This document shows, one piece after another, positions 1 through 64,000 of a stretch of DNA of 64,000 nucleotides. Within the stretch, counting starts at the first letter, position 1. Every line of letters begins with the position of its first letter. A program made the position numbers and the translations under genes. The stretch is from Nocardioides luti (GTDB lineage: Bacteria; Actinomycetota; Actinomycetes; Propionibacteriales; Nocardioidaceae). The stretch spans positions 186,001 to 250,000 of the forward strand of contig NZ_JACKXE010000001.1 in NCBI RefSeq assembly GCF_014212315.1, given 5' to 3'. The notes beneath the pieces were generated by a model. That model ran no database searches. It saw only the letters and a list, made by a program, of their open reading frames with translations, and was not told the origin of the DNA.

Positions 1-235
1 CGACGTTCCAGCCGAAGGCCTCGGAGACGAGGTACGCCGCCACCTCGCGGTCCGCGAGGGTGCCGTCCGGGAAGTCCCACAGCGGCCGCTCCCCCGCGAC
101 CGGCTTGTAGACGATCCGGGTGCCGCCGGGGCCGCCGAGCTCGCCGACGAAGGTGGCGTTCGACGCGGGCATGATCCGGCCGTGGAGCACCAGCTCGTCG
201 TCGAGGAAGCCGGGGATCCCGGCGGCTGCGGTCAC
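1..235 (-). CDS. SCO1664-family kinase-like protein, N-terminal part
   Basis: Partial gene read leftward and cut by the window edge; 78 N-terminal residues are visible. It starts at GTG 235, whose bases overlap the TGA of the upstream DUF3090 gene (GTGA), so the two are probably translationally coupled. The visible segment contains [18 protein letters not shown] and then [18 protein letters not shown], which I recognise as the start of the actinobacterial SCO1664 family, related to PI3/PI4-kinase-like folds; YKP would be the nucleotide-contact lysine region. The substrate is unknown. Order phosphomutase-DUF3090-SCO1664 is conserved in actinobacteria, often next to mycothiol ligase mshC, which would lie beyond the left edge if present here (inference). 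Confidence 0.8.
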
Positions 236-810
236 GGGTCCCGGCGGCGGAAGCCGTTGGCCCGGACGCAGAGGTGGCCGTCTGGGTCGACCGGGTTGCC
301 GCAGAACGGGCAGCTGGGCCGCCCGGCCTCGATCACCGAGGCGGCGCGCTTGACGAAGGCCCGGGCCATGCCGGCCGGGAGCCGGACCAGGAAGATCTCT
401 TCGGGGTCGGGCTCCTCGAGGTCCTCGTCGAGCTGGTCGGGCGACACGACCGCGGCCTCGGTGAACGGGAAGACCTCGATCACGATGCGCTCGTCATCGG
501 GGTCCCACGACAGGGTCATGGTCCCGGCGCGGAACTCCTCGTCGATCGGCTGCTCGAGCGGCTGGGTGTCCTCGAGTCCGAGCGGCGCGACGGCGGGGAT
601 GGTCGCGTCGGTGCTCTGGCTGGCCATCACCTCGTCGAGCAGCTCGTCGATGCGCTCGGAGAGGGCCGCGACCTGCTGCTTCTCGAGCGACACGCTCACG
701 ATGCGCACACCGGAGCGGGCCTGCAGGAAGAACGTGCGCTGCCCGGGCTCGCCGACGGTGCCGGCGACGAAGCGCTCCGGAGGGTCGAAGGAGTGGACGA
801 CGGGTGCCAT
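232..810 (-). CDS. DUF3090 family protein
   Basis: 192 aa. The start [20 protein letters not shown] and the following FFLQARSG are typical of the DUF3090 (SCO1663-like) family. The C-terminus has a CPFCG-N-P knuckle plus a later Cys ([11 protein letters not shown]), which looks like a small zinc-ribbon end. Function is unknown; its fixed place between a histidine-phosphatase-fold protein and a kinase-like protein suggests a joint role. The ATG lies 6 nt after a TAGGCT hexamer that overlaps the stop codon of the upstream phosphomutase gene, so it may have its own leaderless promoter. Its stop overlaps the next start. Confidence 0.85.
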
Positions 811-816
811 GCGACC

Positions 817-822
817 AGCCTA
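817..822 (-). promoter_or_regulatory. -10 hexamer TAGGCT for DUF3090 gene
   Basis: TAGGCT on the minus strand, 6 nt before ATG 810, consistent with a leaderless transcript. It includes the TAG stop codon of the phosphomutase gene. Confidence 0.5.
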
Positions 823-1539
823 GGGGCGGGCCGGGAGCGCCCCGGGACCGGCGCCCCCACCGACGGCGGCGTCGGTGCTGCGCTTCTGGCGGCGGCCCGG
901 CTTCGGGGCCAGCCAGGACAGGTCGCCCTCGTGGGTGTTGGTGGCCAGGACGTAGGGCCGGGTGGCGGTGTAGCGCACGACCGAGACCGACGCCGGGTCG
1001 ACGTGCAGGCGCTGGAAGAGGTCGAGGTGCATGCCGAGGGCGTCGGCCAGCAGCGACTTGATGATGTCGCCGTGGCTCACGGCCACCCACACCGCGCCGG
1101 GACCGTGCTCGGCCTCGACGGCGGCGTCGTGACGGCGTACGGCGCTCACCGCGCGTGCCTGCATCGCCTGCAGCGACTCGCCGCCGGGGAACGCGGCCGC
1201 CGACGGCTGGGCCTGCACGGTGCTCCAGAGCTTCTCCTTGGCGAGCTCCTTGAGCGGCCGGCCCTGCCACTCGCCGTAGTCGCACTCGGTGATCCCGCGC
1301 TCGGTGGCGACGGTGAGCGGGTGCGGCTGCGCGCCCAGCACGGCCTTCGCCGTCTGCCGGCAGCGCTCGAGGGGGCTGCTGACGATCGCCGCGAGCGGCA
1401 CGACGGCGAGCCGCTGACCGGTCCGCTCCGCCTGCCCCTGCCCGGTGTCGTCCAGCTTCACACCGGCGAGCCGGCCGGCCAGGACACCCGAGGCGTTCGC
1501 GGTGGTCCGGCCGTGTCGCACGAGGATCACGGTTGCCAT
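820..1539 (-). CDS. Histidine phosphatase family protein (MSMEG_4193-type phosphomutase)
   Basis: 239 aa. The N-terminal VILVRHGRTTAN is the RHG catalytic motif of the phosphoglycerate mutase/histidine phosphatase superfamily; the partner histidine is in VSHGDIIK. The sequence matches the actinobacterial branch named after MSMEG_4193; the substrate is not established. I chose ATG 1539 because it sits directly before the RHG strand and 7 nt after TAGGCT; the frame stays open for 30 codons upstream without homology. It heads the three-gene group with DUF3090 and SCO1664 and is divergent from corA across 32 bp. Confidence 0.85.
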   Translation of the reverse strand: MATVILVRHGRTTANASGVLAGRLAGVKLDDTGQGQAERTGQRLAVVPLAAIVSSPLERCRQTAKAVLGAQPHPLTVATERGITECDYGEWQGRPLKELAKEKLWSTVQAQPSAAAFPGGESLQAMQARAVSAVRRHDAAVEAEHGPGAVWVAVSHGDIIKSLLADALGMHLDLFQRLHVDPASVSVVRYTATRPYVLATNTHEGDLSWLAPKPGRRQKRSTDAAVGGGAGPGALPARP

Positions 1540-1546
1540 GTCGGCG

Positions 1547-1552
1547 AGCCTA
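1547..1552 (-). promoter_or_regulatory. -10 hexamer TAGGCT for phosphomutase gene
   Basis: TAGGCT on the minus strand, 7 nt upstream of ATG 1539, in the 32-bp divergent gap shared with corA. Confidence 0.5.
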
Positions 1553-1559
1553 GTGGGAC

Positions 1560-1565
1560 TAGCCT
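1560..1565 (+). promoter_or_regulatory. -10 hexamer TAGCCT for corA
   Basis: TAGCCT ends 6 nt before GTG 1572. There is no Shine-Dalgarno sequence in the short gap, which favours a leaderless mRNA. Confidence 0.5.
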
Positions 1566-1571
1566 CAGCCT

Positions 1572-2552
1572 GTGATCGTCGACAGCGCGCTGTACCGCAA
1601 GGGGGTCCGGGTCCCCGTCGACTGCGCACCCCAGGACCTGCACGAGATGCGCTCCAAGGTCACCGAGGACGGCGACTTCGTCTGGATCGGGCTGCACGAA
1701 CCGGCCGAGCACGAGCTCGAGGACGTCGCCGTGGCCTTCGGGCTCCACCCCCTCGCGGTCGAGGACGCCCTGCACGCGCACCAGCGGCCCAAGCTGGAGC
1801 GCTACGACGACAGCCTGTTCCTGATCCTCAAGACGCTCTGGTACGTCGACGAGGACGACGCCGTCGAGACCGGCGAGATCAACATGTTCGTGGGCCGCGA
1901 CTTCATCGTGACGGTCCGCCACGGCCAGGGCTCCGAGCTGCACTCGGCGCGGCGCTACCTCGAGTCCAAGGAGTCGGTCCTCACCCACGGGCCCTCCGCG
2001 GTCGTCTACGCGGTGTGCGACCGGGTCGTCGACGGCTACACCGAGGTCGCGTCGGAGCTGGAGATCGACGTCGACGAGGTCGAGGCGTCGGTGTTCTCCC
2101 CCGAGCGGACCCGCGACTCCGAGCGGATCTACACGCTCAAGCGCGAGATCGCGGAGGTACGCCGGGCCGTGATGCCCCTGCGCGAGCCGATGCGCCGCTT
2201 CGCGACGGGCGTCGTGACCGGCATCCACGAGGACGCCGCCCCGTTCTTCCGCGACGTCGCCGACCACCTGACCCGGGTCGCCGAGGTCGTGGACACCCTC
2301 GACAACCTCCTGTCGACGGCCTTCGACGCCCACCTGGCCGCGATCTCGGTGCAGCAGAACGAGGACATGCGCAAGATCTCGGCCGGCGTCGGCCTGGTCG
2401 CCGCCCCGACGCTGATCGCCGGCGTCTACGGCATGAACTTCCAGCACATGCCGGAGCTGGGGTGGTACCTCGGCTACCCCATGTCGCTCGCGCTGATGGC
2501 GCTGACGTCCGGCGCGCTGTGGGTCTTCTTCAAGAAGTCCGGCTGGCTGTAG
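1572..2552 (+). CDS. corA: CorA family magnesium/cobalt transporter
   Basis: 326 aa, the usual length. An acidic cytoplasmic N-terminal domain is followed near the C-terminus by the CorA signature GVYGMNF (about residue 280) at the end of the first membrane helix, then the short outer loop and a second helix ending in FFKKSGWL, the typical positively charged tail. It should form a pentameric inner-membrane channel for Mg2+ and possibly Co2+/Ni2+. Start GTG 1572 follows a -10-like hexamer by 6 nt. Monocistronic; converges on uppP 16 bp away. Confidence 0.93.
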   Translation: MIVDSALYRKGVRVPVDCAPQDLHEMRSKVTEDGDFVWIGLHEPAEHELEDVAVAFGLHPLAVEDALHAHQRPKLERYDDSLFLILKTLWYVDEDDAVETGEINMFVGRDFIVTVRHGQGSELHSARRYLESKESVLTHGPSAVVYAVCDRVVDGYTEVASELEIDVDEVEASVFSPERTRDSERIYTLKREIAEVRRAVMPLREPMRRFATGVVTGIHEDAAPFFRDVADHLTRVAEVVDTLDNLLSTAFDAHLAAISVQQNEDMRKISAGVGLVAAPTLIAGVYGMNFQHMPELGWYLGYPMSLALMALTSGALWVFFKKSGWL

Positions 2553-2568
2553 GCCGCGGCGCGTCGGC

Positions 2569-3396
2569 CTAGGTGGCGCTCATCGTCCCGGTCGCGAGCA
2601 GCACCAGCAGCAGCGCGCCCAGGGCGAGGCGGTAGGGCACGAACCACGCGATCGAGTGGCCGGCGACGAACTTCAGCAGCCACGCGACGGCGGCGTAGGC
2701 CACCAGGAACGACACGAACGTGCCGACCAGGACCGGCCCGACGCCGATGTGGCTGCCGTGCAGGTCCTTGAGCTCGAACAGGCCGGCCGCGACCAGCGCC
2801 GGGATCGACATGAAGAAGCTCAGCCGGGTGGCGGTCACCCGGTCGAGCCCGCGGAAGAGGCCGGCCGAGATCGTCGCGCCGGAGCGCGAGACGCCGGGGA
2901 TCAGCGAGACGACCTGGAGGAAGCCCACGGCGAGGGCGTCCTTGAGGCCGAGGTCCCGCTCACCGCGGTCCTGGCGCCCGACCCGCTCGGCGAACCACAT
3001 GACGGCGCTCCAACCGATCAGCCCGAAGGCGACCACCCACAGCGAGCGCAGGTCGCCGGTGATCAGGTCCTTGAGCAGCAGCCCCGCGAGCCCGACCGGG
3101 ATGGTGCCGACGATGACGTACCACCCCATCCGGTGGTCGAGCTGCCCGCGGTACTCCGCCTTGAACAGCCCCAGCACCCAGGCCCGGGCGATGTTCCAGA
3201 TGTCCTGGAAGAAGTACACGATCACCGCGGCGATCGCGCCCATCTGGATCACGGCGGTGTATGCCGTCACCGCCGGGTCGGCCACGTCGAGCCCGAGCAG
3301 CTTCTCGGCGATGGTCAGGTGACCCGTGCTGGAGACGGGGAGGAACTCGGTCAGTCCCTCGACGATGCCCAGGATCACGGCGTCCAGATAGTTCAT
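2569..3396 (-). CDS. uppP: Undecaprenyl-diphosphatase (UppP/BacA)
   Basis: 275 aa multi-pass membrane protein. The two family motifs are present: EGLTEFLPVSSTGH (residues 13-26) and PGVSRSGATI in the middle; together they carry the Glu, Ser, His and Arg residues of the active site. It dephosphorylates undecaprenyl diphosphate outside the membrane, recycling the lipid carrier for peptidoglycan and wall polymers, and often confers bacitracin tolerance. Start ATG 3396 is chosen because MNYLDAVILGIVEG is the canonical N-terminus and a TAGGGT hexamer lies 7 nt upstream. Confidence 0.95.
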   Translation of the reverse strand: MNYLDAVILGIVEGLTEFLPVSSTGHLTIAEKLLGLDVADPAVTAYTAVIQMGAIAAVIVYFFQDIWNIARAWVLGLFKAEYRGQLDHRMGWYVIVGTIPVGLAGLLLKDLITGDLRSLWVVAFGLIGWSAVMWFAERVGRQDRGERDLGLKDALAVGFLQVVSLIPGVSRSGATISAGLFRGLDRVTATRLSFFMSIPALVAAGLFELKDLHGSHIGVGPVLVGTFVSFLVAYAAVAWLLKFVAGHSIAWFVPYRLALGALLLVLLATGTMSAT

Positions 3397-3403
3397 GGGG
3401 ATG

Positions 3404-3409
3404 ACCCTA
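3404..3409 (-). promoter_or_regulatory. -10 hexamer TAGGGT for uppP
   Basis: TAGGGT on the minus strand, 7 nt before ATG 3396; leaderless-type spacing. Confidence 0.5.
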
Positions 3410-3503
3410 GCCAGCCGGGGCTGTCCGCCACCTGACCGGATGCCCCTCACCGGATCGCGTGTCCACCCGGCGTGCCGCGGTCCCGCGTCGAGGACCCGCC
3501 CGA

Positions 3504-3509
3504 TACTTT
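3504..3509 (+). promoter_or_regulatory. -10 hexamer TACTTT for aldo/keto reductase gene
   Basis: TACTTT ends 6 nt before ATG 3516; no ribosome-binding site in between. Confidence 0.45.
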
Positions 3510-3515
3510 GTCGCC

Positions 3516-4466
3516 ATGCAGCAGCGGTCGGTCGGCGCGACCGGACTCCGGGTCTCCCGGCTCGGTCTGGGGACGATGACGTGGGGTCGGGACACCGACG
3601 AGCACGAGGCCCGCGACCAGCTCATCGCGTTCGCCGAGGCCGGGGGCACCTTCCTCGACACCGCCGCCGGCTACGGCAACGGCGCCTCCGAGGAGCTGAT
3701 CGGCACCCTGATCGGCGACGTGGTCGCCCGCGACGAGGTCGTGCTCGCCACCAAGGCCGGCATCGGCTCGAACCGCAGCGGCGAGCGCGCCTACAACGTG
3801 GGTCGCGGCCACCTCCTGTCGACCCTCGACGCCTCGCTGCGCCGTCTCGGCGTCGAGCACGTCGACCTGTGGCAGGTCCACATCTGGTCCGACGACACCC
3901 CCCTCGAGGAGACGCTCAGCGCGCTCGACCTCGCCGTCACCAGCGGGCGGGCGTCGTACGTCGGGGTCTCGAACTACACCGGCTGGCAGACCGCGCAGGC
4001 GGCCACCTGGCAGCGCGCCGTCCCGGGTCGCACGCCGCTGTCCTCGACCCAGGTCGAGTACTCCCTGCTCAACCGCGGCGTCGAGCACGAGGTGCTGCCC
4101 GCCGCCGAGGCGATGGGACTGGGCGTGCTGCCCTGGTCCCCGCTGGGCCGCGGAGTGCTCACCGGGAAGTACCGCTCCGGCACGCCCGCTGACTCGCGCG
4201 CCGCGTCCTCGCACTTCGCGAACTTCGTCAACGCCTACCTCGGCGAGCGCTCGCGCCAGGTCGTCGAAGCCGTGGCCCGGGCCGCGGACGGGCTCGGCTG
4301 GAGCCCGCTCGAGGTCGCCCTGGTCTGGGTCCGCGACCGGCCCGGCGTGACCTCACCCGTCGTCGGTGCCCGCACCGCCGCGCAGCTGCGGGGCGCCCTC
4401 GGCGTCGAGGAGCTGAGCCTGCCCCCCGAGATCGTCGAGGCCCTCGACGACGTGTCGGGGGACTGA
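3516..4466 (+). CDS. Aldo/keto reductase
   Basis: 316 aa TIM-barrel NADPH-dependent oxidoreductase. Visible signatures: LGLGTMTWG near the start, the catalytic tyrosine region FLDTAAGYGNGASEE, KAG for the catalytic lysine, and GVSNYTGWQ plus PWSPLGRGVLTGKY further on, as in the YajO/Tas-like branch. Substrate unknown, probably an aldehyde or ketone. Start ATG 3516 (MQQRSVGATGLRVS) matches the family N-terminus and has a -10-like hexamer 6 nt upstream. The DUF5703 gene starts 2 bp after its stop, suggesting co-transcription. Confidence 0.9.
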   Translation: MQQRSVGATGLRVSRLGLGTMTWGRDTDEHEARDQLIAFAEAGGTFLDTAAGYGNGASEELIGTLIGDVVARDEVVLATKAGIGSNRSGERAYNVGRGHLLSTLDASLRRLGVEHVDLWQVHIWSDDTPLEETLSALDLAVTSGRASYVGVSNYTGWQTAQAATWQRAVPGRTPLSSTQVEYSLLNRGVEHEVLPAAEAMGLGVLPWSPLGRGVLTGKYRSGTPADSRAASSHFANFVNAYLGERSRQVVEAVARAADGLGWSPLEVALVWVRDRPGVTSPVVGARTAAQLRGALGVEELSLPPEIVEALDDVSGD

Positions 4467-4468
4467 GC

Positions 4469-4693
4469 GTGTCGCGCGCCCTGGCCCGTCCCCTCAACCG
4501 TGGTGTCGAGTGGGAGTTCGAGCGGATCACGCTGTCGCGGGATTTCTCGCGCAACGTGGTGACCCGCCTGCTCGTCGAGCGTGCCGAGCAGGGCGGCTGG
4601 GAGCTCGACCGCGTGCAGATCGGGGCCGACGGCAACCGCCGGGTCGTGCTGCGCCGCAAGATCATCCGGCAGCCGCGGCCCCTGAGCCTCTAG
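4469..4693 (+). CDS. DUF5703 family small protein
   Basis: 74 aa, GTG start two bases after the aldo/keto reductase stop. The core WEFERITLSRDFSRNVVTRL and WELDRVQIGADGNRRVVLRR match the small actinobacterial DUF5703 family, which ends in a basic KIIRQ-type tail as here. No enzymatic motif is visible and the function is unknown. Tight spacing makes it the second gene of a two-gene operon. It converges on the M20 peptidase gene 7 bp away. Confidence 0.8.
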   Translation: MSRALARPLNRGVEWEFERITLSRDFSRNVVTRLLVERAEQGGWELDRVQIGADGNRRVVLRRKIIRQPRPLSL

Positions 4694-4700
4694 CGCGCTG

Positions 4701-6047
4701 CTAAATGTCCTCGAGGAAGCGGTCGAAGACCCGCGCCCCGAACTCCAGCGCGTCCACGGGCACCCGCTCGTCGACGCCGTGGAAGAGCGCGGTGAAGTCC
4801 AGGTCGGCCGGCAGCCGGAGCGGCGCGAAGCCGTAGGAGCGCATGCCGAGCTTGCGGAAGTGCTTGGCGTCGGTGCCGCCGCTCATGAGGTACGGCGCGA
4901 TGATCCCCTCGGGGTCCTCGGCCAGGATCGAGCGGTGCATGGCGGCGACCAGGTCGCCGTCGTACGGCGTCTCCCAGGGCTGCTGGTGGCTGAGGTAGTC
5001 GACGTCGATGCCCTCGCCGACCAGCTCGGCCAGGGTCGCGAAGAACTCGTCCTCGAAGCCGGGCAGGAAGCGGCCGTCGATGTGCGCGGTCGCCTCGGTG
5101 GGGATGACGTTCACCTTGTAGCCGGCGCCGAGCATCGTCGGGTTCGTCGTGTTGCTGATCACCGCGCCGAGCATCCGCGCGGCGCCGCCGAACTCCTCGA
5201 TCAGCGCGGGCGCGTTCTCGGGGGTGGCCTCGGTGCCGGCCAGCTCGGCCACGGCGGCGAGCAGGACCTCCATGGTCGGGGTCAGCCGGACCGGCCACTC
5301 GTAGGCGCCGATCCGGGCGACGGCCCCGGCCAGGCGGGTGACGGCGTTGTCGCCGTTGATCATCGAGCCGTGGCCGGCTCGGCCGCGGGCCGTGAGCCGC
5401 ATCCAGGCCATGCCCTTCTCGGCGGCCTCGACGAGGTACATCCGTCGGCCCCGGACGGTGGTGCTGAAGCCGCCGACCTCGCCGACCGCCTCCGTGCACG
5501 TCGCCAGCTCGTCGCGGGCCTCGGTGAGCAGCACCTCGGCCCCCTTGTGGCCGCCCGCCTCCTCGTCGGCGGTGAAGCACAGCACGACCGGGCGCTCCGG
5601 CACCCGCCCGGCGCGGGTGCGGGCCCGGACGACCGAGAGCAGCATCGCGTCGAAGTCCTTCATGTCGACCGCGCCGCGGCCCCAGACGTAGCCGTCCTGG
5701 ACCTCGCCGCTGAACGGGTCGACCTGCCAGTCCTCGGCGGCCGCGGGCACGACGTCGAGGTGGCCGTGCAGCAGCAGGGCGCCGCGGTCGGAGGTGGAGC
5801 CGTCCGTCGGGCCACCCCAGGTCGCGACCAGCGACGTGCGGCCGGGCTCCGACTCGATCAGCCGGCTCTCGATCCCGACCTCGTCGAGCAGCGTGGCGAC
5901 GTACTCCGCCGCCTTGCGCTCCCCCGGCCCCTCGTCCTCGCCGTAGTTCGAGGTGTCGATCCGGATCAGGTCCCGGCAGAGCTCGACGACCTCGCCTGCC
6001 GGGTCGTGCGTGGGGTCCTGGGGCGTCTTCTCGCGGTGGTCGGACAT
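4701..6047 (-). CDS. M20-family metallopeptidase
   Basis: 448 aa. The two-zinc catalytic set is visible: HGHLDVVP (His96, Asp98), GRGAVDMKD (bridging Asp118) and the general-base pair in DEEAGG (Glu152/Glu153), followed by the dimerisation insert and a C-terminal SGGTDAKHF histidine. These place it in the M20/M25/M40 carboxypeptidase-dipeptidase-deacylase group (ArgE/DapE/CPG2 relatives). Substrate cannot be fixed from sequence; a cytosolic dipeptidase or acyl-amino-acid hydrolase is likely since no signal peptide is present. Monocistronic, divergent from the tRNA-Leu gene. Confidence 0.9.
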   Translation of the reverse strand: MSDHREKTPQDPTHDPAGEVVELCRDLIRIDTSNYGEDEGPGERKAAEYVATLLDEVGIESRLIESEPGRTSLVATWGGPTDGSTSDRGALLLHGHLDVVPAAAEDWQVDPFSGEVQDGYVWGRGAVDMKDFDAMLLSVVRARTRAGRVPERPVVLCFTADEEAGGHKGAEVLLTEARDELATCTEAVGEVGGFSTTVRGRRMYLVEAAEKGMAWMRLTARGRAGHGSMINGDNAVTRLAGAVARIGAYEWPVRLTPTMEVLLAAVAELAGTEATPENAPALIEEFGGAARMLGAVISNTTNPTMLGAGYKVNVIPTEATAHIDGRFLPGFEDEFFATLAELVGEGIDVDYLSHQQPWETPYDGDLVAAMHRSILAEDPEGIIAPYLMSGGTDAKHFRKLGMRSYGFAPLRLPADLDFTALFHGVDERVPVDALEFGARVFDRFLEDI

Positions 6048-6126
6048 GACCTCAGCATGCCACTCCCCCGACCCTGTCCCCGATGTGAGAGTTGGGCCCC
6101 GGCTTTGCTATGGTTCCGAGGCACTC

Positions 6127-6212
6127 GTCCGGGTGGCGGAATTGGCAGACGCGCTAGCTTGAGGTGCTAGTGCCCGTATTAGGGCGTGGGGGTTCAAGTC
6201 CCCCCTCGGACA
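6127..6212 (+). tRNA. tRNA-Leu (anticodon GAG)
   Basis: 86-nt class II tRNA. The acceptor stem GTCCGGG pairs with CTCGGAC (one G-T), followed by discriminator A; CCA is not encoded. The anticodon loop TTGAGGT gives anticodon GAG, reading CUC/CUU. A long variable arm (TGCCCGTATTAGGGCG) and the T-loop GGTTCAAGTCC confirm leucine-type architecture. A TATGGT box at 6109-6114 could be its -10 element. A strong hairpin terminator follows immediately. Confidence 0.95.
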
Positions 6213-6216
6213 CTGG

Positions 6217-6243
6217 AAAGGCCCCGGCTCCACGGGGCCTTTT
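6217..6243 (+). terminator. Intrinsic terminator after tRNA-Leu
   Basis: AAAGGCCCC (6217-6225) pairs with GGGGCCTTT (6234-6242) around an 8-nt loop, followed by a T run (TTTT at 6240-6243, then CTTC). Classic hairpin plus U-tract, unusual in this GC-rich window. Confidence 0.88.
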
Positions 6244-6300
6244 CTTCATTTGCGCCCGGCGCGACCGCTCCCAGTGCGGCGACTCTCAGCGCGGCGACTC

Positions 6301-7671
6301 TCAGTGCGGCGCCCGCGGCATCCGGTAGGTCACGGTCGCCAGGTTGCCGTCGTACTGCTGGGTGTCGAAGAACGGAAGGTAGACCCCGAGCTTCCCGCTG
6401 CGCTGCAGGATCCGGCCGCCCTTGACGACGAGCCTCCCGGCCAGGACGGGCTCGCCGTAGCGGATCTCGGTGCGCTGCTGCTTGCGACGGTCGCTGGCCC
6501 AGAGCCCCTCCTCCCGGCTGGCCGTCAGCATCGGGATCTCGTAGTAGTCCAGGTGCGTCGTGCCGTCGGCGTGGACCTGGCCGACGAGGTAGTTGAACGC
6601 GGCGCGGAAGACGCTGCCGTGGCTGATCTGGATCGGGCCGCGTCCGCGGCCGGCGACGACGGTCGTGTCGTGCACCTCGCCGCAGAAGTAGAAGTCGGCG
6701 CCCGTGTCGGCCAGGGCGCGGTAGAGCGCCGAGTGCTCCCCGCCCGACACGTGCAGCCCGCCCGTGGAGAAGGTGCGCACCGGCCGGACGAGCGGGGCGT
6801 GCCCCTGCACGATGACCACCCGCCCGGCTCGCTTGGCCGTCCGCACGGTGTCGCGCAGCCAGGCGAGCTGGACCTGGTCGAGCCCCATCTCGACGCCGCC
6901 GGGGTGGTGCCGGAAGACGTCGACGGTGACCAGCGTGAGGTGCGGCCCCAGGTCCACGGCGTACGCCGTGTCCTCGGCGGCCGAGCCGCGCGGGCGGTTC
7001 GAGAAGCGGTGCCCGCCGCCGCTGGTCCGGGTGAAGTGCCGCGCCCAGACCTCCTTGGCGTGCGGGACCAGGTGCCAGCGGTTGTCGGGCTCCCCCGCGT
7101 GCGGCCCCTCGGTGAGGTGTCCGGACGGGCTCCAGCGGTCGTCGACGTCCTCGGCGAAGCGGTCGTCGAGGATCTCGTGGTCGCCGAGCGCCGGGTAGAG
7201 CCGCAGGCCGCGGTCCGCGAAGAGCCTGCGGTAGTAGCCGTAGTAGACGTCGCCGGCTGCCGTGATCGCCGAGCGGCAGCCGGCCAGGCTCACCGGATCG
7301 GACCCTTGGCTGACCTTGCCGAACAGCCGGCGGTCGTCGCTGTCGATGTTCCAGTGGCCCTCGACCAGGTCTCCCGCCACGAAGACGGCGTCGGGCCGGT
7401 GCGCGGCGACGGCGCCCAGGCAGGTGTCGATCGCCGTCTCCCACGAGGAGTTCACCGAGTTGGCGCCGCCGTCCCAGGTCGGCAGCACCGACAGGTCGGC
7501 GACGTCGCCGTTGAAGAAGTCCGGCGTGGACACGAAGGTGAACGCTCCCCGTCGGGGCCGCAGCAGGTGCCCGACCGCGGGACGCGGCCGCTCGCCCCGG
7601 CCGAGGCGACCGGAGGAGAGCACACCGGCGCCGAGGCCGGCGGTGCGGAGCAGGGAGCGGCGGGAGAGCAC
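6301..7671 (-). CDS. Tat-exported metallophosphoesterase
   Basis: 456 aa from GTG 7671. The N-terminus VLSRRSLLRTAGLGAGVL is a twin-arginine signal with SRRSLL, so export is expected. Calcineurin-like metallophosphatase motifs follow in order: GD in FVAGDLVEG, GDHE (LYPALGDHE), VIVQGHAPL and a late CGEVHD metal histidine. The substrate is unknown; secreted phosphoesterases of this type often hydrolyse phosphodiesters or nucleotides. GTG 7671 is preferred over ATG 7743 because GGAGG lies 9 nt upstream and the signal peptide then begins at the N-terminus; the longer form would overlap the next gene's possible start. Confidence 0.82.
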   Translation of the reverse strand: MLSRRSLLRTAGLGAGVLSSGRLGRGERPRPAVGHLLRPRRGAFTFVSTPDFFNGDVADLSVLPTWDGGANSVNSSWETAIDTCLGAVAAHRPDAVFVAGDLVEGHWNIDSDDRRLFGKVSQGSDPVSLAGCRSAITAAGDVYYGYYRRLFADRGLRLYPALGDHEILDDRFAEDVDDRWSPSGHLTEGPHAGEPDNRWHLVPHAKEVWARHFTRTSGGGHRFSNRPRGSAAEDTAYAVDLGPHLTLVTVDVFRHHPGGVEMGLDQVQLAWLRDTVRTAKRAGRVVIVQGHAPLVRPVRTFSTGGLHVSGGEHSALYRALADTGADFYFCGEVHDTTVVAGRGRGPIQISHGSVFRAAFNYLVGQVHADGTTHLDYYEIPMLTASREEGLWASDRRKQQRTEIRYGEPVLAGRLVVKGGRILQRSGKLGVYLPFFDTQQYDGNLATVTYRMPRAPH

Positions 7672-7778
7672 GTGGGAGGTCCTCCAGGTCGGGTGGCTGT
7701 CTCTCGTGGGATGCGCGAACTCGCTCCATGGTTCCCCAGCCACCCGAATCGGCGAAGTCCGCGTGGCAGGGTGGACGC

Positions 7779-8576
7779 GTGGTCCACCTCTCCGACCCCC
7801 TCACCCGCGAGCGCGCACTCGCCTGGGCGCGCGGCCAGTCCGACGACCCGGAGCTGCGGCCCTACCCGCACGAGGAGCTCGAGTCCGACGAGGTCTCGGG
7901 CGGGTGGGCCTTCGCCGACGGCAGGCGTCTGTACGTCGCCGGGCGGGACGGCTCGACGGGCGTCTCGCTGCTCGGCCACCGCGATCCGGAGGACACGATC
8001 GCGGCCTGGCTGGTGACCCGCCGGCACGCGAACCGCACGCTCGCGCCCGACGACCTGGGACCGTGGCAGCAGGCAGCGGTGCGAGCCGTCGAGCGGGGGG
8101 TGACGGTCGCCGCGCTGGACGACCCGCGCATCGCCACGGCCGACGACCGGGACCATGCGGACTGGATCTGGCTGTCCCTGCGCCGTTCGCGGGTGGCGCC
8201 GCTGCGTGCACTGGCCGCGAACGACCGCTTGATGGGACCGCCGCAGCCGCCGGGTCGCGGCGGGCGGCTCACCCACGCTTGCCCCCTCTGCGGCCGGCCG
8301 GCCCCGCACCAGGAGCGCTACCCGCGCGCGGTGTGCGACGACTGCCACGAGGCCACGCTGGACGCCAAAGGGCGCCGGGTCCGGGGCCGCAACGTGAGCA
8401 TGAGCGGTGGCTTCGAGGCGCGGTTCTGCGAGCCGCTCCCGGGGTCGGCGCCCGGCCCGGAGGGCGACGGCGGACCGTGCCCGGAGGTCACGCGCAGCGG
8501 CTCGGTGTGGGTCCACGGGCACGCATGCCGCATGGGCGAGGCCCGTTTCGGAGGGATCGTCGTCGAGGCGCTCTGA
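7779..8576 (+). CDS. Hypothetical protein with C4 zinc-knuckle
   Basis: 265 aa from GTG 7779 (an upstream ATG at 7728 gives 282 aa). I do not recognise the family. The N-terminal half is charged and helical; a later stretch CPLCGRPAPHQERYPRAVCD then DCHE forms a four-cysteine zinc-ribbon-like motif near residues 167-190, and two further cysteines occur late (FCEPL and GHACRMGEARF). It may bind zinc and nucleic acid or protein, but that is speculation. Divergent from the metallophosphoesterase gene; the 51-codon-free gap between the two chosen starts serves both promoters. Confidence 0.65.
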   Translation: MVHLSDPLTRERALAWARGQSDDPELRPYPHEELESDEVSGGWAFADGRRLYVAGRDGSTGVSLLGHRDPEDTIAAWLVTRRHANRTLAPDDLGPWQQAAVRAVERGVTVAALDDPRIATADDRDHADWIWLSLRRSRVAPLRALAANDRLMGPPQPPGRGGRLTHACPLCGRPAPHQERYPRAVCDDCHEATLDAKGRRVRGRNVSMSGGFEARFCEPLPGSAPGPEGDGGPCPEVTRSGSVWVHGHACRMGEARFGGIVVEAL

Positions 8577-8622
8577 CCGTCCCCCGGGTCGGGCCCTCGA
8601 CGGGGTGGCAGCCCCGGTCGCC

Positions 8623-8628
8623 TAGCGT
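8623..8628 (+). promoter_or_regulatory. -10 hexamer TAGCGT for LysR-type effector-domain gene
   Basis: TAGCGT ends 6 nt before ATG 8635; leaderless-type spacing. Confidence 0.5.
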
Positions 8629-8634
8629 GGACGC

Positions 8635-9219
8635 ATGCAGACCCCCTTCCGCGTCGGCTTCGTCACCGGTGCGACCCCGGACAAGTGGGCGGGCGTGTGG
8701 CGCCAGCGCCGCTTCCGCGAGCCCCTCGAGCTCGTGCCGGTCACGCAGGACGAGCAGGAGGACGCGCTGCGGGCCGGGGAGCTCGACATGTGCCTGGTCC
8801 GGCTGCCGGTCGACCGCGACGGCCTGCACTGCATCCCGTTGTACGACGAGCTGCCGGTCGCCGTCGTCGGGGTCGAGCACGTCGCGAGCGTGGTCGAGGA
8901 GCTCAGCGTGGAGGACCTCGCGGACGAGCAGCTCGTGCGACCCCACGAGTCCGGGTGGACCCCGACGGCCCCCCAGCTGGACTGGCCCCCGATGACGGTG
9001 CCCGATGCCGTCGAGGTGGTGGCCAGCGGGACCGGCGTCGTGATCGTGCCGATGTCGATCGCCCGGCTGCACGGACGCCGGGACACGGCGTACCGCGTGG
9101 TCACGGACCTGCCGCCCACCACGGTCGGGCTGGCTTGGCGCACGGACCGCGACGACGAGCAGATCCAGGCCTTCATCGGCATCGTGCGCGGGCGGACCGA
9201 GCGCAGCTCGCGCGGCTGA
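8635..9219 (+). CDS. Orphan LysR-type substrate-binding domain protein
   Basis: 194 aa. The whole protein corresponds to the periplasmic-binding-like effector domain of LysR regulators: RVGFVTGATPDKW at the start of the first lobe, LRAGELDMCLVRLPVDRDGL (GELDxxLV hallmark), DELPVAVVG and ASGTGVVIVPMSIARL (GxGVVIVP hallmark of the second lobe). There is no helix-turn-helix: ATG 8635 starts directly at the domain and a -10-like hexamer sits 6 nt upstream, so it is not a simple truncation by start choice. It may act as a ligand sensor or partner protein in the cytosol. It ends 200 bp before the BCCT gene, same strand. Confidence 0.78.
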   Translation: MQTPFRVGFVTGATPDKWAGVWRQRRFREPLELVPVTQDEQEDALRAGELDMCLVRLPVDRDGLHCIPLYDELPVAVVGVEHVASVVEELSVEDLADEQLVRPHESGWTPTAPQLDWPPMTVPDAVEVVASGTGVVIVPMSIARLHGRRDTAYRVVTDLPPTTVGLAWRTDRDDEQIQAFIGIVRGRTERSSRG

Positions 9220-9419
9220 GCGGGCCGGCGGGCCCTGCGACCCGGGTCACAGTGCGGGAGATCACGATCACGCCGAACACGCGTGTGACCTGCGACGACG
9301 CGGGAACGGTGGGGAACGCCCGACCGTTCAGCTTGTGCTCAGGAACGCGCACTGACACGGTCGAACATTCCCCTACTCGACCGTAACGAAGGAGGCGGCG
9401 CTCCCCTGCGCCGACTGAC

Positions 9420-11180
9420 GTGACGACAGACCAGGCACCCGCCCGCACCGCGTCCCCCGACGCCCCGCCGGCACCCACCACCGCCCACCCCGAGCCCGTC
9501 GACGAGCTGCACCCGGCCCTCGACCCCCACGTCGAGGAGGCCGGCCACGCCCGGGCCGGGCTCGACAAGGTGGTCTTCGGCGTGACCGCCGCGATCGCCG
9601 TGGCCTTCCTGGTGTGGGGCTTCGTCAGCACCGACTCGCTGGCGAAGGTCTCGGGCGACTCCCTCTCCTGGACGATGGCCAACACCGGCTGGCTGTTCGT
9701 GACCACCTCGAGCGCGTTCGTGGTCTTCGTCATCTGGCTCGCGATGAGCCGCTACGGCAACATCACCCTCGGCCGCGACGGCGAGGAGCCGGAGTTCAGG
9801 ACGGTGTCGTGGGTCGCGATGATGTTCAGCGCCGGCATGGGCATCGGCCTGATGTTCTACGGCGTCAGCGAGCCGATCACGCACTTCGCCACCCCGCCCC
9901 CGGGCACCGGCGCGGCCGGCAACCCCGAGGCCGTGCAGAACGCCATGGCCACGACGCTCTTCCACTGGACCCTGCACCCGTGGGCGATCTACGCCGTCGT
10001 CGGCCTGGCCATCGCGTACGGCGTCTACCGCAAGGGCCGCCTGCAGCTGATCTCGGCCGCGTTCGAGCCGCTGCTCGGCAAGCACGCCAACGGCCCCGCC
10101 GGCAAGGTCATCGACATGCTGGCGATCTTCGCCACGCTCTTCGGCTCCGCCGCCTCGCTCGGCCTCGGTGCCCTGCAGATCCGCTCGGGCCTGCGCATCG
10201 TCAGCGGCTGGAGCGCCACGGGCAACGCGATCCTCGTCGTCATCATCGCGGTGCTGACCGTCGCGTTCGTGCTGTCCGCCGTCACGGGCGTCGCCAAGGG
10301 CATCCAGGTGCTCTCGAACATCAACATGGTGCTCGCGGTCGTGCTCGCGCTGTTCGTCTTCTTCGTCGGCCCGACGGTCTTCATCCTGAACCTCGTGCCG
10401 ACCTCGCTCGGCAGCTACGTCCAGGACCTCGCGATGATGTCCGCGCGGACCGGCGCCGAGGGCGGCGACACGAACACCTGGCTCCAGTCGTGGACGATCT
10501 TCTACTGGGCCTGGTGGCTCTCGTGGACGCCGTTCGTCGGCATGTTCATCGCCCGCATCTCGCGCGGCCGCACGATCCGCCAGTTCGTCTCCGGCGTGCT
10601 GCTCGTGCCGAGCCTCGTCAGCCTCGTGTGGTTCTGCATCTTCGGCGGCGCCGCCATCAAGCTGCAGCAGACCGGCACCGACATCGCGGGTGCCGGCGGC
10701 GTGGAGTCGCAGCTGTTCACCACGCTGCAGGCCTACCCGCTGGCCACCGCGACCAGCATCCTGGTGATGGTCCTGGTCGGCATCTTCTTCGTCTCCGGTG
10801 CCGACGCGGCCTCGATCGTCATGGGCACGCTCTCCGAGCGCGGCACCATCGAGCCGAGCAAGCCCACCGTGGTCTTCTGGGGCGTCGCGACCGGCGCGGT
10901 CGCCGCGGTGATGCTGCTGGTGGGCGGGGCCGACGCCCTGTCGGGCCTGCAGACGATCACGATCGTGGCGGCCCTGCCGTTCGTCCTGGTGATGGTCGGC
11001 CTCGCGGTGTCGCTCGTGAAGGACCTGCGCAGCGACCCGCTCATGGTGCGCCAGCAGTACGCCGCGGAGGCCGTCGAGGCCGCCGTGATCGCCGGCGTCA
11101 CCGAGCACGGGGACGACTTCGTCCTCTCCGTCGACCGCGACCCGGCCGCCGAGCCGGCGCAGGAGCCGGCGCGCAGCTAG
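9420..11180 (+). CDS. BCCT family betaine/choline/carnitine transporter
   Basis: 586 aa with about 12 membrane helices. Family hallmarks: FSAGMGIGLMFYGVSEP (the glycine-rich segment), the tryptophan motif around FHWTLHPWAIYAVVG and the region WWLSWTPFVGMFIARISRGR with FVSGVLLVP. It should take up a quaternary ammonium compound such as glycine betaine or choline by Na+ symport, for osmoprotection or catabolism. The acidic tail may sense osmolarity. GTG 9420 has no close Shine-Dalgarno (AAGGAGG lies about 25 nt upstream), and no closer start exists in frame. Followed by a strong bidirectional terminator. Confidence 0.9.
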   Translation: MTTDQAPARTASPDAPPAPTTAHPEPVDELHPALDPHVEEAGHARAGLDKVVFGVTAAIAVAFLVWGFVSTDSLAKVSGDSLSWTMANTGWLFVTTSSAFVVFVIWLAMSRYGNITLGRDGEEPEFRTVSWVAMMFSAGMGIGLMFYGVSEPITHFATPPPGTGAAGNPEAVQNAMATTLFHWTLHPWAIYAVVGLAIAYGVYRKGRLQLISAAFEPLLGKHANGPAGKVIDMLAIFATLFGSAASLGLGALQIRSGLRIVSGWSATGNAILVVIIAVLTVAFVLSAVTGVAKGIQVLSNINMVLAVVLALFVFFVGPTVFILNLVPTSLGSYVQDLAMMSARTGAEGGDTNTWLQSWTIFYWAWWLSWTPFVGMFIARISRGRTIRQFVSGVLLVPSLVSLVWFCIFGGAAIKLQQTGTDIAGAGGVESQLFTTLQAYPLATATSILVMVLVGIFFVSGADAASIVMGTLSERGTIEPSKPTVVFWGVATGAVAAVMLLVGGADALSGLQTITIVAALPFVLVMVGLAVSLVKDLRSDPLMVRQQYAAEAVEAAVIAGVTEHGDDFVLSVDRDPAAEPAQEPARS

Positions 11181-11199
11181 CTCCCCGAGGCAGCAGGAC

Positions 11200-11227
11200 G
11201 GGGGCGGTCCGCCAGCGGACCGCCCCC
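11200..11227. terminator. Bidirectional hairpin between BCCT and DUF2383 genes
   Basis: GGGGGCGGTCCGC (11200-11212) pairs perfectly with GCGGACCGCCCCC (11215-11227), a 13-bp stem with a 2-nt gap, placed between convergent genes. There is no T run on either side. Confidence 0.75.
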
Positions 11228-11237
11228 GAACACGTGC

Positions 11238-11687
11238 TCAGGCCTCGGCGGCGTCGAGCAGCCCCTGCACCTCGCCGCGGGCGGCGTGGATCTCGACGAG
11301 CTGCTGCTCGGCCATCGAGCGCAGCTCGGAGGAGAGGTCCTCCGCGAGCGCCTTCTCGTACTCCTTGATGGCGTGGTCCTCACCCGTGAGGGCCGTCTTC
11401 AGGATGCTCTCGGGACCGGACCCGGTCACGGCGTCCTTGAGCTTCATCCAGCCGCGGTGCACCGCGGCGGCCGTCGAGCCGCCCTCGTCCACGTCGTCGC
11501 CGTACTTCCCGGCGAGGCCGCGGAGGTCCACGGCGTACTGCTGGCGCTGCTGCGCGAGACGCGTGAAGACCGCTGCCAGCTCGGGGCGGTCCCCGTCGGC
11601 CAGGTCCTTCGCCCCGCGGGTGTAGCCCTCCTTGCCGTCCTCGGCCGTCTCGACCAGCTCTTCGGTGTACTTCTCGTCGACAGACAT
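11238..11687 (-). CDS. Ferritin-like four-helix bundle protein (DUF2383/PA2169-like)
   Basis: 149 aa. Four amphipathic helices with Glu/His spacing, including ELVETAEDGKEGY and LTGEDHAIKEYEKAL, fit the DUF2383 (PA2169) ferritin-like family. Members are often stress-induced and their function is not settled; whether this copy binds iron cannot be read from sequence. ATG 11687 follows a GAGGGAGAG purine tract, so it is translated from a leadered mRNA, unlike many neighbours. Monocistronic, convergent with the BCCT transporter. Confidence 0.8.
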   Translation of the reverse strand: MSVDEKYTEELVETAEDGKEGYTRGAKDLADGDRPELAAVFTRLAQQRQQYAVDLRGLAGKYGDDVDEGGSTAAAVHRGWMKLKDAVTGSGPESILKTALTGEDHAIKEYEKALAEDLSSELRSMAEQQLVEIHAARGEVQGLLDAAEA

Positions 11688-11765
11688 CGCTCTCCCTCGT
11701 TGTGGTGTGGTGAGCCCGTGCCCGACCGGCTCCACCTCAAACGGGGGTCGCCCGACGCGCCGTCT

Positions 11766-13622
<1,857 letters not shown>

Positions 13623-13623
13623 C

Positions 13624-13629
13624 TAGAGT
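13624..13629 (+). promoter_or_regulatory. -10 hexamer TAGAGT for galK
   Basis: TAGAGT ends 7 nt before ATG 13637; no ribosome-binding site in between. Confidence 0.5.
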
Positions 13630-13636
13630 TGCCGCC

Positions 13637-14835
<1,199 letters not shown>

Positions 14836-14839
<4 letters not shown>

Positions 14840-15810
14840 GACGAGGCGGGGGCTCCGGGCACGGCCCGCACCAGGCGCTCCGCCAGCGCCCGCAGCTCCG
14901 CGGCGACCTCCGCGGACCCGACGAGGGTGAACGGCAGCTCCAGGGCGGCCAGCTGGCCGGCGTACCACCCCGGCTCGTCGGTGCTGCCCCGCAGCACGCA
15001 GCGGTGCTCGTCGACGGCCTCGAGCCGTCCCAGGCTGCGGGGCACGCACCGGGAGGCGACGTCGAAGCCGACCTCCAGGTGCACCTCGACCTCGTGCGCC
15101 CACCCCACCGCGAGGTGCTCCTCGACCTCGCGCACCGGGTCCAGCCCGGCCGGGACCTCGCAGGCGTCGGCCGTCACGTCCACCCGCTCGACGCGGTCCA
15201 GGCGCAGCACCCGGCGACCGTCGGCGCTGCGGGACCAGCAGAGGAGGTACCACCGCCCGTGGCGCACCACGACCGCCCACGGGTCGACCACCATCTCGCG
15301 CGGCGGCCGCGAGGCCGACGAGCGGTAGACGAGACGGACCCGGTGGCCGCTCTCGCAGGCACGCGCCAGGTCCGCGGTGCGCTGGGAGTCCGGGGTCGCC
15401 GCGGCGTCGCTGGGGTTCTGCGCCACCACCCGGCGCATCGCCTCCGCGGAGGCCGCCGCCGGCTGCGGCAGCACGCGGGTGATCTTGCCGAGGGCGCTGG
15501 CCGCCGGCTGGTCGGAGTCGACGGGGCCGTGCCACCCGCGGAGCACCGCCATCACCAGCCCGAGCGCCTCCTCGGGCGTGAACATCAGCGGGGGCACCCG
15601 CGCGCCGCGGCCGATCCGGTACCCGCCGTACGGACCCGTCGCCGACTCCACGGGCATCCCGGCCTCGCGCAGGATGCCGACGTAGCGCCGGGCCGCACGG
15701 TCCGAGACCCGCAGCCTCGAGGCCAGCTCGTCGCCGGTGATCCCGGGGCGGGCCTGGATCGCCTCGAGCGCCAGCAGGGCGCGGGCGGTGGGGCTCTGGT
15801 CGGTCGTCAT
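14836..15810 (-). CDS. HTH/WYL-domain transcriptional regulator
   Basis: 324 aa. N-terminal helix-turn-helix (ARALLALEAIQARPGITGDE through SDRAARRYVGILREAG) followed by a PPLMFTPEEALGL linker and a WYL domain (VRLVYRSS, PWAVVVRHGRWYLLCWSR with RVLRLDRVERV). This is the DeoR-like YafY/PafC architecture; WYL domains bind ligands or nucleic-acid ends, so a sensor-repressor role is likely. ATG 15810 is chosen at the natural HTH start, with GAGGAG upstream on a leadered mRNA; the frame is open further but without homology. Divergent from the pentapeptide-DinB gene, which could be a target. Confidence 0.88.
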
Positions 15811-15855
15811 CTGGCGGGCTCCTCGTCGCGGAAGCGGATCGTCCGGGACCGACGC

Positions 15856-15861
15856 TAGCGT
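15856..15861 (+). promoter_or_regulatory. -10 hexamer TAGCGT for DinB-like gene
   Basis: TAGCGT ends 7 nt before ATG 15869, inside the 58-bp divergent gap with the WYL regulator. Confidence 0.5.
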
Positions 15862-15868
15862 CCCGGGC

Positions 15869-16624
15869 ATGACCGATGAAGCCACCACCTTCGACCACCA
15901 GGACCTGACCGGCGCCGAGTTCTCCCACGTCGACCTCAGCCGGGCGGTCTTCCGCAACGTCGACCTCACCGGCGCCCGGCTCCTCGGGGTCGACCTCGTC
16001 GACGTCGAGATCCACGGCGACGTCGACAACGTCGTGGTCAACGGCGTCGACATCGCGCCGCTGGTCGAGGCCGAGCTCGACCGCCGCCACCCCGGCCGGG
16101 CCGCGATGCGTCCGACCGACGTCGCGGGCTACCGAGCCGCGTGGGACCTGCTCGAGTCGCTGTGGGCCGACACCGTCGCGAAGGCCCGCACGCTCCCGCC
16201 CGAGCAGCTGCACGCATCGGTCGACGGTGAGTGGTCCTTCATCCAGACCCTGCGCCACCTCGCCTTCGCCACGGACTCGTGGGTCAACCGGATGATCCTC
16301 GGCGACCCGCGGCCGTGGCACCCGCTGTCGCTCCCCTGGGACGACATGACCCCCGACCCGGCCGTGCCGTGGGACCGGGACGCCCGTCCGTCGCTCGAGG
16401 AGGCGCTCGCGCTGCGCGAGGACCGCTTCGCCACGGTGCGCCGGGTCCTCGACGACCTCACCGAGGAGCAGCTCGCCAGCGAGACGACCCCGGTCGAGGG
16501 TCCGGGCTGGCCGCCGCCGCGCGCGTTCCCCGTGCAGCAGTGCCTGCGGATCGTGCTCAACGAGGAGTGGCACCACCGGATGTACGCCGAGCGCGACCTC
16601 GACGCGCTGCTGGCCCGGGCCTGA
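15869..16624 (+). CDS. Pentapeptide-repeat/DinB-domain protein
   Basis: 251 aa. Residues 10-55 are pentapeptide-like (LTGAEFSHVDLSRAVFRNVD, then LTGARLLGVDL), while residues 85-250 form a DinB-like four-helix bundle with histidines at LRHLAFATDSW and NEEWHHRMYAERDL positioned as metal ligands. The DinB superfamily includes thiol (mycothiol/bacillithiol)-dependent transferases in actinobacteria, so a mycothiol-linked detoxification role is possible but not shown. ATG 15869 follows a -10-like hexamer by 7 nt. Convergent with the DUF2252 gene across a stop-spanning hairpin. Confidence 0.82.
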   Translation: MTDEATTFDHQDLTGAEFSHVDLSRAVFRNVDLTGARLLGVDLVDVEIHGDVDNVVVNGVDIAPLVEAELDRRHPGRAAMRPTDVAGYRAAWDLLESLWADTVAKARTLPPEQLHASVDGEWSFIQTLRHLAFATDSWVNRMILGDPRPWHPLSLPWDDMTPDPAVPWDRDARPSLEEALALREDRFATVRRVLDDLTEEQLASETTPVEGPGWPPPRAFPVQQCLRIVLNEEWHHRMYAERDLDALLARA

Positions 16625-16656
16625 GCGGTCCGCGGCCGCCGGCCCGCGGGCTCAGG
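16620..16656. terminator. Bidirectional hairpin spanning two stop codons
   Basis: CCTGAGC (16620-16626) pairs with GCTCAGG (16650-16656), with an inner CCGCGG/CCGCGG stem. It contains the TGA of the DinB-like gene and the stop of the convergent DUF2252 gene. No T run. Confidence 0.65.
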
Positions 16657-18001
16657 TCGCGGAGACGCCGATCCGGCCCTCGCGGAAGGCGTGCACGAAG
16701 TGCGCGTGGTCCTCGCGCACCTGCTCGGCGTAGGTCATCCCGAAGTCCGTCACCCACGCGATGAACTCGCGCCGACGCCGCTCCACGCTGGCCGCGATCG
16801 CCTCCTCGACCTGGAAGTCGACGAGGTCCTGCTCGCTGTCCTCGTCGGACGCGCAGTGGATCTTGGCGGTCGCCCTCCCCAGCAGCCCGACCACGGCCGC
16901 GATGTCGTCGGGCTCGGTGAGGTCGCTCCAGTCGAGGTCGACCTCGTACGGCGACACCTCGGAGACGACGTACCCCACGCCGTCGAGCTCGGTGTACCCG
17001 AGTAGCGGGTCCGTGTGGACCTGCAGCGCACGCTGGCTGACGACGGTGCGGTGGCCCTCGTGGTCGAAGTACTTCTCCACCTCACCGGTGTCCACGAAGC
17101 GGCTCACCGCGGGGATGTTGGCCTGCTTCATCGACAGCAGCACGTCGTTGTCGAGCGCCTGGGTGTAGCCCTCGACGAGGACGTTGTACGCCGGCAGGCC
17201 GGCGCTCCCGATGCCGAAGCCGGACTTCCCGGCCACGTCGCGGACCTCGTAGAACAGGTCCCGGTCGAAGCGCTTGTCCTCGGGGATGGTGTCCAGGTAG
17301 GCGCCGAAGGCCTTCTCGACCTTGCGCCGCTCCGCCTTGCCGAGCCGCCGCACGGAGGCGTCCTCGCGCAGCATCCGGACGCCGTCCGTCACCACCGTCG
17401 CCTCGTCGAGCAGGTCGGCGCGACGGTTGAGGCGCGCGATCGTCAGTGCCTCGAGGATCGGGCCGTGGGTGTTCTCGAGGTGGAGGGCGAAGTCGTCGTC
17501 GTCCTCGCTCCTGCGGTAGTCGTCGACCTGGCTGAGGTAGGACCGCAGGTAGGTCCCGATCAGCGACCGGACGCTGTCCTCGGGCAGGGCCTTCTGCCAG
17601 CCCACCAGGGCGAGCGACGCGGCGAACCGCTGCAGGTCCCACGTGAAGCGGCCGAGGTAGGCCTCGTCGAAGTCGTTGATGTCGAAGACCATCCGGCCGT
17701 CGGAGTTCAGGTAGGTCCCGAAGTTCTCCACGTGCAGGTCGCCGTGGATCCAGATCCGGCCGCTCTGCTCGTTCGCGTAGTCGTCGTCCTGCTGCGTGAC
17801 GTCGGCGTAGAACAGGCAGGCGCTGCCGCGGTAGAACGAGTGCGGGTCGGAGGCCATCTTGCGGAACTTGCCGCGGAACGCCGCCGGGTCCGCCTTCATC
17901 AGCGGGGCGAACGCGTCCTCGAGCGTGGAGACGATCAGGTCGCTGCGGCTGGTCTGCGCGGAGGACGTGGACTTCTTCGTCGACTTCTTCTTCGGAGGCA
18001 C
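16652..18001 (-). CDS. DUF2252 family kinase-like protein
   Basis: 449 aa from GTG 18001. The lysine-rich start PPKKKSTKKSTSS is followed by MASDPHSFYRGSACLFYADV and the hallmark IWIHGDLHVENFGTY plus FDINDFDEAYLG. HGDxHxxN and the later D resemble the catalytic and metal motifs of the aminoglycoside-phosphotransferase fold, so a small-molecule or protein kinase activity is plausible; the family is uncharacterised. A CATAGT hexamer lies 6 nt before the start. The gene overlaps nothing but follows the membrane-protein gene (stop at 18009) by only 7 bp, so they may form an operon. Confidence 0.85.
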   Translation of the reverse strand: MPPKKKSTKKSTSSAQTSRSDLIVSTLEDAFAPLMKADPAAFRGKFRKMASDPHSFYRGSACLFYADVTQQDDDYANEQSGRIWIHGDLHVENFGTYLNSDGRMVFDINDFDEAYLGRFTWDLQRFAASLALVGWQKALPEDSVRSLIGTYLRSYLSQVDDYRRSEDDDDFALHLENTHGPILEALTIARLNRRADLLDEATVVTDGVRMLREDASVRRLGKAERRKVEKAFGAYLDTIPEDKRFDRDLFYEVRDVAGKSGFGIGSAGLPAYNVLVEGYTQALDNDVLLSMKQANIPAVSRFVDTGEVEKYFDHEGHRTVVSQRALQVHTDPLLGYTELDGVGYVVSEVSPYEVDLDWSDLTEPDDIAAVVGLLGRATAKIHCASDEDSEQDLVDFQVEEAIAASVERRRREFIAWVTDFGMTYAEQVREDHAHFVHAFREGRIGVSAT

Positions 18002-18007
18002 GCCGTC

Positions 18008-18013
18008 ACTATG
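18008..18013 (-). promoter_or_regulatory. -10-like hexamer CATAGT for DUF2252 gene
   Basis: CATAGT on the minus strand, 6 nt before GTG 18001; weaker match than the TAGNNT hexamers elsewhere. Confidence 0.35.
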
Positions 18014-18638
18014 CCCGGGCGGTCCGCATCCCAACCGTGGGCGGTCGCAGCCCGCTGTCGGCCATCTCGATGCCGGCCAGCCGCGCGATCACGTCGGTGT
18101 CCCCCCGGCGGAGCGCGGCCACCGGGTCGTCGGTGACCCGGGCGATCACGTGCAGCGGCTGGTGCGTCATCGCCCGCAGCGCGAAGAGCTCGAGGTCGGC
18201 CGGACCGTCCACGAACCGCTGCGCCGCGGTCGCGTCGCGCACGAAGCGGACCCGGCCGGGCAGGTAGCGGCCGGCGACCACGAGGATCGGGATGACCGCG
18301 ATCGACAGGCCCAGCCAGAACGCCAGCTTCTCGACCGCACGGACCTCCGCCTGCCCGGCGTCGGCGAGCGCCCGCGACGCACCGGCGGCCTTGTCGAACG
18401 GCGTCGCCGCACCGTCGCCGACCACCGGCAGCCCGCTGAGGAAGTCGCCGGCCTCCGTCATCGACTCGGCCAGCCCGGTCGCCGACTGGGTCGTCTGGTC
18501 GCCCGGACCGGCCAGCTGCATGGTCCCGTCGTGCACGACGTTGCCGATCCACACCCAGGCGATCACCCAGCACAGGAAGAGCACGTCCGCGACGAGCTGG
18601 CGGGCGAACCGGGACGAGGAGTCGGCGTACAGCTTCAT
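18009..18638 (-). CDS. Hypothetical membrane protein
   Basis: 209 aa. Two hydrophobic helices are evident: LVADVLFLCWVIAWVWIGNV near residues 15-35 and LAFWLGLSIAVIPILVVAGR near 105-125, separated by an extracytoplasmic loop of about 70 residues; the C-terminal third (after RVRFVRDATAAQRF) is cytoplasmic and charged. I recognise similar uncharacterised proteins only in actinobacteria. ATG 18638 (MKLYADSSSRFARQ) precedes the first helix. It lies just upstream of the DUF2252 gene and divergent from the YiaA/B-like gene. Confidence 0.75.
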   Translation of the reverse strand: MKLYADSSSRFARQLVADVLFLCWVIAWVWIGNVVHDGTMQLAGPGDQTTQSATGLAESMTEAGDFLSGLPVVGDGAATPFDKAAGASRALADAGQAEVRAVEKLAFWLGLSIAVIPILVVAGRYLPGRVRFVRDATAAQRFVDGPADLELFALRAMTHQPLHVIARVTDDPVAALRRGDTDVIARLAGIEMADSGLRPPTVGMRTARA

Positions 18639-18744
18639 GCGCCCATCCGAGCACGCCCGTGGGTGCCGGTACTCACCCGCACGGGTGGTGAGGTCGAGTA
18701 GCCGGGCCGATCCCGCGCCGGCCGGCGTTCGTGAGGCTGGGCGC

Positions 18745-19032
18745 ATGAGCACTCCGAACCAGTCCAGGAACACCAACGCCTTCTTCGCGCAGGCCGGCAT
18801 CTCGTTCGCCATCGCCCTGCTCGCCATGGTCTTCGCGATCCTCTACCTGCCCGTCGATCCCTGGATCCGGGCCTTTCTCGGTCTCGGGACGTTGTTCCTG
18901 ACGACCTCGGCCTTCACCCTCGCCAAGTGCGTGCGGGACGCCCAGGAGAACCAGTACGTCGTCTCCCGGCTCGACCAGGCCCGCGTCGACAAGATCCTCG
19001 CCGACCACGACCCCTTCAAGGCCGTGGTCTGA
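18745..19032 (+). CDS. YiaA/YiaB-type two-helix membrane protein
   Basis: 95 aa. Two membrane helices (FAIALLAMVFAILYLP and AFLGLGTLFLTTSAFTLA) followed by the conserved KCVRDAQENQYVVSRLDQAR segment define the yiaA/B two-helix domain. Function unknown; members are small inner-membrane proteins. ATG 18745 starts the MSTPNQSRNTNAFFAQAG leader, typical of this branch. It is followed 72 bp later by the Lys/Ala-rich protein gene. Confidence 0.88.
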   Translation: MSTPNQSRNTNAFFAQAGISFAIALLAMVFAILYLPVDPWIRAFLGLGTLFLTTSAFTLAKCVRDAQENQYVVSRLDQARVDKILADHDPFKAVV

Positions 19033-19104
19033 TCACGGCCCGCGGACCAGACGCCTGTCTGCTTCAATCGCGAGCAGGACCTGACCTCCACCGAAAGGGA
19101 CCCC

Positions 19105-19662
19105 GTGGCTCACAAGAACCCGCTCGGCAAGATCAAGGACGTGGCCGTCACCAGCCTCAAGGACCCCGTCGGGACCGCGAAGGAGACCGCGTCGCTGGGC
19201 CGGCTGATCGCGGGTGAGGTGACCAAGAAGGCCGCCGGAGGCGTCACCTCCCTGGTGAACCGTCGCAAGCCGTCCGCTCCCACCGCGACGCCGGCCCCGG
19301 TCCGGGCCACCGCACCCGCGCCGGCAGCGGTGGACCCGACCGCCACGACGGAGCCCGTGGCCCGCCGCGCTGACGAGCCCATCCACGCGCCGGCCACGAC
19401 GAAGGCGCCCGCGGCGAAGAAGGCCACGGTGAAGGCACCGGCGAAGAAGGCGCCCGCACCGAAGCCCGCGACCGAGCCGGCCGGTTCCGAGGAGCCGCAC
19501 GTCGACGCCACGCCGGCCGACCTGGCCAAGGTCGTCGCCAAGAAGCCCGCGACCGCCCGGAAGGCCGCGGCGAAGAAGGCGCCCGCCGCGCCCGCGAAGA
19601 AGTCGGCCCCCGGCGCGAAGCTCCCGCCGCGCAAGCCGACCCCGGACAGCACGAAGGACTAG
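19105..19662 (+). CDS. Lys/Ala/Pro-rich histone-H1-like protein
   Basis: 185 aa from GTG 19105, with AAAGGGA 8-14 nt upstream. Residues 1-50 (KNPLGKIKDVAVTSLKDPVG...) are amphipathic; the rest is low complexity, rich in Ala, Lys and Pro, with repeated AKKAP, PAKKA and KAPA units like the tails of bacterial H1-like proteins or mycobacterial HupB. A basic disordered tail suggests binding of DNA, RNA or polyphosphate, but there is no folded DNA-binding domain. Composition is unlike its neighbours. No close family assigned. Confidence 0.7.
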   Translation: MAHKNPLGKIKDVAVTSLKDPVGTAKETASLGRLIAGEVTKKAAGGVTSLVNRRKPSAPTATPAPVRATAPAPAAVDPTATTEPVARRADEPIHAPATTKAPAAKKATVKAPAKKAPAPKPATEPAGSEEPHVDATPADLAKVVAKKPATARKAAAKKAPAAPAKKSAPGAKLPPRKPTPDSTKD

Positions 19663-19669
19663 CACGACC

Positions 19670-21142
19670 GTGCGTCTGCCCGACCCGGCGCTGGTCGTCC
19701 TCGTCGGCCCGTCGGGGGCGGGCAAGTCGACATGGGCGGCCGGCCGGTACCGCACCGAGGAGGTCGTCTCCTCGGACGCCCTGCGCGGCGTCGTCGGCAG
19801 CGGTCCGCACGACCTCGACGCATCGGCGGACGCGTTCGCCCTCCTCGAGACCGTGGTCGCCGCACGTCTGGGACGCGGCCTCACGACGGTCGTCGACACG
19901 CTCGGTCTCGACGCGGACCGCCGGCTCGCCTGGCTCGCGGCGGCCCGGGCCGCCGGCCTGCCGGCGGTGGCCGTCCGGATGCACACGCCGGACGCACTCT
20001 GCCGGCAGCGCAACGCGGCCCGGGACCGCCCCGTCCCCGCCCCGGTGCTGGCCGCCCAGCTGAAGCGGGCGGCACTCGTCGGGACGGCGCTCGACCTCGA
20101 GGGCTGGGACCTCGTGCACGTGGTGGACACCGACGAGGCGCCCCGTGTGCCCGAGGAAGCGCCCCGGCGCGTCGAGGGGCACACGCCGCGACGCGGCCCG
20201 GACGACCGGCGCAGCTCACAGGGGCTGCGGGTGGTCCTGCAGGTCTCCCGCTTCCCCTGGGGCGAGGACCCGGCCGGCTGGCTGCGCTCGGTGGCGCTGG
20301 CCGCGGACGAGGCGGGCTTCGCGGGGCTCGCACTGATGGACCACCTGATCCAGATCCCCCAGGTCGGGCGCGCGTGGGAGCCAATCCCGGAGCCCTGGGT
20401 GACGCTCGGCATGCTGGCCGGTCTCGACACCCGCCTCGACCTCGGCACGCTGGTCACGCCCGTGACCTTCCGGCCGGCGGGGGTGGTCGCCAAGGCCGCG
20501 GCGACCCTCGACGCGCTCACGGGTGGCCGCTGCTTCGTCGGCATCGGGGCCGGGTGGTGGGCGCGTGAGCACGCGGCGTACGCCGTCCCGTTCCCCTCGG
20601 CCCGCGAGCGGCTGGACCTGCTCGAGGACGCGATCCGCACGATGCGGGCCCTGTGGGCCTCCGGAACCAAGGCGTACGCCGGCGGGCGGGTCGACCTGCC
20701 GGAGACGACCGGCTACCCGCGGCCTGCGGGGCGGATCCCGGTCGTCGTCGGCGGGGGCGGCGAGCGCCGCACCCTCCGCATCGCCGCGGAGCTGGGCGAC
20801 GCGTGCAACGTTGCGTCCGACCCGGAGACGCTCGACCGCAAGATCGAGGTGCTGCGCGCCCACTGCCGCGACGTCGGACGCGACCCGGCCGAGGTGGCGG
20901 TCACGGTGCTGGACCTGCCCGTGGTCGGGCGCGACCGTGCCGACGCCTGGGCGCGCGTGGAGCGCCTGCGCGGCCGATCCCCCGCGGCGGCCTTCGCACG
21001 GCGCACCCACGCGGGCACCGTGGCCGACCAGCGCGACCGCTACGGGGCGCTGGCCGACCGGGGCGTCGACACGGTGTTCCTGGGTCTCGGGGACCTGGCG
21101 GGTCCCGAGGACGTCCTGGCCCTCGCCGACCTGGTCGGGTGA
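19670..21142 (+). CDS. P-loop kinase / LLM-class F420-type oxidoreductase fusion
   Basis: 490 aa, two enzymes in one chain. Residues 7-165 are an AAA_33/polynucleotide-kinase-like P-loop domain: Walker A GPSGAGKST at 13-21, then VSSDALRGVVG and a QRNAARDRPVP lid. Residues 188-490 are a luciferase-like monooxygenase domain of the F420-dependent type (LQVSRFPWGEDPAGWL, GTLVTPVTFRPAGVVAKAAATL, FVGIGAGWWAREHAAY, PVVVGGGGERRTLRIAAELG). GTG 19670 is 7 bp after the preceding stop. A spacer of about 20 residues rich in Arg and Pro joins the domains. The substrates are unknown; the fusion suggests phosphorylation coupled to a redox step. Confidence 0.85.
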   Translation: MRLPDPALVVLVGPSGAGKSTWAAGRYRTEEVVSSDALRGVVGSGPHDLDASADAFALLETVVAARLGRGLTTVVDTLGLDADRRLAWLAAARAAGLPAVAVRMHTPDALCRQRNAARDRPVPAPVLAAQLKRAALVGTALDLEGWDLVHVVDTDEAPRVPEEAPRRVEGHTPRRGPDDRRSSQGLRVVLQVSRFPWGEDPAGWLRSVALAADEAGFAGLALMDHLIQIPQVGRAWEPIPEPWVTLGMLAGLDTRLDLGTLVTPVTFRPAGVVAKAAATLDALTGGRCFVGIGAGWWAREHAAYAVPFPSARERLDLLEDAIRTMRALWASGTKAYAGGRVDLPETTGYPRPAGRIPVVVGGGGERRTLRIAAELGDACNVASDPETLDRKIEVLRAHCRDVGRDPAEVAVTVLDLPVVGRDRADAWARVERLRGRSPAAAFARRTHAGTVADQRDRYGALADRGVDTVFLGLGDLAGPEDVLALADLVG

Positions 21143-21169
21143 CCGGCCCCCCAGCGCGGTCACCCGACC
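21133..21169. terminator. Bidirectional hairpin between fusion gene and acyl-CoA dehydrogenases
   Basis: GGTCGGGTGACCG (21133-21145) pairs perfectly with CGGTCACCCGACC (21157-21169), a 13-bp stem with an 11-nt loop. The TGA stop of the upstream gene is inside the left arm. Convergent genes flank it. Confidence 0.78.
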
Positions 21170-21185
21170 CGTCGGTCGGAGGGGG

Positions 21186-22400
21186 CTACTTCAGCTCGGC
21201 GCTCGAGAGGCCGAGGACCCGGCGGGCCACGATCAGCTGCTGGATCTGCTGGGTGCCCTCGAAGATGTCGAGGATCTTGGAGTCGCGCGACCACTTCTCG
21301 AGGAGCTCGGCCTCGCTGTAGCCGATGGAGCCGGCGAGCTCCACGCACGACAGCGTGATGTCCGAGCCGACCCGGCCGGCCTTCGCCTTGGCCATCGAGG
21401 CCTCGAGCGAGTTCGGCTGGCGGTTGTCGGCCATCCACGCCGCCTGCAGCATGAGCAGGTGCGCGGCCTCCCAGTCGGCCTCCATCTGGAGGAACTTGGC
21501 GGCCGCCGCCGACTGGACGACCGCGGGACGGTCGTAGTCGATGACGACGCCCGCGTCCTCGAGGAGCTCGCGGGTGAGGTCGAGCGACGCCTTGGCGCAG
21601 CCGACGGCCATCGCGGCCACCAGCGGCCGGGTGTTGTCGAAGGTCGCCATCGCACCGGCGAAGCCCTGCTTCACGTCGACCTCGGGCGAGCCCATGAGGT
21701 TCTCGGCCGGCACCCGGCAGTTCTCGAAGATGATCGTCGCGGTGTCGGAGGCCCGGATGCCGAGCTTGTGCTCGAGCCGGTCCACCCGCATGCCGGGCGT
21801 GCCCTTCGGCACCACGAACGACTTGATCGCGGCGCGACCCAGGTCGCGGTCGAGCGTCGCCCACACCACGATGTGGTCGGCCCGGTCGCCGGAGGTGACG
21901 TAGATCTTCTCGCCGTTGAGGACGTAGTGGTCGCCGTCCAGCGTGGCGGTCGTCTTGATGTTGGCGGAGTCCGACCCGGTGCCGGGCTCGGTGATCGCCA
22001 TGCCGGCCCACACGCCGGCGAAGCGCTCGGACTGCTCGTCGTTCGCGACCGACGCGATGGCCGAGTTGCCGAGGCCCTGGCGGGGCATCGAGAGCAGCAG
22101 CCCCACGTCGCCCCAGCACATCTGCTCGATCGACATGACCGAGGCGAGGTTGGCGCCGTTCTTGACGCCCGCCTTCTCCTCGGGCTTCTCGTCACGGCGT
22201 ACGCCGGCAGCCCCCGCGCCCTCGGCCGCGCCGGACTCGGAGAGCCCGTCGATCATGGCCGCGAGCATGTCGAGCTCCTTGGGGTACTCGTGCTCGGCGC
22301 GGTCGTACTTGCGCGAGATCGGCCGCAGTATGTTCATCGCGACCTGGTGGGCCTGGGAGGCCAGCGGGCGGAACTTCTTGGGATCGTCGAGGTTGATCAT
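21186..22400 (-). CDS. Acyl-CoA dehydrogenase (second gene of a coupled pair)
   Basis: 404 aa. FAD-dependent acyl-CoA dehydrogenase: MAITEPGTGSDSANIKTTA and the KIYVTSGDRADHIVVWA strand form the flavin/substrate site, and SKILDIFEGTQQIQQLIVAR carries the FEGT glutamate expected as catalytic base. It begins MINLDDPKKFRPLASQAHQV, lacking the usual longer N-terminus. Its ATG overlaps the TGA of the upstream dehydrogenase (ATGA), so the two subunits are made together and may form a heteromer as for actinobacterial FadE pairs. The residue range 60-85 has an unusual acidic insert (GAAEGAGAAGVRRDEKPEEK). Acyl substrate unknown. Confidence 0.88.
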   Translation of the reverse strand: MINLDDPKKFRPLASQAHQVAMNILRPISRKYDRAEHEYPKELDMLAAMIDGLSESGAAEGAGAAGVRRDEKPEEKAGVKNGANLASVMSIEQMCWGDVGLLLSMPRQGLGNSAIASVANDEQSERFAGVWAGMAITEPGTGSDSANIKTTATLDGDHYVLNGEKIYVTSGDRADHIVVWATLDRDLGRAAIKSFVVPKGTPGMRVDRLEHKLGIRASDTATIIFENCRVPAENLMGSPEVDVKQGFAGAMATFDNTRPLVAAMAVGCAKASLDLTRELLEDAGVVIDYDRPAVVQSAAAAKFLQMEADWEAAHLLMLQAAWMADNRQPNSLEASMAKAKAGRVGSDITLSCVELAGSIGYSEAELLEKWSRDSKILDIFEGTQQIQQLIVARRVLGLSSAELK

Positions 22401-23764
22401 CAGACCAGAACACTTCCTTCCATGACGCCGACGGCCCGCAGGTCGCGGTACCACCGCTCCACCGGGTGCTCCTTGACGAAGCCGTGGCCACCGAGCAGCT
22501 GGACGCCGTCGAGGCCGATCTGCATGCCCTTGCTCGCGCAGAGGTTGCGGGCGAGCGCGACCTCGCGGGAGAAGTCCTTGCCCGCGGCGGCGCGGGCGGC
22601 CGCCTTGTAGGTCAGCAGCCGCATCGACTGCAGCTCGATCGCGATGTTGGCGACCATGAACGCCACCGACTGGCGGTGGGCGATCGGCTCGCCGAACGCC
22701 TCGCGCTCCTTGACGTACGGCGTCACGTAGTCGAGCACGGCCTGGCCGGTGCCCACGGCGAGCGCGCACCAGGCGAGACGGGCGAGCCGGACGCACTCGA
22801 CGTACGTCGTGCCGTCGGTGGCGCCGAGCACGGCGTCCTCCGGGACGACGACGCCGTCGAGGGTGATCTTCGTGAGCGACGCCGCGCGGATGCCCATGGC
22901 GGGGTCGCCCTCGACGCTGAGGCCGTCGGCCGACGACTCGACGAGGAAGAGCACCGGCTGACCGTCGAGCATCGCGCCGACGACGAGCAGCTCGGCCTCG
23001 GCGCCGCGCACGACCAGCGACTTCACGCCGTTGAGGACGTAGCCGTCGTCGGTGCGCTCGGCCGTGGTGCCCGGGCTCAGCACGTCGAAGAGAACGGTCG
23101 GCTCGGTGAGCGCCAGTGCGGCGGCCGGCACGTCGTCGCCCGTGAACGCCGGGAGGTAGGTCTGCTGCTGCGCGTCGGTGCCCCAGAGGCCGATCGCGGT
23201 GGCGACCGAGCCGGGAGCGAGGGCCGCGACGGCGAGGCCCATGTCGCCCTTCGCGAGGGCCTCGGCCACGAGGGTGCCGGCCATCGCCGAGCGCTCCTCG
23301 GAGATGCCCCCCAGCGACTCCGGGACGCCGAGGATCGGCAGGCCGATCTCCAGGCTGGCCTTGAGGAGGTCCTCGGGCGCGGTGCAGGTCTCGTTGGCGT
23401 CGGCGGCGGCCGGGCGGACCACCTCGTCGGCGAACTCGGTCACCACGTCGACGAGCATCTGCTCGTCCTCGGTGGGCGTGAGGTCGAAGACGCCCTTCGG
23501 GGCCGCGGCCGGCACGCGGACGCCGGGCTTGCCCTTCTTGCCGGCCTTCGCGAAGGTCCGGCTCGCGGTCGTGACGGTCTGGAAGCCGTTGCGGGTGACG
23601 GTGAAGACGGCCTGCTCCGCCTGCTTGCGCAGGCCGATGCGGTCGATCAGGTCGCTCTGGGCGACCCGGCTGAGCGCGGCGACGGCGTACCCGATCGGGT
23701 CGCGCGCCTCCTTCGACGTCAGGCCGTGCTTGCCACCGGGCTTGAGGCTCTTGGTCAGGGACAT
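22400..23764 (-). CDS. Acyl-CoA dehydrogenase with N-terminal extension (first gene of a coupled pair)
   Basis: 454 aa. About 95 extra residues (SLTKSLKPGGKHGLTSKEAR...GKKGKPGVRVP), basic and of no recognised fold, precede an acyl-CoA dehydrogenase core (LTPTEDEQMLVDVVTEFADEV; DGYVLNGVKSLVVRGAEAEL; AFGEPIAHRQSVAFMVANIA; QLLGGHGFVKEHPVERWYRD). The chain ends at RAVGVMEGSVLV, only a few residues after the position of the usual catalytic glutamate, so the final helix is missing. Start ATG 23764 lies 8 bp from a perfect 17-bp palindrome. Coupled to the next dehydrogenase by ATGA. Probably acts in beta-oxidation of a lipid or sterol-like acyl chain (inference). Confidence 0.87.
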   Translation of the reverse strand: MSLTKSLKPGGKHGLTSKEARDPIGYAVAALSRVAQSDLIDRIGLRKQAEQAVFTVTRNGFQTVTTASRTFAKAGKKGKPGVRVPAAAPKGVFDLTPTEDEQMLVDVVTEFADEVVRPAAADANETCTAPEDLLKASLEIGLPILGVPESLGGISEERSAMAGTLVAEALAKGDMGLAVAALAPGSVATAIGLWGTDAQQQTYLPAFTGDDVPAAALALTEPTVLFDVLSPGTTAERTDDGYVLNGVKSLVVRGAEAELLVVGAMLDGQPVLFLVESSADGLSVEGDPAMGIRAASLTKITLDGVVVPEDAVLGATDGTTYVECVRLARLAWCALAVGTGQAVLDYVTPYVKEREAFGEPIAHRQSVAFMVANIAIELQSMRLLTYKAAARAAAGKDFSREVALARNLCASKGMQIGLDGVQLLGGHGFVKEHPVERWYRDLRAVGVMEGSVLV

Positions 23765-23772
23765 GCAGTCAA

Positions 23773-23789
23773 TGTAACTCGGAGTTACA
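23773..23789. promoter_or_regulatory. Perfect palindrome TGTAACT-CGG-AGTTACA, probable operator
   Basis: 7-bp arms with a 3-bp centre, 8 bp upstream of the acyl-CoA dehydrogenase start. The size and symmetry suit a TetR-family dimer. No regulator gene is adjacent, so it is probably controlled in trans. Confidence 0.72.
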
Positions 23790-23825
23790 CTCGGCGCTAC
23801 AGCAGTCGCCGTGTGTCGGGTCACA

Positions 23826-23889
23826 CCAGCGCTCCCGGCGGTTCCGGCGCTGGCTCTTCGGTCGTCGGGCGCTGGCTTTTCGGTGGTCG
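23826..23889. repeat. Small inverted and direct repeats upstream of def
   Basis: CCAGCGC (23826-23832) is inverted as GCGCTGG (23847-23853), and a 22-bp unit starting GGCGCTGGCT is repeated directly at 23846-23867 and 23868-23889 with two mismatches. Confidence 0.6.
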
Positions 23890-23903
23890 AGCCTGTCGAG
23901 ACC
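23882..23903. repeat. Short dispersed palindromic repeat (GGTGGTCGAG...CTCGAGACC type)
   Basis: GGTGGTCGAGCC then TGTCGAGACC, a short form of the repeat family seen at 49258-49477 and 55649-55819. It ends 12 bp before def. Confidence 0.6.
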
Positions 23904-23909
23904 TAGGAT
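23904..23909 (+). promoter_or_regulatory. -10 hexamer TAGGAT for def
   Basis: TAGGAT ends 6 nt before ATG 23916, directly after a dispersed repeat. Confidence 0.5.
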
Positions 23910-23915
23910 CCGCAC

Positions 23916-24500
23916 ATGCCCGACGACGCACCCCTGGCGCCCCACGGACCGCTCCCGACGGGCGGCTCCGTCCGCCCGATGACGCGCTGGGGCGAGGCCG
24001 TCATGCACCGCCCGCAGCAGCTCGTGACGGCGTACGACGACGCGCTCGCCGCGCTGGTCGCCGACATGGTCGCCACGATGTACGCCGCCGACGGGGTCGG
24101 CCTCGCGGCCTGCCAGATCGGTGTGGACCAGGCCGTCTTCGTCTTCGACTGCCCCGACGAGAGCGGCACCCGGACGGTCGGCGTCGTCTGCAACCCGGTC
24201 CTGACGCTCCCCGAGGTCGGCGACCGCAACCTCGACGACAGCGACGAGGGCTGCCTGTCGTTCCCCGGCGCCTTCGTGGAGTGCGCGCGGCCGGACTTCG
24301 CGTCGGTGACCGGCACCGGCGTCGACGGCTCCCCGGTCTCCTTCTCCGGCGACGGGATGCTCGCCCGCTGCCTCCAGCACGAGACCGACCACACGCTCGG
24401 CACCGTCTTCGGGGACCGCCTCCCGACCAAGCTGCGCAAGAAGCTGCAGAAGCAGCACGACAAGGCGGTCGACGACTACCCGTCCGGCTGGCCGGCGTGA
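23916..24500 (+). CDS. def: Peptide deformylase
   Basis: 194 aa. All three deformylase motifs are intact: GVGLAACQ (residues 60-67), EGCLS (Cys113) and QHETDH (His155, Glu156, His159), which bind the catalytic Fe2+/Zn2+. It removes the formyl group from nascent N-terminal methionines. ATG 23916 gives an N-terminal tail of about 20 residues before RPMTRWGEAVMHRP, common in actinobacteria. The stop overlaps the GTG of the GNAT gene (GTGA), so def, GNAT and the small membrane protein form an operon. Confidence 0.95.
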   Translation: MPDDAPLAPHGPLPTGGSVRPMTRWGEAVMHRPQQLVTAYDDALAALVADMVATMYAADGVGLAACQIGVDQAVFVFDCPDESGTRTVGVVCNPVLTLPEVGDRNLDDSDEGCLSFPGAFVECARPDFASVTGTGVDGSPVSFSGDGMLARCLQHETDHTLGTVFGDRLPTKLRKKLQKQHDKAVDDYPSGWPA

Positions 24501-25042
24501 GCGACCCGACCCGGCCCCGCGTCCGCATCGTCCAGCTGGACCCGGCCACGCTGCAGGCGCTGTCGGAGGGTGACCTCGAGCGGGCGCAGGCGACGGCCCC
24601 GGTGCTGCTGAGCGCCTACCTCGTCGCGGCCGAGAGCATCGGCACCTGGCGCTTCCGGGCCAAGCAGGCCGTCGAGACCCCGCAGGACCTGCCCTGGATC
24701 ACCGGGGTGCTGTGGGACGAGACGGGCGGGCAGGCGGTCGGCAAGGCCGGCTTCCACGCCGCGCCCGACGCCGACGGCATGGTGGAGATCGGGTACGCCG
24801 TCGACCCGGCGTTCCGGCGGCAGGGGTTCGCCCGCGCCGCCCTCGAGCTCCTCCTCGACCGCGCGCGCCGCGAGCCGGAGGCCCGCGTCCTGCGGGCGAC
24901 CGTCGCCCCGGCGAACGCCGCGTCGCTGGCGCTCGTCCACCAGTACCCCTTCCTCGAGACCGGCGAGCAGTGGGACGACGAGGACGGGCTCGAGATCATC
25001 TACGAGCTGCCCGTCGACGGCCCGGGGCCGACGGCCCCGTGA
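24497..25042 (+). CDS. GNAT family N-acetyltransferase
   Basis: 181 aa from GTG 24497, which overlaps the def stop. The GNAT acetyl-CoA site is seen in MVEIGYAVDPAFRRQGFARA (the RRQGFA loop, residues about 105-115), followed by LRATVAPANAASLALVHQYP, the usual last strand-helix of RimJ-like enzymes. Substrate unknown; coupling to peptide deformylase suggests but does not prove N-terminal protein acetylation. The stop overlaps the GTG of the next gene. Confidence 0.88.
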   Translation: MSDPTRPRVRIVQLDPATLQALSEGDLERAQATAPVLLSAYLVAAESIGTWRFRAKQAVETPQDLPWITGVLWDETGGQAVGKAGFHAAPDADGMVEIGYAVDPAFRRQGFARAALELLLDRARREPEARVLRATVAPANAASLALVHQYPFLETGEQWDDEDGLEIIYELPVDGPGPTAP

Positions 25043-25455
25043 AGGCCGTGGGCTGCGCGGTCCTCGTGGTGGTGCTGGCGGCCGGGGGGTTCTTCGGGCT
25101 CGCGGCCTGGTTGGTCGTCCGCGGGGACGACCAGAGCGGGCTGACCCAGCGGGTCGAGGCGACGGTCCTGGATCCGCGCGAGGTCGGGACCGGGACCGGC
25201 AGCGGCTACCGCTTCGCCTACGCCTACGAGGTCGACGGCCAGTGGTACGGCTACGACCGCTACGTCGTCAACGAGCGCGTGTGGACGCCCGGTGACCCGG
25301 TCTCGGTCTGCGTCGACCCCGACGACCCCCACCGGCACGTCGTGTCCCTGGTGCGGCCCTGCGGACAGGAGCGCACCGACGGGAACTTCGTCAAGGAGGC
25401 CACCCCGCGGCCCGCCCCGGAGTCACGGGACCAGCCCGCCGCCCGGCAGCCCTAG
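25039..25455 (+). CDS. Small single-pass membrane protein (DUF3592-like)
   Basis: 138 aa from GTG 25039, overlapping the GNAT stop by GTGA. A single N-terminal helix (AVLVVVLAAGGFFGLAAWLV) anchors an extracytoplasmic domain with the pattern RVEATVLDPREVGTGTGSGY ... YAYEVDGQWYGYDRYVV ... GDPVSVCVDPDDPHRHVVSL, reminiscent of DUF3592 domains; two cysteines there could pair. The tail is Pro/Arg rich. Last gene of the def operon; it shares its stop CTAG with the convergent HIT-like gene. Confidence 0.72.
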   Translation: MKAVGCAVLVVVLAAGGFFGLAAWLVVRGDDQSGLTQRVEATVLDPREVGTGTGSGYRFAYAYEVDGQWYGYDRYVVNERVWTPGDPVSVCVDPDDPHRHVVSLVRPCGQERTDGNFVKEATPRPAPESRDQPAARQP

Positions 25456-26045
25456 ACGAGCGCCTCTCCCCCACCCGCCGCCAGCGACGACGCGACGACC
25501 CGCAGGTGCTCGGCCGCGAGGTCGTCCGGCAGCGGCGGCAGCACGTCGTTCCAGAAGGCCAGCATCGCGCCCCGACCCTGCATCATCCCGGCCGGCCGCC
25601 CGAGGGCCCACAGGTGGAAGTGCTCCGACCCGTCGCCCCAGCGGGCGAAGTGCGTGCGCGCCACCCCCGGGATCGCCTTGACCGCGACGCTCAGCCGCTG
25701 CATCAGCGGCCCGAGCGAGGCCAGCACCTCGAGCGGCGCGTCGTCGAGGCGGCAGTGCTCGTTCGGCGCCAGCCCGCCGATGTAGGGGATGCCCATGGGC
25801 TCGAAGCCGGCGTTGACGTGCCACACGGCGTCGCGCCAGATGGTGAACTCCGACGGCCGGCAGTGCCCGCACTCCGACCTGTCCAGCTCCCCCGCCCGCG
25901 GCGCCTCGGGCACCAGCATCGGCTCGAGCGGTCGGAGCGTGACCTCCTCGAAGCACGACAGCCGGTCGTCGACCAGGGGTGCGCCGGACAGGCGCTCCCC
26001 GATCGGCATCAGGCGGTGGAAGGGGGAGTCGGCTGCCTCGCTCAT
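25452..26045 (-). CDS. HIT-like protein
   Basis: 197 aa. A CGHC pair (SECGHCRPSEF) and the later THFARWGDGSEHFHLWALGR, an H-x-H motif in place of the canonical HxHxH, resemble the histidine-triad nucleotide hydrolase/transferase superfamily (GalT-like zinc and catalytic regions). The divergent motif leaves catalysis uncertain. ATG 26045 follows a TACGGT hexamer by 6 nt. Its 3' end overlaps the convergent membrane-protein gene by 4 bp. It lies 31 bp downstream of the giant protease gene, same strand. Confidence 0.65.
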   Translation of the reverse strand: MSEAADSPFHRLMPIGERLSGAPLVDDRLSCFEEVTLRPLEPMLVPEAPRAGELDRSECGHCRPSEFTIWRDAVWHVNAGFEPMGIPYIGGLAPNEHCRLDDAPLEVLASLGPLMQRLSVAVKAIPGVARTHFARWGDGSEHFHLWALGRPAGMMQGRGAMLAFWNDVLPPLPDDLAAEHLRVVASSLAAGGGEALV

Positions 26046-26051
26046 GGCGAC

Positions 26052-26057
26052 ACCGTA
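26052..26057 (-). promoter_or_regulatory. -10 hexamer TACGGT for HIT-like gene
   Basis: TACGGT on the minus strand, 6 nt before ATG 26045, in the 31-bp gap after the giant gene. Confidence 0.4.
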
Positions 26058-26076
26058 CGACGCGGCAGCCGACCCC

Positions 26077-29000
26077 CTACTTCACCCTGGTGCTGGCCGT
26101 GGCCGACGACGTCGAGGTCGTCGCGTTGCCGAGGTAGGAGGCCGTGAGCTTGAGCTTGCCCTTGGCCAGCTTCGGCAGCTTGAAGGACGCCGCGCCGGAC
26201 TTCAGCGTGAGCGTGACCTTCTTGGCGCCGTACGTCAGGACCACCTGGCCGGTGGCGCCGGTGGCGCCGCGCAGCACCTTGATCCGCACGACCGGGCGGG
26301 TGCCCTTCTTGGCGGTCTTCGGTGCCGTGAGGGTGGTCTTCGACGCCACGACCGGAGCCGGGACGGTGAGGGCGAGCGGCGACGAGGACGACGACGCCAC
26401 GTCCGGGGTCTGGTCGAAGACCGCCTGGTAGGAGTGGTTGCCGGACGCGACCCCCGTCAGCACCAGGGTGCCGCGACCGGCCACCAGCTGCACGGTGCCC
26501 ACGGGCGTCCCGCCGTCGAGCACGCGGACCGCGCCCACGGGCACCGTCCCGTCCAGGCCGGACACCGTCGTCTCCAGCGTCACCGTCGAGCCGCTGCGCG
26601 AGCCCGTGAGCGCCGTGCTGGTCGCCGTGCGCTCGACGGTCGCCGTCACCGGCTCCGAGACCGACGCGGCGTACGACGCGGGCGCGGCCGGCACGAACGT
26701 GGCGGTGTAGTGGTGCTGGCCCGCGGTGACCGCGTCGAGCACGAGCCGCCCGGTGCCGCCGGGGCCGACCGGGACGGACCCGATCACGACACCGTCGTCA
26801 CTGAGCTGCAGCGCGCCCTCGGGTGCCCCCGTCGGCGAGGTGACGGTGCCCGTCAGGGTGACCGTGCGGCGCACCACGTCGGCCACCAGCGTCGTGCTGG
26901 TGGTGGCCGTCGACGGCACCGTCGGCACGGTGATCTCGCGCGTCGGCGAGGCCGAGCCGCGGAAGGTCCCGGTCGGGTCGGAGTACGACGCGGTGTAGCG
27001 GTGGGCGCCCGGCGACAGGTTCGTCAGCGCCAGGACGGCGTGGCCGTCCACGAGCGCGACCGCGCCGACCTCGGCGCCGTCCTCGAGCACCGCGACGGTC
27101 CCACCCGGGACGCCGTCGGGACTGGTGACGTCGATCGTGAGGACCACGGAGTCCGAGCTCCGTTCGGCGGTCATCGACGTCGTGGTCGCACTGGGCAGCA
27201 TCGCGACACCACGGACGGGCGAGGACGACGAGGAGTGGATCGCCGGGTCCGTCGCGGCGAAGCTCGCCGAGAGCGGGTGGGTCCCGCTGGTAACCTGCGT
27301 CAGCGTCGCACTCGCCTCGCCACCGGTCAGCGGCGCGGTCGCCACGACCACGTCACCGTCCCGGAAGGTCACGAGTCCGGTGGGCGACCCGAGCGGCGAG
27401 GACACGTGGCCGGTGAGCACCAGCGACCGCCCCACCTGCTGGGCGTCCAGCGACGTGGTGGTGCCGGACGGGGCGACCGTCACCGACCTGGACGCGGAGG
27501 ACGAGGGCTCGAACCGGTCGCCGGCGGGGACGTACCGCGCCGTGTAGGTGTGCCCGCCACCCACGACGTCGGTCAGCACGCCGGAGGCGTTGCCGGCGCC
27601 GAGGGTCGCCTCGGCGACCACCGCACCGCCCTCGCGGAACTGCACGGTCCCTCCGGGGGCAGCGAAGCCCCAGGCGGCCACGACGCTGGCCTGCAGCAGG
27701 ACCTGGCTGCCGCTGCTGGAGACGGTCAGGACCGTCGCGGTCGCGGTCGCGGGCGCGACGACGTCCTGCGGCGCCGACTGCGAGGGCTCGAACGCCCCCG
27801 CGTCGGCGGGGACGAACCGGGCCGTGTAGCGGTGGGTGCCGACGCTGACGTCCGCGACGGACCAGTCGAGCTCGCCGTAGGACGCGGGGTAGGACGCCAG
27901 GACCTGGTCACCGTCGAGGACCTGGAGGTGGCCCTCCGGGAAGCCGTCCTCGGCGGAGACCGTTGCGTGCAGGCTGACGTAGCGGTTCTCGTCGATCGTG
28001 GCCTGGAGCGTCGTGGTGGTGGGGACGGCGACGGACGCCACCGTCACGGTCTCGACCGGCGAGGTCGACTCGGCGTGGACCGGCCCCTCGGGCAGGAACC
28101 GGGCGGAGTAGTGGTGCTCCCCCGTCGAGACGTGGGTGAGCACGGTGCCGGCCGTGCCCGACGTCAGCGGGACCGTGTCGAACGGGTAGCCGTCCTCCAG
28201 GAGCTCGACCTGACCCGACGCGGTGCCGGAGGCCGCGGACACGGTGGCCGTCAGGGTCACCGTGCGGCGGTCGGCGGAGCCGGTCAGCTGCGTCGTGGTG
28301 GCGACCCGGTCGACGGTCACGGTGCGGTCGCCGGTGCTGGAGCCGGCGTACGTCGCGGAGTCGGCCGGGACGAAGGTCGCCCGGTAGGTGTGCTCACCCG
28401 GCACGACGTCGCTCAGGACGACGGCGGCCGACGCGTCGCCGGCGTCCAGCGTGTCGAGCAGGTCGTCGCCCTCGAAGACCCGCACCGAGCCGGTCACGGT
28501 GCCGGAGTCGACGGTGACGACCGGGGCGAGGGTGACGGTGCGCCCGTCCACGCTCGGGTCGAGCGTCGTCGTCGAGACGATCGGCGCCACCGTGACGGAC
28601 CCGACCGAGGAGGTCGAGCCGAGGTACGTCCCACCGGTGGGGACGTACGTCGCGGTGTACACGTGGTCGCCCGGCTCGACGCCCGTGAGGGTCAGCGAGG
28701 CGGCACCGTCGCTCAACGGGACCGTGTCGAGGAGCTGCGCCCCCTCGCGCAGCTCGACGGCGCCGGGCGGCGTGCCGTCGGCCGACGTGACGTCGACGCC
28801 GAGCGTGACCGTGCGGACGTCGACCGACGTCGTGAGCCCGGTCTGCGTGGCGACCCGCTCGACGGTCACGGACCGCTCCGCGGAGCTCGAGGTGGCCCAG
28901 TCGGTCGCGCTGGAGGCGTACGACGCGGTGTAGGTGTGCGTGCCGGGGTGGACCCCCGTCAGGACGAGACCGGCAGCGCCTTCGACCAGGTCGGCCGACC

Positions 29001-32000
29001 CGACGGGCTCGCCGCCCTCGAGGAACGTCACCGTCCCTGCAGGCGTGCCGTCGGCACTGGTGACGACGGCGCCCAGGGCGACGACGCGGCCCTCGACCTC
29101 GGCGGTGAGCGACGTGGCCGTGTCCACCACCCCGACCGCGACGGTCTCCACGGGCGATGTCGACCCGACGTGACGGCCGCCGCTGGGGAGGAACACCGCA
29201 CGGTAGGTGTGCGTGCCGACGCTGACGCCCGGGATCTCGAGCACGGCGGTGCCGTCGGTGAGCGTCACGGTCCCGACGTACGAGCCGTCCTCGGTGAACT
29301 CGACGTCGCCCTGGAGGCCACCGAGGCTGCTGGCCGGCGTGGCGGTCAGCGTCACGGTGCGACCTCGGACGCTCGAGGCCAGACCGGTGGTCGTGGCCAC
29401 CCGGTCGACGAAGCCCCCGCGCACGTCCGACGCCGAGCCCCGGTGGACGGTGGCGTCGGCAGGCACGAAGGTGGCCAGGTAGGCGTGGTCGCCGGGCTCG
29501 ACCTCATCGAGGACGACGGTGACCGCACCGTCCACGACGTCGCCGGCGCCGACCGGCTGGCCGTCGTCGGTGAAGAGCACTCGACCGACCGCGGGGTCGC
29601 CCACGGAGACCACCGAGGCGTCCAGCGTCACGGTGCGTCCGGAGACGTCGACCGCGAGGTCGGTGGTGGTCACCAGGGTGGCCACGGTCGCGGAGCGCGC
29701 CGGCGAGGTGGAGCCGGCGTAGGTCGCCCCGGACGGCACGAAGGTGGCGGTGTACGTCGACGTGCCCGGACGGACACCCGTGAGCTCCTTCGACGCCGCC
29801 CCGGCGACCAGCGGGACGGTCGCGAGCACGGTGTCGCCCCGGCGCAGGACGAGGTCGCCCGTGGGCGTGCCGTCGGAGGACGACACCGACCCGGCCAGCG
29901 TGACGACCTGCCCGGCCACGGTGACGGCGAGGTCCGTGGTGGTGGCGACCTTCTCGACCACGACGGTCCGGACCTCGGACAGCGACCCGGCGAAGCGCGT
30001 GCCGGACGGCACGTACGTCGCGCGGTAGGCGTGCACGCCGGGCAGGACGCCCGTCAGCACCGTGGTGGCCTCGCCCTGGGTCAGCGGCACCGTGGCGAGC
30101 AGCTCGTCGCCGTCCCGCAGCTCGATCGCGCCGGTCGGGGTCTCGGACCCGGCCGCGGAGGCGGCCGTGAGCGTGACGGTGCGTCCGGTGAGCGAGGCGG
30201 TCAGCGACGTCGTCGTGGCGAGGCGCGCCACCGTGACGGTCCGGGCCGGCGACGCCGAGCCCGCGTGCACGTCCCCGCTCGGGACGAAGGTCGCGGTGTA
30301 GGTGTGCTCGCCCGGGTCCACGTCGCCCAGGGTCAGGGCGGCGGTGTCCCCCGCCAGCGGCACGGTGCCGAGCACCTGGTCGCCCTCGCGCAGGACGACA
30401 TTGCCCGTTGGGGTGCCCGTCGCCGTGGCGACGGTGGCCACCAGCTCCACGGCACGGCCGGTGGTGGTGGCCGTCAGTGCGGTGGTCGTGGCGACCCGGT
30501 CCACCGCGACCGAGCGCACCGGGGACAGCGACCCGGCGTAGAAGGTGCCGGACGGCACGAACGTGGCCCGGTAGTCGTGGGCGCCGGGAGTCACGCCGGT
30601 GAGCGTGAGCACGGCGGCACCGTCGGCCAGCGGCACGGACCCCAGGAGCTCGGTGCCGTCGCGGAGCTCGACCTCACCGGTCAGCGGAGCCTCGCCGGAC
30701 GATGCCGGCGTCGCCGTGAGCGTCACGGATCGTCCGTCGACGACGACCGACAGTGCCGTCGTCGTCGCCACCCTGGCCACCGTGACGGTGCGCTCCGGCG
30801 AGGAGGACGGGGCGTGGACAGGCCCGGTCGGGTCGAACGTCGCGGTGTAGGCGTGGTCCCCGGGGACCACGCCGGTCAGGACCAGGACGGCGGTGCCACC
30901 GGTCGCCGCGACGGTGCCGAGGACGGTAGAGCCCTCGCGGAAGGTCACCGGGCCGGTGGGGGTGCCGGACGCCGAGGTCGGCGTGGCCGTGAGCGTCACG
31001 GTCCGGCCGTCGGCGGCAGCGAGCAGTGTCGTCGTCGTCGCCACCCGCTCGACCGTCACGGTGCGCGGTGCGGAGGAGGAGCCGTCGTACGTCGTACCGG
31101 TCGGGACGAGCACGGCCGTGTAGGTGTGCTCGCCGGGCACGACGCCCGACAGCGTGAAGGACGCCGTGGAGCCGTCGAGCGGCGCGGTGTCGAGGACCGT
31201 GTCACCCTCGCGGAGCTCCACGCTGCCCGTCGGAACGCCCGCGTCACCGCGCACGGTGGCCGTGAGGCTCACGGTGCGGCCGTCGACGACGGTCGCGAGG
31301 TCGGTCGTGGAGGCCAGGCGTGCCACGGAGACGGTGCGCGTCGGCGAGACCGAGCCGGCGAACGAGACCGCGTCGACCGGTACGAAGGTGGCGGTGTAGG
31401 CGTGCTCGCCCGGCAGGACGCCGGTGAAGGTCCAGGCCACCCGGCCGAAGGTGACGGGGGCGGAGTCCAGCAGCGTCGCCCCGTCGCGGAGCTCGACCGA
31501 GCCGATCGGCGCGCCCCCGTCGGCCGTGACGACGGCCTCGAGGGAGACGGTCCGGCCGTCCTTCGTGACGCTGAGGTCGGTGCTCGAGGGGTACCTGACC
31601 GTGACGGTCCGCTCCGGCGAGGTCGAGGGCGCGTGGACGGGACCGGTGGGGTCGAAGCTCGCCCGGTAGGTGTGCGCACCGGGCGTGACGTCGGTGAGCG
31701 TGAGGACCGCCGTGGCCCCGGTCGGCGTGACGACGCCGAGCACGGTGTCGCCCTCGCGGAAGGTGACCGGGCCGCTGGGCGAGCCCGAGTCGGAGCCCGG
31801 GGTGGCGGTCAGGGTGACGGAGCGTCCCTCCACGGTGACGTCGAGGCCGGTCGCGGTGGCGACCCGGTCGACGGTGACAGTCTGCTCGCCGGAGGTGGAG
31901 CCGGCGTACGTCGTGCCCGAGGGGAGGAAGACGGCGGTGTAGCTGTGGGCGCCCGGCACGACGTCCGGGACCGCCAGGACGGCGGTGGCGCCGTTGAGCG

Positions 32001-35000
32001 GGGCACTGCCGACGACCACGTCGCCCTCGCGGAACTCGACGGTGCCGGCGAGCACCCCGGCCGCGGTGGTGGGCGTCGCGGTCAGGGTCACGGTGCGCGC
32101 GCTGACCGCGGCCGTCAGGCCGGTGGCCGTGGCCACCCGGGCGATCGACACGGTGCGCGTGGGCGACGTCGACCCGGCGTACGACGTGCCGTCCGTCGGC
32201 ACGAAGGTGACGGCGTAGGCGTGGTCGCCGGGCGTCACCTCGCTGAGGGTCCAGGAGCCGGCTCCGGCGGTGACGGGCGTCGACCCGAGCAGCGTGCCGC
32301 TGTCGCGGAGCTCCAGGGTGCCGGCGGGCGAGCCGCCGTCGGTGCTGACGGTCGCGTCGAGGCTCACCGTGCGACCGGACGCGGTCGCCGCGAGCTCCGT
32401 GGTCGACGTGACGCGGACGGTGACCGAGCGCGTCGGCGACGTCGAGGTGGCGTGCGAGGTGCTGCCGGGCACGAACGTCGCGGTGTAGCCGTGCGCGCCG
32501 GGGTCGACGCCGGTGAGCGTGAGGGCACTGCCGAGCGGTCGCGTGCCGACGAGCGTGGCTCCCTCACGGAACTCGACGGATCCGTCCAGGGTGCCGTCGG
32601 TGGTGCTCGGCGTGGCCGTGAGCGTGACGGTGCGGCCACTGACCTCCGCCGTCAGGGCGGTGGCCGTGGCGGTCGCGAGGACGCTCACGGTTCGCGCGGC
32701 CGAGACCGAGCCGGCGTACGACGTCGGGACGGTCGGCACGAAGGTGGCGGTGTAGTCGTGGTCGCCCGTGGCGACGGCCGGCAGCACCGTGCTGGCGGTC
32801 CCGCCGGAGACCGGGACGGTCGCGAGGAGCGTCGTGCCCTCGCGGACCTCGACGATGCCGGCGGGGCTCCCGCCGTCGGCCGTGACGGTGGCGACGAGCG
32901 TGACCCGGTGGTGGTCGACGCTGGCCCCCAGCGCGGTCGCGGTCGGCGTGGCCTGCACGCTCACCGTGCGCGTGGGCGAGGTCGACGGGGCCTGGCGCAG
33001 GTCGTCCGCCGGGACGAAGGACGCCGTGTAGGCGTGCTCGCCCGCCGGGACGTCGGTGAGCGTCTGGGCGGCGGCGCCGCCCACCAGGGCGACGGTCCCG
33101 ACGAGGGCGCCGCGGTCGCGCAGCTGGACCGTGCCCGCCGAGGCGGGCGCCACGGAGGTCTGCAGCGTCACGGTGCGACCACTGACGGTGACGTCGAGGC
33201 TGGTGCTGGTGGGGGTCGCGGCGACGTCCAGGGCCAGGTCGGCGGACTGCGACCCGGCGAAGCGGGTCGGGTCGGCCGGGACGTGCTGGGCGCTGAAGTG
33301 GTGGGTGCCCCGGGTCAGGTCCGTGAGGGTGAGTCGGGCGGTCGAGGCCACCAGCGGGGCCGATCCGACGACCGTGGTGCCGTCGAGGACCTGGACGGTG
33401 CCGGACGGGGTGCCGGACGCGGCGGTCACGGCGACGTCGAGGGTCGCGGTCCGCCCGGACACCTGGCCGGAGAGGGTGGTCGTGGTCGCGGTCGGGGGCG
33501 GCGGGGCGTCGACCGTGACGCTGCGCGCCGGCGAGGTGGAGGCGGCGTACCGGTTGGTGTCGGTCGGGACGAAGGTCGCGGTGTAGCTGTGCGCACCCGG
33601 CGTGACGCCCGTGAGGGTCAGGCCGGCAGCGCCGCCGGTGACGCTCGCGGTGCCGACGAGGGTGGCGTCGTCGCGGAACTCGACGGTGCCGGTCGCGGTG
33701 CCCGCCGTGACCGCGACGGTGCTGCTCAGCTGGACGCTCTGGGCGTTCGGCGTCGCGGTCAGCGTCGTGGTGCTGGGCGTGGCGGCGATCGACCGCACGA
33801 CGGAGGCCTGCGACCCGGCGTAGAGCGTGCTGTCGTCCGGCACGAACTTCGCCGAGAAGGTGTGGTCGCCCTTCAGGAGGTCCGTGACGGTGAGGCTCGG
33901 GGCGTTGCTGCTCCCGTAGATGTCTCCGTAGCCGAGCAGGACGGACCCGTCCCGGAACTCGACGTAGCCCGTCGGCTGCCCGATGGTCGAGGTGACCGTG
34001 CTCGTCAGCGTCGCCGAGCGCCCGCTGGTGCTCACCGCGAGGGCGGAGGTCGTGGGGCGGGCGCCGGTGTCGGTGCCGGTCCAGGTGAGCCCGAACTGCC
34101 CGACGCCGGCGGCGAACGTGCGGTAGCCGTCGACGGCGATCGCGTAGGTCACGCCCGCGGCGGCTTCGAAGGTCACCGAGGCCAGGTGGCCCCCGGACGG
34201 CGTCTCGTCGTTCGTCGCGATCGTGGAGAAGCCGCTGAGATCGCCGTAGTAGACGCCGAGGGTGGTGTCGCGGCCGGTGACCGTGGAGGTGGTGGAGAAG
34301 GTGGCCGGACCGCTGGCCGGAGCGGTCCAGGAGTACCACAGCGACGCGCCGCCGGCGCCGGTCCGGGTGGCCGCGGGCGTGGGGTCGCCCGGCTCGGCCG
34401 AGGACTCGAGGTTGGTCCCCGTCACGGTGCCGCTGACCCCCGGCAGGGTGGTGCGTCCGGCGAAGGCGTCGTTCGCGGGGCGGTCCGGCACGACGACGGT
34501 CACCGTGACGACCGGACCGCGGCCGGCCTGCGACACCGCCGCGACCCCGAGCGTGTGCACGCCGGGCGTCAGACCGGTGATCCCGACGGCCGTCCACTGC
34601 GTGCCGCCGAGGTACCGGCTGTCGGCGAAGATGTCGTACGACGAGACGGGGTAGCTGCCGGCGGCCGCCGGCGCGGAGTAGCTGAGCACCCCGGACTGCC
34701 CCAGGCTGTCCCAGCTGCCCGTGACGGCCTGCGGTGCTCCCGGCTTGACGATCCCCGAGGCGGTGGTGGCCGAGACGGTCGCCGTCGTGCCGGGGCCGCG
34801 GGCGTTGAGCGCCGTGATCTTGAAGGTGTACGCCGTCGAGGCGGCCAGGCCGCTCCACGTGTAGGACGTCGTGCCGGCCGGGAGCTGCACGGCGGTGTCG
34901 TCGTCGCCCGTGCGGGTGACGACGTAGCCGGTGACCGGACTGGAGCCGGGGCTCGTCGGCGCAGCCCAGGCGAGCGCGACGGTCGCCGCGGTCGCGTCCG

Positions 35001-36549
35001 GGGTGGCCGTCACGCTGGTCGGTGCGGTCGGCGTGCCCGTGGGCGCCGCGCCGTTGCAGCCGGTCACGGACATCGTGTAGGCGCCGATCGAGCCGTAGTC
35101 GTCATAGCCGTCGCCGGCCCAGGTGCCGTTGCCCACGCCGTCGACCGAGGCGTAGAAGGTGCCGCTGAGGGCCTTCGTCACCGAGGCGCTCATGCCGACC
35201 GCGTTGCTCACGTCGGTCTGCGCCGAGGCGGGGTCCGCGCTCGCGACCTCGTTGCCGGCGGCGTCGAGGATGCGGAGCTTGACGTCGAGGTCCGCGAAGG
35301 TGCCGATGGTGTTGGCAGCCACCGTCACCGTGCCGGTGCAGGTGCCGAGGAGGTAGGTGTCCACGTCGTTGCGGGTGGCGACGTACGCCGTCCCGCTGGG
35401 CAGCGGGGCCGCAGCGACGATGCTCGGCCCGGTCTCGTCGGCGCGCAGGCCGAGGACACCCCGGATGATCGCGAGGTCGTCCTCCTGGTTGTTGGCGGCG
35501 GTGTAGTCGCCCTTGCTCCACTGGCTGACCGGGTGCGAGTAGCCGACGCCCATGATCGGCGCCCAGACGCCGTGGCCGGCGTCGTAGCCCTGAGTGGCGT
35601 TGCCGTCGTGGGACAGGCCCAGGTTGTGCCCGACCTCGTGGCTCGCCGCCTCGGCGATGTTCTTGGGCGAGTTGCCGAGCAGCTGCGGGAAGATCCAGGC
35701 CGGCTGGTGGTAGCCGTAGCCGTCGCCCCCGGCGCTGTCCACGAAGTTGAAGACGCCGAGGTAGGCGACGCCACCGCAGCTCGACGAGCAGATGGCCTGG
35801 GCCGCCGCTGTGCTGGGGGTGATGAGGACGTGCGAGCCGTAGACCTGGTCCCCGGCCGAGGAGCGGTTGATGGCGGCGGGTCCCGGGTCGGCCGTCGTGA
35901 CGTCGACGTCGAACGCCGCGTAGTCCTCGGCCACCGAGGACCACACCGTCTGGATGCTGGTCAGCTCGTTCGTGTCGAAGCCCGGGGTGTTGTTCGGGTC
36001 CCAGGCCGGCTGGGTCACCGGCACGGTCGGGTAGGTCGTGTGCCACTGAGTGCCGCTGGCGCTCCCGCCGTCGAAGTCGAGGTAGATGGTGCGCTGCGCG
36101 CCGGGCTTGCTGTGCAGCTGGAAGGTCTGGTCGAGCGGTGCACTGGCCTCGACCGGGTCCTTCGCCGGCGCCAGGGCAGGCTCGTCCTTGAAGAAGACGG
36201 CACCCTCGGGGTCGAGCCAGGCGGTCCGGTCCGACAGCAGCAGGTCGACCAGCGCGTCGGTCGTGGTGTCGTTGAGCGCTGCGGCCTCGTCCACCTGGTC
36301 GCCGAGGAGACGGATGGCGGTGGCGCCCCGGACAGCGCGCGGCAGGTCGACCTGCCGCTGCTCCTCGCGCTGGGACCGGGAGACCCGCGTCAGGTCGGGC
36401 GTCGCGACCGCCGTCCCGGCCTGCGTCGTGCGCTGCTGGGTCGCCGGGCGGGCCCCGGGCTCCGCCGAGCTGCCGGTGGCAGCCAGGACCGAGAGGACGA
36501 GGGACAGCGAAACGATGGCGCCGAGACGGCTGCCCGTCTGACGACGCAC
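26077..36549 (-). CDS. Giant secreted metzincin protease with ~28 Ig-like repeats
   Basis: 3490 aa from GTG 36549, with AAGGAG 5 nt upstream. Order: signal peptide (residues 1-29, LGAIVSLSLVLSVLAATGSSA), a propeptide, then a zinc protease with HEVGHNLGLSHDG and a Met-turn (PIMGVGYS), i.e. a metzincin fold (about 140-400); a region ending in AYTMSVTGCNGAAP like a pre-peptidase C-terminal domain; a fibronectin type III domain (about 510-600); a PPC/jelly-roll-like domain with SLWYSWTAPASGPA; then about 28 tandem Ig-like (Big_3-type) repeats of about 91 residues, each with GxVxFREGxxxLGTVPL and PGxHxYTATFVP; finally a basic ~60-residue tail rich in lysine (KTAKKGTRPVVRIKVL). No LPXTG anchor or membrane helix is seen. 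Probably an extracellular adhesin-protease. Confidence 0.9.
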   Translation of the reverse strand: MRRQTGSRLGAIVSLSLVLSVLAATGSSAEPGARPATQQRTTQAGTAVATPDLTRVSRSQREEQRQVDLPRAVRGATAIRLLGDQVDEAAALNDTTTDALVDLLLSDRTAWLDPEGAVFFKDEPALAPAKDPVEASAPLDQTFQLHSKPGAQRTIYLDFDGGSASGTQWHTTYPTVPVTQPAWDPNNTPGFDTNELTSIQTVWSSVAEDYAAFDVDVTTADPGPAAINRSSAGDQVYGSHVLITPSTAAAQAICSSSCGGVAYLGVFNFVDSAGGDGYGYHQPAWIFPQLLGNSPKNIAEAASHEVGHNLGLSHDGNATQGYDAGHGVWAPIMGVGYSHPVSQWSKGDYTAANNQEDDLAIIRGVLGLRADETGPSIVAAAPLPSGTAYVATRNDVDTYLLGTCTGTVTVAANTIGTFADLDVKLRILDAAGNEVASADPASAQTDVSNAVGMSASVTKALSGTFYASVDGVGNGTWAGDGYDDYGSIGAYTMSVTGCNGAAPTGTPTAPTSVTATPDATAATVALAWAAPTSPGSSPVTGYVVTRTGDDDTAVQLPAGTTSYTWSGLAASTAYTFKITALNARGPGTTATVSATTASGIVKPGAPQAVTGSWDSLGQSGVLSYSAPAAAGSYPVSSYDIFADSRYLGGTQWTAVGITGLTPGVHTLGVAAVSQAGRGPVVTVTVVVPDRPANDAFAGRTTLPGVSGTVTGTNLESSAEPGDPTPAATRTGAGGASLWYSWTAPASGPATFSTTSTVTGRDTTLGVYYGDLSGFSTIATNDETPSGGHLASVTFEAAAGVTYAIAVDGYRTFAAGVGQFGLTWTGTDTGARPTTSALAVSTSGRSATLTSTVTSTIGQPTGYVEFRDGSVLLGYGDIYGSSNAPSLTVTDLLKGDHTFSAKFVPDDSTLYAGSQASVVRSIAATPSTTTLTATPNAQSVQLSSTVAVTAGTATGTVEFRDDATLVGTASVTGGAAGLTLTGVTPGAHSYTATFVPTDTNRYAASTSPARSVTVDAPPPPTATTTTLSGQVSGRTATLDVAVTAASGTPSGTVQVLDGTTVVGSAPLVASTARLTLTDLTRGTHHFSAQHVPADPTRFAGSQSADLALDVAATPTSTSLDVTVSGRTVTLQTSVAPASAGTVQLRDRGALVGTVALVGGAAAQTLTDVPAGEHAYTASFVPADDLRQAPSTSPTRTVSVQATPTATALGASVDHHRVTLVATVTADGGSPAGIVEVREGTTLLATVPVSGGTASTVLPAVATGDHDYTATFVPTVPTSYAGSVSAARTVSVLATATATALTAEVSGRTVTLTATPSTTDGTLDGSVEFREGATLVGTRPLGSALTLTGVDPGAHGYTATFVPGSTSHATSTSPTRSVTVRVTSTTELAATASGRTVSLDATVSTDGGSPAGTLELRDSGTLLGSTPVTAGAGSWTLSEVTPGDHAYAVTFVPTDGTSYAGSTSPTRTVSIARVATATGLTAAVSARTVTLTATPTTAAGVLAGTVEFREGDVVVGSAPLNGATAVLAVPDVVPGAHSYTAVFLPSGTTYAGSTSGEQTVTVDRVATATGLDVTVEGRSVTLTATPGSDSGSPSGPVTFREGDTVLGVVTPTGATAVLTLTDVTPGAHTYRASFDPTGPVHAPSTSPERTVTVRYPSSTDLSVTKDGRTVSLEAVVTADGGAPIGSVELRDGATLLDSAPVTFGRVAWTFTGVLPGEHAYTATFVPVDAVSFAGSVSPTRTVSVARLASTTDLATVVDGRTVSLTATVRGDAGVPTGSVELREGDTVLDTAPLDGSTASFTLSGVVPGEHTYTAVLVPTGTTYDGSSSAPRTVTVERVATTTTLLAAADGRTVTLTATPTSASGTPTGPVTFREGSTVLGTVAATGGTAVLVLTGVVPGDHAYTATFDPTGPVHAPSSSPERTVTVARVATTTALSVVVDGRSVTLTATPASSGEAPLTGEVELRDGTELLGSVPLADGAAVLTLTGVTPGAHDYRATFVPSGTFYAGSLSPVRSVAVDRVATTTALTATTTGRAVELVATVATATGTPTGNVVLREGDQVLGTVPLAGDTAALTLGDVDPGEHTYTATFVPSGDVHAGSASPARTVTVARLATTTSLTASLTGRTVTLTAASAAGSETPTGAIELRDGDELLATVPLTQGEATTVLTGVLPGVHAYRATYVPSGTRFAGSLSEVRTVVVEKVATTTDLAVTVAGQVVTLAGSVSSSDGTPTGDLVLRRGDTVLATVPLVAGAASKELTGVRPGTSTYTATFVPSGATYAGSTSPARSATVATLVTTTDLAVDVSGRTVTLDASVVSVGDPAVGRVLFTDDGQPVGAGDVVDGAVTVVLDEVEPGDHAYLATFVPADATVHRGSASDVRGGFVDRVATTTGLASSVRGRTVTLTATPASSLGGLQGDVEFTEDGSYVGTVTLTDGTAVLEIPGVSVGTHTYRAVFLPSGGRHVGSTSPVETVAVGVVDTATSLTAEVEGRVVALGAVVTSADGTPAGTVTFLEGGEPVGSADLVEGAAGLVLTGVHPGTHTYTASYASSATDWATSSSAERSVTVERVATQTGLTTSVDVRTVTLGVDVTSADGTPPGAVELREGAQLLDTVPLSDGAASLTLTGVEPGDHVYTATYVPTGGTYLGSTSSVGSVTVAPIVSTTTLDPSVDGRTVTLAPVVTVDSGTVTGSVRVFEGDDLLDTLDAGDASAAVVLSDVVPGEHTYRATFVPADSATYAGSSTGDRTVTVDRVATTTQLTGSADRRTVTLTATVSAASGTASGQVELLEDGYPFDTVPLTSGTAGTVLTHVSTGEHHYSARFLPEGPVHAESTSPVETVTVASVAVPTTTTLQATIDENRYVSLHATVSAEDGFPEGHLQVLDGDQVLASYPASYGELDWSVADVSVGTHRYTARFVPADAGAFEPSQSAPQDVVAPATATATVLTVSSSGSQVLLQASVVAAWGFAAPGGTVQFREGGAVVAEATLGAGNASGVLTDVVGGGHTYTARYVPAGDRFEPSSSASRSVTVAPSGTTTSLDAQQVGRSLVLTGHVSSPLGSPTGLVTFRDGDVVVATAPLTGGEASATLTQVTSGTHPLSASFAATDPAIHSSSSSPVRGVAMLPSATTTSMTAERSSDSVVLTIDVTSPDGVPGGTVAVLEDGAEVGAVALVDGHAVLALTNLSPGAHRYTASYSDPTGTFRGSASPTREITVPTVPSTATTSTTLVADVVRRTVTLTGTVTSPTGAPEGALQLSDDGVVIGSVPVGPGGTGRLVLDAVTAGQHHYTATFVPAAPASYAASVSEPVTATVERTATSTALTGSRSGSTVTLETTVSGLDGTVPVGAVRVLDGGTPVGTVQLVAGRGTLVLTGVASGNHSYQAVFDQTPDVASSSSSPLALTVPAPVVASKTTLTAPKTAKKGTRPVVRIKVLRGATGATGQVVLTYGAKKVTLTLKSGAASFKLPKLAKGKLKLTASYLGNATTSTSSATASTRVK
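26365..34060 (-). repeat. Tandem array of ~28 units of ~275 bp encoding Ig-like domains
   Basis: Counting the VATTTxL...TVTVxRV boundaries in translation gives about 28 units of about 91 residues. Central units (about 28200-32200) are most alike; the first and last few are more divergent. The array is a likely site of recombination and assembly collapse. Confidence 0.88.
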
Positions 36550-36648
36550 GTGGGCTCCTTGGTGAGAGGGCTAGACATTCGCACGCCGGCCCCCGGCGCC
36601 GCAGCGGAATCAGGAGGAAAGGTAAAGAAGTGTGACGCGATCGGCCCG

Positions 36649-37452
36649 TCAGCGCCGGGCGGTGACATAGCACGCGACCGCCGTGGCCGCCGCGACGTTG
36701 AGCGAGTCGATGCCCTCCCTCATCGGGATGATCGCCCGGCGGTCCGCGGACTGCTCCCAGCGCGGCGAGAGCCCGTGGCCCTCGGACCCGAGCACGAGGG
36801 CGACCCGGTCGAGCCCCGCGACCGCGTCCTCGACCGGGGTGGCGTCTTCGGTGAGGGTCAGGGCGACGGTGGTGAAGCCGCGTGCGGACAGCGACGGCAG
36901 CGCGTCGTACCAGTCCGGCAGCCGGGTCCACGGCATCGTGAAGACGGCGCCCATCGCCACCTTGATCGAACGGCGGTAGAGCGGGTCCGCGCACCGGGGG
37001 GCGAGCAGCACGGCGTCGAAGCCCAGGGCGGCACCGCTGCGCAGGATGGCGCCGACGTTGGTGTGGTCGATGATGTCCTCGAGCACCAGGACCGAGCGCG
37101 CGCCGTCGAGGACCTCGTCGACCGACGGCAGCGGGAGCCGCTCGAGCGAGGCGAGCGCGCCACGGTGCACGTGGAAGCCGGTGACCTCCTCGGCGAGCGC
37201 CTCGCTCATCACGAAGCAGGGCGCCTCGGTGGTCGCCAGCACGTCGGCCAGGCCGTCCAGCCACCGCGGGGCCATGAGGAACGAGCGGGGCGTGAAGCCG
37301 GCCTCGACCGCGCGGCGCACGACCTTCTCGCCCTCGGCCAGGAAGAGCCCGTTCTCGGCCTCGAGGTGCTTGCGCATCTGGACGTCGCGCAGGTCGCGGT
37401 AGTCGGTGAGCCGCGGGTCTGCCGGGTCGGAGATCTCGTGCAAGGTGGCCAT
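36649..37452 (-). CDS. TrmH family RNA 2'-O-methyltransferase
   Basis: 267 aa SPOUT enzyme. All three SpoU motifs are present: NVGAILRSGAALG, LVLGSEGHGLSPRW and IPMREGIDSLNVAAATAVA (C-terminal knot). An N-terminal substrate-binding domain (RDVQMRKHLEAENGLFLAEG) is typical of the rRNA/tRNA group; exact nucleotide not predictable. ATG 37452 overlaps the TGA of the upstream siroheme-type methyltransferase (ATGA), so they are co-translated though functionally unrelated except for sharing SAM. Confidence 0.92.
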   Translation of the reverse strand: MATLHEISDPADPRLTDYRDLRDVQMRKHLEAENGLFLAEGEKVVRRAVEAGFTPRSFLMAPRWLDGLADVLATTEAPCFVMSEALAEEVTGFHVHRGALASLERLPLPSVDEVLDGARSVLVLEDIIDHTNVGAILRSGAALGFDAVLLAPRCADPLYRRSIKVAMGAVFTMPWTRLPDWYDALPSLSARGFTTVALTLTEDATPVEDAVAGLDRVALVLGSEGHGLSPRWEQSADRRAIIPMREGIDSLNVAAATAVACYVTARR

Positions 37453-38729
37453 CAGGGTCTCGGCACGCCGGTTCGTGCCTCACCGGCTGCCCGACCGCCG
37501 AAGGCCTCGGGGTGCGCCACCGCGACGACCTCACCGACCACGATGATCGCGGGCGCCTTGACCGCCTGGGCCTCCAGCTCGTGCGCCAGGGTGCCGAGCG
37601 TCGCCAGCACGGTCCGCTCCCCCGGCATCGTGCCGTCGCAGACGACGCCGACGGGCGTCGAGGCCGCCCGACCGCCCGCGACCAGGGCCTCCGCGATGGC
37701 CGGGGCGTTCTGCACGGCCATCATCAGCACGACGGTGCCGTTCAGCCGCGCCACCGCGTCCCACACGACCTGCGACTCCGGGTGCCCGGGCGGCAGGTGC
37801 CCGGAGATCACCGTGAACTCGTGCGCGATCCCGCGGTGGGTGACCGGGATGCCCGCGATGCCCGGCACCGCGATCGGGCTGCTCAGCCCGGGGATCACCG
37901 TCACCGGCACCCCGGCCTCCCGGCACGCGAGCACCTCCTCGTAGCCGCGGCCGAAGACGAAGTTGTCGCCGCCCTTGAAGCGCACCACCCGCTTGCCGGC
38001 CAGGGCGCGCTCGACGATGACCCGGTTGATCTCCTCCTGCAGCGCCGAGCGGCCCCGCGGCAGCTTCGCGACGTCGATCAGCTCGACGTCGGCGGGCAGC
38101 TCGCTCAGCAGCTCGCGCGGGGCGAGCCGGTCCGCCACGACGACGTCCGCCTCCATCAGCGCCTTGCGGCCGGCGACGGTCATCAGGTCGGGGTGACCCG
38201 GTCCGCCGCCGACGAGCACGACGCCCGCGCTGCGGTCGCGCTGGTGCCGGGCCACGATCGTGCCCTCGCGCAGGCCCTCGAGGATCTCGTCGCGCACGGC
38301 CGCGGACCGGCGCGGCTCGCGGTTGCCCAGGACGGCCACCGTGACCCCCGCCTCGCGGCCCACCGCCGGGGTCCACGCGGTGGCACGGGTGGCGTCGTCG
38401 GCGCGCACGCAGAAGATCCGGCGCTCCTCGGCGGCCTGGCTGACCAGCTCGTTGGCCGCCCGGTCGTCGGTGGCGGCGATGACGTACCACGCACCGTCGA
38501 GGTCGGTGGCCTCGAAGCCACGCTCGTGCCAGGTGACCTCGCCGGCACCGACCAGTCCCTCGATCGCCGGGGTCACGACCGGTGACACCACGGTCACGAC
38601 GGCACCGACCGCCAGGAGGGCCGGGACCCGTCGCTGCGCGACGTGCCCACCACCGGCGACCACGACGCGGCGGCCGGCCAGGATCAGGCCCGAGGGGTAC
38701 GGCGGGAAGTCGTCCACGTCCCCCATCAT
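37452..38729 (-). CDS. cobA: Uroporphyrinogen-III C-methyltransferase with siroheme-synthase N-terminal domain
   Basis: 425 aa, bifunctional-like. Residues 10-160 form the Rossmann precorrin-2 dehydrogenase/ferrochelatase domain (RRVVVAGGGHVAQRR, YVIAATDDRAANELV). Residues 168-410 are the SAM-dependent uroporphyrinogen-III methyltransferase: VGGGPGHPDLMTVAGRKAL, VRFKGGDNFVFGRGYEE, PGLSSPIAVPGIAGIPVTHR. It makes precorrin-2 and probably sirohydrochlorin/siroheme for nitrite and sulfite reductases, or feeds cobalamin synthesis. The CysG dimerisation segment looks shortened. Either of the two adjacent ATGs (38729, 38726) may be used. Divergent from the YbhB-like gene. Confidence 0.9.
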   Translation of the reverse strand: MMGDVDDFPPYPSGLILAGRRVVVAGGGHVAQRRVPALLAVGAVVTVVSPVVTPAIEGLVGAGEVTWHERGFEATDLDGAWYVIAATDDRAANELVSQAAEERRIFCVRADDATRATAWTPAVGREAGVTVAVLGNREPRRSAAVRDEILEGLREGTIVARHQRDRSAGVVLVGGGPGHPDLMTVAGRKALMEADVVVADRLAPRELLSELPADVELIDVAKLPRGRSALQEEINRVIVERALAGKRVVRFKGGDNFVFGRGYEEVLACREAGVPVTVIPGLSSPIAVPGIAGIPVTHRGIAHEFTVISGHLPPGHPESQVVWDAVARLNGTVVLMMAVQNAPAIAEALVAGGRAASTPVGVVCDGTMPGERTVLATLGTLAHELEAQAVKAPAIIVVGEVVAVAHPEAFGGRAAGEARTGVPRP

Positions 38730-38775
38730 CCCCGCCCCCGTTCCCGGGCGCGTTGGGACGGCCCAGCCGGCGGAC

Positions 38776-38781
38776 TAACGT
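38776..38781 (+). promoter_or_regulatory. -10 hexamer TAACGT for YbhB-like gene
   Basis: TAACGT 32 nt before ATG 38814; in contrast to the leaderless genes this one has a clear AGGAG 5 nt before its start. Confidence 0.4.
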
Positions 38782-38813
38782 GGCAGCGACCCGATCCCTG
38801 AGCTAGGAGCGAC

Positions 38814-39335
38814 ATGAGCCTCGACCGTCCCGTCAGCCCGAACCCGTACGACCTGCTTCCCGCGGTGCCGTCGTTCACCGTCACCAGCGACGACGTCACC
38901 GACGGCCAGCCGCTGAAGGACGACCAGGTCGCGGACGCCGGCAACACCTCGCCCCAGCTGTCCTGGTCCGACGTGCCCGAGGGCACGAAGAGCTTCACGA
39001 TCACCTGCTTCGACCCCGACGCCCCGACCCCGAGCGGCTTCTGGCACTGGGTGCTCGTCGACGTGCCCGCTGACGTGACCTCGCTCGACACCGGCGCCGC
39101 GGCCGGCGACCTGCCCGGCCAGGCCTTCCACTGCCGCAACGACGGCGGCGAGCAGGGCTTCATGGGTGCCGCTCCTCCGCAGGGCGACCAGGTGCACCGC
39201 TACTTCTTCGTCGTGCACGCGGTGAAGGAGGAGACGCTGGGCGTCGACGCGGACGCGTCGCCGGCCGTCGTGTCCTTCAACCTGGCCTTCAAGACCGCCG
39301 GCCGGGCGATCCTGCACGGCACCTACCAGCACTGA
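38814..39335 (+). CDS. YbhB/YbcL family Raf-kinase-inhibitor-like protein
   Basis: 173 aa phosphatidylethanolamine-binding-protein fold. Ligand-site residues are visible: [20 protein letters not shown] (DPDAP and HW) and [12 protein letters not shown] (HRY). Cytosolic, no signal peptide; family roles in bacteria are unclear, possibly binding anionic ligands or modulating kinases. ATG 38814 is preceded by TAGGAGCGAC, a good ribosome-binding site. Monocistronic, convergent with the flavin-reductase gene. Confidence 0.92.
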
Positions 39336-39355
39336 GCACAGCGGCGAGGGCTCAG
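39332..39355. terminator. Short hairpin spanning convergent stops
   Basis: CTGAGC (39332-39337) pairs with GCTCAG (39350-39355) around a 12-nt loop. It includes the TGA of the YbhB gene and the stop of the flavin-reductase gene. Only 6 bp, no T run. Confidence 0.4.
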
Positions 39356-39960
39356 GCGGTCGGGGACGACCCCGCCCGCTTGAGCAGCTCGTCGAACGAG
39401 ACCGGGTCGGTGAACCCGTCGCGCACGACGTGCAGGCCGCGACGTCCGGTGAGGAGTCCGGCCAGCTCGCCTGCCGCCCGCTCGATCCGCTCCGAGAGCC
39501 GCGGGTCCGCGAAGTCCTCGCTCGCCGCGAACACCCCGGTCGGGACGACGACGGCGCGCAGGTAGGCGAACAGCGGCCGCAGCGCGTGCTCCAGCACCAG
39601 CGAGTGCCGCGAGGTGCCTGCGGTCGCCGCGATCAGCACCGGCGTGCCGTCGAGCAGGCCGGGCTCGAGCACGTCCACGAACGTCTTGAAGAGACCGGAG
39701 TAGCTCGCCGAGAACACCGGCGTGACGACGATCAGGGCATCGGCACGGCGGACGGTGTCGATCGCAGCGGCGAGGTCCCCGCTCGGGAAGCCGGTGAGCA
39801 GGTGGTCCGCCAGCGCGTGCGCGAGCGGGCGCAGCTCGACCACGTCGATCTCGGCGTGGCCGCCCACCGCCCGGTCGGTCGCCTCCGCGAGCCGGTCGGC
39901 GAGCAGCCGCGTCGAGGAGGGCACGCCCAGGCCGGCGCTGACCACGGCGACGCGGGTCAC
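39352..39960 (-). CDS. NADPH-dependent FMN reductase (CE1759 family)
   Basis: 202 aa flavodoxin-fold reductase: VAVVSAGLGVPSSTRLLADR forms the phosphate-binding loop and VVTPVFSASYSGLFKTFVDV the flavin-contact strand. It matches the CE1759-type reductase that accompanies a CE1758-type LLM enzyme in actinobacteria. GTG 39960 overlaps the TGA of the LLM gene (GTGA), so the pair is translationally coupled: the reductase would supply reduced FMN to the monooxygenase. Confidence 0.88.
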   Translation of the reverse strand: MTRVAVVSAGLGVPSSTRLLADRLAEATDRAVGGHAEIDVVELRPLAHALADHLLTGFPSGDLAAAIDTVRRADALIVVTPVFSASYSGLFKTFVDVLEPGLLDGTPVLIAATAGTSRHSLVLEHALRPLFAYLRAVVVPTGVFAASEDFADPRLSERIERAAGELAGLLTGRRGLHVVRDGFTDPVSFDELLKRAGSSPTA

Positions 39961-41078
39961 GCGGGCACCTCGCTCCGGTCGCCGGTCGTGGCCGTCGTGG
40001 TGTCGAGCGCGGCGACCCGCGCCGCGTGGGTCGGGCCGTCCGGCACGTGGGCCGGGCGCAGGGCGTCGAACTCGCGGCGCAGGACCGGCACGACCTCCTC
40101 GCCGAGCAGGTCGAGCTGCTCGAGGACGGTCGTCAGCGGGAGCCCCGCGTGGTCCATGAGGAACAGCTGGCGCTGGTAGTCCCCGACGTACTCCCGGAAG
40201 CCGAGCGTCCGCTCGATCACCTCCTGCGGCGACCCGACGGTCAGTGGGGTCTGCCGGGTGAACTCCTCGAGCGACGGGCCGTGACCGTAGACCGGCGCGT
40301 TGTCGAAGTACGGACGGAACTCCCGCACCGCGTCCTGGCTGTTCTTCCGCATGAAGACCTGGCCGCCGAGGCCGACGATCGCCTGGTCCGCGGCGCCGTG
40401 CCCGTAGTGCTCGAAGCGCCGGCGGTAGAGCTCGACCATCTGACGCGTGTGCGAGGGCGGCCAGAAGATGTGGTTGTGGAAGAAGCCGTCGCCGTAGTAC
40501 GCCGCCTGCTCGGCGATCTCGGGACTGCGGATCGAGCCGTGCCAGACGAAGGGTGCGACGCCGTCCAGCGGGCGGGGCGTCGACGTGAAGCCCTGCAGCG
40601 GGGTGCGGAACCGGCCCTGCCAGTCGACCACGTCCTCGTGCCACAGGCGGTGCAGCAGCGCGTAGTTCTCGATCGCCAGGTTGATGCCCTCGCGGATGTC
40701 CTTGCCGAACCACGGGTAGACCGGTCCCGTGTTGCCACGGCCCATCATCAGGTCCATCCGGCCGTCGGTGAGGTGCTGCAGGGTGGCGTAGTCCTCGGCG
40801 ATCCGGACCGGGTCGGTCGTCGTGATCAGCGTCGTGGAGGTGGACAGGAGGATCCGCTCGGTCTGCGCGGCGATGTAGGCCATCGTCGTGGTCGGCGACG
40901 ATGCGACGAACGGCGGGTTGTGGTGCTGACCGACGGCGACGACGTCGAGCCCGACCTCCTCGGCCTTCTTCGCGATCGCGACCTGGGCCTTGATCCGCTC
41001 GTGCTCGGTCGGGGTGCGACCGGTCGTGGGGTCCTGCGTCACGTCCCCGACGGTGAAGATGCCGAACTGCATGACCAC
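39957..41078 (-). CDS. LLM class flavin-dependent oxidoreductase (CE1758 family)
   Basis: 373 aa bacterial-luciferase-like TIM barrel. Signatures: QFGIFTVGDVTQDPTTGRTP at the start, GQHHNPPFVASSPTTTMAYI (flavin/substrate loop) and GRMDLMMGRGNTGPVYPWFG. It is the oxygenase half of a two-component system whose reductase is the next gene. Substrate unknown; related actinobacterial pairs are induced by oxidative or quinone stress. ATG 41078 and ATG 41072 are both possible starts; CAGGAG lies upstream. A pair of nested palindromes sits 12-38 bp before the start. Confidence 0.9.
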   Translation of the reverse strand: MVMQFGIFTVGDVTQDPTTGRTPTEHERIKAQVAIAKKAEEVGLDVVAVGQHHNPPFVASSPTTTMAYIAAQTERILLSTSTTLITTTDPVRIAEDYATLQHLTDGRMDLMMGRGNTGPVYPWFGKDIREGINLAIENYALLHRLWHEDVVDWQGRFRTPLQGFTSTPRPLDGVAPFVWHGSIRSPEIAEQAAYYGDGFFHNHIFWPPSHTRQMVELYRRRFEHYGHGAADQAIVGLGGQVFMRKNSQDAVREFRPYFDNAPVYGHGPSLEEFTRQTPLTVGSPQEVIERTLGFREYVGDYQRQLFLMDHAGLPLTTVLEQLDLLGEEVVPVLRREFDALRPAHVPDGPTHAARVAALDTTTATTGDRSEVPA

Positions 41079-41089
41079 TCCTGCTCCGT

Positions 41090-41116
41090 TGCTGATTGAA
41101 GATCAAACTATCAGCA
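41090..41116. promoter_or_regulatory. Nested palindromes upstream of the flavin oxygenase/reductase pair
   Basis: TGCTGAT (41090-41096) is inverted as ATCAGCA (41110-41116), and within it TTGA-AGA-TCAA (41096-41106) forms a second dyad. It lies 12 bp from the oxygenase start and 42 bp from the divergent membrane-protein gene; MarR-like in size. Confidence 0.55.
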
Positions 41117-41158
41117 GAACGGCATCGCGCCCGGCCCTATTCCGGCCATGATGCACGG

Positions 41159-41767
41159 ATGCCCGTCCGTCGCTGCCCCGCGTGGCTGCCCGCCCTGGTC
41201 CTGCTGCTGACCGTCGCCCAGCTGGCGGTCGCCGAGTGGTGGCCCGGGATCGACCGCTTCGCCGACAAGGCCTTCGGCGCGCGTCTCGTGGCCTATCCCC
41301 TGCTGATGCTCCTCGCCCCGGCCGTCTGGTGGGTCGTGGCCGGTCGTCGGCGCAGCGAGCGCCCGCCGTACGGCGCCTTCACGCTGGTCATGCTGCCGTT
41401 CCTGGTCGACGTGACCGGCAACAGCCTCGACCTGTACGACGCGGTCGTGTGGTGGGACGACCTGAACCACTTCGCCAACTGGCTGCTGCTGTGCGCAGGT
41501 CTGGGCCTGCTGCTGTGCGGTCGGGTCCGGCCCGGTTGGGCCGTGGTGCTGCTCGTCACCGGCCTGGGTGCCGCGCTCGCCATCGGCTGGGAGCTGGGTG
41601 AGTGGTACACCTTCATCCGGCACGGCACCGAGCTCGACACGGCCTACGAGGACACCCTCGGCGACGAGGCGCTCGGGACCCTGGGCGCGCTGGTGGCCGG
41701 GTTCGTCGTCCGGCGTGCGGTCAGCGCACCCGCGGGCGATAGGTCGGCGGCGGCGTCATCTGGATGA
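41159..41767 (+). CDS. DUF2238-type integral membrane protein
   Basis: 202 aa with about five hydrophobic helices. The conserved central region FLVDVTGNSLDLYDAVVWWD followed by DLNHFANW (Asp/His cluster in the membrane) and the later WELGEWYTF with DTAYEDTLGDEA match YjdF-like DUF2238 membrane proteins; acidic and histidine residues in helices suggest metal or lipid-headgroup chemistry but function is unknown. ATG 41159 is chosen at MPVRRCPAWLPAL. Its last 47 bp overlap, on the opposite strand, the 3' end of the His/Gly-rich gene. Confidence 0.85.
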   Translation: MPVRRCPAWLPALVLLLTVAQLAVAEWWPGIDRFADKAFGARLVAYPLLMLLAPAVWWVVAGRRRSERPPYGAFTLVMLPFLVDVTGNSLDLYDAVVWWDDLNHFANWLLLCAGLGLLLCGRVRPGWAVVLLVTGLGAALAIGWELGEWYTFIRHGTELDTAYEDTLGDEALGTLGALVAGFVVRRAVSAPAGDRSAAASSG

Positions 41768-42545
41768 GCAGGCCCAGCCAGGCCAGGGCGAGCAGCAGCG
41801 CGAGGAACAGCAGCGACACCGGGTCGGTCAGCCACTCGACGACGGGTGACGTCACGCTGACGAAGCCCAGCGGCGTGTGCACGGCCACGGTCTGCGCGAG
41901 CAGCTTGCCGGGGCGCTGCAGCGTCGTGCCGTAGAGGTCGGCCAGCGAGCCCACGCCGGCCTCGACCGCGTCGACCCCGAGGGCCGGCCCCCGGCTCGCG
42001 GTCCCGACGACGGTGGCGGGCAGCGACGTCGGGCGCGCGACGGTGCGCGGCGCTCCGCCGGCCTGCGCCGGGCGGTGCCGGGCGGCGTGGTGCTTGCCGG
42101 CGTGCTTCTTCGCGCCGTGGTGTCGGCCGCCGTCGCGACCGACGTGGCCCTTGCCCTTGTTCTTGTGGTGGTGCTGGTGGTGGTGCCCGGCCCCCGGCGG
42201 AGACGCGGGCGCCGGCTGGGTGCCGGCCTGACCGGGCGGTGCGGGGTTGCCGGGGCCGTTGCCGGGGCCCGGCCCGTTTCCGTTGCCGTTGCCGTGGCCG
42301 TTCCCGTGGCCGTTCCCGTGGCCGTTCCCGTGGCCCTTGCCGGGACCCTTGTCCGGCCCGTGTCCGGGGCCCTTGCCCGGGCCGTGCCCGTTGCCGTGGC
42401 CACCGCCCGGGCCGTGCCCGTTGCCGTGGCCACCGCCATGGCCGTGCCCGTGGCCCGGACGCGCTTGCGCGAGCGCGGGCCCCCCGACGACCAGCACGAG
42501 TGCGGCGGCGACCGCGACGACTCCCTGTCCCCAAAGACGTGACAT
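41721..42545 (-). CDS. His/Gly-rich surface-type protein with C-terminal membrane helix
   Basis: 274 aa. Signal peptide (VVAVAAALVLVVGGPALAQA), then about 65 residues of GHG/GNGHGPG repeats, a His-rich segment (GAGHHHQHHHKNKGKGH, then RHHGAKKHAGKHHAAR), a low-complexity region, and a C-terminal helix (VSLLFLALLLALAWLGLLIQ) with a short basic tail. It looks like an exported, membrane-held protein; the His clusters could bind metals. No classic LPXTG motif. Same direction as sortase F, 102 bp downstream of it, with three tandem hairpins between. Overlaps the convergent DUF2238 gene by 47 bp. Confidence 0.78.
   Translation of the reverse strand: MSRLWGQGVVAVAAALVLVVGGPALAQARPGHGHGHGGGHGNGHGPGGGHGNGHGPGKGPGHGPDKGPGKGHGNGHGNGHGNGHGNGNGNGPGPGNGPGNPAPPGQAGTQPAPASPPGAGHHHQHHHKNKGKGHVGRDGGRHHGAKKHAGKHHAARHRPAQAGGAPRTVARPTSLPATVVGTASRGPALGVDAVEAGVGSLADLYGTTLQRPGKLLAQTVAVHTPLGFVSVTSPVVEWLTDPVSLLFLALLLALAWLGLLIQMTPPPTYRPRVR
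42270..42470 (-). repeat. Low-complexity GHG/GNGHG coding repeat
   Basis: Short period-12 and period-6 repeats of CCGTGGCCGTTC-like units encode the His/Gly-rich tract. Confidence 0.8.
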
Positions 42546-42562
42546 CAGTGTTGCTCCGACTT

Positions 42563-42623
42563 CTGCCGGCCCCCCGGCACTACTGCCGGCCCCCCGGCAC
42601 TGCTGCCGGTCCCCCCGGCACTG
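42563..42623. repeat. Three tandem 20-21 bp hairpin units between sortase and His/Gly-rich genes
   Basis: CTGCCGGCCCCCCGGCACTA, then the same with final G, then a 21-bp copy with GGTCC. Each unit contains GCCGG/CCGGC arms and so can form a small GC hairpin. A related dyad is at 44432-44448. Confidence 0.75.
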
Positions 42624-42647
42624 CTGCTCTCGACTGTACTCATGCCG

Positions 42648-43287
42648 TCAGACGGCGGGCACCGCCGTGACGACGGCGTTGCTGAGGTAGCGCGACCCGT
42701 CCCAGTCCTCACAGGTGATGAGGACCAGGCGGCCGGGCACCTTCTGGCTGAAGAGCCGCTGGGCGTGGTCGGCCACGCTGCCCTTGCTGTAGACGTGGAC
42801 GCGTTGCACGTCGTAGGCGATCCAGCCGTGCGACGTCTTGACCCGGACCCGGTCACCGCGGTGCAGCGTCTCGAGGTCGTCGAGCGCCCCGCCGCCGGTG
42901 TGCACGGTGTGGCCCGTCACCAGCGCGCTGCCGCGTGCGGCTCCCGGTCGCGCGCCCGCCGCCCACCAGCCGAGCTCCTGCGGGTCGCTCGGCGGGATCA
43001 GCGTGCCACCGGGCGCCTTGATGGGGAGCACGACGGCATTGACCTTCAGCGCCGGGATGACCACGCGCGTGGGCATGCCCGAGACCCGCTTCGCCGGGAC
43101 CGCCTCACGGACCGGCTCGACCGAGGCCTCGGCGCTCGGTGAGCCCGTCACCGTCGGAGCAGCCCCGGAGGGATCCGCACTGACGGCCTGGGGGCTCTGC
43201 AGGTAGTACGCCGCGAGCCCGCCCGCGACGAGGGCCACCCCCGCCGCGGCCAGCCACCAGGAGTGGCGGCCGCGGCGCGAGGTGGAC

Positions 43288-43301
<14 letters not shown>
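42648..43301 (-). CDS. Class F sortase
   Basis: 217 aa from GTG 43301, overlapping the upstream gene's end by 14 bp. Single N-terminal membrane anchor (WWLAAAGVALVAGGLAAYYL, residues 15-34), then a sortase beta-barrel: VTGHTVH (His131), VLITCEDW (Cys197) and SRYLSNAV (Arg204), the complete His-Cys-Arg catalytic set. SDPQELGWW fits class F. It should cut a C-terminal sorting signal of an exported protein and attach it to the wall; the Asn/Gly-rich protein encoded just before it is the obvious candidate substrate. Confidence 0.92.
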
Positions 43302-44412
<1,111 letters not shown>

Positions 44413-44431
44413 GAGCGTCTCCAGAGCTTCT

Positions 44432-44448
44432 GCTGGGTCCCCCCCAGC
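44432..44448 (-). promoter_or_regulatory. Leader hairpin upstream of the Asn/Gly-rich gene
   Basis: GCTGGG (44432-44437) pairs with CCCAGC (44443-44448). On the mRNA side it carries a run of G and lies 20 nt before the start; sequence resembles the hairpin units at 42563-42623. Confidence 0.45.
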
Positions 44449-44633
44449 GACAGAAAGAATTGATGATTCGGACTGCCGCATCCGCCGAGTCGGTTGCGTC
44501 GTGTGACTTGTGCCCGCTCAACGTCCGGTCAAACTCCGGGTTACGCGAAATGACCGATCGGAGGACGCGACGTGACGCAGCACACCGGGAAACTCGTCCC
44601 GTCAGACCACCGGGGGTACTGAACGGAGCACCG

Positions 44634-45149
44634 ATGTCACGTGTCATGGCCCGCCTGGCAGCCACCTTCGCGCTGCTGGCACTCGCACTCGTCCTCGTGC
44701 TGCCCGGAGGCAGCGCCTCGGCCAAGGTGTGGAAGGTCCCGGCGCCCGACACCTCGCTCGACCCGCTGACGCACCTGACGGAGTACGAGAACCGGGTCGT
44801 CATCGGCATCAACAAGGCGCGCAAGGCGCACGACCTCACGCCGGTGCGCTACTTCTCCTCCTGCGTGGACCACTTCTCGGAGAGCTGGGCGCGTCACCTC
44901 GCCGACACCGGGCTCTTCGAGCACCGCAACCAGAACAAGATCCTGAGGAAGTGCAACCTGTCCTGGGTCGGCGAGACGCTCGTGCGCGGGACCCTGATCA
45001 CGCCGGGCCAGATGGTCAAGGCGTGGATGCACTCGCCCGAGCACCGCGTGATCATCCTGAAGAAGCGCGCCAACCGCGCGGGGGTCGGGGTCCGCCTCGA
45101 CAGCCAGGGCCGGTTCGTCGGCGTCCTCAACTTCGCCGACACCAGGTAG
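44634..45149 (+). CDS. Secreted CAP/SCP-domain protein
   Basis: 171 aa. Signal peptide ([23 protein letters not shown], residues 8-30) followed by one CAP domain: [40 protein letters not shown] (His/Glu pair), [10 protein letters not shown] and [20 protein letters not shown], the classic SPEHR motif. Extracellular; bacterial CAP proteins are poorly understood (lipid binding or wall-associated roles). ATG 44634 has CGGAGCACC before it. Divergent from the Asn/Gly-rich gene across 221 bp that contain both promoters; surface theme shared. Confidence 0.88.
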
Positions 45150-45194
45150 CCCCGGCTGGCGACGGGCCAGCGTCCTCACCCCACGGGGTGGATC

Positions 45195-45213
45195 TTCTTG
45201 ACTTGTTCAAGAA
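45195..45213. promoter_or_regulatory. Perfect palindrome TTCTTGA-N5-TCAAGAA before catalase
   Basis: 7-bp arms and a 5-bp centre, ending 19 bp before the catalase ATG. Looks like the binding site of a dimeric peroxide regulator (FurA/CatR- or OxyR-type), none of which is encoded here. Confidence 0.7.
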
Positions 45214-45232
45214 ACGGCTGTTCAGTCGAGGA

Positions 45233-46807
45233 ATGACCTCTGACGGCTCGTCCATCACCACGGCTCCCTCGAAGGAAGCCGAGCTCGGCTCCACGACCGA
45301 CAACGGCGCCCCGGCGCCCAGCGACCGCAACTCGCTGACGATCGGGCCCGACGGCCCGATCCTGCTGCACGACGTGCACTTCCTGAACCAGATGGCGCAC
45401 TTCAACCGCGAGCGCGTCCCGGAGCGCAACGTGCACGCCAAGGGCTCCGGCGCCTTCGGCGAGTTCGTCGCGACGGAGGACGTGTCGGCGTACACCAAGG
45501 CGGCGCTCTTCCAGCAGGGCACGACCACCGAGATGCTCGCGCGCTTCTCGACCGTGGCCGGCGAGCAGGGCTCCCCCGACACGTGGCGCGACCCGCGCGG
45601 GTTCTCGCTGAAGTTCTACACGACCGAGGGCAACTACGACCTCGTCGGCAACAACACCCCGGTCTTCTTCGTGCGCGACACGATGAAGTTCCCGCACTTC
45701 ATCCGCTCGCAGAAGCGGCGCGGCGGCAACGGCCTGCGCGACAACAACATGCAGTGGGACTTCTGGACCCTCAACCCGGAGTCGGCCCACCAGGTGACCT
45801 ACCTGATGGGCGACCGGGGCATCCCGAAGACCTACCGCCACATGAACGGCTACGGCTCCCACACCTTCCTCTGGGTCAACGCGGCCGGTGAGAAGCACTG
45901 GGTGAAGTACCACTTCCACTCCGACCAAGGCGTCGAGGCGCTGAGTGACGCCGACGCGACGCGGATCGCCGGCGAGGACGCGGACTTCCACCGCCGCGAC
46001 CTGAGCGAGTCGATCGCGGCCGGCGACTTCCCGAGCTGGACGCTCTCGATCCAGGCGATGCCGTACGACGACGCGAAGACCTACCGGATCAACCCGTTCG
46101 ACCTCACCAAGATCTGGCCCCACAGCGACTACCCGCTGATCAAGGTCGGCACGATGACGCTGAACAGGAACCCCGACAACTTCTTCGCCCAGATCGAGCA
46201 GGCGGCCTTCGAGCCGTCGGCGCTGGTGCCGGGCATCGGGTTCTCCCCGGACAAGATGCTGCTGGGCCGCGCCTTCGCCTACTCGGACACGCACCGCTAC
46301 CGCATCGGCGCCAACTACCTGCAGCTACCGGTGAACCGTCCCCGCGTCGAGGTGAACACCTACACCCAGGACGGCGCGATGGCCTACGAGCACCGTCAGG
46401 ACGACCCGGTCTACGCCCCGAACACCTTCGGCCGCGGCTACGCCGACAACGTCGGCGAGGTCGAGGAGAGCTGGGAGACCGACGGCGCCATGGTGCGCCA
46501 GGCCTACACCCTGCGTGCGGACGACGACGACTTCAGCCAGGCCGGCGCGCTGGTGCGCGACGTCTGGGACGACGAGATCCGGGCGAGCTTCGTCAAGACC
46601 GTGGCCGGGCACCTGCTCGGTGGCGTGGAGGGCGACGTCCTGGAGCGTGCCTTCGAGTACTGGCGCAACGTCGACGCCGACACCGCCAAGCAGATCGAGG
46701 AGCTCGTCCGCGCGGACGCCGACCTCGGTGGCCCCGGCGGCCAGGACGACAAGGCGAAGGAGCACGCGTCCGACCCGGTCGTCGAGTCGGACACGCACGC
46801 CGGCTGA
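45233..46807 (+). CDS. Monofunctional heme catalase
   Basis: 524 aa clade-3-type catalase. Catalytic His68 lies in [16 protein letters not shown], the distal Asn in [14 protein letters not shown], and the heme-ligand Tyr in [17 protein letters not shown] (RxxxY). Degrades hydrogen peroxide in the cytosol. ATG 45233 is used (CGAGGA just upstream); an in-frame TTG at 45203 within the palindrome is less likely. Monocistronic; the palindrome at 45195-45213 should regulate it. Converges on the dehydrogenase gene 15 bp away. Confidence 0.95.
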
Positions 46808-46822
46808 CCTGGCACAGCGCGC

Positions 46823-49294
46823 TCAGCGGAGCGGCGCCCGCAGCGTCACCCGCACCCCGAACCGGTCACCCCCGACATCCACCTGGAAGCCACCGGCCTC
46901 CAGCCCGTCGGCGGTGACCGGTTCGTCGCTCCGCAGCCACGCCAGCCCGACCGACGCCCCGACGGTGGCGCCCCACGCGGCGCTGGTGACCTGGCCGCAG
47001 GGGACGCCGTGGCGCAGCAGCAGCTCGCCGCCCCACAGCATCGGTGCGGGGTCCTCGACCGCGAAGGAGACGGCCCGGCGTCGCGGCCCGCCGGCTGCGA
47101 GCGCCTCGCGGTGCGCCGCCAGCGCGGCGCGGCCGAGGAAGTCCTTGTCACCGCGGAGCGCCGTCGCGAAGACGAGGCCCGCCTCGACCGGCGTGACGTC
47201 GGGCGTGAGCTCGCGACCGAACGCGCGGTAGCCCTTCTCGAGACGCAGGGACTCGATCGCGTAGTAGCCGGCCGTGCGCACGCCGAGGTCGGCGCCCTCG
47301 GCGAGCAGCAGGTCGTGGAGCGCGCCGGTGTGCTCGACGGGCACCATCAGCTCCCAGCCGAGCTCGCCGACGTACGTCATCCGGGTCGCGCGCACGCCGA
47401 CACCACCCAGCGTCACCTCGCGGCTGGTGGCGAACGGGAATCCCCCCTCGGAGAGGTCCGCGTCGCCGAGCCGTCCGAGGAGGTCGCGGGAGGCGGGACC
47501 CATCACGCCCAGCACGGCGTAGGCGTCGGTCACGTCGCGGACCTCGGCCGCACCCGCGTGCCGGTCCAGCCAGTCGAGGTCGCGGACGGTCGTGGCCGAG
47601 CTCGAGACCAGCAGGAAGGCCTCGGGGCCGGTGCGGGTGACGGTCAGGTCGGCCTCGTAGGTGCCGCGCGCACTGAGGAAGGGCGTGTAGACGCAGCCGC
47701 CGGTGGCCACGTCCACGTCGGCGGCGCAGACCCACCGGAGACCGGCCAGGGCGTCGGGTCCCTCGACGATGTACTTCGAGAACGACGTCTGGTCGAAGAC
47801 GGCGACCGCCTCACGGGTGGCGCGCTGCTCGGCCACCGACCACGGCAGCCAGGACGGCTTGCCCCAGGCGTAGTCCAGCCGCGCCTCGGCCGGTGACGGG
47901 GCGAAGACGTTGGGCCGCTCCCAGCCCATCCGCGTCCCGAAGACGGCGCCGGACGCGGCGAGCCGGTCGTGCACCGGTGAGCGACGGACCCCGCGCGCTG
48001 TCTGCGGCTCGCGGTTCGGCCACGGCACCGCGTAGTGCAGGCCGAGCACCTCGGCCACCCGGTCGCGCAGCCAGGCGTTGTCGGCGTTGAACGGCGCGAA
48101 GCGGCGGACGTCGACTCCCACCAGGTCGGTCGTCGGCTCCCCCGCGACGATCCACTCCGCGAGTGCCCGGCCCGCGCCGCCGGCCGAGGCGATGCCCACG
48201 GAGTTGAAGCCGGCGCCGACGAAGTAGCCCGCGACCCCCGGCACCTGGCCGAGGAGGAACTGGTTGTCGGGGGTGAAGGACTCGGGCCCGTTGTAGAACT
48301 TCCGGATACCCGTCTCGGCCAGCACCGGGATCCGGTGGACCGCCTGCTCCATCAGCACCGAGAAGTGGTCCCAGTCCTCGTCGAGGAGCTGGAACTCGAA
48401 GGGGTGGGGCAGGTCGTCCGGCGAGCGCCACGGCCGGGCGTGCGGCTCGAAGCCGCCGACGACCAGGCCGCCGGTCTCCTCCTTGAAGTAGGTCCATCCG
48501 TCGGGGTCGCGCATGATCGGCAGGTCCGGGTGCACGCCGGCGACGGGGTCCGTCACGACGTAGAAGTGCTCCGCCGAGTGCAGCGGCACGGTCGCCCCGA
48601 CGAGCTCCCCCAGCGCCTTGGCCCACTGGCCGGCACAGTTCACGACCACCTCGGCCTCGACGTGCCCGAGGTCGGTCCGCACCCCGGTGACGCGGCGGCG
48701 GCCGGCGCCGTCGGTGGTGACGTCGAAGCCGGTGACCCGGCACCGCTCCACGATCCGGGCGCCCTGCTGCCGTGCTCCCCGTGCGAGGGACTGCGTGAGG
48801 TCGGTCGGGTTGACCTTGCCGTCGCCGGGCAGCCAGATCGCACCCAGCACGTCGTCGACCTGCATCGTCGGCCAGAGCTCCTGCGCGCGGTCGGCGCTGA
48901 CCAGCTCGCAGGCCATGTCGTACGCCGTCGCGTTGGCGGCCGTGCGCCGCAGCTGGACCATCCGGTCCTCGGTGCGGGCGACGATCAGCCCGCCGACGTT
49001 GCGGTAGCCGGTGGCGAGACCCGTCTCGGCCTCGAGCCGGGCGTAGAGCTCGGCGGAGTACTGCACCAGCCGGGTCCCGCTCTCGGACGCCCGCAACGGC
49101 CCGACCAGCCCGGCCGCGTGCCAGGTGGTGCCGCACGACAGGCTGCCCTGCTCGAGGAGCACGACGTCGGTCCAGCCGAGTCGGGTCAGGTGGTAGGCCA
49201 CGGAGGCCCCGATCACGCCGCCACCGACGATGACGACCCGCGCCCGGTCGGGGAGGTGGTTTCGAGACGGTTGCTGCGCAACCTCCTCAACCAC
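46823..49294 (-). CDS. FAD-dependent dimethylglycine/sarcosine-dehydrogenase-like protein
   Basis: 823 aa. Residues 18-400: DAO-type FAD domain (VVIVGGGVIGASVAYHL; GTTWHAAGLVG with the His that carries covalent FAD in this family). Residues 430-823: aminomethyltransferase-like (GcvT) tetrahydrofolate domain (VFDQTSFSKYIVEG ... YIESLRLEKGYRAFG-type region, GELLLRHGVPCGQVTSAAWG). It oxidatively demethylates an N-methyl amine and passes the C1 unit to folate; exact substrate (dimethylglycine, sarcosine or other) unknown. No ATG/GTG exists between the FAD motif and a dispersed repeat, so start GTG 49294 lies inside the repeat, which encodes residues 1-13. Confidence 0.85.
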   Translation of the reverse strand: MVEEVAQQPSRNHLPDRARVVIVGGGVIGASVAYHLTRLGWTDVVLLEQGSLSCGTTWHAAGLVGPLRASESGTRLVQYSAELYARLEAETGLATGYRNVGGLIVARTEDRMVQLRRTAANATAYDMACELVSADRAQELWPTMQVDDVLGAIWLPGDGKVNPTDLTQSLARGARQQGARIVERCRVTGFDVTTDGAGRRRVTGVRTDLGHVEAEVVVNCAGQWAKALGELVGATVPLHSAEHFYVVTDPVAGVHPDLPIMRDPDGWTYFKEETGGLVVGGFEPHARPWRSPDDLPHPFEFQLLDEDWDHFSVLMEQAVHRIPVLAETGIRKFYNGPESFTPDNQFLLGQVPGVAGYFVGAGFNSVGIASAGGAGRALAEWIVAGEPTTDLVGVDVRRFAPFNADNAWLRDRVAEVLGLHYAVPWPNREPQTARGVRRSPVHDRLAASGAVFGTRMGWERPNVFAPSPAEARLDYAWGKPSWLPWSVAEQRATREAVAVFDQTSFSKYIVEGPDALAGLRWVCAADVDVATGGCVYTPFLSARGTYEADLTVTRTGPEAFLLVSSSATTVRDLDWLDRHAGAAEVRDVTDAYAVLGVMGPASRDLLGRLGDADLSEGGFPFATSREVTLGGVGVRATRMTYVGELGWELMVPVEHTGALHDLLLAEGADLGVRTAGYYAIESLRLEKGYRAFGRELTPDVTPVEAGLVFATALRGDKDFLGRAALAAHREALAAGGPRRRAVSFAVEDPAPMLWGGELLLRHGVPCGQVTSAAWGATVGASVGLAWLRSDEPVTADGLEAGGFQVDVGGDRFGVRVTLRAPLR

Positions 49295-49477
49295 CGGTGG
49301 GGGCTGCGCAACCTCCTCAACCACCGGTGCGGGCTGCGCAACCTCCTCAACCAGCGGTGCGGGCTGCGCAACCTCCTCAACCAGCGGTGCGGGCTGCGCA
49401 ACCTCCTCAACCAGCGGTGCGGGCTGCGCGGCCCCCTCAACCAGAGGTGCGGGGTGCGCGGCCCCCTCAACCACCGG
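49258..49477. repeat. Dispersed repeat expanded into a 30-bp tandem array
   Basis: A 38-bp element (GGTTTCGAGACGG / TTGCTGCGCAACC / TCCTCAACCACC) at 49258-49295 runs into six 30-bp units (49274-49453) and a partial seventh, each CTGCGCAACCTCCTCAACCA plus a variable CGGTGCGGG. The last units differ (GCGCGGCCCCC). In the dehydrogenase frame they read VEEVAQPAPL. The kinase-like gene ends inside the seventh unit. Confidence 0.9.
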
Positions 49478-50384
49478 AGGTCACCTCTTCCAGGAGCCGT
49501 TCGAGGTCGGGGCTGCGGAAGGTCGCGGCGGCCTTGTCGAAGCGCTCCTGCCCCCACGCGAGGAAGTCGAAGTCCAGGTCGCTGGCCGACGCCTGGATCG
49601 CGCCCCACAGCGACCAGCCGTACTGCGACGCGAGCGCCTGGAGCCGGACCCGGGCCAGGTCCCGGCGGGTCTCGCGGCCGAAGTAGCAGGCGGTCAGCTC
49701 GGCCACCTGGTCGTCGTCCAGCTCGCACTCGGTGGCCGTGTTGCCCAGCTCGAAGGCGGGGTCGTTGTTGCCGCTGTACTCGTAGTCGATCAGCCAGAGC
49801 CTGCTCCCGTCGTCGACGATGTTGCCGGCGAGCAGGTCGTTGTTGCACGGCACGCTCGTCGGTGCGTCCACGGCGAGAGCCGCCGCGACCCGCTGCCAGG
49901 CCGCCTCGTGGTCGTCGTACCCCGCGAAGAGCGCGTAGCCGCGCTCGGCGACGGTGCGCCGGTAGGCCGTGCGGCGCCGCACCATGTCGAAGTCGCCGTG
50001 GAAGCGCGGACCCGCGTGCAGGCGCCGGCAGGCCTCGGCCACCCGCGGGACGTTGCCCGGCACCGCGAAGCTGGCGTTGTCGAACGTCATCCCGTCGAGG
50101 TAGGCGATCACGAGGACCCCGAGGTCCGGGCGGTAGTCCACGACGGGCGCCCCGACGCCGGCCGCCGCGGCGGCGAGCGTGTTGAGGTGCTCGGCGTCGC
50201 GGTCGATCCCGAGCAGCGCGGCGTCGCCGCGGAAGCGGCGTACGACGTGGTCGCCGACGGGCGTGGTGACGTGGAGGTTCTGGTTCGTGAGGCCGCCGGG
50301 GAGCTCGACCACGGTGCGTGGATGGCCCTGCAGGACCGGGATCCGGTCCAGCAGGGCCTCCAGCTCGGCGTGCGGCTGGGACAC
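49467..50384 (-). CDS. Choline/ethanolamine-kinase-like phosphotransferase
   Basis: 305 aa from GTG 50384, 5 bp after the permease stop. Aminoglycoside-phosphotransferase fold: ELPGGLTNQNLHVTTPVGDH (ATP loop), VVRRFRGD (Lys/Arg position), PCNNDLLAGNIVDDGSRLWL (Brenner-type catalytic loop, with N replacing the usual H in HND) and IDYEYSGNNDPAFELGN, the hallmark of choline/ethanolamine kinases. Probably phosphorylates an amino alcohol. Co-transcribed with the permease; its 3' end enters the repeat array, after which the dehydrogenase gene follows. Confidence 0.87.
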   Translation of the reverse strand: MSQPHAELEALLDRIPVLQGHPRTVVELPGGLTNQNLHVTTPVGDHVVRRFRGDAALLGIDRDAEHLNTLAAAAAGVGAPVVDYRPDLGVLVIAYLDGMTFDNASFAVPGNVPRVAEACRRLHAGPRFHGDFDMVRRRTAYRRTVAERGYALFAGYDDHEAAWQRVAAALAVDAPTSVPCNNDLLAGNIVDDGSRLWLIDYEYSGNNDPAFELGNTATECELDDDQVAELTACYFGRETRRDLARVRLQALASQYGWSLWGAIQASASDLDFDFLAWGQERFDKAAATFRSPDLERLLEEVTSGG

Positions 50385-50389
50385 GCGAG

Positions 50390-51955
50390 TCAGCTGTCGA
50401 ACGCCTCGAGGACGGTCTCGTCGATGGTGTGCTTGGGGCCGGTGAACCACTTCTTGGCCGACACCTGCCACCAGATGGCGAGGACGATCAACGTGCCGAA
50501 CGTCAGGATCGGCGCGTAGTTCACGCTGCTCCAGGCGAAGTCGGCGTTGCCGGGCACGCCGGTCGGCGTGAACGGCAGGATGAAGTAGACGGAGATGACG
50601 GCGATCTCGGCGACCGCGATGAGGTTCATCCACTTGTACTTGCGGCCGTTGTGCCACGAGCCGGGCTCGAAGTCGTCGCCGAGCCGCCAGCGCAGGAAGA
50701 TCGGCACCGCGAAGGCGAGGTAGAGCCCGATGACCGCGACCGAGACGACCGCGAGGAAGGCGACCGGGAGCCCGTTCACGCTGACGAGGGCCGGGGCGGT
50801 GATGACCGCGCCGACGACCGCGCAGAGCAGGACGGCGTTGGTGGGGACCTTCGTCTTCGGGTTGACCTTCGACCAGATCTTCGAGCCGGGGATCGCGCCG
50901 TCCCGGCTGAAGGCGAAGGTCATCCGCGAGCAGCTGGTCATGCAGGCGGCGGTGCAGAAGAGCTGGCCGGCCGTGGAGATGAGCAGCACCAGGAAGTGCC
51001 AGCCCTCGGGCAGCGCCTGGCCGAAGATCACGTCGACGCTGCCGCCGCCGGCGGAGACGCCCTCGGGGTCCTGGACCGCGAACAGGAAGGCGAGCAGCAG
51101 GACGTAGCCGCCGATCGCGGAGTAGGCGATGGAGCGCCAGATGCCCTTGGCGGCGGCCTCCGAGGCGGCCGAGGTCTCCTCGGACAGGTGGGCGGAGGCG
51201 TCGAAGCCGGTGATGGTGTACTGCGTCAGCAGCAGCCCGAGCGGCAGCACGAGGAACCAGAACTTCAGCCCGGAGGTCTGGTTGTCGTTGAAGCCGGAGT
51301 TGTTGACCTCGTGGGTGAACACCCAGCTGAGCGCCTGGTGGGTGTCCGGGATGAACACCAGGACCAGGATCACGATCGCGGCGCCGGCGACGTGCCACCA
51401 CACGGAGATGTTGTTGACGATCGCCATCAGGTGCCCGCCGAACACGTTCAGGCCCGCGGCGATGACCAGGATGATCAGGAAGATGACGTAGATCCGGGTC
51501 AGGCTGTAGCCGTCGGCCCAGCCCGAGGAGACCGTCGTCAGCGTCAGGTCGACGAACGTCGCGGCGCCGTACGCCACCGACGCGGTGACCGCGAGCAGCC
51601 CGATGAGGTTGAGCCAGCCGGTGAAGAACCCGGCCGCCGGACCGCCCATCTTGGCCGCCCACCAGTAGATGCCGCCCGAGGTCGGGTACGCCGACACGAG
51701 CTCCGACATCGTGAAGCCGATGATCAGGATGAACAGCGAGATGATCGGCCAGCCCCAGGAGATGGCGATCGGTCCGCCGTTGTTCCAGCCCTGGTAGAAG
51801 GTCGTGAAGCAGCCCGCCAGGATCGAGATGATCGAGAACGAGATGGCGAAGTTGGAGAAGCTCGACCAGGTGCGGTTGAGCTCCTGCGAGTAGCCGAGAC
51901 GGGCGAGGTGCTTCTCGTCCTCGGACAGCTCTTTCGGTTCGGTTGCTTCGGGCAT
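50390..51955 (-). CDS. APC-superfamily amino acid/amine permease
   Basis: 521 aa with about 12 membrane helices. The start LARLGYSQELNRTWSSFSNF and AISFSIISILAGCFTTFYQG are typical of the amino-acid/GABA/choline permease group (ACT family); FTMSELVSAYPTSGGIYWWA and GFDASAHLSEET (the conserved A-H-x-S-E-E-T) are also present. Expected substrate is an amino acid, polyamine or amine. First gene of the minus-strand cluster permease, phosphotransferase, dehydrogenase, and divergent from the GntR regulator. Confidence 0.9.
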   Translation of the reverse strand: MPEATEPKELSEDEKHLARLGYSQELNRTWSSFSNFAISFSIISILAGCFTTFYQGWNNGGPIAISWGWPIISLFILIIGFTMSELVSAYPTSGGIYWWAAKMGGPAAGFFTGWLNLIGLLAVTASVAYGAATFVDLTLTTVSSGWADGYSLTRIYVIFLIILVIAAGLNVFGGHLMAIVNNISVWWHVAGAAIVILVLVFIPDTHQALSWVFTHEVNNSGFNDNQTSGLKFWFLVLPLGLLLTQYTITGFDASAHLSEETSAASEAAAKGIWRSIAYSAIGGYVLLLAFLFAVQDPEGVSAGGGSVDVIFGQALPEGWHFLVLLISTAGQLFCTAACMTSCSRMTFAFSRDGAIPGSKIWSKVNPKTKVPTNAVLLCAVVGAVITAPALVSVNGLPVAFLAVVSVAVIGLYLAFAVPIFLRWRLGDDFEPGSWHNGRKYKWMNLIAVAEIAVISVYFILPFTPTGVPGNADFAWSSVNYAPILTFGTLIVLAIWWQVSAKKWFTGPKHTIDETVLEAFDS

Positions 51956-52041
51956 GCTGGCACTCTCCGGTGGTCAGGACTGCTGATGTTGACGGAGGCT
52001 AGACCCGCGCCGTTCCGACCGTCCATAGTCACTCGTTAAAT

Positions 52042-52086
52042 TGGTATGAACTCAGACCATTGAGCAGCGCTGGGTGATTGACACCC
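52042..52086. promoter_or_regulatory. Candidate operators in the permease/GntR divergent gap
   Basis: TGGT-N10-ACCA (52042-52059) and GGGTG-ATTGA-CACCC (52072-52086), both dyads, lie in the 149-bp gap between the divergent permease and GntR regulator genes. Plausible sites of autoregulation. Confidence 0.4.
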
Positions 52087-52104
52087 GGCACCCGCGAATC
52101 GAGG

Positions 52105-52875
52105 ATGACCACCATGACGGCCTCCCCGGCCCCCGACGCCGCACCTCCGGCCGGGGTGCACGACCTGCGGGAGGCCGTGCTCCGCCCGGTGCGCGGGCAC
52201 CACGCCTTCGAGGCCTGCGTCGAGCAGCTCGCCACCACCATCCGGCTCGGGGTCTACCCGCTCGGCTCGACGCTGCCCCCCGAGCGCGACCTCGCGGCCC
52301 GGCTGCACGTCTCGCGAGCCACGCTGCGCGAGGCGATGGCGGCACTGCGCGAGGCCGGGCTCGTCGAGACCCGACGTGGCCGGGGCGGCGGCACGGTCGT
52401 CACGCTGAAGCCGCGGTCGCCCTCGGCCCGGGCGGCCGCGCGGACCTCCGCCGCACGACGCCAGGACTGGCTCGACGCCCTCGACTACCGGCGCATCGTC
52501 GAGCCGGGTGCCGCGCACCTCGCCGCCCGGGTGACGCTCGACGACGCACGGCGCAGCCAGCTGGAGGAGGCCCACCTGGCCGTCGCGGCCGCCCGCCGGC
52601 CCGCCGAGCACCGGCAGGCCGACTCGCGCTTCCACCTCACGCTCGCCGCCCTCACCGGCTCGCCGCGCGTCGTCGAGGCGGTCACCGCCGTGCAGTCGAC
52701 GCTGCACGAGATGCTCCTCGCCATCCCGGTCCTCGAGGCCAACATCGCCCACTCCGACCGGCAGCACGCCGCCGTCGTCCGCGCCGTCCTCCGCGGCGAC
52801 GCGGAGCGCGCCCGCGTGGCGATGGAGGAGCACTGCGACGACACCGCCGCACTGCTCCGCGGTCTCGTCGGCTGA
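52105..52875 (+). CDS. FadR/GntR-family transcriptional regulator
   Basis: 256 aa from ATG 52105; ATG 52114 with GAGG 9 nt upstream is an alternative. Winged helix: TTIRLGVYPLGSTLPPERDL then RLHVSRATLREAMAALREAG, the GntR signature, followed by an FCD all-helical ligand domain (YRRIVEPGAAHLAARV ... FHLTLAALTGS ... HAAVVRAVLRGDAERARVAM). The FCD domain usually binds an organic acid or amino compound using a metal held by Asp and His residues. Location between the two arms of the amine cluster makes it the likely local regulator. Confidence 0.92.
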   Translation: MTTMTASPAPDAAPPAGVHDLREAVLRPVRGHHAFEACVEQLATTIRLGVYPLGSTLPPERDLAARLHVSRATLREAMAALREAGLVETRRGRGGGTVVTLKPRSPSARAAARTSAARRQDWLDALDYRRIVEPGAAHLAARVTLDDARRSQLEEAHLAVAAARRPAEHRQADSRFHLTLAALTGSPRVVEAVTAVQSTLHEMLLAIPVLEANIAHSDRQHAAVVRAVLRGDAERARVAMEEHCDDTAALLRGLVG

Positions 52876-52906
52876 CCCGCACCACCCACCACCACCAGGA
52901 GACCGC

Positions 52907-54286
52907 ATGGCACTGCGCAACGAACGCCACCTCAGCATGAGCGACCTCGTCGCCCGCATCGGCGCCGGCGAGATCGACACCGTCGTGGTGGCCTTCACCG
53001 ACATGCAGGGCCGCCTCCAGGGCAAGCGCCTGCACGGGCGCTACTTCGTCGACCACGTCGTCGGCCACGGCACCGAGGGCTGCAACTACCTGCTCGCGGT
53101 CGACGTCGACATGAACACGGTCGAGGGCTACGCCATCTCCTCGTGGGAGAAGGGGTACGGCGACATGGAGTTCGTCATGGCCGAGGACACGATCCGGGTG
53201 CTGACGCACCTGCCGGCCACGGCGATGGTGCAGTGCGACCTGGTCTGGCCCGACCACTCCCCCGTGGTGCAGTCGCCGCGGGCGATCCTGCAGAAACAGC
53301 TGGACCGGTGTGCCGAGCGCGGCTGGACGGCGCTGTCCGGCACCGAGCTCGAGTTCATCGCGTTCGACACGACCTACGAGCAGGCCTTCCGCGACAACTA
53401 CCGCGACCTCACACCGGTCAACCAGTACAACGTCGACTACTCGATCCTCGGCACCACCCGGGTGGAGCCGCTGCTGCGCGACATCCGCAACCACATGTAC
53501 GCCGCCGGCCTGGACGTCGAGGGCGCCAAGGGCGAGTGCAACTTCGGCCAGCACGAGATCGGCTTCCTCTACGCCGAGGCGATGATGACCGCGGACAACC
53601 ACGCGGTCTACAAGACCGCCGCCAAGGAGATCGCGGCCCAGCACGGCAAGGCACTGACCTTCATGGCGAAGTACGACCAGCGCGAGGGCAGCTCCTGCCA
53701 CATCCACCTGTCGCTGCGCGGCACCGACGGCGAGCTGGTGTTCTGGGACCCCGAGGCCAACGACGGCAAGGGCGAGCGCACGCCGCTCTACGACCAGTTC
53801 GTCGCCGGCGTGCTCGCCACGGTCGCGGACTTCACGCTGCTCTACGCGCCGAACATCAACTCCTACAAGCGCTTCGCCGACGGCTCGTTCGCCCCGAACA
53901 CGATCGCCTGGGGCCTCGACAACCGGACCTGCGCGGTCCGGCTGGTCGGGCGCGGGGCCGGTGCCCGCATGGAGAACCGCGTCCCCGGCGGGGACGTGAA
54001 CCCCTACCTCGCCCTGGCCGCGATGATCGCCGGCGGGCTGCACGGCATCGAGAACGAGCTCGAGCTGGAGCCGCCGCTCGAGGGCAACGCCTACACCTCC
54101 GGCCGGGACAAGGTCCCGGGCACGATGCCGGAGGCCCGTGAGGTCTTCGCCACGTCCACGGTGGCCCGGGCGGCCCTGGGTGACGAGGTCGTCGACCACT
54201 ACGTGAACATGGCGGACGTGGAGCTCGCTGCCTACAACGCGGCCGTCACCGACTGGGAGCTCCGCCGCGGATTCGAGAGGCTCTGA
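52907..54286 (+). CDS. Glutamine-synthetase-family gamma-glutamylamide ligase
   Basis: 459 aa. GS catalytic domain: GTELEFIAF (metal Glu), KGECNFGQHEIGF, GSSCHIHLSL (HxH) and GRGAGARMENRVPGGDVNPY. Divergence from housekeeping GlnA in the N-terminal segment (GEIDTVVVAFTDMQGRLQGK) and the short C-terminus without an adenylylation tyrosine region point to the PuuA/GlnA3/GlnA4/IpuC type, which joins glutamate to an amine instead of ammonia. The amine could be ethanolamine, a polyamine or another primary amine. Followed directly by ALDH (TGATG overlap). Confidence 0.9.
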   Translation: MALRNERHLSMSDLVARIGAGEIDTVVVAFTDMQGRLQGKRLHGRYFVDHVVGHGTEGCNYLLAVDVDMNTVEGYAISSWEKGYGDMEFVMAEDTIRVLTHLPATAMVQCDLVWPDHSPVVQSPRAILQKQLDRCAERGWTALSGTELEFIAFDTTYEQAFRDNYRDLTPVNQYNVDYSILGTTRVEPLLRDIRNHMYAAGLDVEGAKGECNFGQHEIGFLYAEAMMTADNHAVYKTAAKEIAAQHGKALTFMAKYDQREGSSCHIHLSLRGTDGELVFWDPEANDGKGERTPLYDQFVAGVLATVADFTLLYAPNINSYKRFADGSFAPNTIAWGLDNRTCAVRLVGRGAGARMENRVPGGDVNPYLALAAMIAGGLHGIENELELEPPLEGNAYTSGRDKVPGTMPEAREVFATSTVARAALGDEVVDHYVNMADVELAAYNAAVTDWELRRGFERL

Positions 54287-55644
54287 TGAGCGAGACCTAC
54301 ACGGTGGTCAACCCGGCCACGGCGCAGCCCGTCACCGACGTCCCCCTGGCCTCGGTCGAGCAGGCCGACGCCGCCATCGAGGCGGCCCACGAGGCGTTCG
54401 CCTCGTGGCGTGCCGTCGCCCCGGGCGAGCGGGCCCGGCTGCTGCGGCGCTTCGCGACCGTGGTCGACGAGCACGTCGAGGAGCTCGCCGAGCTGGAGGT
54501 CCGCAACGCGGGGCACACCTGGGGCAACGCGCGCTGGGAGGCCGGCAACGTCCGGGACTGCCTCAACTACTACTCCGCCGCGCCCGAGCGGCTCTTCGGG
54601 CGGCAGATCCCGGTGCCCGGCGGCATCGACCTGACCTTCCACGAGCCCCTCGGGGTCGTCGGGATCATCGTCCCGTGGAACTTCCCCATGCCGATCGCCG
54701 GCTGGGGCTTCGCCCCGGCGCTGGCCGCCGGCAACACGGTGGTGCTGAAGCCGGCCGAGCTCACGCCGCTCACGGCGATCCGGCTCGGTGAGCTCGCGCT
54801 CGAGGCCGGGATCCCCGAGCACGTGCTGACGATCGTCCCCGGCCACGGCTCGGTCGTCGGCGAGCGGTTCGTGACGCACCCGCTGGTCCGCAAGGTCTGC
54901 TTCACCGGCTCCACCGCCGTCGGCAAGAAGATCATGGCCGGCTGCGCCGACCAGGTGAAGCGCGTGACGCTGGAGCTGGGCGGCAAGAGCGCGAACATCG
55001 TCTTCGCCGACGCCGACCTCGCCGCCGCGGCCGCGAGCGCGCCGTACGCCGTCTTCGACAACGCCGGCCAGGACTGCTGCGCCCGCTCGCGGATCCTCGT
55101 CGAGCGGTCGGCGTACGACGAGTTCCTGACCCGCCTCGAGCCGGCGGTGACCGGGATGCGGGTGCTCGACCCGAGCGACGAGTCCAGCGAGATGGGCCCG
55201 CTCATCTCTGCGAAGCAGCAGGGCGTCGTGCAGGGCTACCTCGACGAGGTCGAGGTGGCGTTCGCCGGATCGACGCCGGTCGGGCCCGGCTTCTGGGTGC
55301 CGCCGTCGGTCGTCACCGTCGACGACCCGGCCGAGCGGATCTGGCGCGAGGAGGTCTTCGGGCCCGTCGTCGCCGTGATGCCGTTCGACACCGAGGCCGA
55401 CGCCGTCGCGCTGGCCAACGACACGGAGTACGGCCTGTCCGGCTCGATCTTCACCACCGACCTCGGTCGGGGGCTGCGGGTCGCGCGGGCGGTCGAGTCC
55501 GGCAACCTCAGCGTCAACTCGCACTCCGCGGTGCGCTACTGGACGCCGTTCGGCGGCTACAAGCAGAGCGGCCTCGGCCGCGAGCTCGGCCCCGACGCTC
55601 CCCAGGCGTTCACCGAGGAGAAGAACGTCTTCATCGCCCACTGA
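54286..55644 (+). CDS. Aldehyde dehydrogenase family protein
   Basis: 452 aa NAD(P)+-dependent ALDH. Catalytic Cys264 in FDNAGQDCC, Glu230 in LELGGKS and Asn132 in PWNFPMP are all present; CFTGSTAVGKK binds the cofactor. Best matches by pattern are gamma-aminobutyraldehyde/betaine-aldehyde type enzymes; here it probably oxidises a gamma-glutamyl-amino aldehyde. Its ATG overlaps the ligase stop (TGATG), so both proteins are made together. Two hundred bases of repeat-rich DNA follow before the SDR gene. Confidence 0.93.
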   Translation: MSETYTVVNPATAQPVTDVPLASVEQADAAIEAAHEAFASWRAVAPGERARLLRRFATVVDEHVEELAELEVRNAGHTWGNARWEAGNVRDCLNYYSAAPERLFGRQIPVPGGIDLTFHEPLGVVGIIVPWNFPMPIAGWGFAPALAAGNTVVLKPAELTPLTAIRLGELALEAGIPEHVLTIVPGHGSVVGERFVTHPLVRKVCFTGSTAVGKKIMAGCADQVKRVTLELGGKSANIVFADADLAAAAASAPYAVFDNAGQDCCARSRILVERSAYDEFLTRLEPAVTGMRVLDPSDESSEMGPLISAKQQGVVQGYLDEVEVAFAGSTPVGPGFWVPPSVVTVDDPAERIWREEVFGPVVAVMPFDTEADAVALANDTEYGLSGSIFTTDLGRGLRVARAVESGNLSVNSHSAVRYWTPFGGYKQSGLGRELGPDAPQAFTEEKNVFIAH

Positions 55645-55648
55645 CCCC

Positions 55649-55684
55649 GGTCTCGATACGGTCGCTGCGCGACCTACTCGACCA
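55649..55684. repeat. Dispersed repeat copy A (divergent)
   Basis: GGTCTCGATACGG, TCGCTGCGCGACC, TACTCGACCA: a divergent copy of the 38-bp family, same orientation as the copy at 49258. Confidence 0.75.
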
Positions 55685-55692
55685 GCGAGATC

Positions 55693-55730
55693 GGTGGTCG
55701 AGGAGGTTGCGCAGCAACCGTCTCGAAACC
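55693..55730. repeat. Dispersed repeat copy B
   Basis: 38 bp, GGTGGTCGAGGAGG then TTGCGCAGCAACCG and TCTCGAAACC; its reverse complement differs from 49258-49295 at one base. Confidence 0.85.
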
Positions 55731-55780
55731 ACCCGCCCAACGAAACCGGTCGCACCGCGACCACCCGCTCAACGACAACC

Positions 55781-55819
55781 GGTGGTTGAGGAGGTTGCGC
55801 CAGCAACCGTCTCGAAACC
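55781..55819. repeat. Dispersed repeat copy C
   Basis: 39 bp, GGTGGTTGAGGAGG, TTGCGCCAGCAACCG, TCTCGAAACC; one extra C relative to copy B. Ends 24 bp before the SDR gene. Confidence 0.85.
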
Positions 55820-55843
55820 ACCTTCCCCCGAGAGGATCCATCA

Positions 55844-56623
55844 ATGGCAGGACGCATCCAGGGCAAGGTCGCCGTCGTCACCGGAGGCTGCTCCGGGATC
55901 GGTCTCGCGACCGTGCAGCGCTTCGTCGAGGAGGGCGCCAAGGTCGTCATCGGCGACATCGACGAGCAGCGCGGGCACGAGCTCGTGGGCCAGCTCGGCG
56001 GCACCGACATCGCGACGTTCGTGAAGGTCGACGTCACCTCCAAGGAGGAGGTCGACGCGCTCTTCCAGACCGCGAAGGACACCTACGGCTCGGTCGACAT
56101 CGCGTTCAACAACGCCGGCATCAGCCCGCCGGAGGACGACTCGATCCTCACCACCGAGCTCGAGGCGTGGCGGCGCGTGCAGGAGGTCAACCTGACCAGC
56201 GTCTACCTCTGCTGCAAGGCGGCGCTGCCGCACATGCTCGAGCAGGGCAAGGGCTCGATCATCAACACCGCGTCGTTCGTCGCGGTGATGGGTGCGGCCA
56301 CCTCGCAGATCTCCTACTCCGCCTCGAAGGGCGGCGTGCTGTCGATGTCGCGCGAGCTCGGCGTGCAGTTCGCCCGCGAGGGCGTGCGCGTCAACGCGCT
56401 GTGCCCCGGGCCGGTGAACACCCCGCTGCTGCAGGAGCTCTTCGCCAGCGACCCCGAGCGGGCCGCGCGCCGGCTCGTGCACGTCCCGATGGGTCGCTTC
56501 GCCGACCCCGTGGAGATGGCCAACGCCGTGCTGTTCCTGGCCTCGGACGAGTCCAGCTTCATCACGGCCAACACCTTCCTCGTGGACGGCGGCATCTCCG
56601 GCGCCTACGTCACCCCGCTCTGA
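55844..56623 (+). CDS. SDR family oxidoreductase
   Basis: 259 aa classical short-chain dehydrogenase. Cofactor motif TGGCSGIG (residues 13-20), NNAG (89-92), and the catalytic set Ser144, Tyr158, Lys162 (ISYSASKGG). Asp38-Asp40 after the second strand suggest NAD+ preference. The PG motif and C-terminal SSFITANTFLVDGG are standard. GAGAGGATCC precedes ATG 55844. In this cluster it may oxidise the alcohol group of a gamma-glutamylated amino alcohol (inference). PuuD-like gene follows 16 bp later. Confidence 0.93.
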   Translation: MAGRIQGKVAVVTGGCSGIGLATVQRFVEEGAKVVIGDIDEQRGHELVGQLGGTDIATFVKVDVTSKEEVDALFQTAKDTYGSVDIAFNNAGISPPEDDSILTTELEAWRRVQEVNLTSVYLCCKAALPHMLEQGKGSIINTASFVAVMGAATSQISYSASKGGVLSMSRELGVQFAREGVRVNALCPGPVNTPLLQELFASDPERAARRLVHVPMGRFADPVEMANAVLFLASDESSFITANTFLVDGGISGAYVTPL

Positions 56624-56639
56624 GCCACGGGACGCGCAC

Positions 56640-57356
56640 GTGACCGCACCCGTCATCGGCCTGACGACCTACCGCGAGGACGCGGCCTGGGGCGTGTGGA
56701 CGCAGCCGGCCGACCTGCTGCCCGCGCAGTACGCCCGCGCGGTCGAGGAGACCGGCGGCGTGCCCCTGCTGCTGCCACCCGTGGCGCAGGTCGGGGCAGC
56801 CGACGCCGTCGTGGCCCGGCTCGACGGTCTCGTCATCAGCGGCGGGGCGGACGTGGACCCGGCGCGGTACGACGCGTCCCCGCACCCGCGCACCGCGGGC
56901 TGGCGACCGGACCGGGACGTCTGGGAGCTGGCCCTCCTCGACGCCGCGGCAGCGGCCGGCCTGCCGGTCCTCGGCGTCTGCCGGGGAATGCAGGTGATGG
57001 CCGTGCACGGCGGCGGCCGGCTCGACCAGCACACCCCCGACCTGGTGGACCACGAGCGGCACAGCCCGGGCGGCGACGCCTTCGGCGCGACCGAGGTCGT
57101 GACGACCCGCGGCACCCGCGTCGCCGGGCTCGTCGGGTCGGGGCTGACCGTGAACTGCCACCACCACCAGTCGGTGCAGACGCACCCGGGCTACGTCGCG
57201 GCCGCCCACGCCGCCGACGGCACGCTGGAGGCGATGGAGGCCGACGGCGAGCGCTTCTGCGTCGCGGTGCAGTGGCACCCGGAGACGGCCGCGGACGTCG
57301 GGCTGCTCGCGGGGCTCGTGCGGGCGGCGGCGACGTACGCCGAGGGACGGGCGTGA
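56640..57356 (+). CDS. Gamma-glutamyl hydrolase (PuuD-like class I glutamine amidotransferase)
   Basis: 238 aa from GTG 56640. Nucleophile Cys114 in VLGVCRGMQ, with His213 and Glu215 in VQWHPET; VISGGADVDPARY and VNCHHHQSV are typical of the PuuD/peptidase C26 group. It cleaves gamma-glutamyl amide bonds, releasing glutamate, as in gamma-glutamyl-GABA hydrolysis. Together with the ligase, SDR and ALDH it completes a gamma-glutamylation cycle. The stop overlaps the next GTG (GTGA). Confidence 0.93.
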   Translation: MTAPVIGLTTYREDAAWGVWTQPADLLPAQYARAVEETGGVPLLLPPVAQVGAADAVVARLDGLVISGGADVDPARYDASPHPRTAGWRPDRDVWELALLDAAAAAGLPVLGVCRGMQVMAVHGGGRLDQHTPDLVDHERHSPGGDAFGATEVVTTRGTRVAGLVGSGLTVNCHHHQSVQTHPGYVAAAHAADGTLEAMEADGERFCVAVQWHPETAADVGLLAGLVRAAATYAEGRA

Positions 57357-58144
57357 GGCGGGTCCGCGAGCGGGTGCAGGTCAGTGCGCACCGTGCGGGT
57401 GCCGGTGACGACGTGGCGCTCGAGAACACCCGGGCGGCGTTCGTGGCGGCGCTCGAGCTCGAGGTCGACTTCGTGGAGTTCGACGTCCAGCGGTGCGGCG
57501 ACGGCACGCTGGTCATCCGGCACGACCCGTCGTTCCTGCACGGCGACTCCGAGGTGCGCCTCGCGGACCTGACGTCGGCCGAGGCGCACGCGCTGCTGCC
57601 GGACCTGCTGACCTACGACGACGTCCTCGAGATGCTGGCCGGGCGCCGGGCCGCCCACATCGACCTCAAGGCGAGCGTCGCCCGCGACCCCCGCCACGCG
57701 GTCGCGGCGACCGCCAGCGCGGTCGAGCGGCTCGGTGCGGACGGCTTCGTGGTCACGACCGGCAGCGACCAGGCCGTCCGCGCGATCCGCGACTGGAGCG
57801 ACGAGCAGGGGCTCGACCTGCTCGTCGGCCTGTCCCTGGGCGGCAACGTCCGCGGCCGCTCGGTCCGCGAGCAGGTCCGGATCCGGCTCTCGGAGCTGCT
57901 CCCCCACCGCCGGCTGCAGCGCTCCCGGGCCTCGGTGGTCGTGGCGCACCACTCGCTGGCGCGGCTCGGCGTGGCCCGCTTCGCCCGGCGCCGCGGCCTC
58001 CCGCTGCTCGTCTGGACCGTCGACACCCCGCGCTCCCTGGCCCACTGGCTCCGGCCCGGGGGCGCGTGGCTGGTCACCAGCAACCACCCGGCACTGGCCC
58101 TGGCGGTCCGGGCCGCGCGGGAGCGACGGCACCTGAAACACTGA
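57353..58144 (+). CDS. Glycerophosphodiester phosphodiesterase
   Basis: 263 aa from GTG 57353, coupled to the PuuD-like gene by GTGA. GDPD TIM barrel: SAHRAGAG (metal/catalytic His, HRA instead of HRG), ALENT, VEFDVQRC, VIRHDPSFLH and IDLKAS, ending with PLLVWTVDTPRSLAHWL. No signal peptide, so cytosolic. It splits glycerophosphodiesters into glycerol-3-phosphate and an alcohol such as ethanolamine or choline, which would provide substrate for the neighbouring cluster (inference). Confidence 0.9.
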   Translation: MRRVRERVQVSAHRAGAGDDVALENTRAAFVAALELEVDFVEFDVQRCGDGTLVIRHDPSFLHGDSEVRLADLTSAEAHALLPDLLTYDDVLEMLAGRRAAHIDLKASVARDPRHAVAATASAVERLGADGFVVTTGSDQAVRAIRDWSDEQGLDLLVGLSLGGNVRGRSVREQVRIRLSELLPHRRLQRSRASVVVAHHSLARLGVARFARRRGLPLLVWTVDTPRSLAHWLRPGGAWLVTSNHPALALAVRAARERRHLKH

Positions 58145-58148
58145 GCCC

Positions 58149-59120
58149 ATGCCCACCGACGAGGACGACGCCCGGCCCCTGCCCGACGTCCTGGGAGCCC
58201 CGTTCGTCGCGGAGACCATCGCGCTGCCCGACGACGACGAAGGACCGGTCGTCGCGACGCTGGTGTCGGCCCGCACCGCCACGCCCACCGGCCGGGCGGT
58301 CCTCTACGTCCACGGCTTCGCGGACTACTTCTTCCAGACCGAGTACGCCGCCTGGTGGACCAACCGCGGCTACGACTTCTACGCGGTCGACCTGCGCAAG
58401 TACGGCCGCTCCCTGCGCGAGCACCAGACGCCGAACTACGTGGCCGACCTGCGGGAGTACTTCCCCGAGCTGGACGAGGCCTGGCGCCGGATCACCGAGC
58501 GCGACGGGCACGACCACGTCGTCGCCGGAGCCCACTCGACCGGCGGCCTGGTGCTCCCGCTCTGGGCGCACCACCGCCAGCCGGAGGAGCTGGCCGGGAT
58601 GGTGCTCAACTCGCCGTGGCTCGACATGCAGGGCAGCGCGCTGCTGCGCACGATCGGGACCCCGGTGGTCCGCGAGATCGGTCGCCGCCAGCCGCGCCGC
58701 GAGATCCGGCGCAACGTCAGCGGGCTCTACGGCCGCAGCCTGCACCGCGACCACGAGGGCGAGTGGGACTTCGACCTCGCCTGGAAGCCGCTCGAGTCGT
58801 TCACCGTCTACGCCGGGTGGCTCCGCGCCGTCCGCAACGGCCACGCCGAGCTGCACCGCGGCCTCGACGTCCGGTGTCCCGTGCTGGTCCTGTCGTCGGG
58901 CGGGTCGGTGCTGCCGACCGAGATGGGCGAGGACGTCCACGCCCACGACATCGTCCTCGAGGTCCCCCAGATCCGGCGCTGGGCGACCGCCCTGGGACCC
59001 CACGTCACCTACGTCGCCGTCGAGGGGGCCGTCCACGACGTGGTGCTGTCCCGTCCGGACGTCCGCGCGGCGGCGTACGACCAGATCGGGCGCTGGCACA
59101 CGGCGTACGTCGCCGGGTGA
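58149..59120 (+). CDS. Alpha/beta hydrolase
   Basis: 323 aa. LYVHGFADYFF is the oxyanion strand-turn, AHSTGG holds the nucleophilic Ser (GxSxG variant AxSxG), the acid is probably in the CPVLVLSSG/GEDVHAHD region and the late histidine in EGAVHDV. Cap-domain region resembles the Ser-aminopeptidase/monoglyceride-lipase type (hydrolase_4). Cytosolic. ATG 58149 is 4 bp after the phosphodiesterase stop; probably the last gene of this operon. A lipase or lysophospholipase activity would suit the phospholipid-headgroup theme. Confidence 0.88.
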   Translation: MPTDEDDARPLPDVLGAPFVAETIALPDDDEGPVVATLVSARTATPTGRAVLYVHGFADYFFQTEYAAWWTNRGYDFYAVDLRKYGRSLREHQTPNYVADLREYFPELDEAWRRITERDGHDHVVAGAHSTGGLVLPLWAHHRQPEELAGMVLNSPWLDMQGSALLRTIGTPVVREIGRRQPRREIRRNVSGLYGRSLHRDHEGEWDFDLAWKPLESFTVYAGWLRAVRNGHAELHRGLDVRCPVLVLSSGGSVLPTEMGEDVHAHDIVLEVPQIRRWATALGPHVTYVAVEGAVHDVVLSRPDVRAAAYDQIGRWHTAYVAG

Positions 59121-59124
59121 TCAG

Positions 59125-59793
59125 TCAGGAGGGGTCGAACGGCGCGCCGTCGAACCGCTCCCGGGTGACGAACTCGCGGACGTCCTGGCGCTTCAGCTTC
59201 GTGAGCTGACGCACCGGCCGGCCGAGCGGCACGACGCACGCCAGCGCGAAGTCGTCCGGCGCCCCGAGCAGCTCCTTCATCGCACGCTCCTCGGCGACGG
59301 CCATCGTGGTGATGGTGCCGCCGAAGCCCTCGTTGCGCGCGGCGAGCAGGACGTTCCAGACCAGCGGGTAGACCGAGGCGCCGCTGATCAGCCCGATCCG
59401 GTCGAGGTCCTGGTCCATCGCGGCGACCCGGCCGAGGTCCACGAAGACGACGAGCACGGCGGCAGCGTCGAGCACCGGCTGCGTGAACGACGAGGGGACC
59501 TCCGTGGCGGCGATCTCCTCGGCGCTCGGGCCGGGCGGGTGGACCGGGTTCCACGGGCTCTCGCCGGCCTTGATCTGCGCGACGTACCGCCGCACCGCGG
59601 TCTTGTTGAGCTCGGCGATCCGGGCCCGGGTCCCCGGGTCCCGGACGACCACGAGGTGGGCACCCTGCCGGTTGCCGCCGCTCGGGGCGAAGCGGGCGTT
59701 CTCGAGGATCCGGTCGAGCACGTCGTCCGGCAGCGGGTCGTCGGTGAACTCCCGGACCGCCGGGGTCGTGCGCATGACGTCGTAGAGCTCCAT
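59125..59793 (-). CDS. Nitroreductase family protein
   Basis: 222 aa flavin reductase fold. MRTTPAVREFTDDPLPDDVL with RFAPSGGNRQGAHLVVV is the FMN phosphate-binding N-terminus of the NfsB/Acg-like group; VYPLVWNVLLAARNEGFGGT contains the dimer helix. No clear heme or DHPR motif. Substrate unknown. A TAGCGT hexamer is 6 nt upstream of ATG 59793. Convergent with the alpha/beta-hydrolase gene across 4 bp; monocistronic. Confidence 0.9.
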   Translation of the reverse strand: MELYDVMRTTPAVREFTDDPLPDDVLDRILENARFAPSGGNRQGAHLVVVRDPGTRARIAELNKTAVRRYVAQIKAGESPWNPVHPPGPSAEEIAATEVPSSFTQPVLDAAAVLVVFVDLGRVAAMDQDLDRIGLISGASVYPLVWNVLLAARNEGFGGTITTMAVAEERAMKELLGAPDDFALACVVPLGRPVRQLTKLKRQDVREFVTRERFDGAPFDPS

Positions 59794-59799
59794 GCCGCC

Positions 59800-59805
59800 A
59801 CGCTA
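59800..59805 (-). promoter_or_regulatory. -10 hexamer TAGCGT for nitroreductase gene
   Basis: TAGCGT on the minus strand, 6 nt before ATG 59793. Confidence 0.5.
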
Positions 59806-59915
59806 GTCCTCGCCATGCCACGGCCACGCGGGTGTGCGTTCGGTGGCGGGGCGGTGCGCCCGGCTCCTAGACTGGTGACCCCGCGCCCACCGGGGGTCGA
59901 CCCCGAGGAGCCGTC

Positions 59916-60458
59916 ATGACCGAACACCCTCCCCCGCCCGCCTACGGCGCGACCCCCGGCCCGCAGACCGGCGCCCGCCCCGCCGAGCTGCTCGACCGCT
60001 TCCTGGCCCGGCTGATCGACGGGATCCTGCTGGCCGTCGTCAACGGCATCATCGTCAGCGCCATCGTCGTCAGCACGGTGATGGGCGACAGCGGCGGCTT
60101 CTACACCGCCTCGACGTACGCCGCCTCCGCCGTGTCGGCCGTGCTGACGACCGTCATCAACCTCGCCTACTTCGGCTACCTGGAGTCCAGCCGGGGCCAG
60201 ACCGTCGGCAAGATGGTGATGAAGCTGCGCACGCACGGCCCCGGCGGCGGCAACCCGACCCTCGAGCAGGCCCTGAAGCGCAACATCTGGATGGCCGCCC
60301 CGATCCTCGGGATCATCCCGGTCATCGGCGCGCTGGGCGGGCTGATCCAGCTCGTCGCGGTGATCATGATCGCCGTCGGCATCCACAACGACACCGTCAA
60401 CCGGCAGGCCTGGCACGACCACTTCGCCGACGAGACGCGCGTCGTCAAGGAGGGCTGA
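59916..60458 (+). CDS. RDD family membrane protein
   Basis: 180 aa. A Pro-rich cytosolic tail is followed by an RDD domain: RPAELLDRFLARLIDGILLA (the R-x-D first helix), two further helices (ASAVSAVLTTVINLAYFGYL with the ESSRGQTVGKMVMKL loop, and WMAAPILGIIPVIGALGGLIQ) and NRQAWHDHFADETRVV at the end. RDD proteins are small three-helix membrane proteins of uncertain function, some linked to Na+/H+ exchange. GAGGAG lies before ATG 59916. Convergent with TauE/SafE. Confidence 0.92.
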   Translation: MTEHPPPPAYGATPGPQTGARPAELLDRFLARLIDGILLAVVNGIIVSAIVVSTVMGDSGGFYTASTYAASAVSAVLTTVINLAYFGYLESSRGQTVGKMVMKLRTHGPGGGNPTLEQALKRNIWMAAPILGIIPVIGALGGLIQLVAVIMIAVGIHNDTVNRQAWHDHFADETRVVKEG

Positions 60459-60482
60459 GCCCTCGCGCCGTCGCGCTCAGCC
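60453..60482. terminator. Bidirectional hairpin spanning convergent stops
   Basis: GGCTGAGC (60453-60460) pairs with GCTCAGCC (60475-60482), with an inner GCG/CGC. It contains the TGA of the RDD gene and the stop of the TauE/SafE gene. Confidence 0.68.
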
Positions 60483-61241
60483 GAGCAGGAAGGCGGCGAG
60501 CGCGACGACGCCGACCACCACGATGACGACGCGGAGCACCATCGGCGGCAGCCGCCGGCCGACGGTGGCGCCGAGCTGTCCGCCGATGACCGAGCCGACC
60601 CCGATCAGGCCGGCGACGCGCCAGTCGACGTCGGCGACGACCACGAACAGCAGGCCGGCGACGCCGTTGACGACGGCGGCCAGGACGTTCTTGACGGCGT
60701 TGAGCCGCTGGAGCGTCTCGTCGACGCCGATCCCGAGCACCGCCATGAGCAACACGCCCTGCGCGGCGCCGAAGTAACCGCCGTACACGCCCGCCAGGGC
60801 GACGGCCGGCCACACCCACCAGGCGCCGTTCTCCGGCAGCCCGCCCGCGGCGTCGTGCCGCCGGGCGACCCACGCGGAGATCCGGGGCTGGAAGACGACC
60901 AGGACGAGCCCGAGCAGGATCAGCGCCGGCACGATCGCTGCGAACGCGTCGGCGGGCAGGACCAGGAGCAGCAGCGCCCCGGCCAGGCCGCCCAGCAGCG
61001 AGCCGACGCAGAGCCGCAGGACGCGGGAGCGCTGGCCGCCCAGCTCGCGCCGGTAGCCGATCGCGCCCGACACCGACCCGGGCACGAGCCCGATCGTGTT
61101 GGACACGTTGGCGGTCACCGGGGGGATCCCGAACGCGAGAAGGGTCGGGAACGTGATGAGCGTCCCCGACCCCACCACGGTGTTGATGGTGCCGGCGGCC
61201 ATCCCGGCGAGCAGGATGGCCACCGCCTCGAACAGGCTCAC
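60477..61241 (-). CDS. TauE/SafE family sulfite-exporter-like permease
   Basis: 254 aa with about eight membrane helices in two repeats. VAILLAGMAAGTINTVVGSGTLITFPTLL-type first helix (the GxxAGxxxxxxGxG pattern) and GVYGGYFGAAQGVLLMAVLG, the repeat of the motif, define the family. Likely exports a small organosulfur or carboxylic anion. GTG 61241 overlaps the stop of the SPFH gene (GTGA), so it is third in the NfeD, SPFH, TauE run. Confidence 0.9.
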   Translation of the reverse strand: MSLFEAVAILLAGMAAGTINTVVGSGTLITFPTLLAFGIPPVTANVSNTIGLVPGSVSGAIGYRRELGGQRSRVLRLCVGSLLGGLAGALLLLVLPADAFAAIVPALILLGLVLVVFQPRISAWVARRHDAAGGLPENGAWWVWPAVALAGVYGGYFGAAQGVLLMAVLGIGVDETLQRLNAVKNVLAAVVNGVAGLLFVVVADVDWRVAGLIGVGSVIGGQLGATVGRRLPPMVLRVVIVVVGVVALAAFLLG

Positions 61242-62377
61242 TGCGTGGGAGGCTCCGGCGTGTCGGACGACGGGGGTACGTCCGCGGCCGGGGGCGGCGT
61301 GGTGTGCGCGCTGTTCTTGCCCGGGTTGGCGGCGTCGGCGGCCTCGGCGATCGCCGCCTCCACCGCGGCGCTGGTCCGGCTGAGCTCCGCGTCGGTCTTC
61401 TCGCTGAGCCCCGAGCCGATCTCGGCGCTGCCCATGTCGACGCGCGTCTTCGGCCCGTCGACCTGCTGCGGGATGCCCTGGAGGTTGTTCATCGTCGAGC
61501 CGAGACCCTCGAGCGCCTTGCCGATCTCGCTCGGGACGATCCAGAGCTTGTTGGCCCCGCCCTCGGCGATCTTCGGCATCATCTGGAGGTACTGGTAGGC
61601 CAGCAGCGACTGGTCCGGGTTGCCGTCGTGGATGGCCTGGAAGACCGTCTGGATGGCCTGGCCCTCACCCTGGGCCCGCAGGATCGAGGACTCCCGGTCG
61701 GCCTGCGCGCGCAGGATCTGCGACTCGCGGGCACCCTCGGCGTTCAGGATCGACGACTGCTTGGCACCCTCGGCGGTCAGGATCGCCGCCTGGCGCTGGC
61801 CCTCGGCCGACAGGATGACCGCGCGCTTCTCGCGGTCGGCCCGCATCTGCTTCTCCATCGAGTCCTTGATGGACGGCGGCGGGTCGATGCCCTTGAGCTC
61901 GACGCGGTTGACCCGGATGCCCCACTTGCCGGTGGCCTCGTCGAGGACGCCGCGCAGGCCGGAGTTGATCTGGTCGCGGCTGGTCAGCGTCTCCTCGAGG
62001 TCCATGCCACCGACGATGTTGCGGAGCGTGGTCATCGTGAGCTGCTCGATGGCCTGGATGTAGTTGGCGATCTCGTACGTCGCCGCGATCGGGTCGGTCA
62101 CCTGGAAGTAGATGACGGTGTCGATCGAGACCACCAGGTTGTCCTCGGTGATCACCGGCTGCGGCGGGAAGCTCACGACCTGCTCGCGCAGGTCGATGAG
62201 GTAGCGCACCTTGTCGATGAACGGGACGACGATGTTGAGGCCGGCGGGCAGCGTCTGCTTGTACTTGCCGAAGCGCTCGACGATGCCGGCGCGGGCCTGC
62301 GGCACGATGCGCACGGTCTTCGCGAGCATGACGATGGCGAAGAGCAGGACCAGCGCCAGCAGGATCAGGACGATCAT
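61238..62377 (-). CDS. SPFH/Band-7 (slipin-type) membrane protein
   Basis: 379 aa. One N-terminal membrane hairpin (VLILLALVLLFAIVMLAKTV), then the SPFH domain (IVPQARAGIVERFGKYKQTL ... VVSFPPQPVITEDNLVVSID ... VNRVELKGIDPPPSIKDSME), a long Ala/Glu-rich coiled coil (SAEGQRQAAILTAEGAKQSS-type heptads) and an acidic disordered tail. It probably forms a ring at the membrane and acts with the adjacent NfeD protein, a pairing seen throughout bacteria (slipin-NfeD). ATG 62377; NfeD gene lies 19 bp upstream. Confidence 0.93.
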   Translation of the reverse strand: MIVLILLALVLLFAIVMLAKTVRIVPQARAGIVERFGKYKQTLPAGLNIVVPFIDKVRYLIDLREQVVSFPPQPVITEDNLVVSIDTVIYFQVTDPIAATYEIANYIQAIEQLTMTTLRNIVGGMDLEETLTSRDQINSGLRGVLDEATGKWGIRVNRVELKGIDPPPSIKDSMEKQMRADREKRAVILSAEGQRQAAILTAEGAKQSSILNAEGARESQILRAQADRESSILRAQGEGQAIQTVFQAIHDGNPDQSLLAYQYLQMMPKIAEGGANKLWIVPSEIGKALEGLGSTMNNLQGIPQQVDGPKTRVDMGSAEIGSGLSEKTDAELSRTSAAVEAAIAEAADAANPGKNSAHTTPPPAADVPPSSDTPEPPTQ

Positions 62378-62396
62378 GCGGTTCCCCCTAGTGGAC

Positions 62397-62858
62397 TTAC
62401 GGATCGAGACGTGGGATCGGGTGGACGTAGGCGGTCGCGCCCTTGATCTGGAGGACCTCGACGGTCTCCCCGGGTGCGATCGCGATGGTGTCGTCGTACG
62501 GCGCGGCCGACCAGATCTCGCCGCCGAGCTTGATCCGGCCGTGCGTGAGCGCGGTGACCTCCTCGGTCACCAGGCCCTGCTGGCCGACCAGCTTGCCGTG
62601 GCCGAGCTTGAGGTCGGGGCCGGAGTGGAACTTCTTGACCAGGTCGGGGCGCACCAGGGCGAGCGCCCCGATCGAGGCGCCGGCGGCGACGAGCACCTGC
62701 ACGACGAGGTGGGCGTCGAAGGCGGCCGTGACCATGCCGGCCAGGGCGCCGACGGCGAGCATGATGAGGATCAGGTCGAGGCTGAACATCTCGGCCACGC
62801 CGAGCACGATCGCCAGCCCGAGCCAGGCCTCCCACGCGTTGTCCCGCAACCAGTCCAT
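62397..62858 (-). CDS. NfeD family membrane protein
   Basis: 153 aa short (1b-type) NfeD. Two to three membrane helices (EAWLGLAIVLGVAEMFSLDL, ILIMLAVGALAGMV, LVVQVLVAAGASIGALALV) followed by an OB-fold domain starting GKLVGQQGLVTEEVTALTHG and ending EVLQIKGATAYVHPI. Lacks the protease domain of long NfeD. It should partner the SPFH protein encoded next. A TAGGGT hexamer overlapping the ABC gene's stop lies 6 nt upstream of ATG 62858. Confidence 0.9.
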   Translation of the reverse strand: MDWLRDNAWEAWLGLAIVLGVAEMFSLDLILIMLAVGALAGMVTAAFDAHLVVQVLVAAGASIGALALVRPDLVKKFHSGPDLKLGHGKLVGQQGLVTEEVTALTHGRIKLGGEIWSAAPYDDTIAIAPGETVEVLQIKGATAYVHPIPRLDP

Positions 62859-62864
62859 GACCCG

Positions 62865-62870
62865 ACCCTA
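62865..62870 (-). promoter_or_regulatory. -10 hexamer TAGGGT for NfeD gene
   Basis: TAGGGT on the minus strand, 6 nt before ATG 62858; contains the TAG stop of the upstream ABC gene. Confidence 0.5.
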
Positions 62871-63668
62871 GCCCCGGTGCGCGCGCGTGCGCCGTCGTGC
62901 GGCGAAGCGGCCGTCCTCGTGCGAGAGCTGGAGCGGCATGCCGAACGCCGCCGACAGGTTGGCCTCGGTGACCACGTGCTCGAGCAGGCCGGCCGAGATC
63001 ACCCGTCCCCCGCGGAGCAGCAGGCCGTGCGTGAAGCCCGGGGGGATCTCCTCGACGTGGTGCGAGACCAGCACGGTGGCCGGCGAGTCGGCGTCCATGG
63101 CCAGCACGGACAGCGTCGAGACGAGGTCCTCGCGCCCGCCGAGGTCCAGCCCGGCCGCGGGCTCGTCGAGCAGCAGGAGCTCCGGGTCCGCCATCAGCGC
63201 GCGGGCGATCTGCACGCGCTTGCGCTCGCCCTCGCTGAGGGTGCCGAAGGTGCGGTCGGTCAGCGCCTTGGCGCCGACCTCGACGAGCAGGTCGCCCGCC
63301 CGCTCGTGGTCGAGGTCGTCGTAGGCCTCGCGCCAGCGCCCGACCACGCCGTACGACGCGGAGACGACCACGTCGTGCACGCGCTCGTGGCGCGGGATGC
63401 GCTCGGCGAGGGCGGCGCTGGTCAGGCCGATCCGCGGGCGCAGGTCGAAGACGTCGACGGTGCCGAGCACCTCGCCCAGGATCCCGGCGACCCCGGAGGT
63501 GGGGTGGATCTGCGCGGCGGCCACCTGCAGCAGCGTCGTCTTGCCGGCCCCGTTGGGACCGAGGATCACCCAGCGCTCGTCCTCCTCGACGGTCCAGTCG
63601 ACCCCGTCGAGGAGCGTCGCCTGACCACGCCGGACGGTCACGTCGGCGAACTCGAGCACGGCGGTCAT
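62868..63668 (-). CDS. ABC transporter ATP-binding protein
   Basis: 266 aa single nucleotide-binding domain. Walker A GPNGAGKTT, signature LSEGERKRVQIARAL, Walker B LLLLDEPAAGLDLGG and the switch region VSHHVEEIPPGFTH. The pattern (IPRHERVHDVVVSASYGVVG) resembles ModF/YlmA-type ATPases that lack an adjacent permease, and none is present here, so its transport role is unclear. Start ATG 63668 is preferred: it gives a normal N-terminus (MTAVLEFADVTVRRG) and follows a TAGGGT hexamer by 7 nt. Confidence 0.9.
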   Translation of the reverse strand: MTAVLEFADVTVRRGQATLLDGVDWTVEEDERWVILGPNGAGKTTLLQVAAAQIHPTSGVAGILGEVLGTVDVFDLRPRIGLTSAALAERIPRHERVHDVVVSASYGVVGRWREAYDDLDHERAGDLLVEVGAKALTDRTFGTLSEGERKRVQIARALMADPELLLLDEPAAGLDLGGREDLVSTLSVLAMDADSPATVLVSHHVEEIPPGFTHGLLLRGGRVISAGLLEHVVTEANLSAAFGMPLQLSHEDGRFAARRRTRAHRG

Positions 63669-63675
63669 GGCGATC

Positions 63676-63681
63676 ACCCTA
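63676..63681 (-). promoter_or_regulatory. -10 hexamer TAGGGT for ABC ATPase gene
   Basis: TAGGGT on the minus strand, 7 nt before ATG 63668. Confidence 0.5.
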
Positions 63682-63745
63682 GTCAGCCAGTCGGGTCGGG
63701 AAATGGGGCCACACCCTGGACGCGCCCCCGAGACGGGGCCGAGCG

Positions 63746-63751
63746 TATCCT
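63746..63751 (+). promoter_or_regulatory. -10 hexamer TATCCT for the gene at 63760
   Basis: TATCCT ends 8 nt before GTG 63760, in the 91-bp divergent gap with the ABC ATPase. Confidence 0.45.
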
Positions 63752-63759
63752 CACCCGCC

Positions 63760-64000
63760 GTGAGCACCACTCTTCCCCCGTCCGCGCGTCTCGCCTGGTG
63801 GGGCACGGCCTGGCTGCGGGGTCACGTCGTCACCGACCTCCTCATCGACGCCGTGCTCGAGGACGACGCGACCCACGCCGTCGTCGGGCTCGCGGGTGCG
63901 GACGGCACCGAGACGCTCGTGACCGGCCTCGGTCGGCTGCGCGCCGCGGGGGCCGAGGGCCTCGGGCTCGCCGTCCCGGCCGAGGGCGACCCGGTCGGGC
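63760..64000 (+). CDS. Hypothetical protein, N-terminal part
   Basis: Partial gene, cut by the right edge; 80 residues visible from GTG 63760, beginning STTLPPSARLAWWGTAWLRG and continuing with VTDLLIDAVLEDDATHAVVG. No domain is recognised. The reading frame stays open to the edge with strong GC-rich third positions, and a TATCCT hexamer lies 8 nt upstream, supporting a real gene. Divergent from the ABC ATPase. Confidence 0.6.
   Translation, partial: MSTTLPPSARLAWWGTAWLRGHVVTDLLIDAVLEDDATHAVVGLAGADGTETLVTGLGRLRAAGAEGLGLAVPAEGDPVG

Follow-up and report, generated by a model that had tools for sequence, protein, structure and literature searches.

A dispersed REP-like palindrome at a kinase-dehydrogenase stop/start overlap in Nocardioides luti and its recurrence at the same junction in other species

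REPs of the GTAG/CGTC type have been described near gene ends, inside open reading frames (ORFs) and at the N-termini of ORFs, and they are also described as supplying stop codons (PMC3733652). According to the same account, many of the copies that lie at an ORF N-terminus in other bacteria are presumed to be untranslated (PMC3733652), which counts against translation of the array described below. REPs are associated with RAYT transposases (PMC2817692), and in E. coli ribosomes stall at REPs that are located no more than 15 nt from a stop codon (cited in PMC12306157). A second comparison is offered by the MIRUs, which insert at start codons with coupling being kept; the same source lists 8-nt overlaps as an enriched arrangement in prokaryotes and cites one study in which coupling declines with longer overlaps (PMC12548453). 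Finally, the RPEs of Rickettsia are in-frame palindromes in protein genes, including their N-termini, and some of them are expressed in vivo (PMC3733652). REPs within ORFs and stop codons supplied by REPs are already in print. Within the open-access literature, we found nothing on point for REPs in Nocardioides or Actinobacteria, nor an account of an actinobacterial palindrome family, of the double use of a palindrome end as stop and start or of the repeated filling of one junction.

Here, we analysed a window of 64,000 nucleotides from Nocardioides luti (contig NZ_JACKXE010000001.1, positions 186,001 to 250,000; all positions given below are those of the window unless stated otherwise), in which three genes follow each other on the minus strand. 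An amino-acid permease gene (50390-51955) is the first in the row and is followed by an APH/choline-kinase-like gene (49467-50384), which lies directly before a dimethylglycine-dehydrogenase-like gene (46823-49474; 883 aa counted from GTG 49474). A domain search of the dehydrogenase gave the order DAO, FAO_M, GCV_T and GCV_T_C, which is dimethylglycine dehydrogenase/sarcosine oxidase-like, and none among the NCBIfam matches listed for it (25 families) reached the cut-off. A tandem array with a period of 30 nt, 6.8 copies and 94% matches covers positions 49273-49477. The array ends, on the side of the dehydrogenase core, with a complete palindrome of 41 nt, GGTGGTTGAGGAGGTTGCGCAGCAACCGTCTCGAAACCACC (49255-49295, minus strand), which is a member of a dispersed family, and the two units farthest from it are the most diverged ones in the window array. 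The preliminary description of this stretch had reported that a dispersed repeat covers the beginning of the dehydrogenase gene, which is borne out: the units are read in the dehydrogenase frame as VVEEVAQPAPL-like repeats with no stop codon, and the array reaches the 3' end of the kinase gene, the TGA stop codon of which (49469-49467) lies within the palindrome-like sequence GGTGGTTGA that begins the first unit at 49475. A search of the window with Rfam at gathering thresholds returned one tRNA (6127-6212) and no match at the array, and a known structured RNA family was therefore rejected as the identity of the array.

To place the array in an evolutionary context, the junction was compared across loci from Nocardioides and relatives, of which 94 were listed and 21 were left out as they had no adjacent kinase match, giving 73 distinct loci with the kinase adjoining the dehydrogenase. 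An in-frame start that overlaps the kinase stop is present in 58 of the 73 loci, and in 34 it is found at -8 (one locus may have several such starts). In the usual loci with an 8-nt overlap, 31 nt separate the kinase stop from the FAD motif (GxGxxG; L159 is without the motif), compared to 241 nt in the window. The excess of 210 nt equals 7 x 30 nt, and the window sequence can be written as the empty site plus an in-frame insert behind the dehydrogenase start, between GTGGTTGA and CCTCCCC (49466-49257, minus strand), which is missing from the 31-nt orthologous junctions. We conclude that GTG 49474 is probably the ancestral start codon and that the repeat array is an in-frame insert behind it that is probably translated. 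One locus, L163 (a Nocardioides ungokensis record), has apparent frame breaks in the dehydrogenase and yielded no usable start; its frame seems to be broken near the front, and a pseudogene or sequencing errors are possible.

The palindrome has the left end GGTGGTTGAGG and the right end CTCGAAACCACC. In its own genome (4.5 Mb in 3 contigs, assembly 100% complete), 58 matches with up to 3 mismatches were found compared to 0 in a reversed-pattern control, confirming that the repeat is dispersed. A slightly degenerate form has 65 copies there with up to 2 mismatches and is present in 81 of the 215 Nocardioides genomes searched. The full palindrome folds with -23.4 kcal/mol (z -4.65), a value that no shuffle equalled. 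Of 61 copies, 37 have T-A and 24 have C-G at one stem pair, which is never mismatched; with this compensatory pair, the palindrome is a conserved hairpin. For the sequence string CTCCTCAACCACC, no published account was found in the open-access literature. PF01797, the Y1/RAYT transposase family, has 0 matches in the own genome, with 5 of 14 control genomes being positive, and mobilisation of the RAYT type was rejected on the basis of this result.

The same junction carries palindromes in other species. In G195 (locus L073) and G160 (L081), the palindrome of the window is present and ends at the identical nucleotide, accompanied by other palindromes; the inserts of 96 and 252 nt, respectively, are in frame and open, and the palindrome family has 10 copies in G195 and 9 in G160. 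G187 carries a 39-nt in-frame insert that belongs to another palindrome family, of which this genome has 16 copies (up to 3 mismatches, insert included). At the junctions of G032 and G163, a fresh GTG follows the kinase stop, with palindromes in between, and the family found at the G032 junction has 4 copies in that genome, the junction copy included. Together with the window, clear palindrome-filled junctions amount to 6 of the 73 loci; four additional loci (L054, L055, L071 and L119) have short junction inserts that are doubtful. Trees of the kinase and dehydrogenase proteins were calculated with 62 rows and then with 47, after distant and duplicate rows had been removed. In the tree, the window is placed apart from G195 and G160, and forcing the three together was rejected (p-AU 3.4e-5, 47 rows), although this grouping was chosen for the test after the first tree had been seen. 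On this tree, which is a gene tree and not a species tree, at least 5 changes are required to explain the six clear cases. Separate filling of the junctions is one way to account for this pattern; alternatively, the short junction alone may have been exchanged between species.

In order to see where the palindrome is located elsewhere, we surveyed 39 stretches of the own genome, which contain 47 clusters of the palindrome left half (up to 3 mismatches). The palindrome starts no more than 15 nt past a stop codon on the same strand in 11 of the 47 clusters and 16-20 nt past it in 2 more, 10 clusters are inside predicted ORFs and 18 fit no listed class. When the ORF and element-stop classes are excluded, 11 of 31 clusters begin no more than 15 nt past a same-strand stop, compared to 8.2% of intergenic position-orientations (p 2e-5), a control that was drawn from one 64-kb window using a crude gene finder. 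The orientation is uneven: in 17 of the 47 clusters it is the left end that lies at a stop, and in 5 the right end lies no more than 20 nt from an opposing stop. At some genes, the element itself provides the stop codon. For an acetaldehyde dehydrogenase gene, GGTGGTTGA (once GGCGGTTGA) forms the in-frame stop in 7 of its best 30 orthologous loci (L215, L225, L226, L227, L231, L234 and L244, own genome counted), where palindromes of several families come next, and for a carbamate-kinase-like gene, an element-supplied stop was found in 3 of the best 30 loci (L245, L247 and L249, own genome counted); judged by eye, the remaining orthologous loci of both genes have plain stops. Three further genes of the own genome (L186, L198 and L202) have a stop supplied by the element. 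At a third gene with a TGATG-type end junction, in-frame palindromes of several families lengthen the C-terminus in 6 of 30 loci (L275, L279, L281, L291, L292 and L294; by eye), and the own-genome copy of this gene carries an array with a period of 33. Palindromes of the same and of a related family are also present between two genes at 55649-55830 (C1:241649-241830), the second such site of the window. In L182, a predicted ORF on the minus strand near position 597 has several palindrome halves in a row and may be a gene that repeats have heavily extended, or no gene.

It is quite possible, if short of probable, that this distribution arose by untargeted insertion anywhere in the genome, with survivors remaining only where a gene ends or where a tolerant junction such as this one took up the element in frame. 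The clusters scored within ORFs fit this explanation, as the family is not restricted to gene ends, and so do the frame-breaking inserts of G032 and G163, which come with a fresh start as would be expected from selection. On the other hand, the excess of clusters directly behind stop codons, their uneven orientation and the presence of one palindrome at the identical nucleotide in lineages that are separate on the tree argue against insertion at random, but even these points are still compatible with selection and orientation-dependent tolerance.

Independent of how the palindrome arrived at the junction, the reading of the array as a translated insert depends on the start codon of the dehydrogenase. 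Going upstream, this reading frame stays open until TGA 49483 and contains three GTG codons ahead of the FAD motif, at 49474 (49472-49474), 49324 (49322-49324, within the array, located by frame scan and duplex energy) and 49294 (49292-49294). The preliminary description had named GTG 49294 as the first usable start, supplied by a repeat copy. This part is not supported, as 49294 is the third in-frame GTG, its Shine-Dalgarno sequence is weak and many orthologues have a normal start at the kinase-stop overlap and no repeat, an outcome that the preliminary description itself had named as refuting it; GTG 49294 was therefore rejected as the start. It is correct that ATG and GTG are missing in frame between GTG 49294 and GTG 49216, the latter being inside the FAD motif. 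GTG 49474 shares the 8 nt GTGGTTGA with the kinase stop and matches the start position of the orthologues with an 8-nt overlap. A Shine-Dalgarno-like GAGGTGA (49481-49487), identified by sequence and duplex energy, is located 6 nt 5' of it. Duplex energies, calculated with a 16S tail, are -11.5 kcal/mol at GTG 49474 and -3.2 kcal/mol at both 49324 and 49294, where the pairing lies 15 nt away. Values of -6.8 and -10.2 kcal/mol were obtained for GTG 49216 and GTG 49201, which are in or behind the FAD motif. A crude codon-score gene finder chose GTG 49216, which counts against a start at 49474; this choice can be attributed to the low score of the repeat codons. Due to the 8-nt overlap position and the strong Shine-Dalgarno sequence, and since 49216 and 49201 are in or behind the FAD motif, the start is most likely GTG 49474.

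Translation could also begin inside the array, at GTG 49294 or 49324, in which case the upstream units would be an untranslated leader. Both codons are in frame, a GTG equivalent to 49294 is present in L073 and L081, and the N-terminal REPs of other bacteria, which may be untranslated (PMC3733652), would provide a precedent. However, we consider such a start unlikely: in addition to the weak and distant Shine-Dalgarno pairing in the window, the equivalent GTG reaches only -5.7 and -5.8 kcal/mol in L073 and L081, compared to -12.8 and -10.6 kcal/mol at the overlapping GTG, which both loci have kept. In L081, an ATG with -9.3 kcal/mol follows the overlapping GTG at a distance of three codons. 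Moreover, all four inserts behind an overlapping start (210, 96, 252 and 39 nt) are open in frame, which a start inside the array does not require.

With a start at GTG 49474, the insert is predicted to add 70 residues to the dehydrogenase N-terminus; the added part reads VVEGAAHPAPLVEGAAQPAPL and so on up to QQPSRNH and is followed by the conserved LPDRARVVIVGGG. Judging from its composition, the tail would be disordered. Differences between the units of the window array are mostly non-synonymous (by eye), and there is therefore no sign of selection on the tail sequence. We agree with the preliminary description that a change in copy number would alter the N-terminus. Its title, that a dispersed repeat supplies the start codon, survives in a weaker sense: GGTGGTTGA, which holds GTG 49474 and the kinase stop, is also the left end of the palindrome, and these 9 nt may be ancestral or may have been overwritten by the element.

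Instead, the main role of the palindrome might be at the RNA level, where it would slow ribosomes or protect the mRNA between kinase and dehydrogenase, with the tail being a by-product. The strong hairpin of the full palindrome, the stalling of E. coli ribosomes by REPs within 15 nt of a stop codon (cited in PMC12306157) and the position of the first array unit, which begins at the kinase stop, are in favour of such a role. Yet the partial 30-nt unit folds no better than shuffles (-6.6 kcal/mol, z 0.67) and the sole full hairpin lies approximately 170 nt past the kinase stop, making this an improbable main function. An assembly error in the presence of the array or its unit number is very improbable, as, even though tandem arrays misassemble easily, the assembly is 100% complete in 3 contigs and similar junction inserts are present in other genomes.

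The insert shares its form with other arrays of the genome. Eleven own-genome arrays (L177, L181, L187, L188, L190, L191, L199, L204, L209, L211 and L214) consist of partial left halves followed by one full palindrome; several full copies are present in the arrays of L182 and L212, and none was scored in L194. MIRU copies occur in tandem, as do the array units here. Depending on the locus, the period is 30, 33, 34, 35 or 36. It is divisible by 3 in 3 of 3 arrays that are read as part of an ORF compared to 3 of 10 others (p 0.07), a test that left out the ORF-scored L194 (period 30, second unit diverged, no full copy scored), which would join the same side; a preference of ORF-read arrays for periods divisible by 3 is suggestive only. 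The tails of the partial units look similar at several of these 11 loci (CCGGCCCGCCC-like), although they are outside the palindrome, as if the arrays had spread ready-made or had been copied from a common partial form. L212 (C2:138406-139038) is a tandem row of five composite blocks, each about 140 bp long and made up of a partial unit, one full palindrome and a palindrome of a second family. The window contains additional arrays at 42249-42455 and 44041-44254, with periods of 6 to 30 bases (GCCGTG, GCCGTT, TTGTCC).

Based on these observations, we propose that a dispersed REP-like palindrome came to sit in the stop/start overlap of the kinase and dehydrogenase genes. Two reasons for settling there are conceivable: the overlap GTGGTTGA resembles the left end of the palindrome, or the palindrome targets stop codons. 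As GTGGTTGA matches the left end of the palindrome, the kinase stop and the dehydrogenase start would have been kept in the same 8 nt, and the palindrome body would have contributed 30 nt (10 codons) in frame directly behind the start. The left part of the palindrome would then have multiplied in tandem, reaching 7 x 30 nt. In the present-day arrangement, the ribosome would stop at the kinase TGA, restart at GTG 49474 with the help of the old Shine-Dalgarno sequence and translational coupling, and read the array. The 8-nt overlap may couple weakly, since at least one study cited in PMC12548453 found coupling to drop as overlaps get longer. The product would be an enzyme with a low-complexity N-terminal tail of about 70 residues ahead of the FAD-binding strand, which might have an effect on the cell.

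One might speculate further, and we do so only tentatively, that Nocardioides harbours a superfamily of palindromes in which hairpin cores can be exchanged within a common GGTGGTTGAG...CTCGAAACCACC frame, and which actively targets stop codons and stop/start overlaps. The end of such an element would itself spell a stop (TGA) and a start (GTG) and could replace gene-end signals without breaking genes; one junction would be hit repeatedly across species, tandem growth of the left half would vary the tails, and a mobiliser of unrecognised type would move the elements. Taken together, our analysis corrects the proposed gene start, and the empty sites of the relatives show in what way an overlap of two genes can take up a dispersed palindrome with both frames intact. 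Automatic gene calls in Nocardioides may misplace starts and ends at such repeats. Recurrence at one junction and at the stops of other genes provides a testable case for a mobile palindrome that targets translation signals, and it is these repeated landings on gene-end signals that deserve to be followed.

Among the described systems, the REPs resemble the palindrome in being short, dispersed stem-loop palindromes with many copies per genome (65 here with up to 2 mismatches) and in their habits: they are mostly placed near gene ends, sometimes in ORFs, with ends that supply stops (PMC3733652), and the palindrome here is enriched behind stop codons, with 10 of its 47 clusters inside predicted ORFs. 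In contrast to REPs, it has no GTAG or CGTC head, its left end in the own-genome clusters being GGTGGTTGAGG (by eye), its host is an actinobacterium and no PF01797 match was obtained in the own genome; furthermore, its end combines a TGA stop with a GTG start, and its half-elements form tandem arrays. With the MIRUs, it shares the character of a short, mobile-looking actinobacterial repeat at a start codon or overlap (PMC12548453); position and frame agree at our locus, and coupling would be expected to do so. Compared by description, a MIRU carries a small ORF with a -4 nt coupling to the next gene (PMC12548453), whereas here the 8-nt overlap comes from the element end and the array would join the downstream protein. 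The Rickettsia RPEs (RPE-1 and others) are likewise in-frame palindromes inside protein genes, N-termini included (PMC3733652), but, again compared by description, they belong to an unrelated host group, and at our locus tandem half-elements lie at a gene overlap. Because the habits are shared and the GTAG head and a PF01797 match are lacking, we read the palindrome family as REP-like and reminiscent of MIRUs but as a member of neither, one that takes up positions at gene ends and coupled junctions while leaving translation intact.
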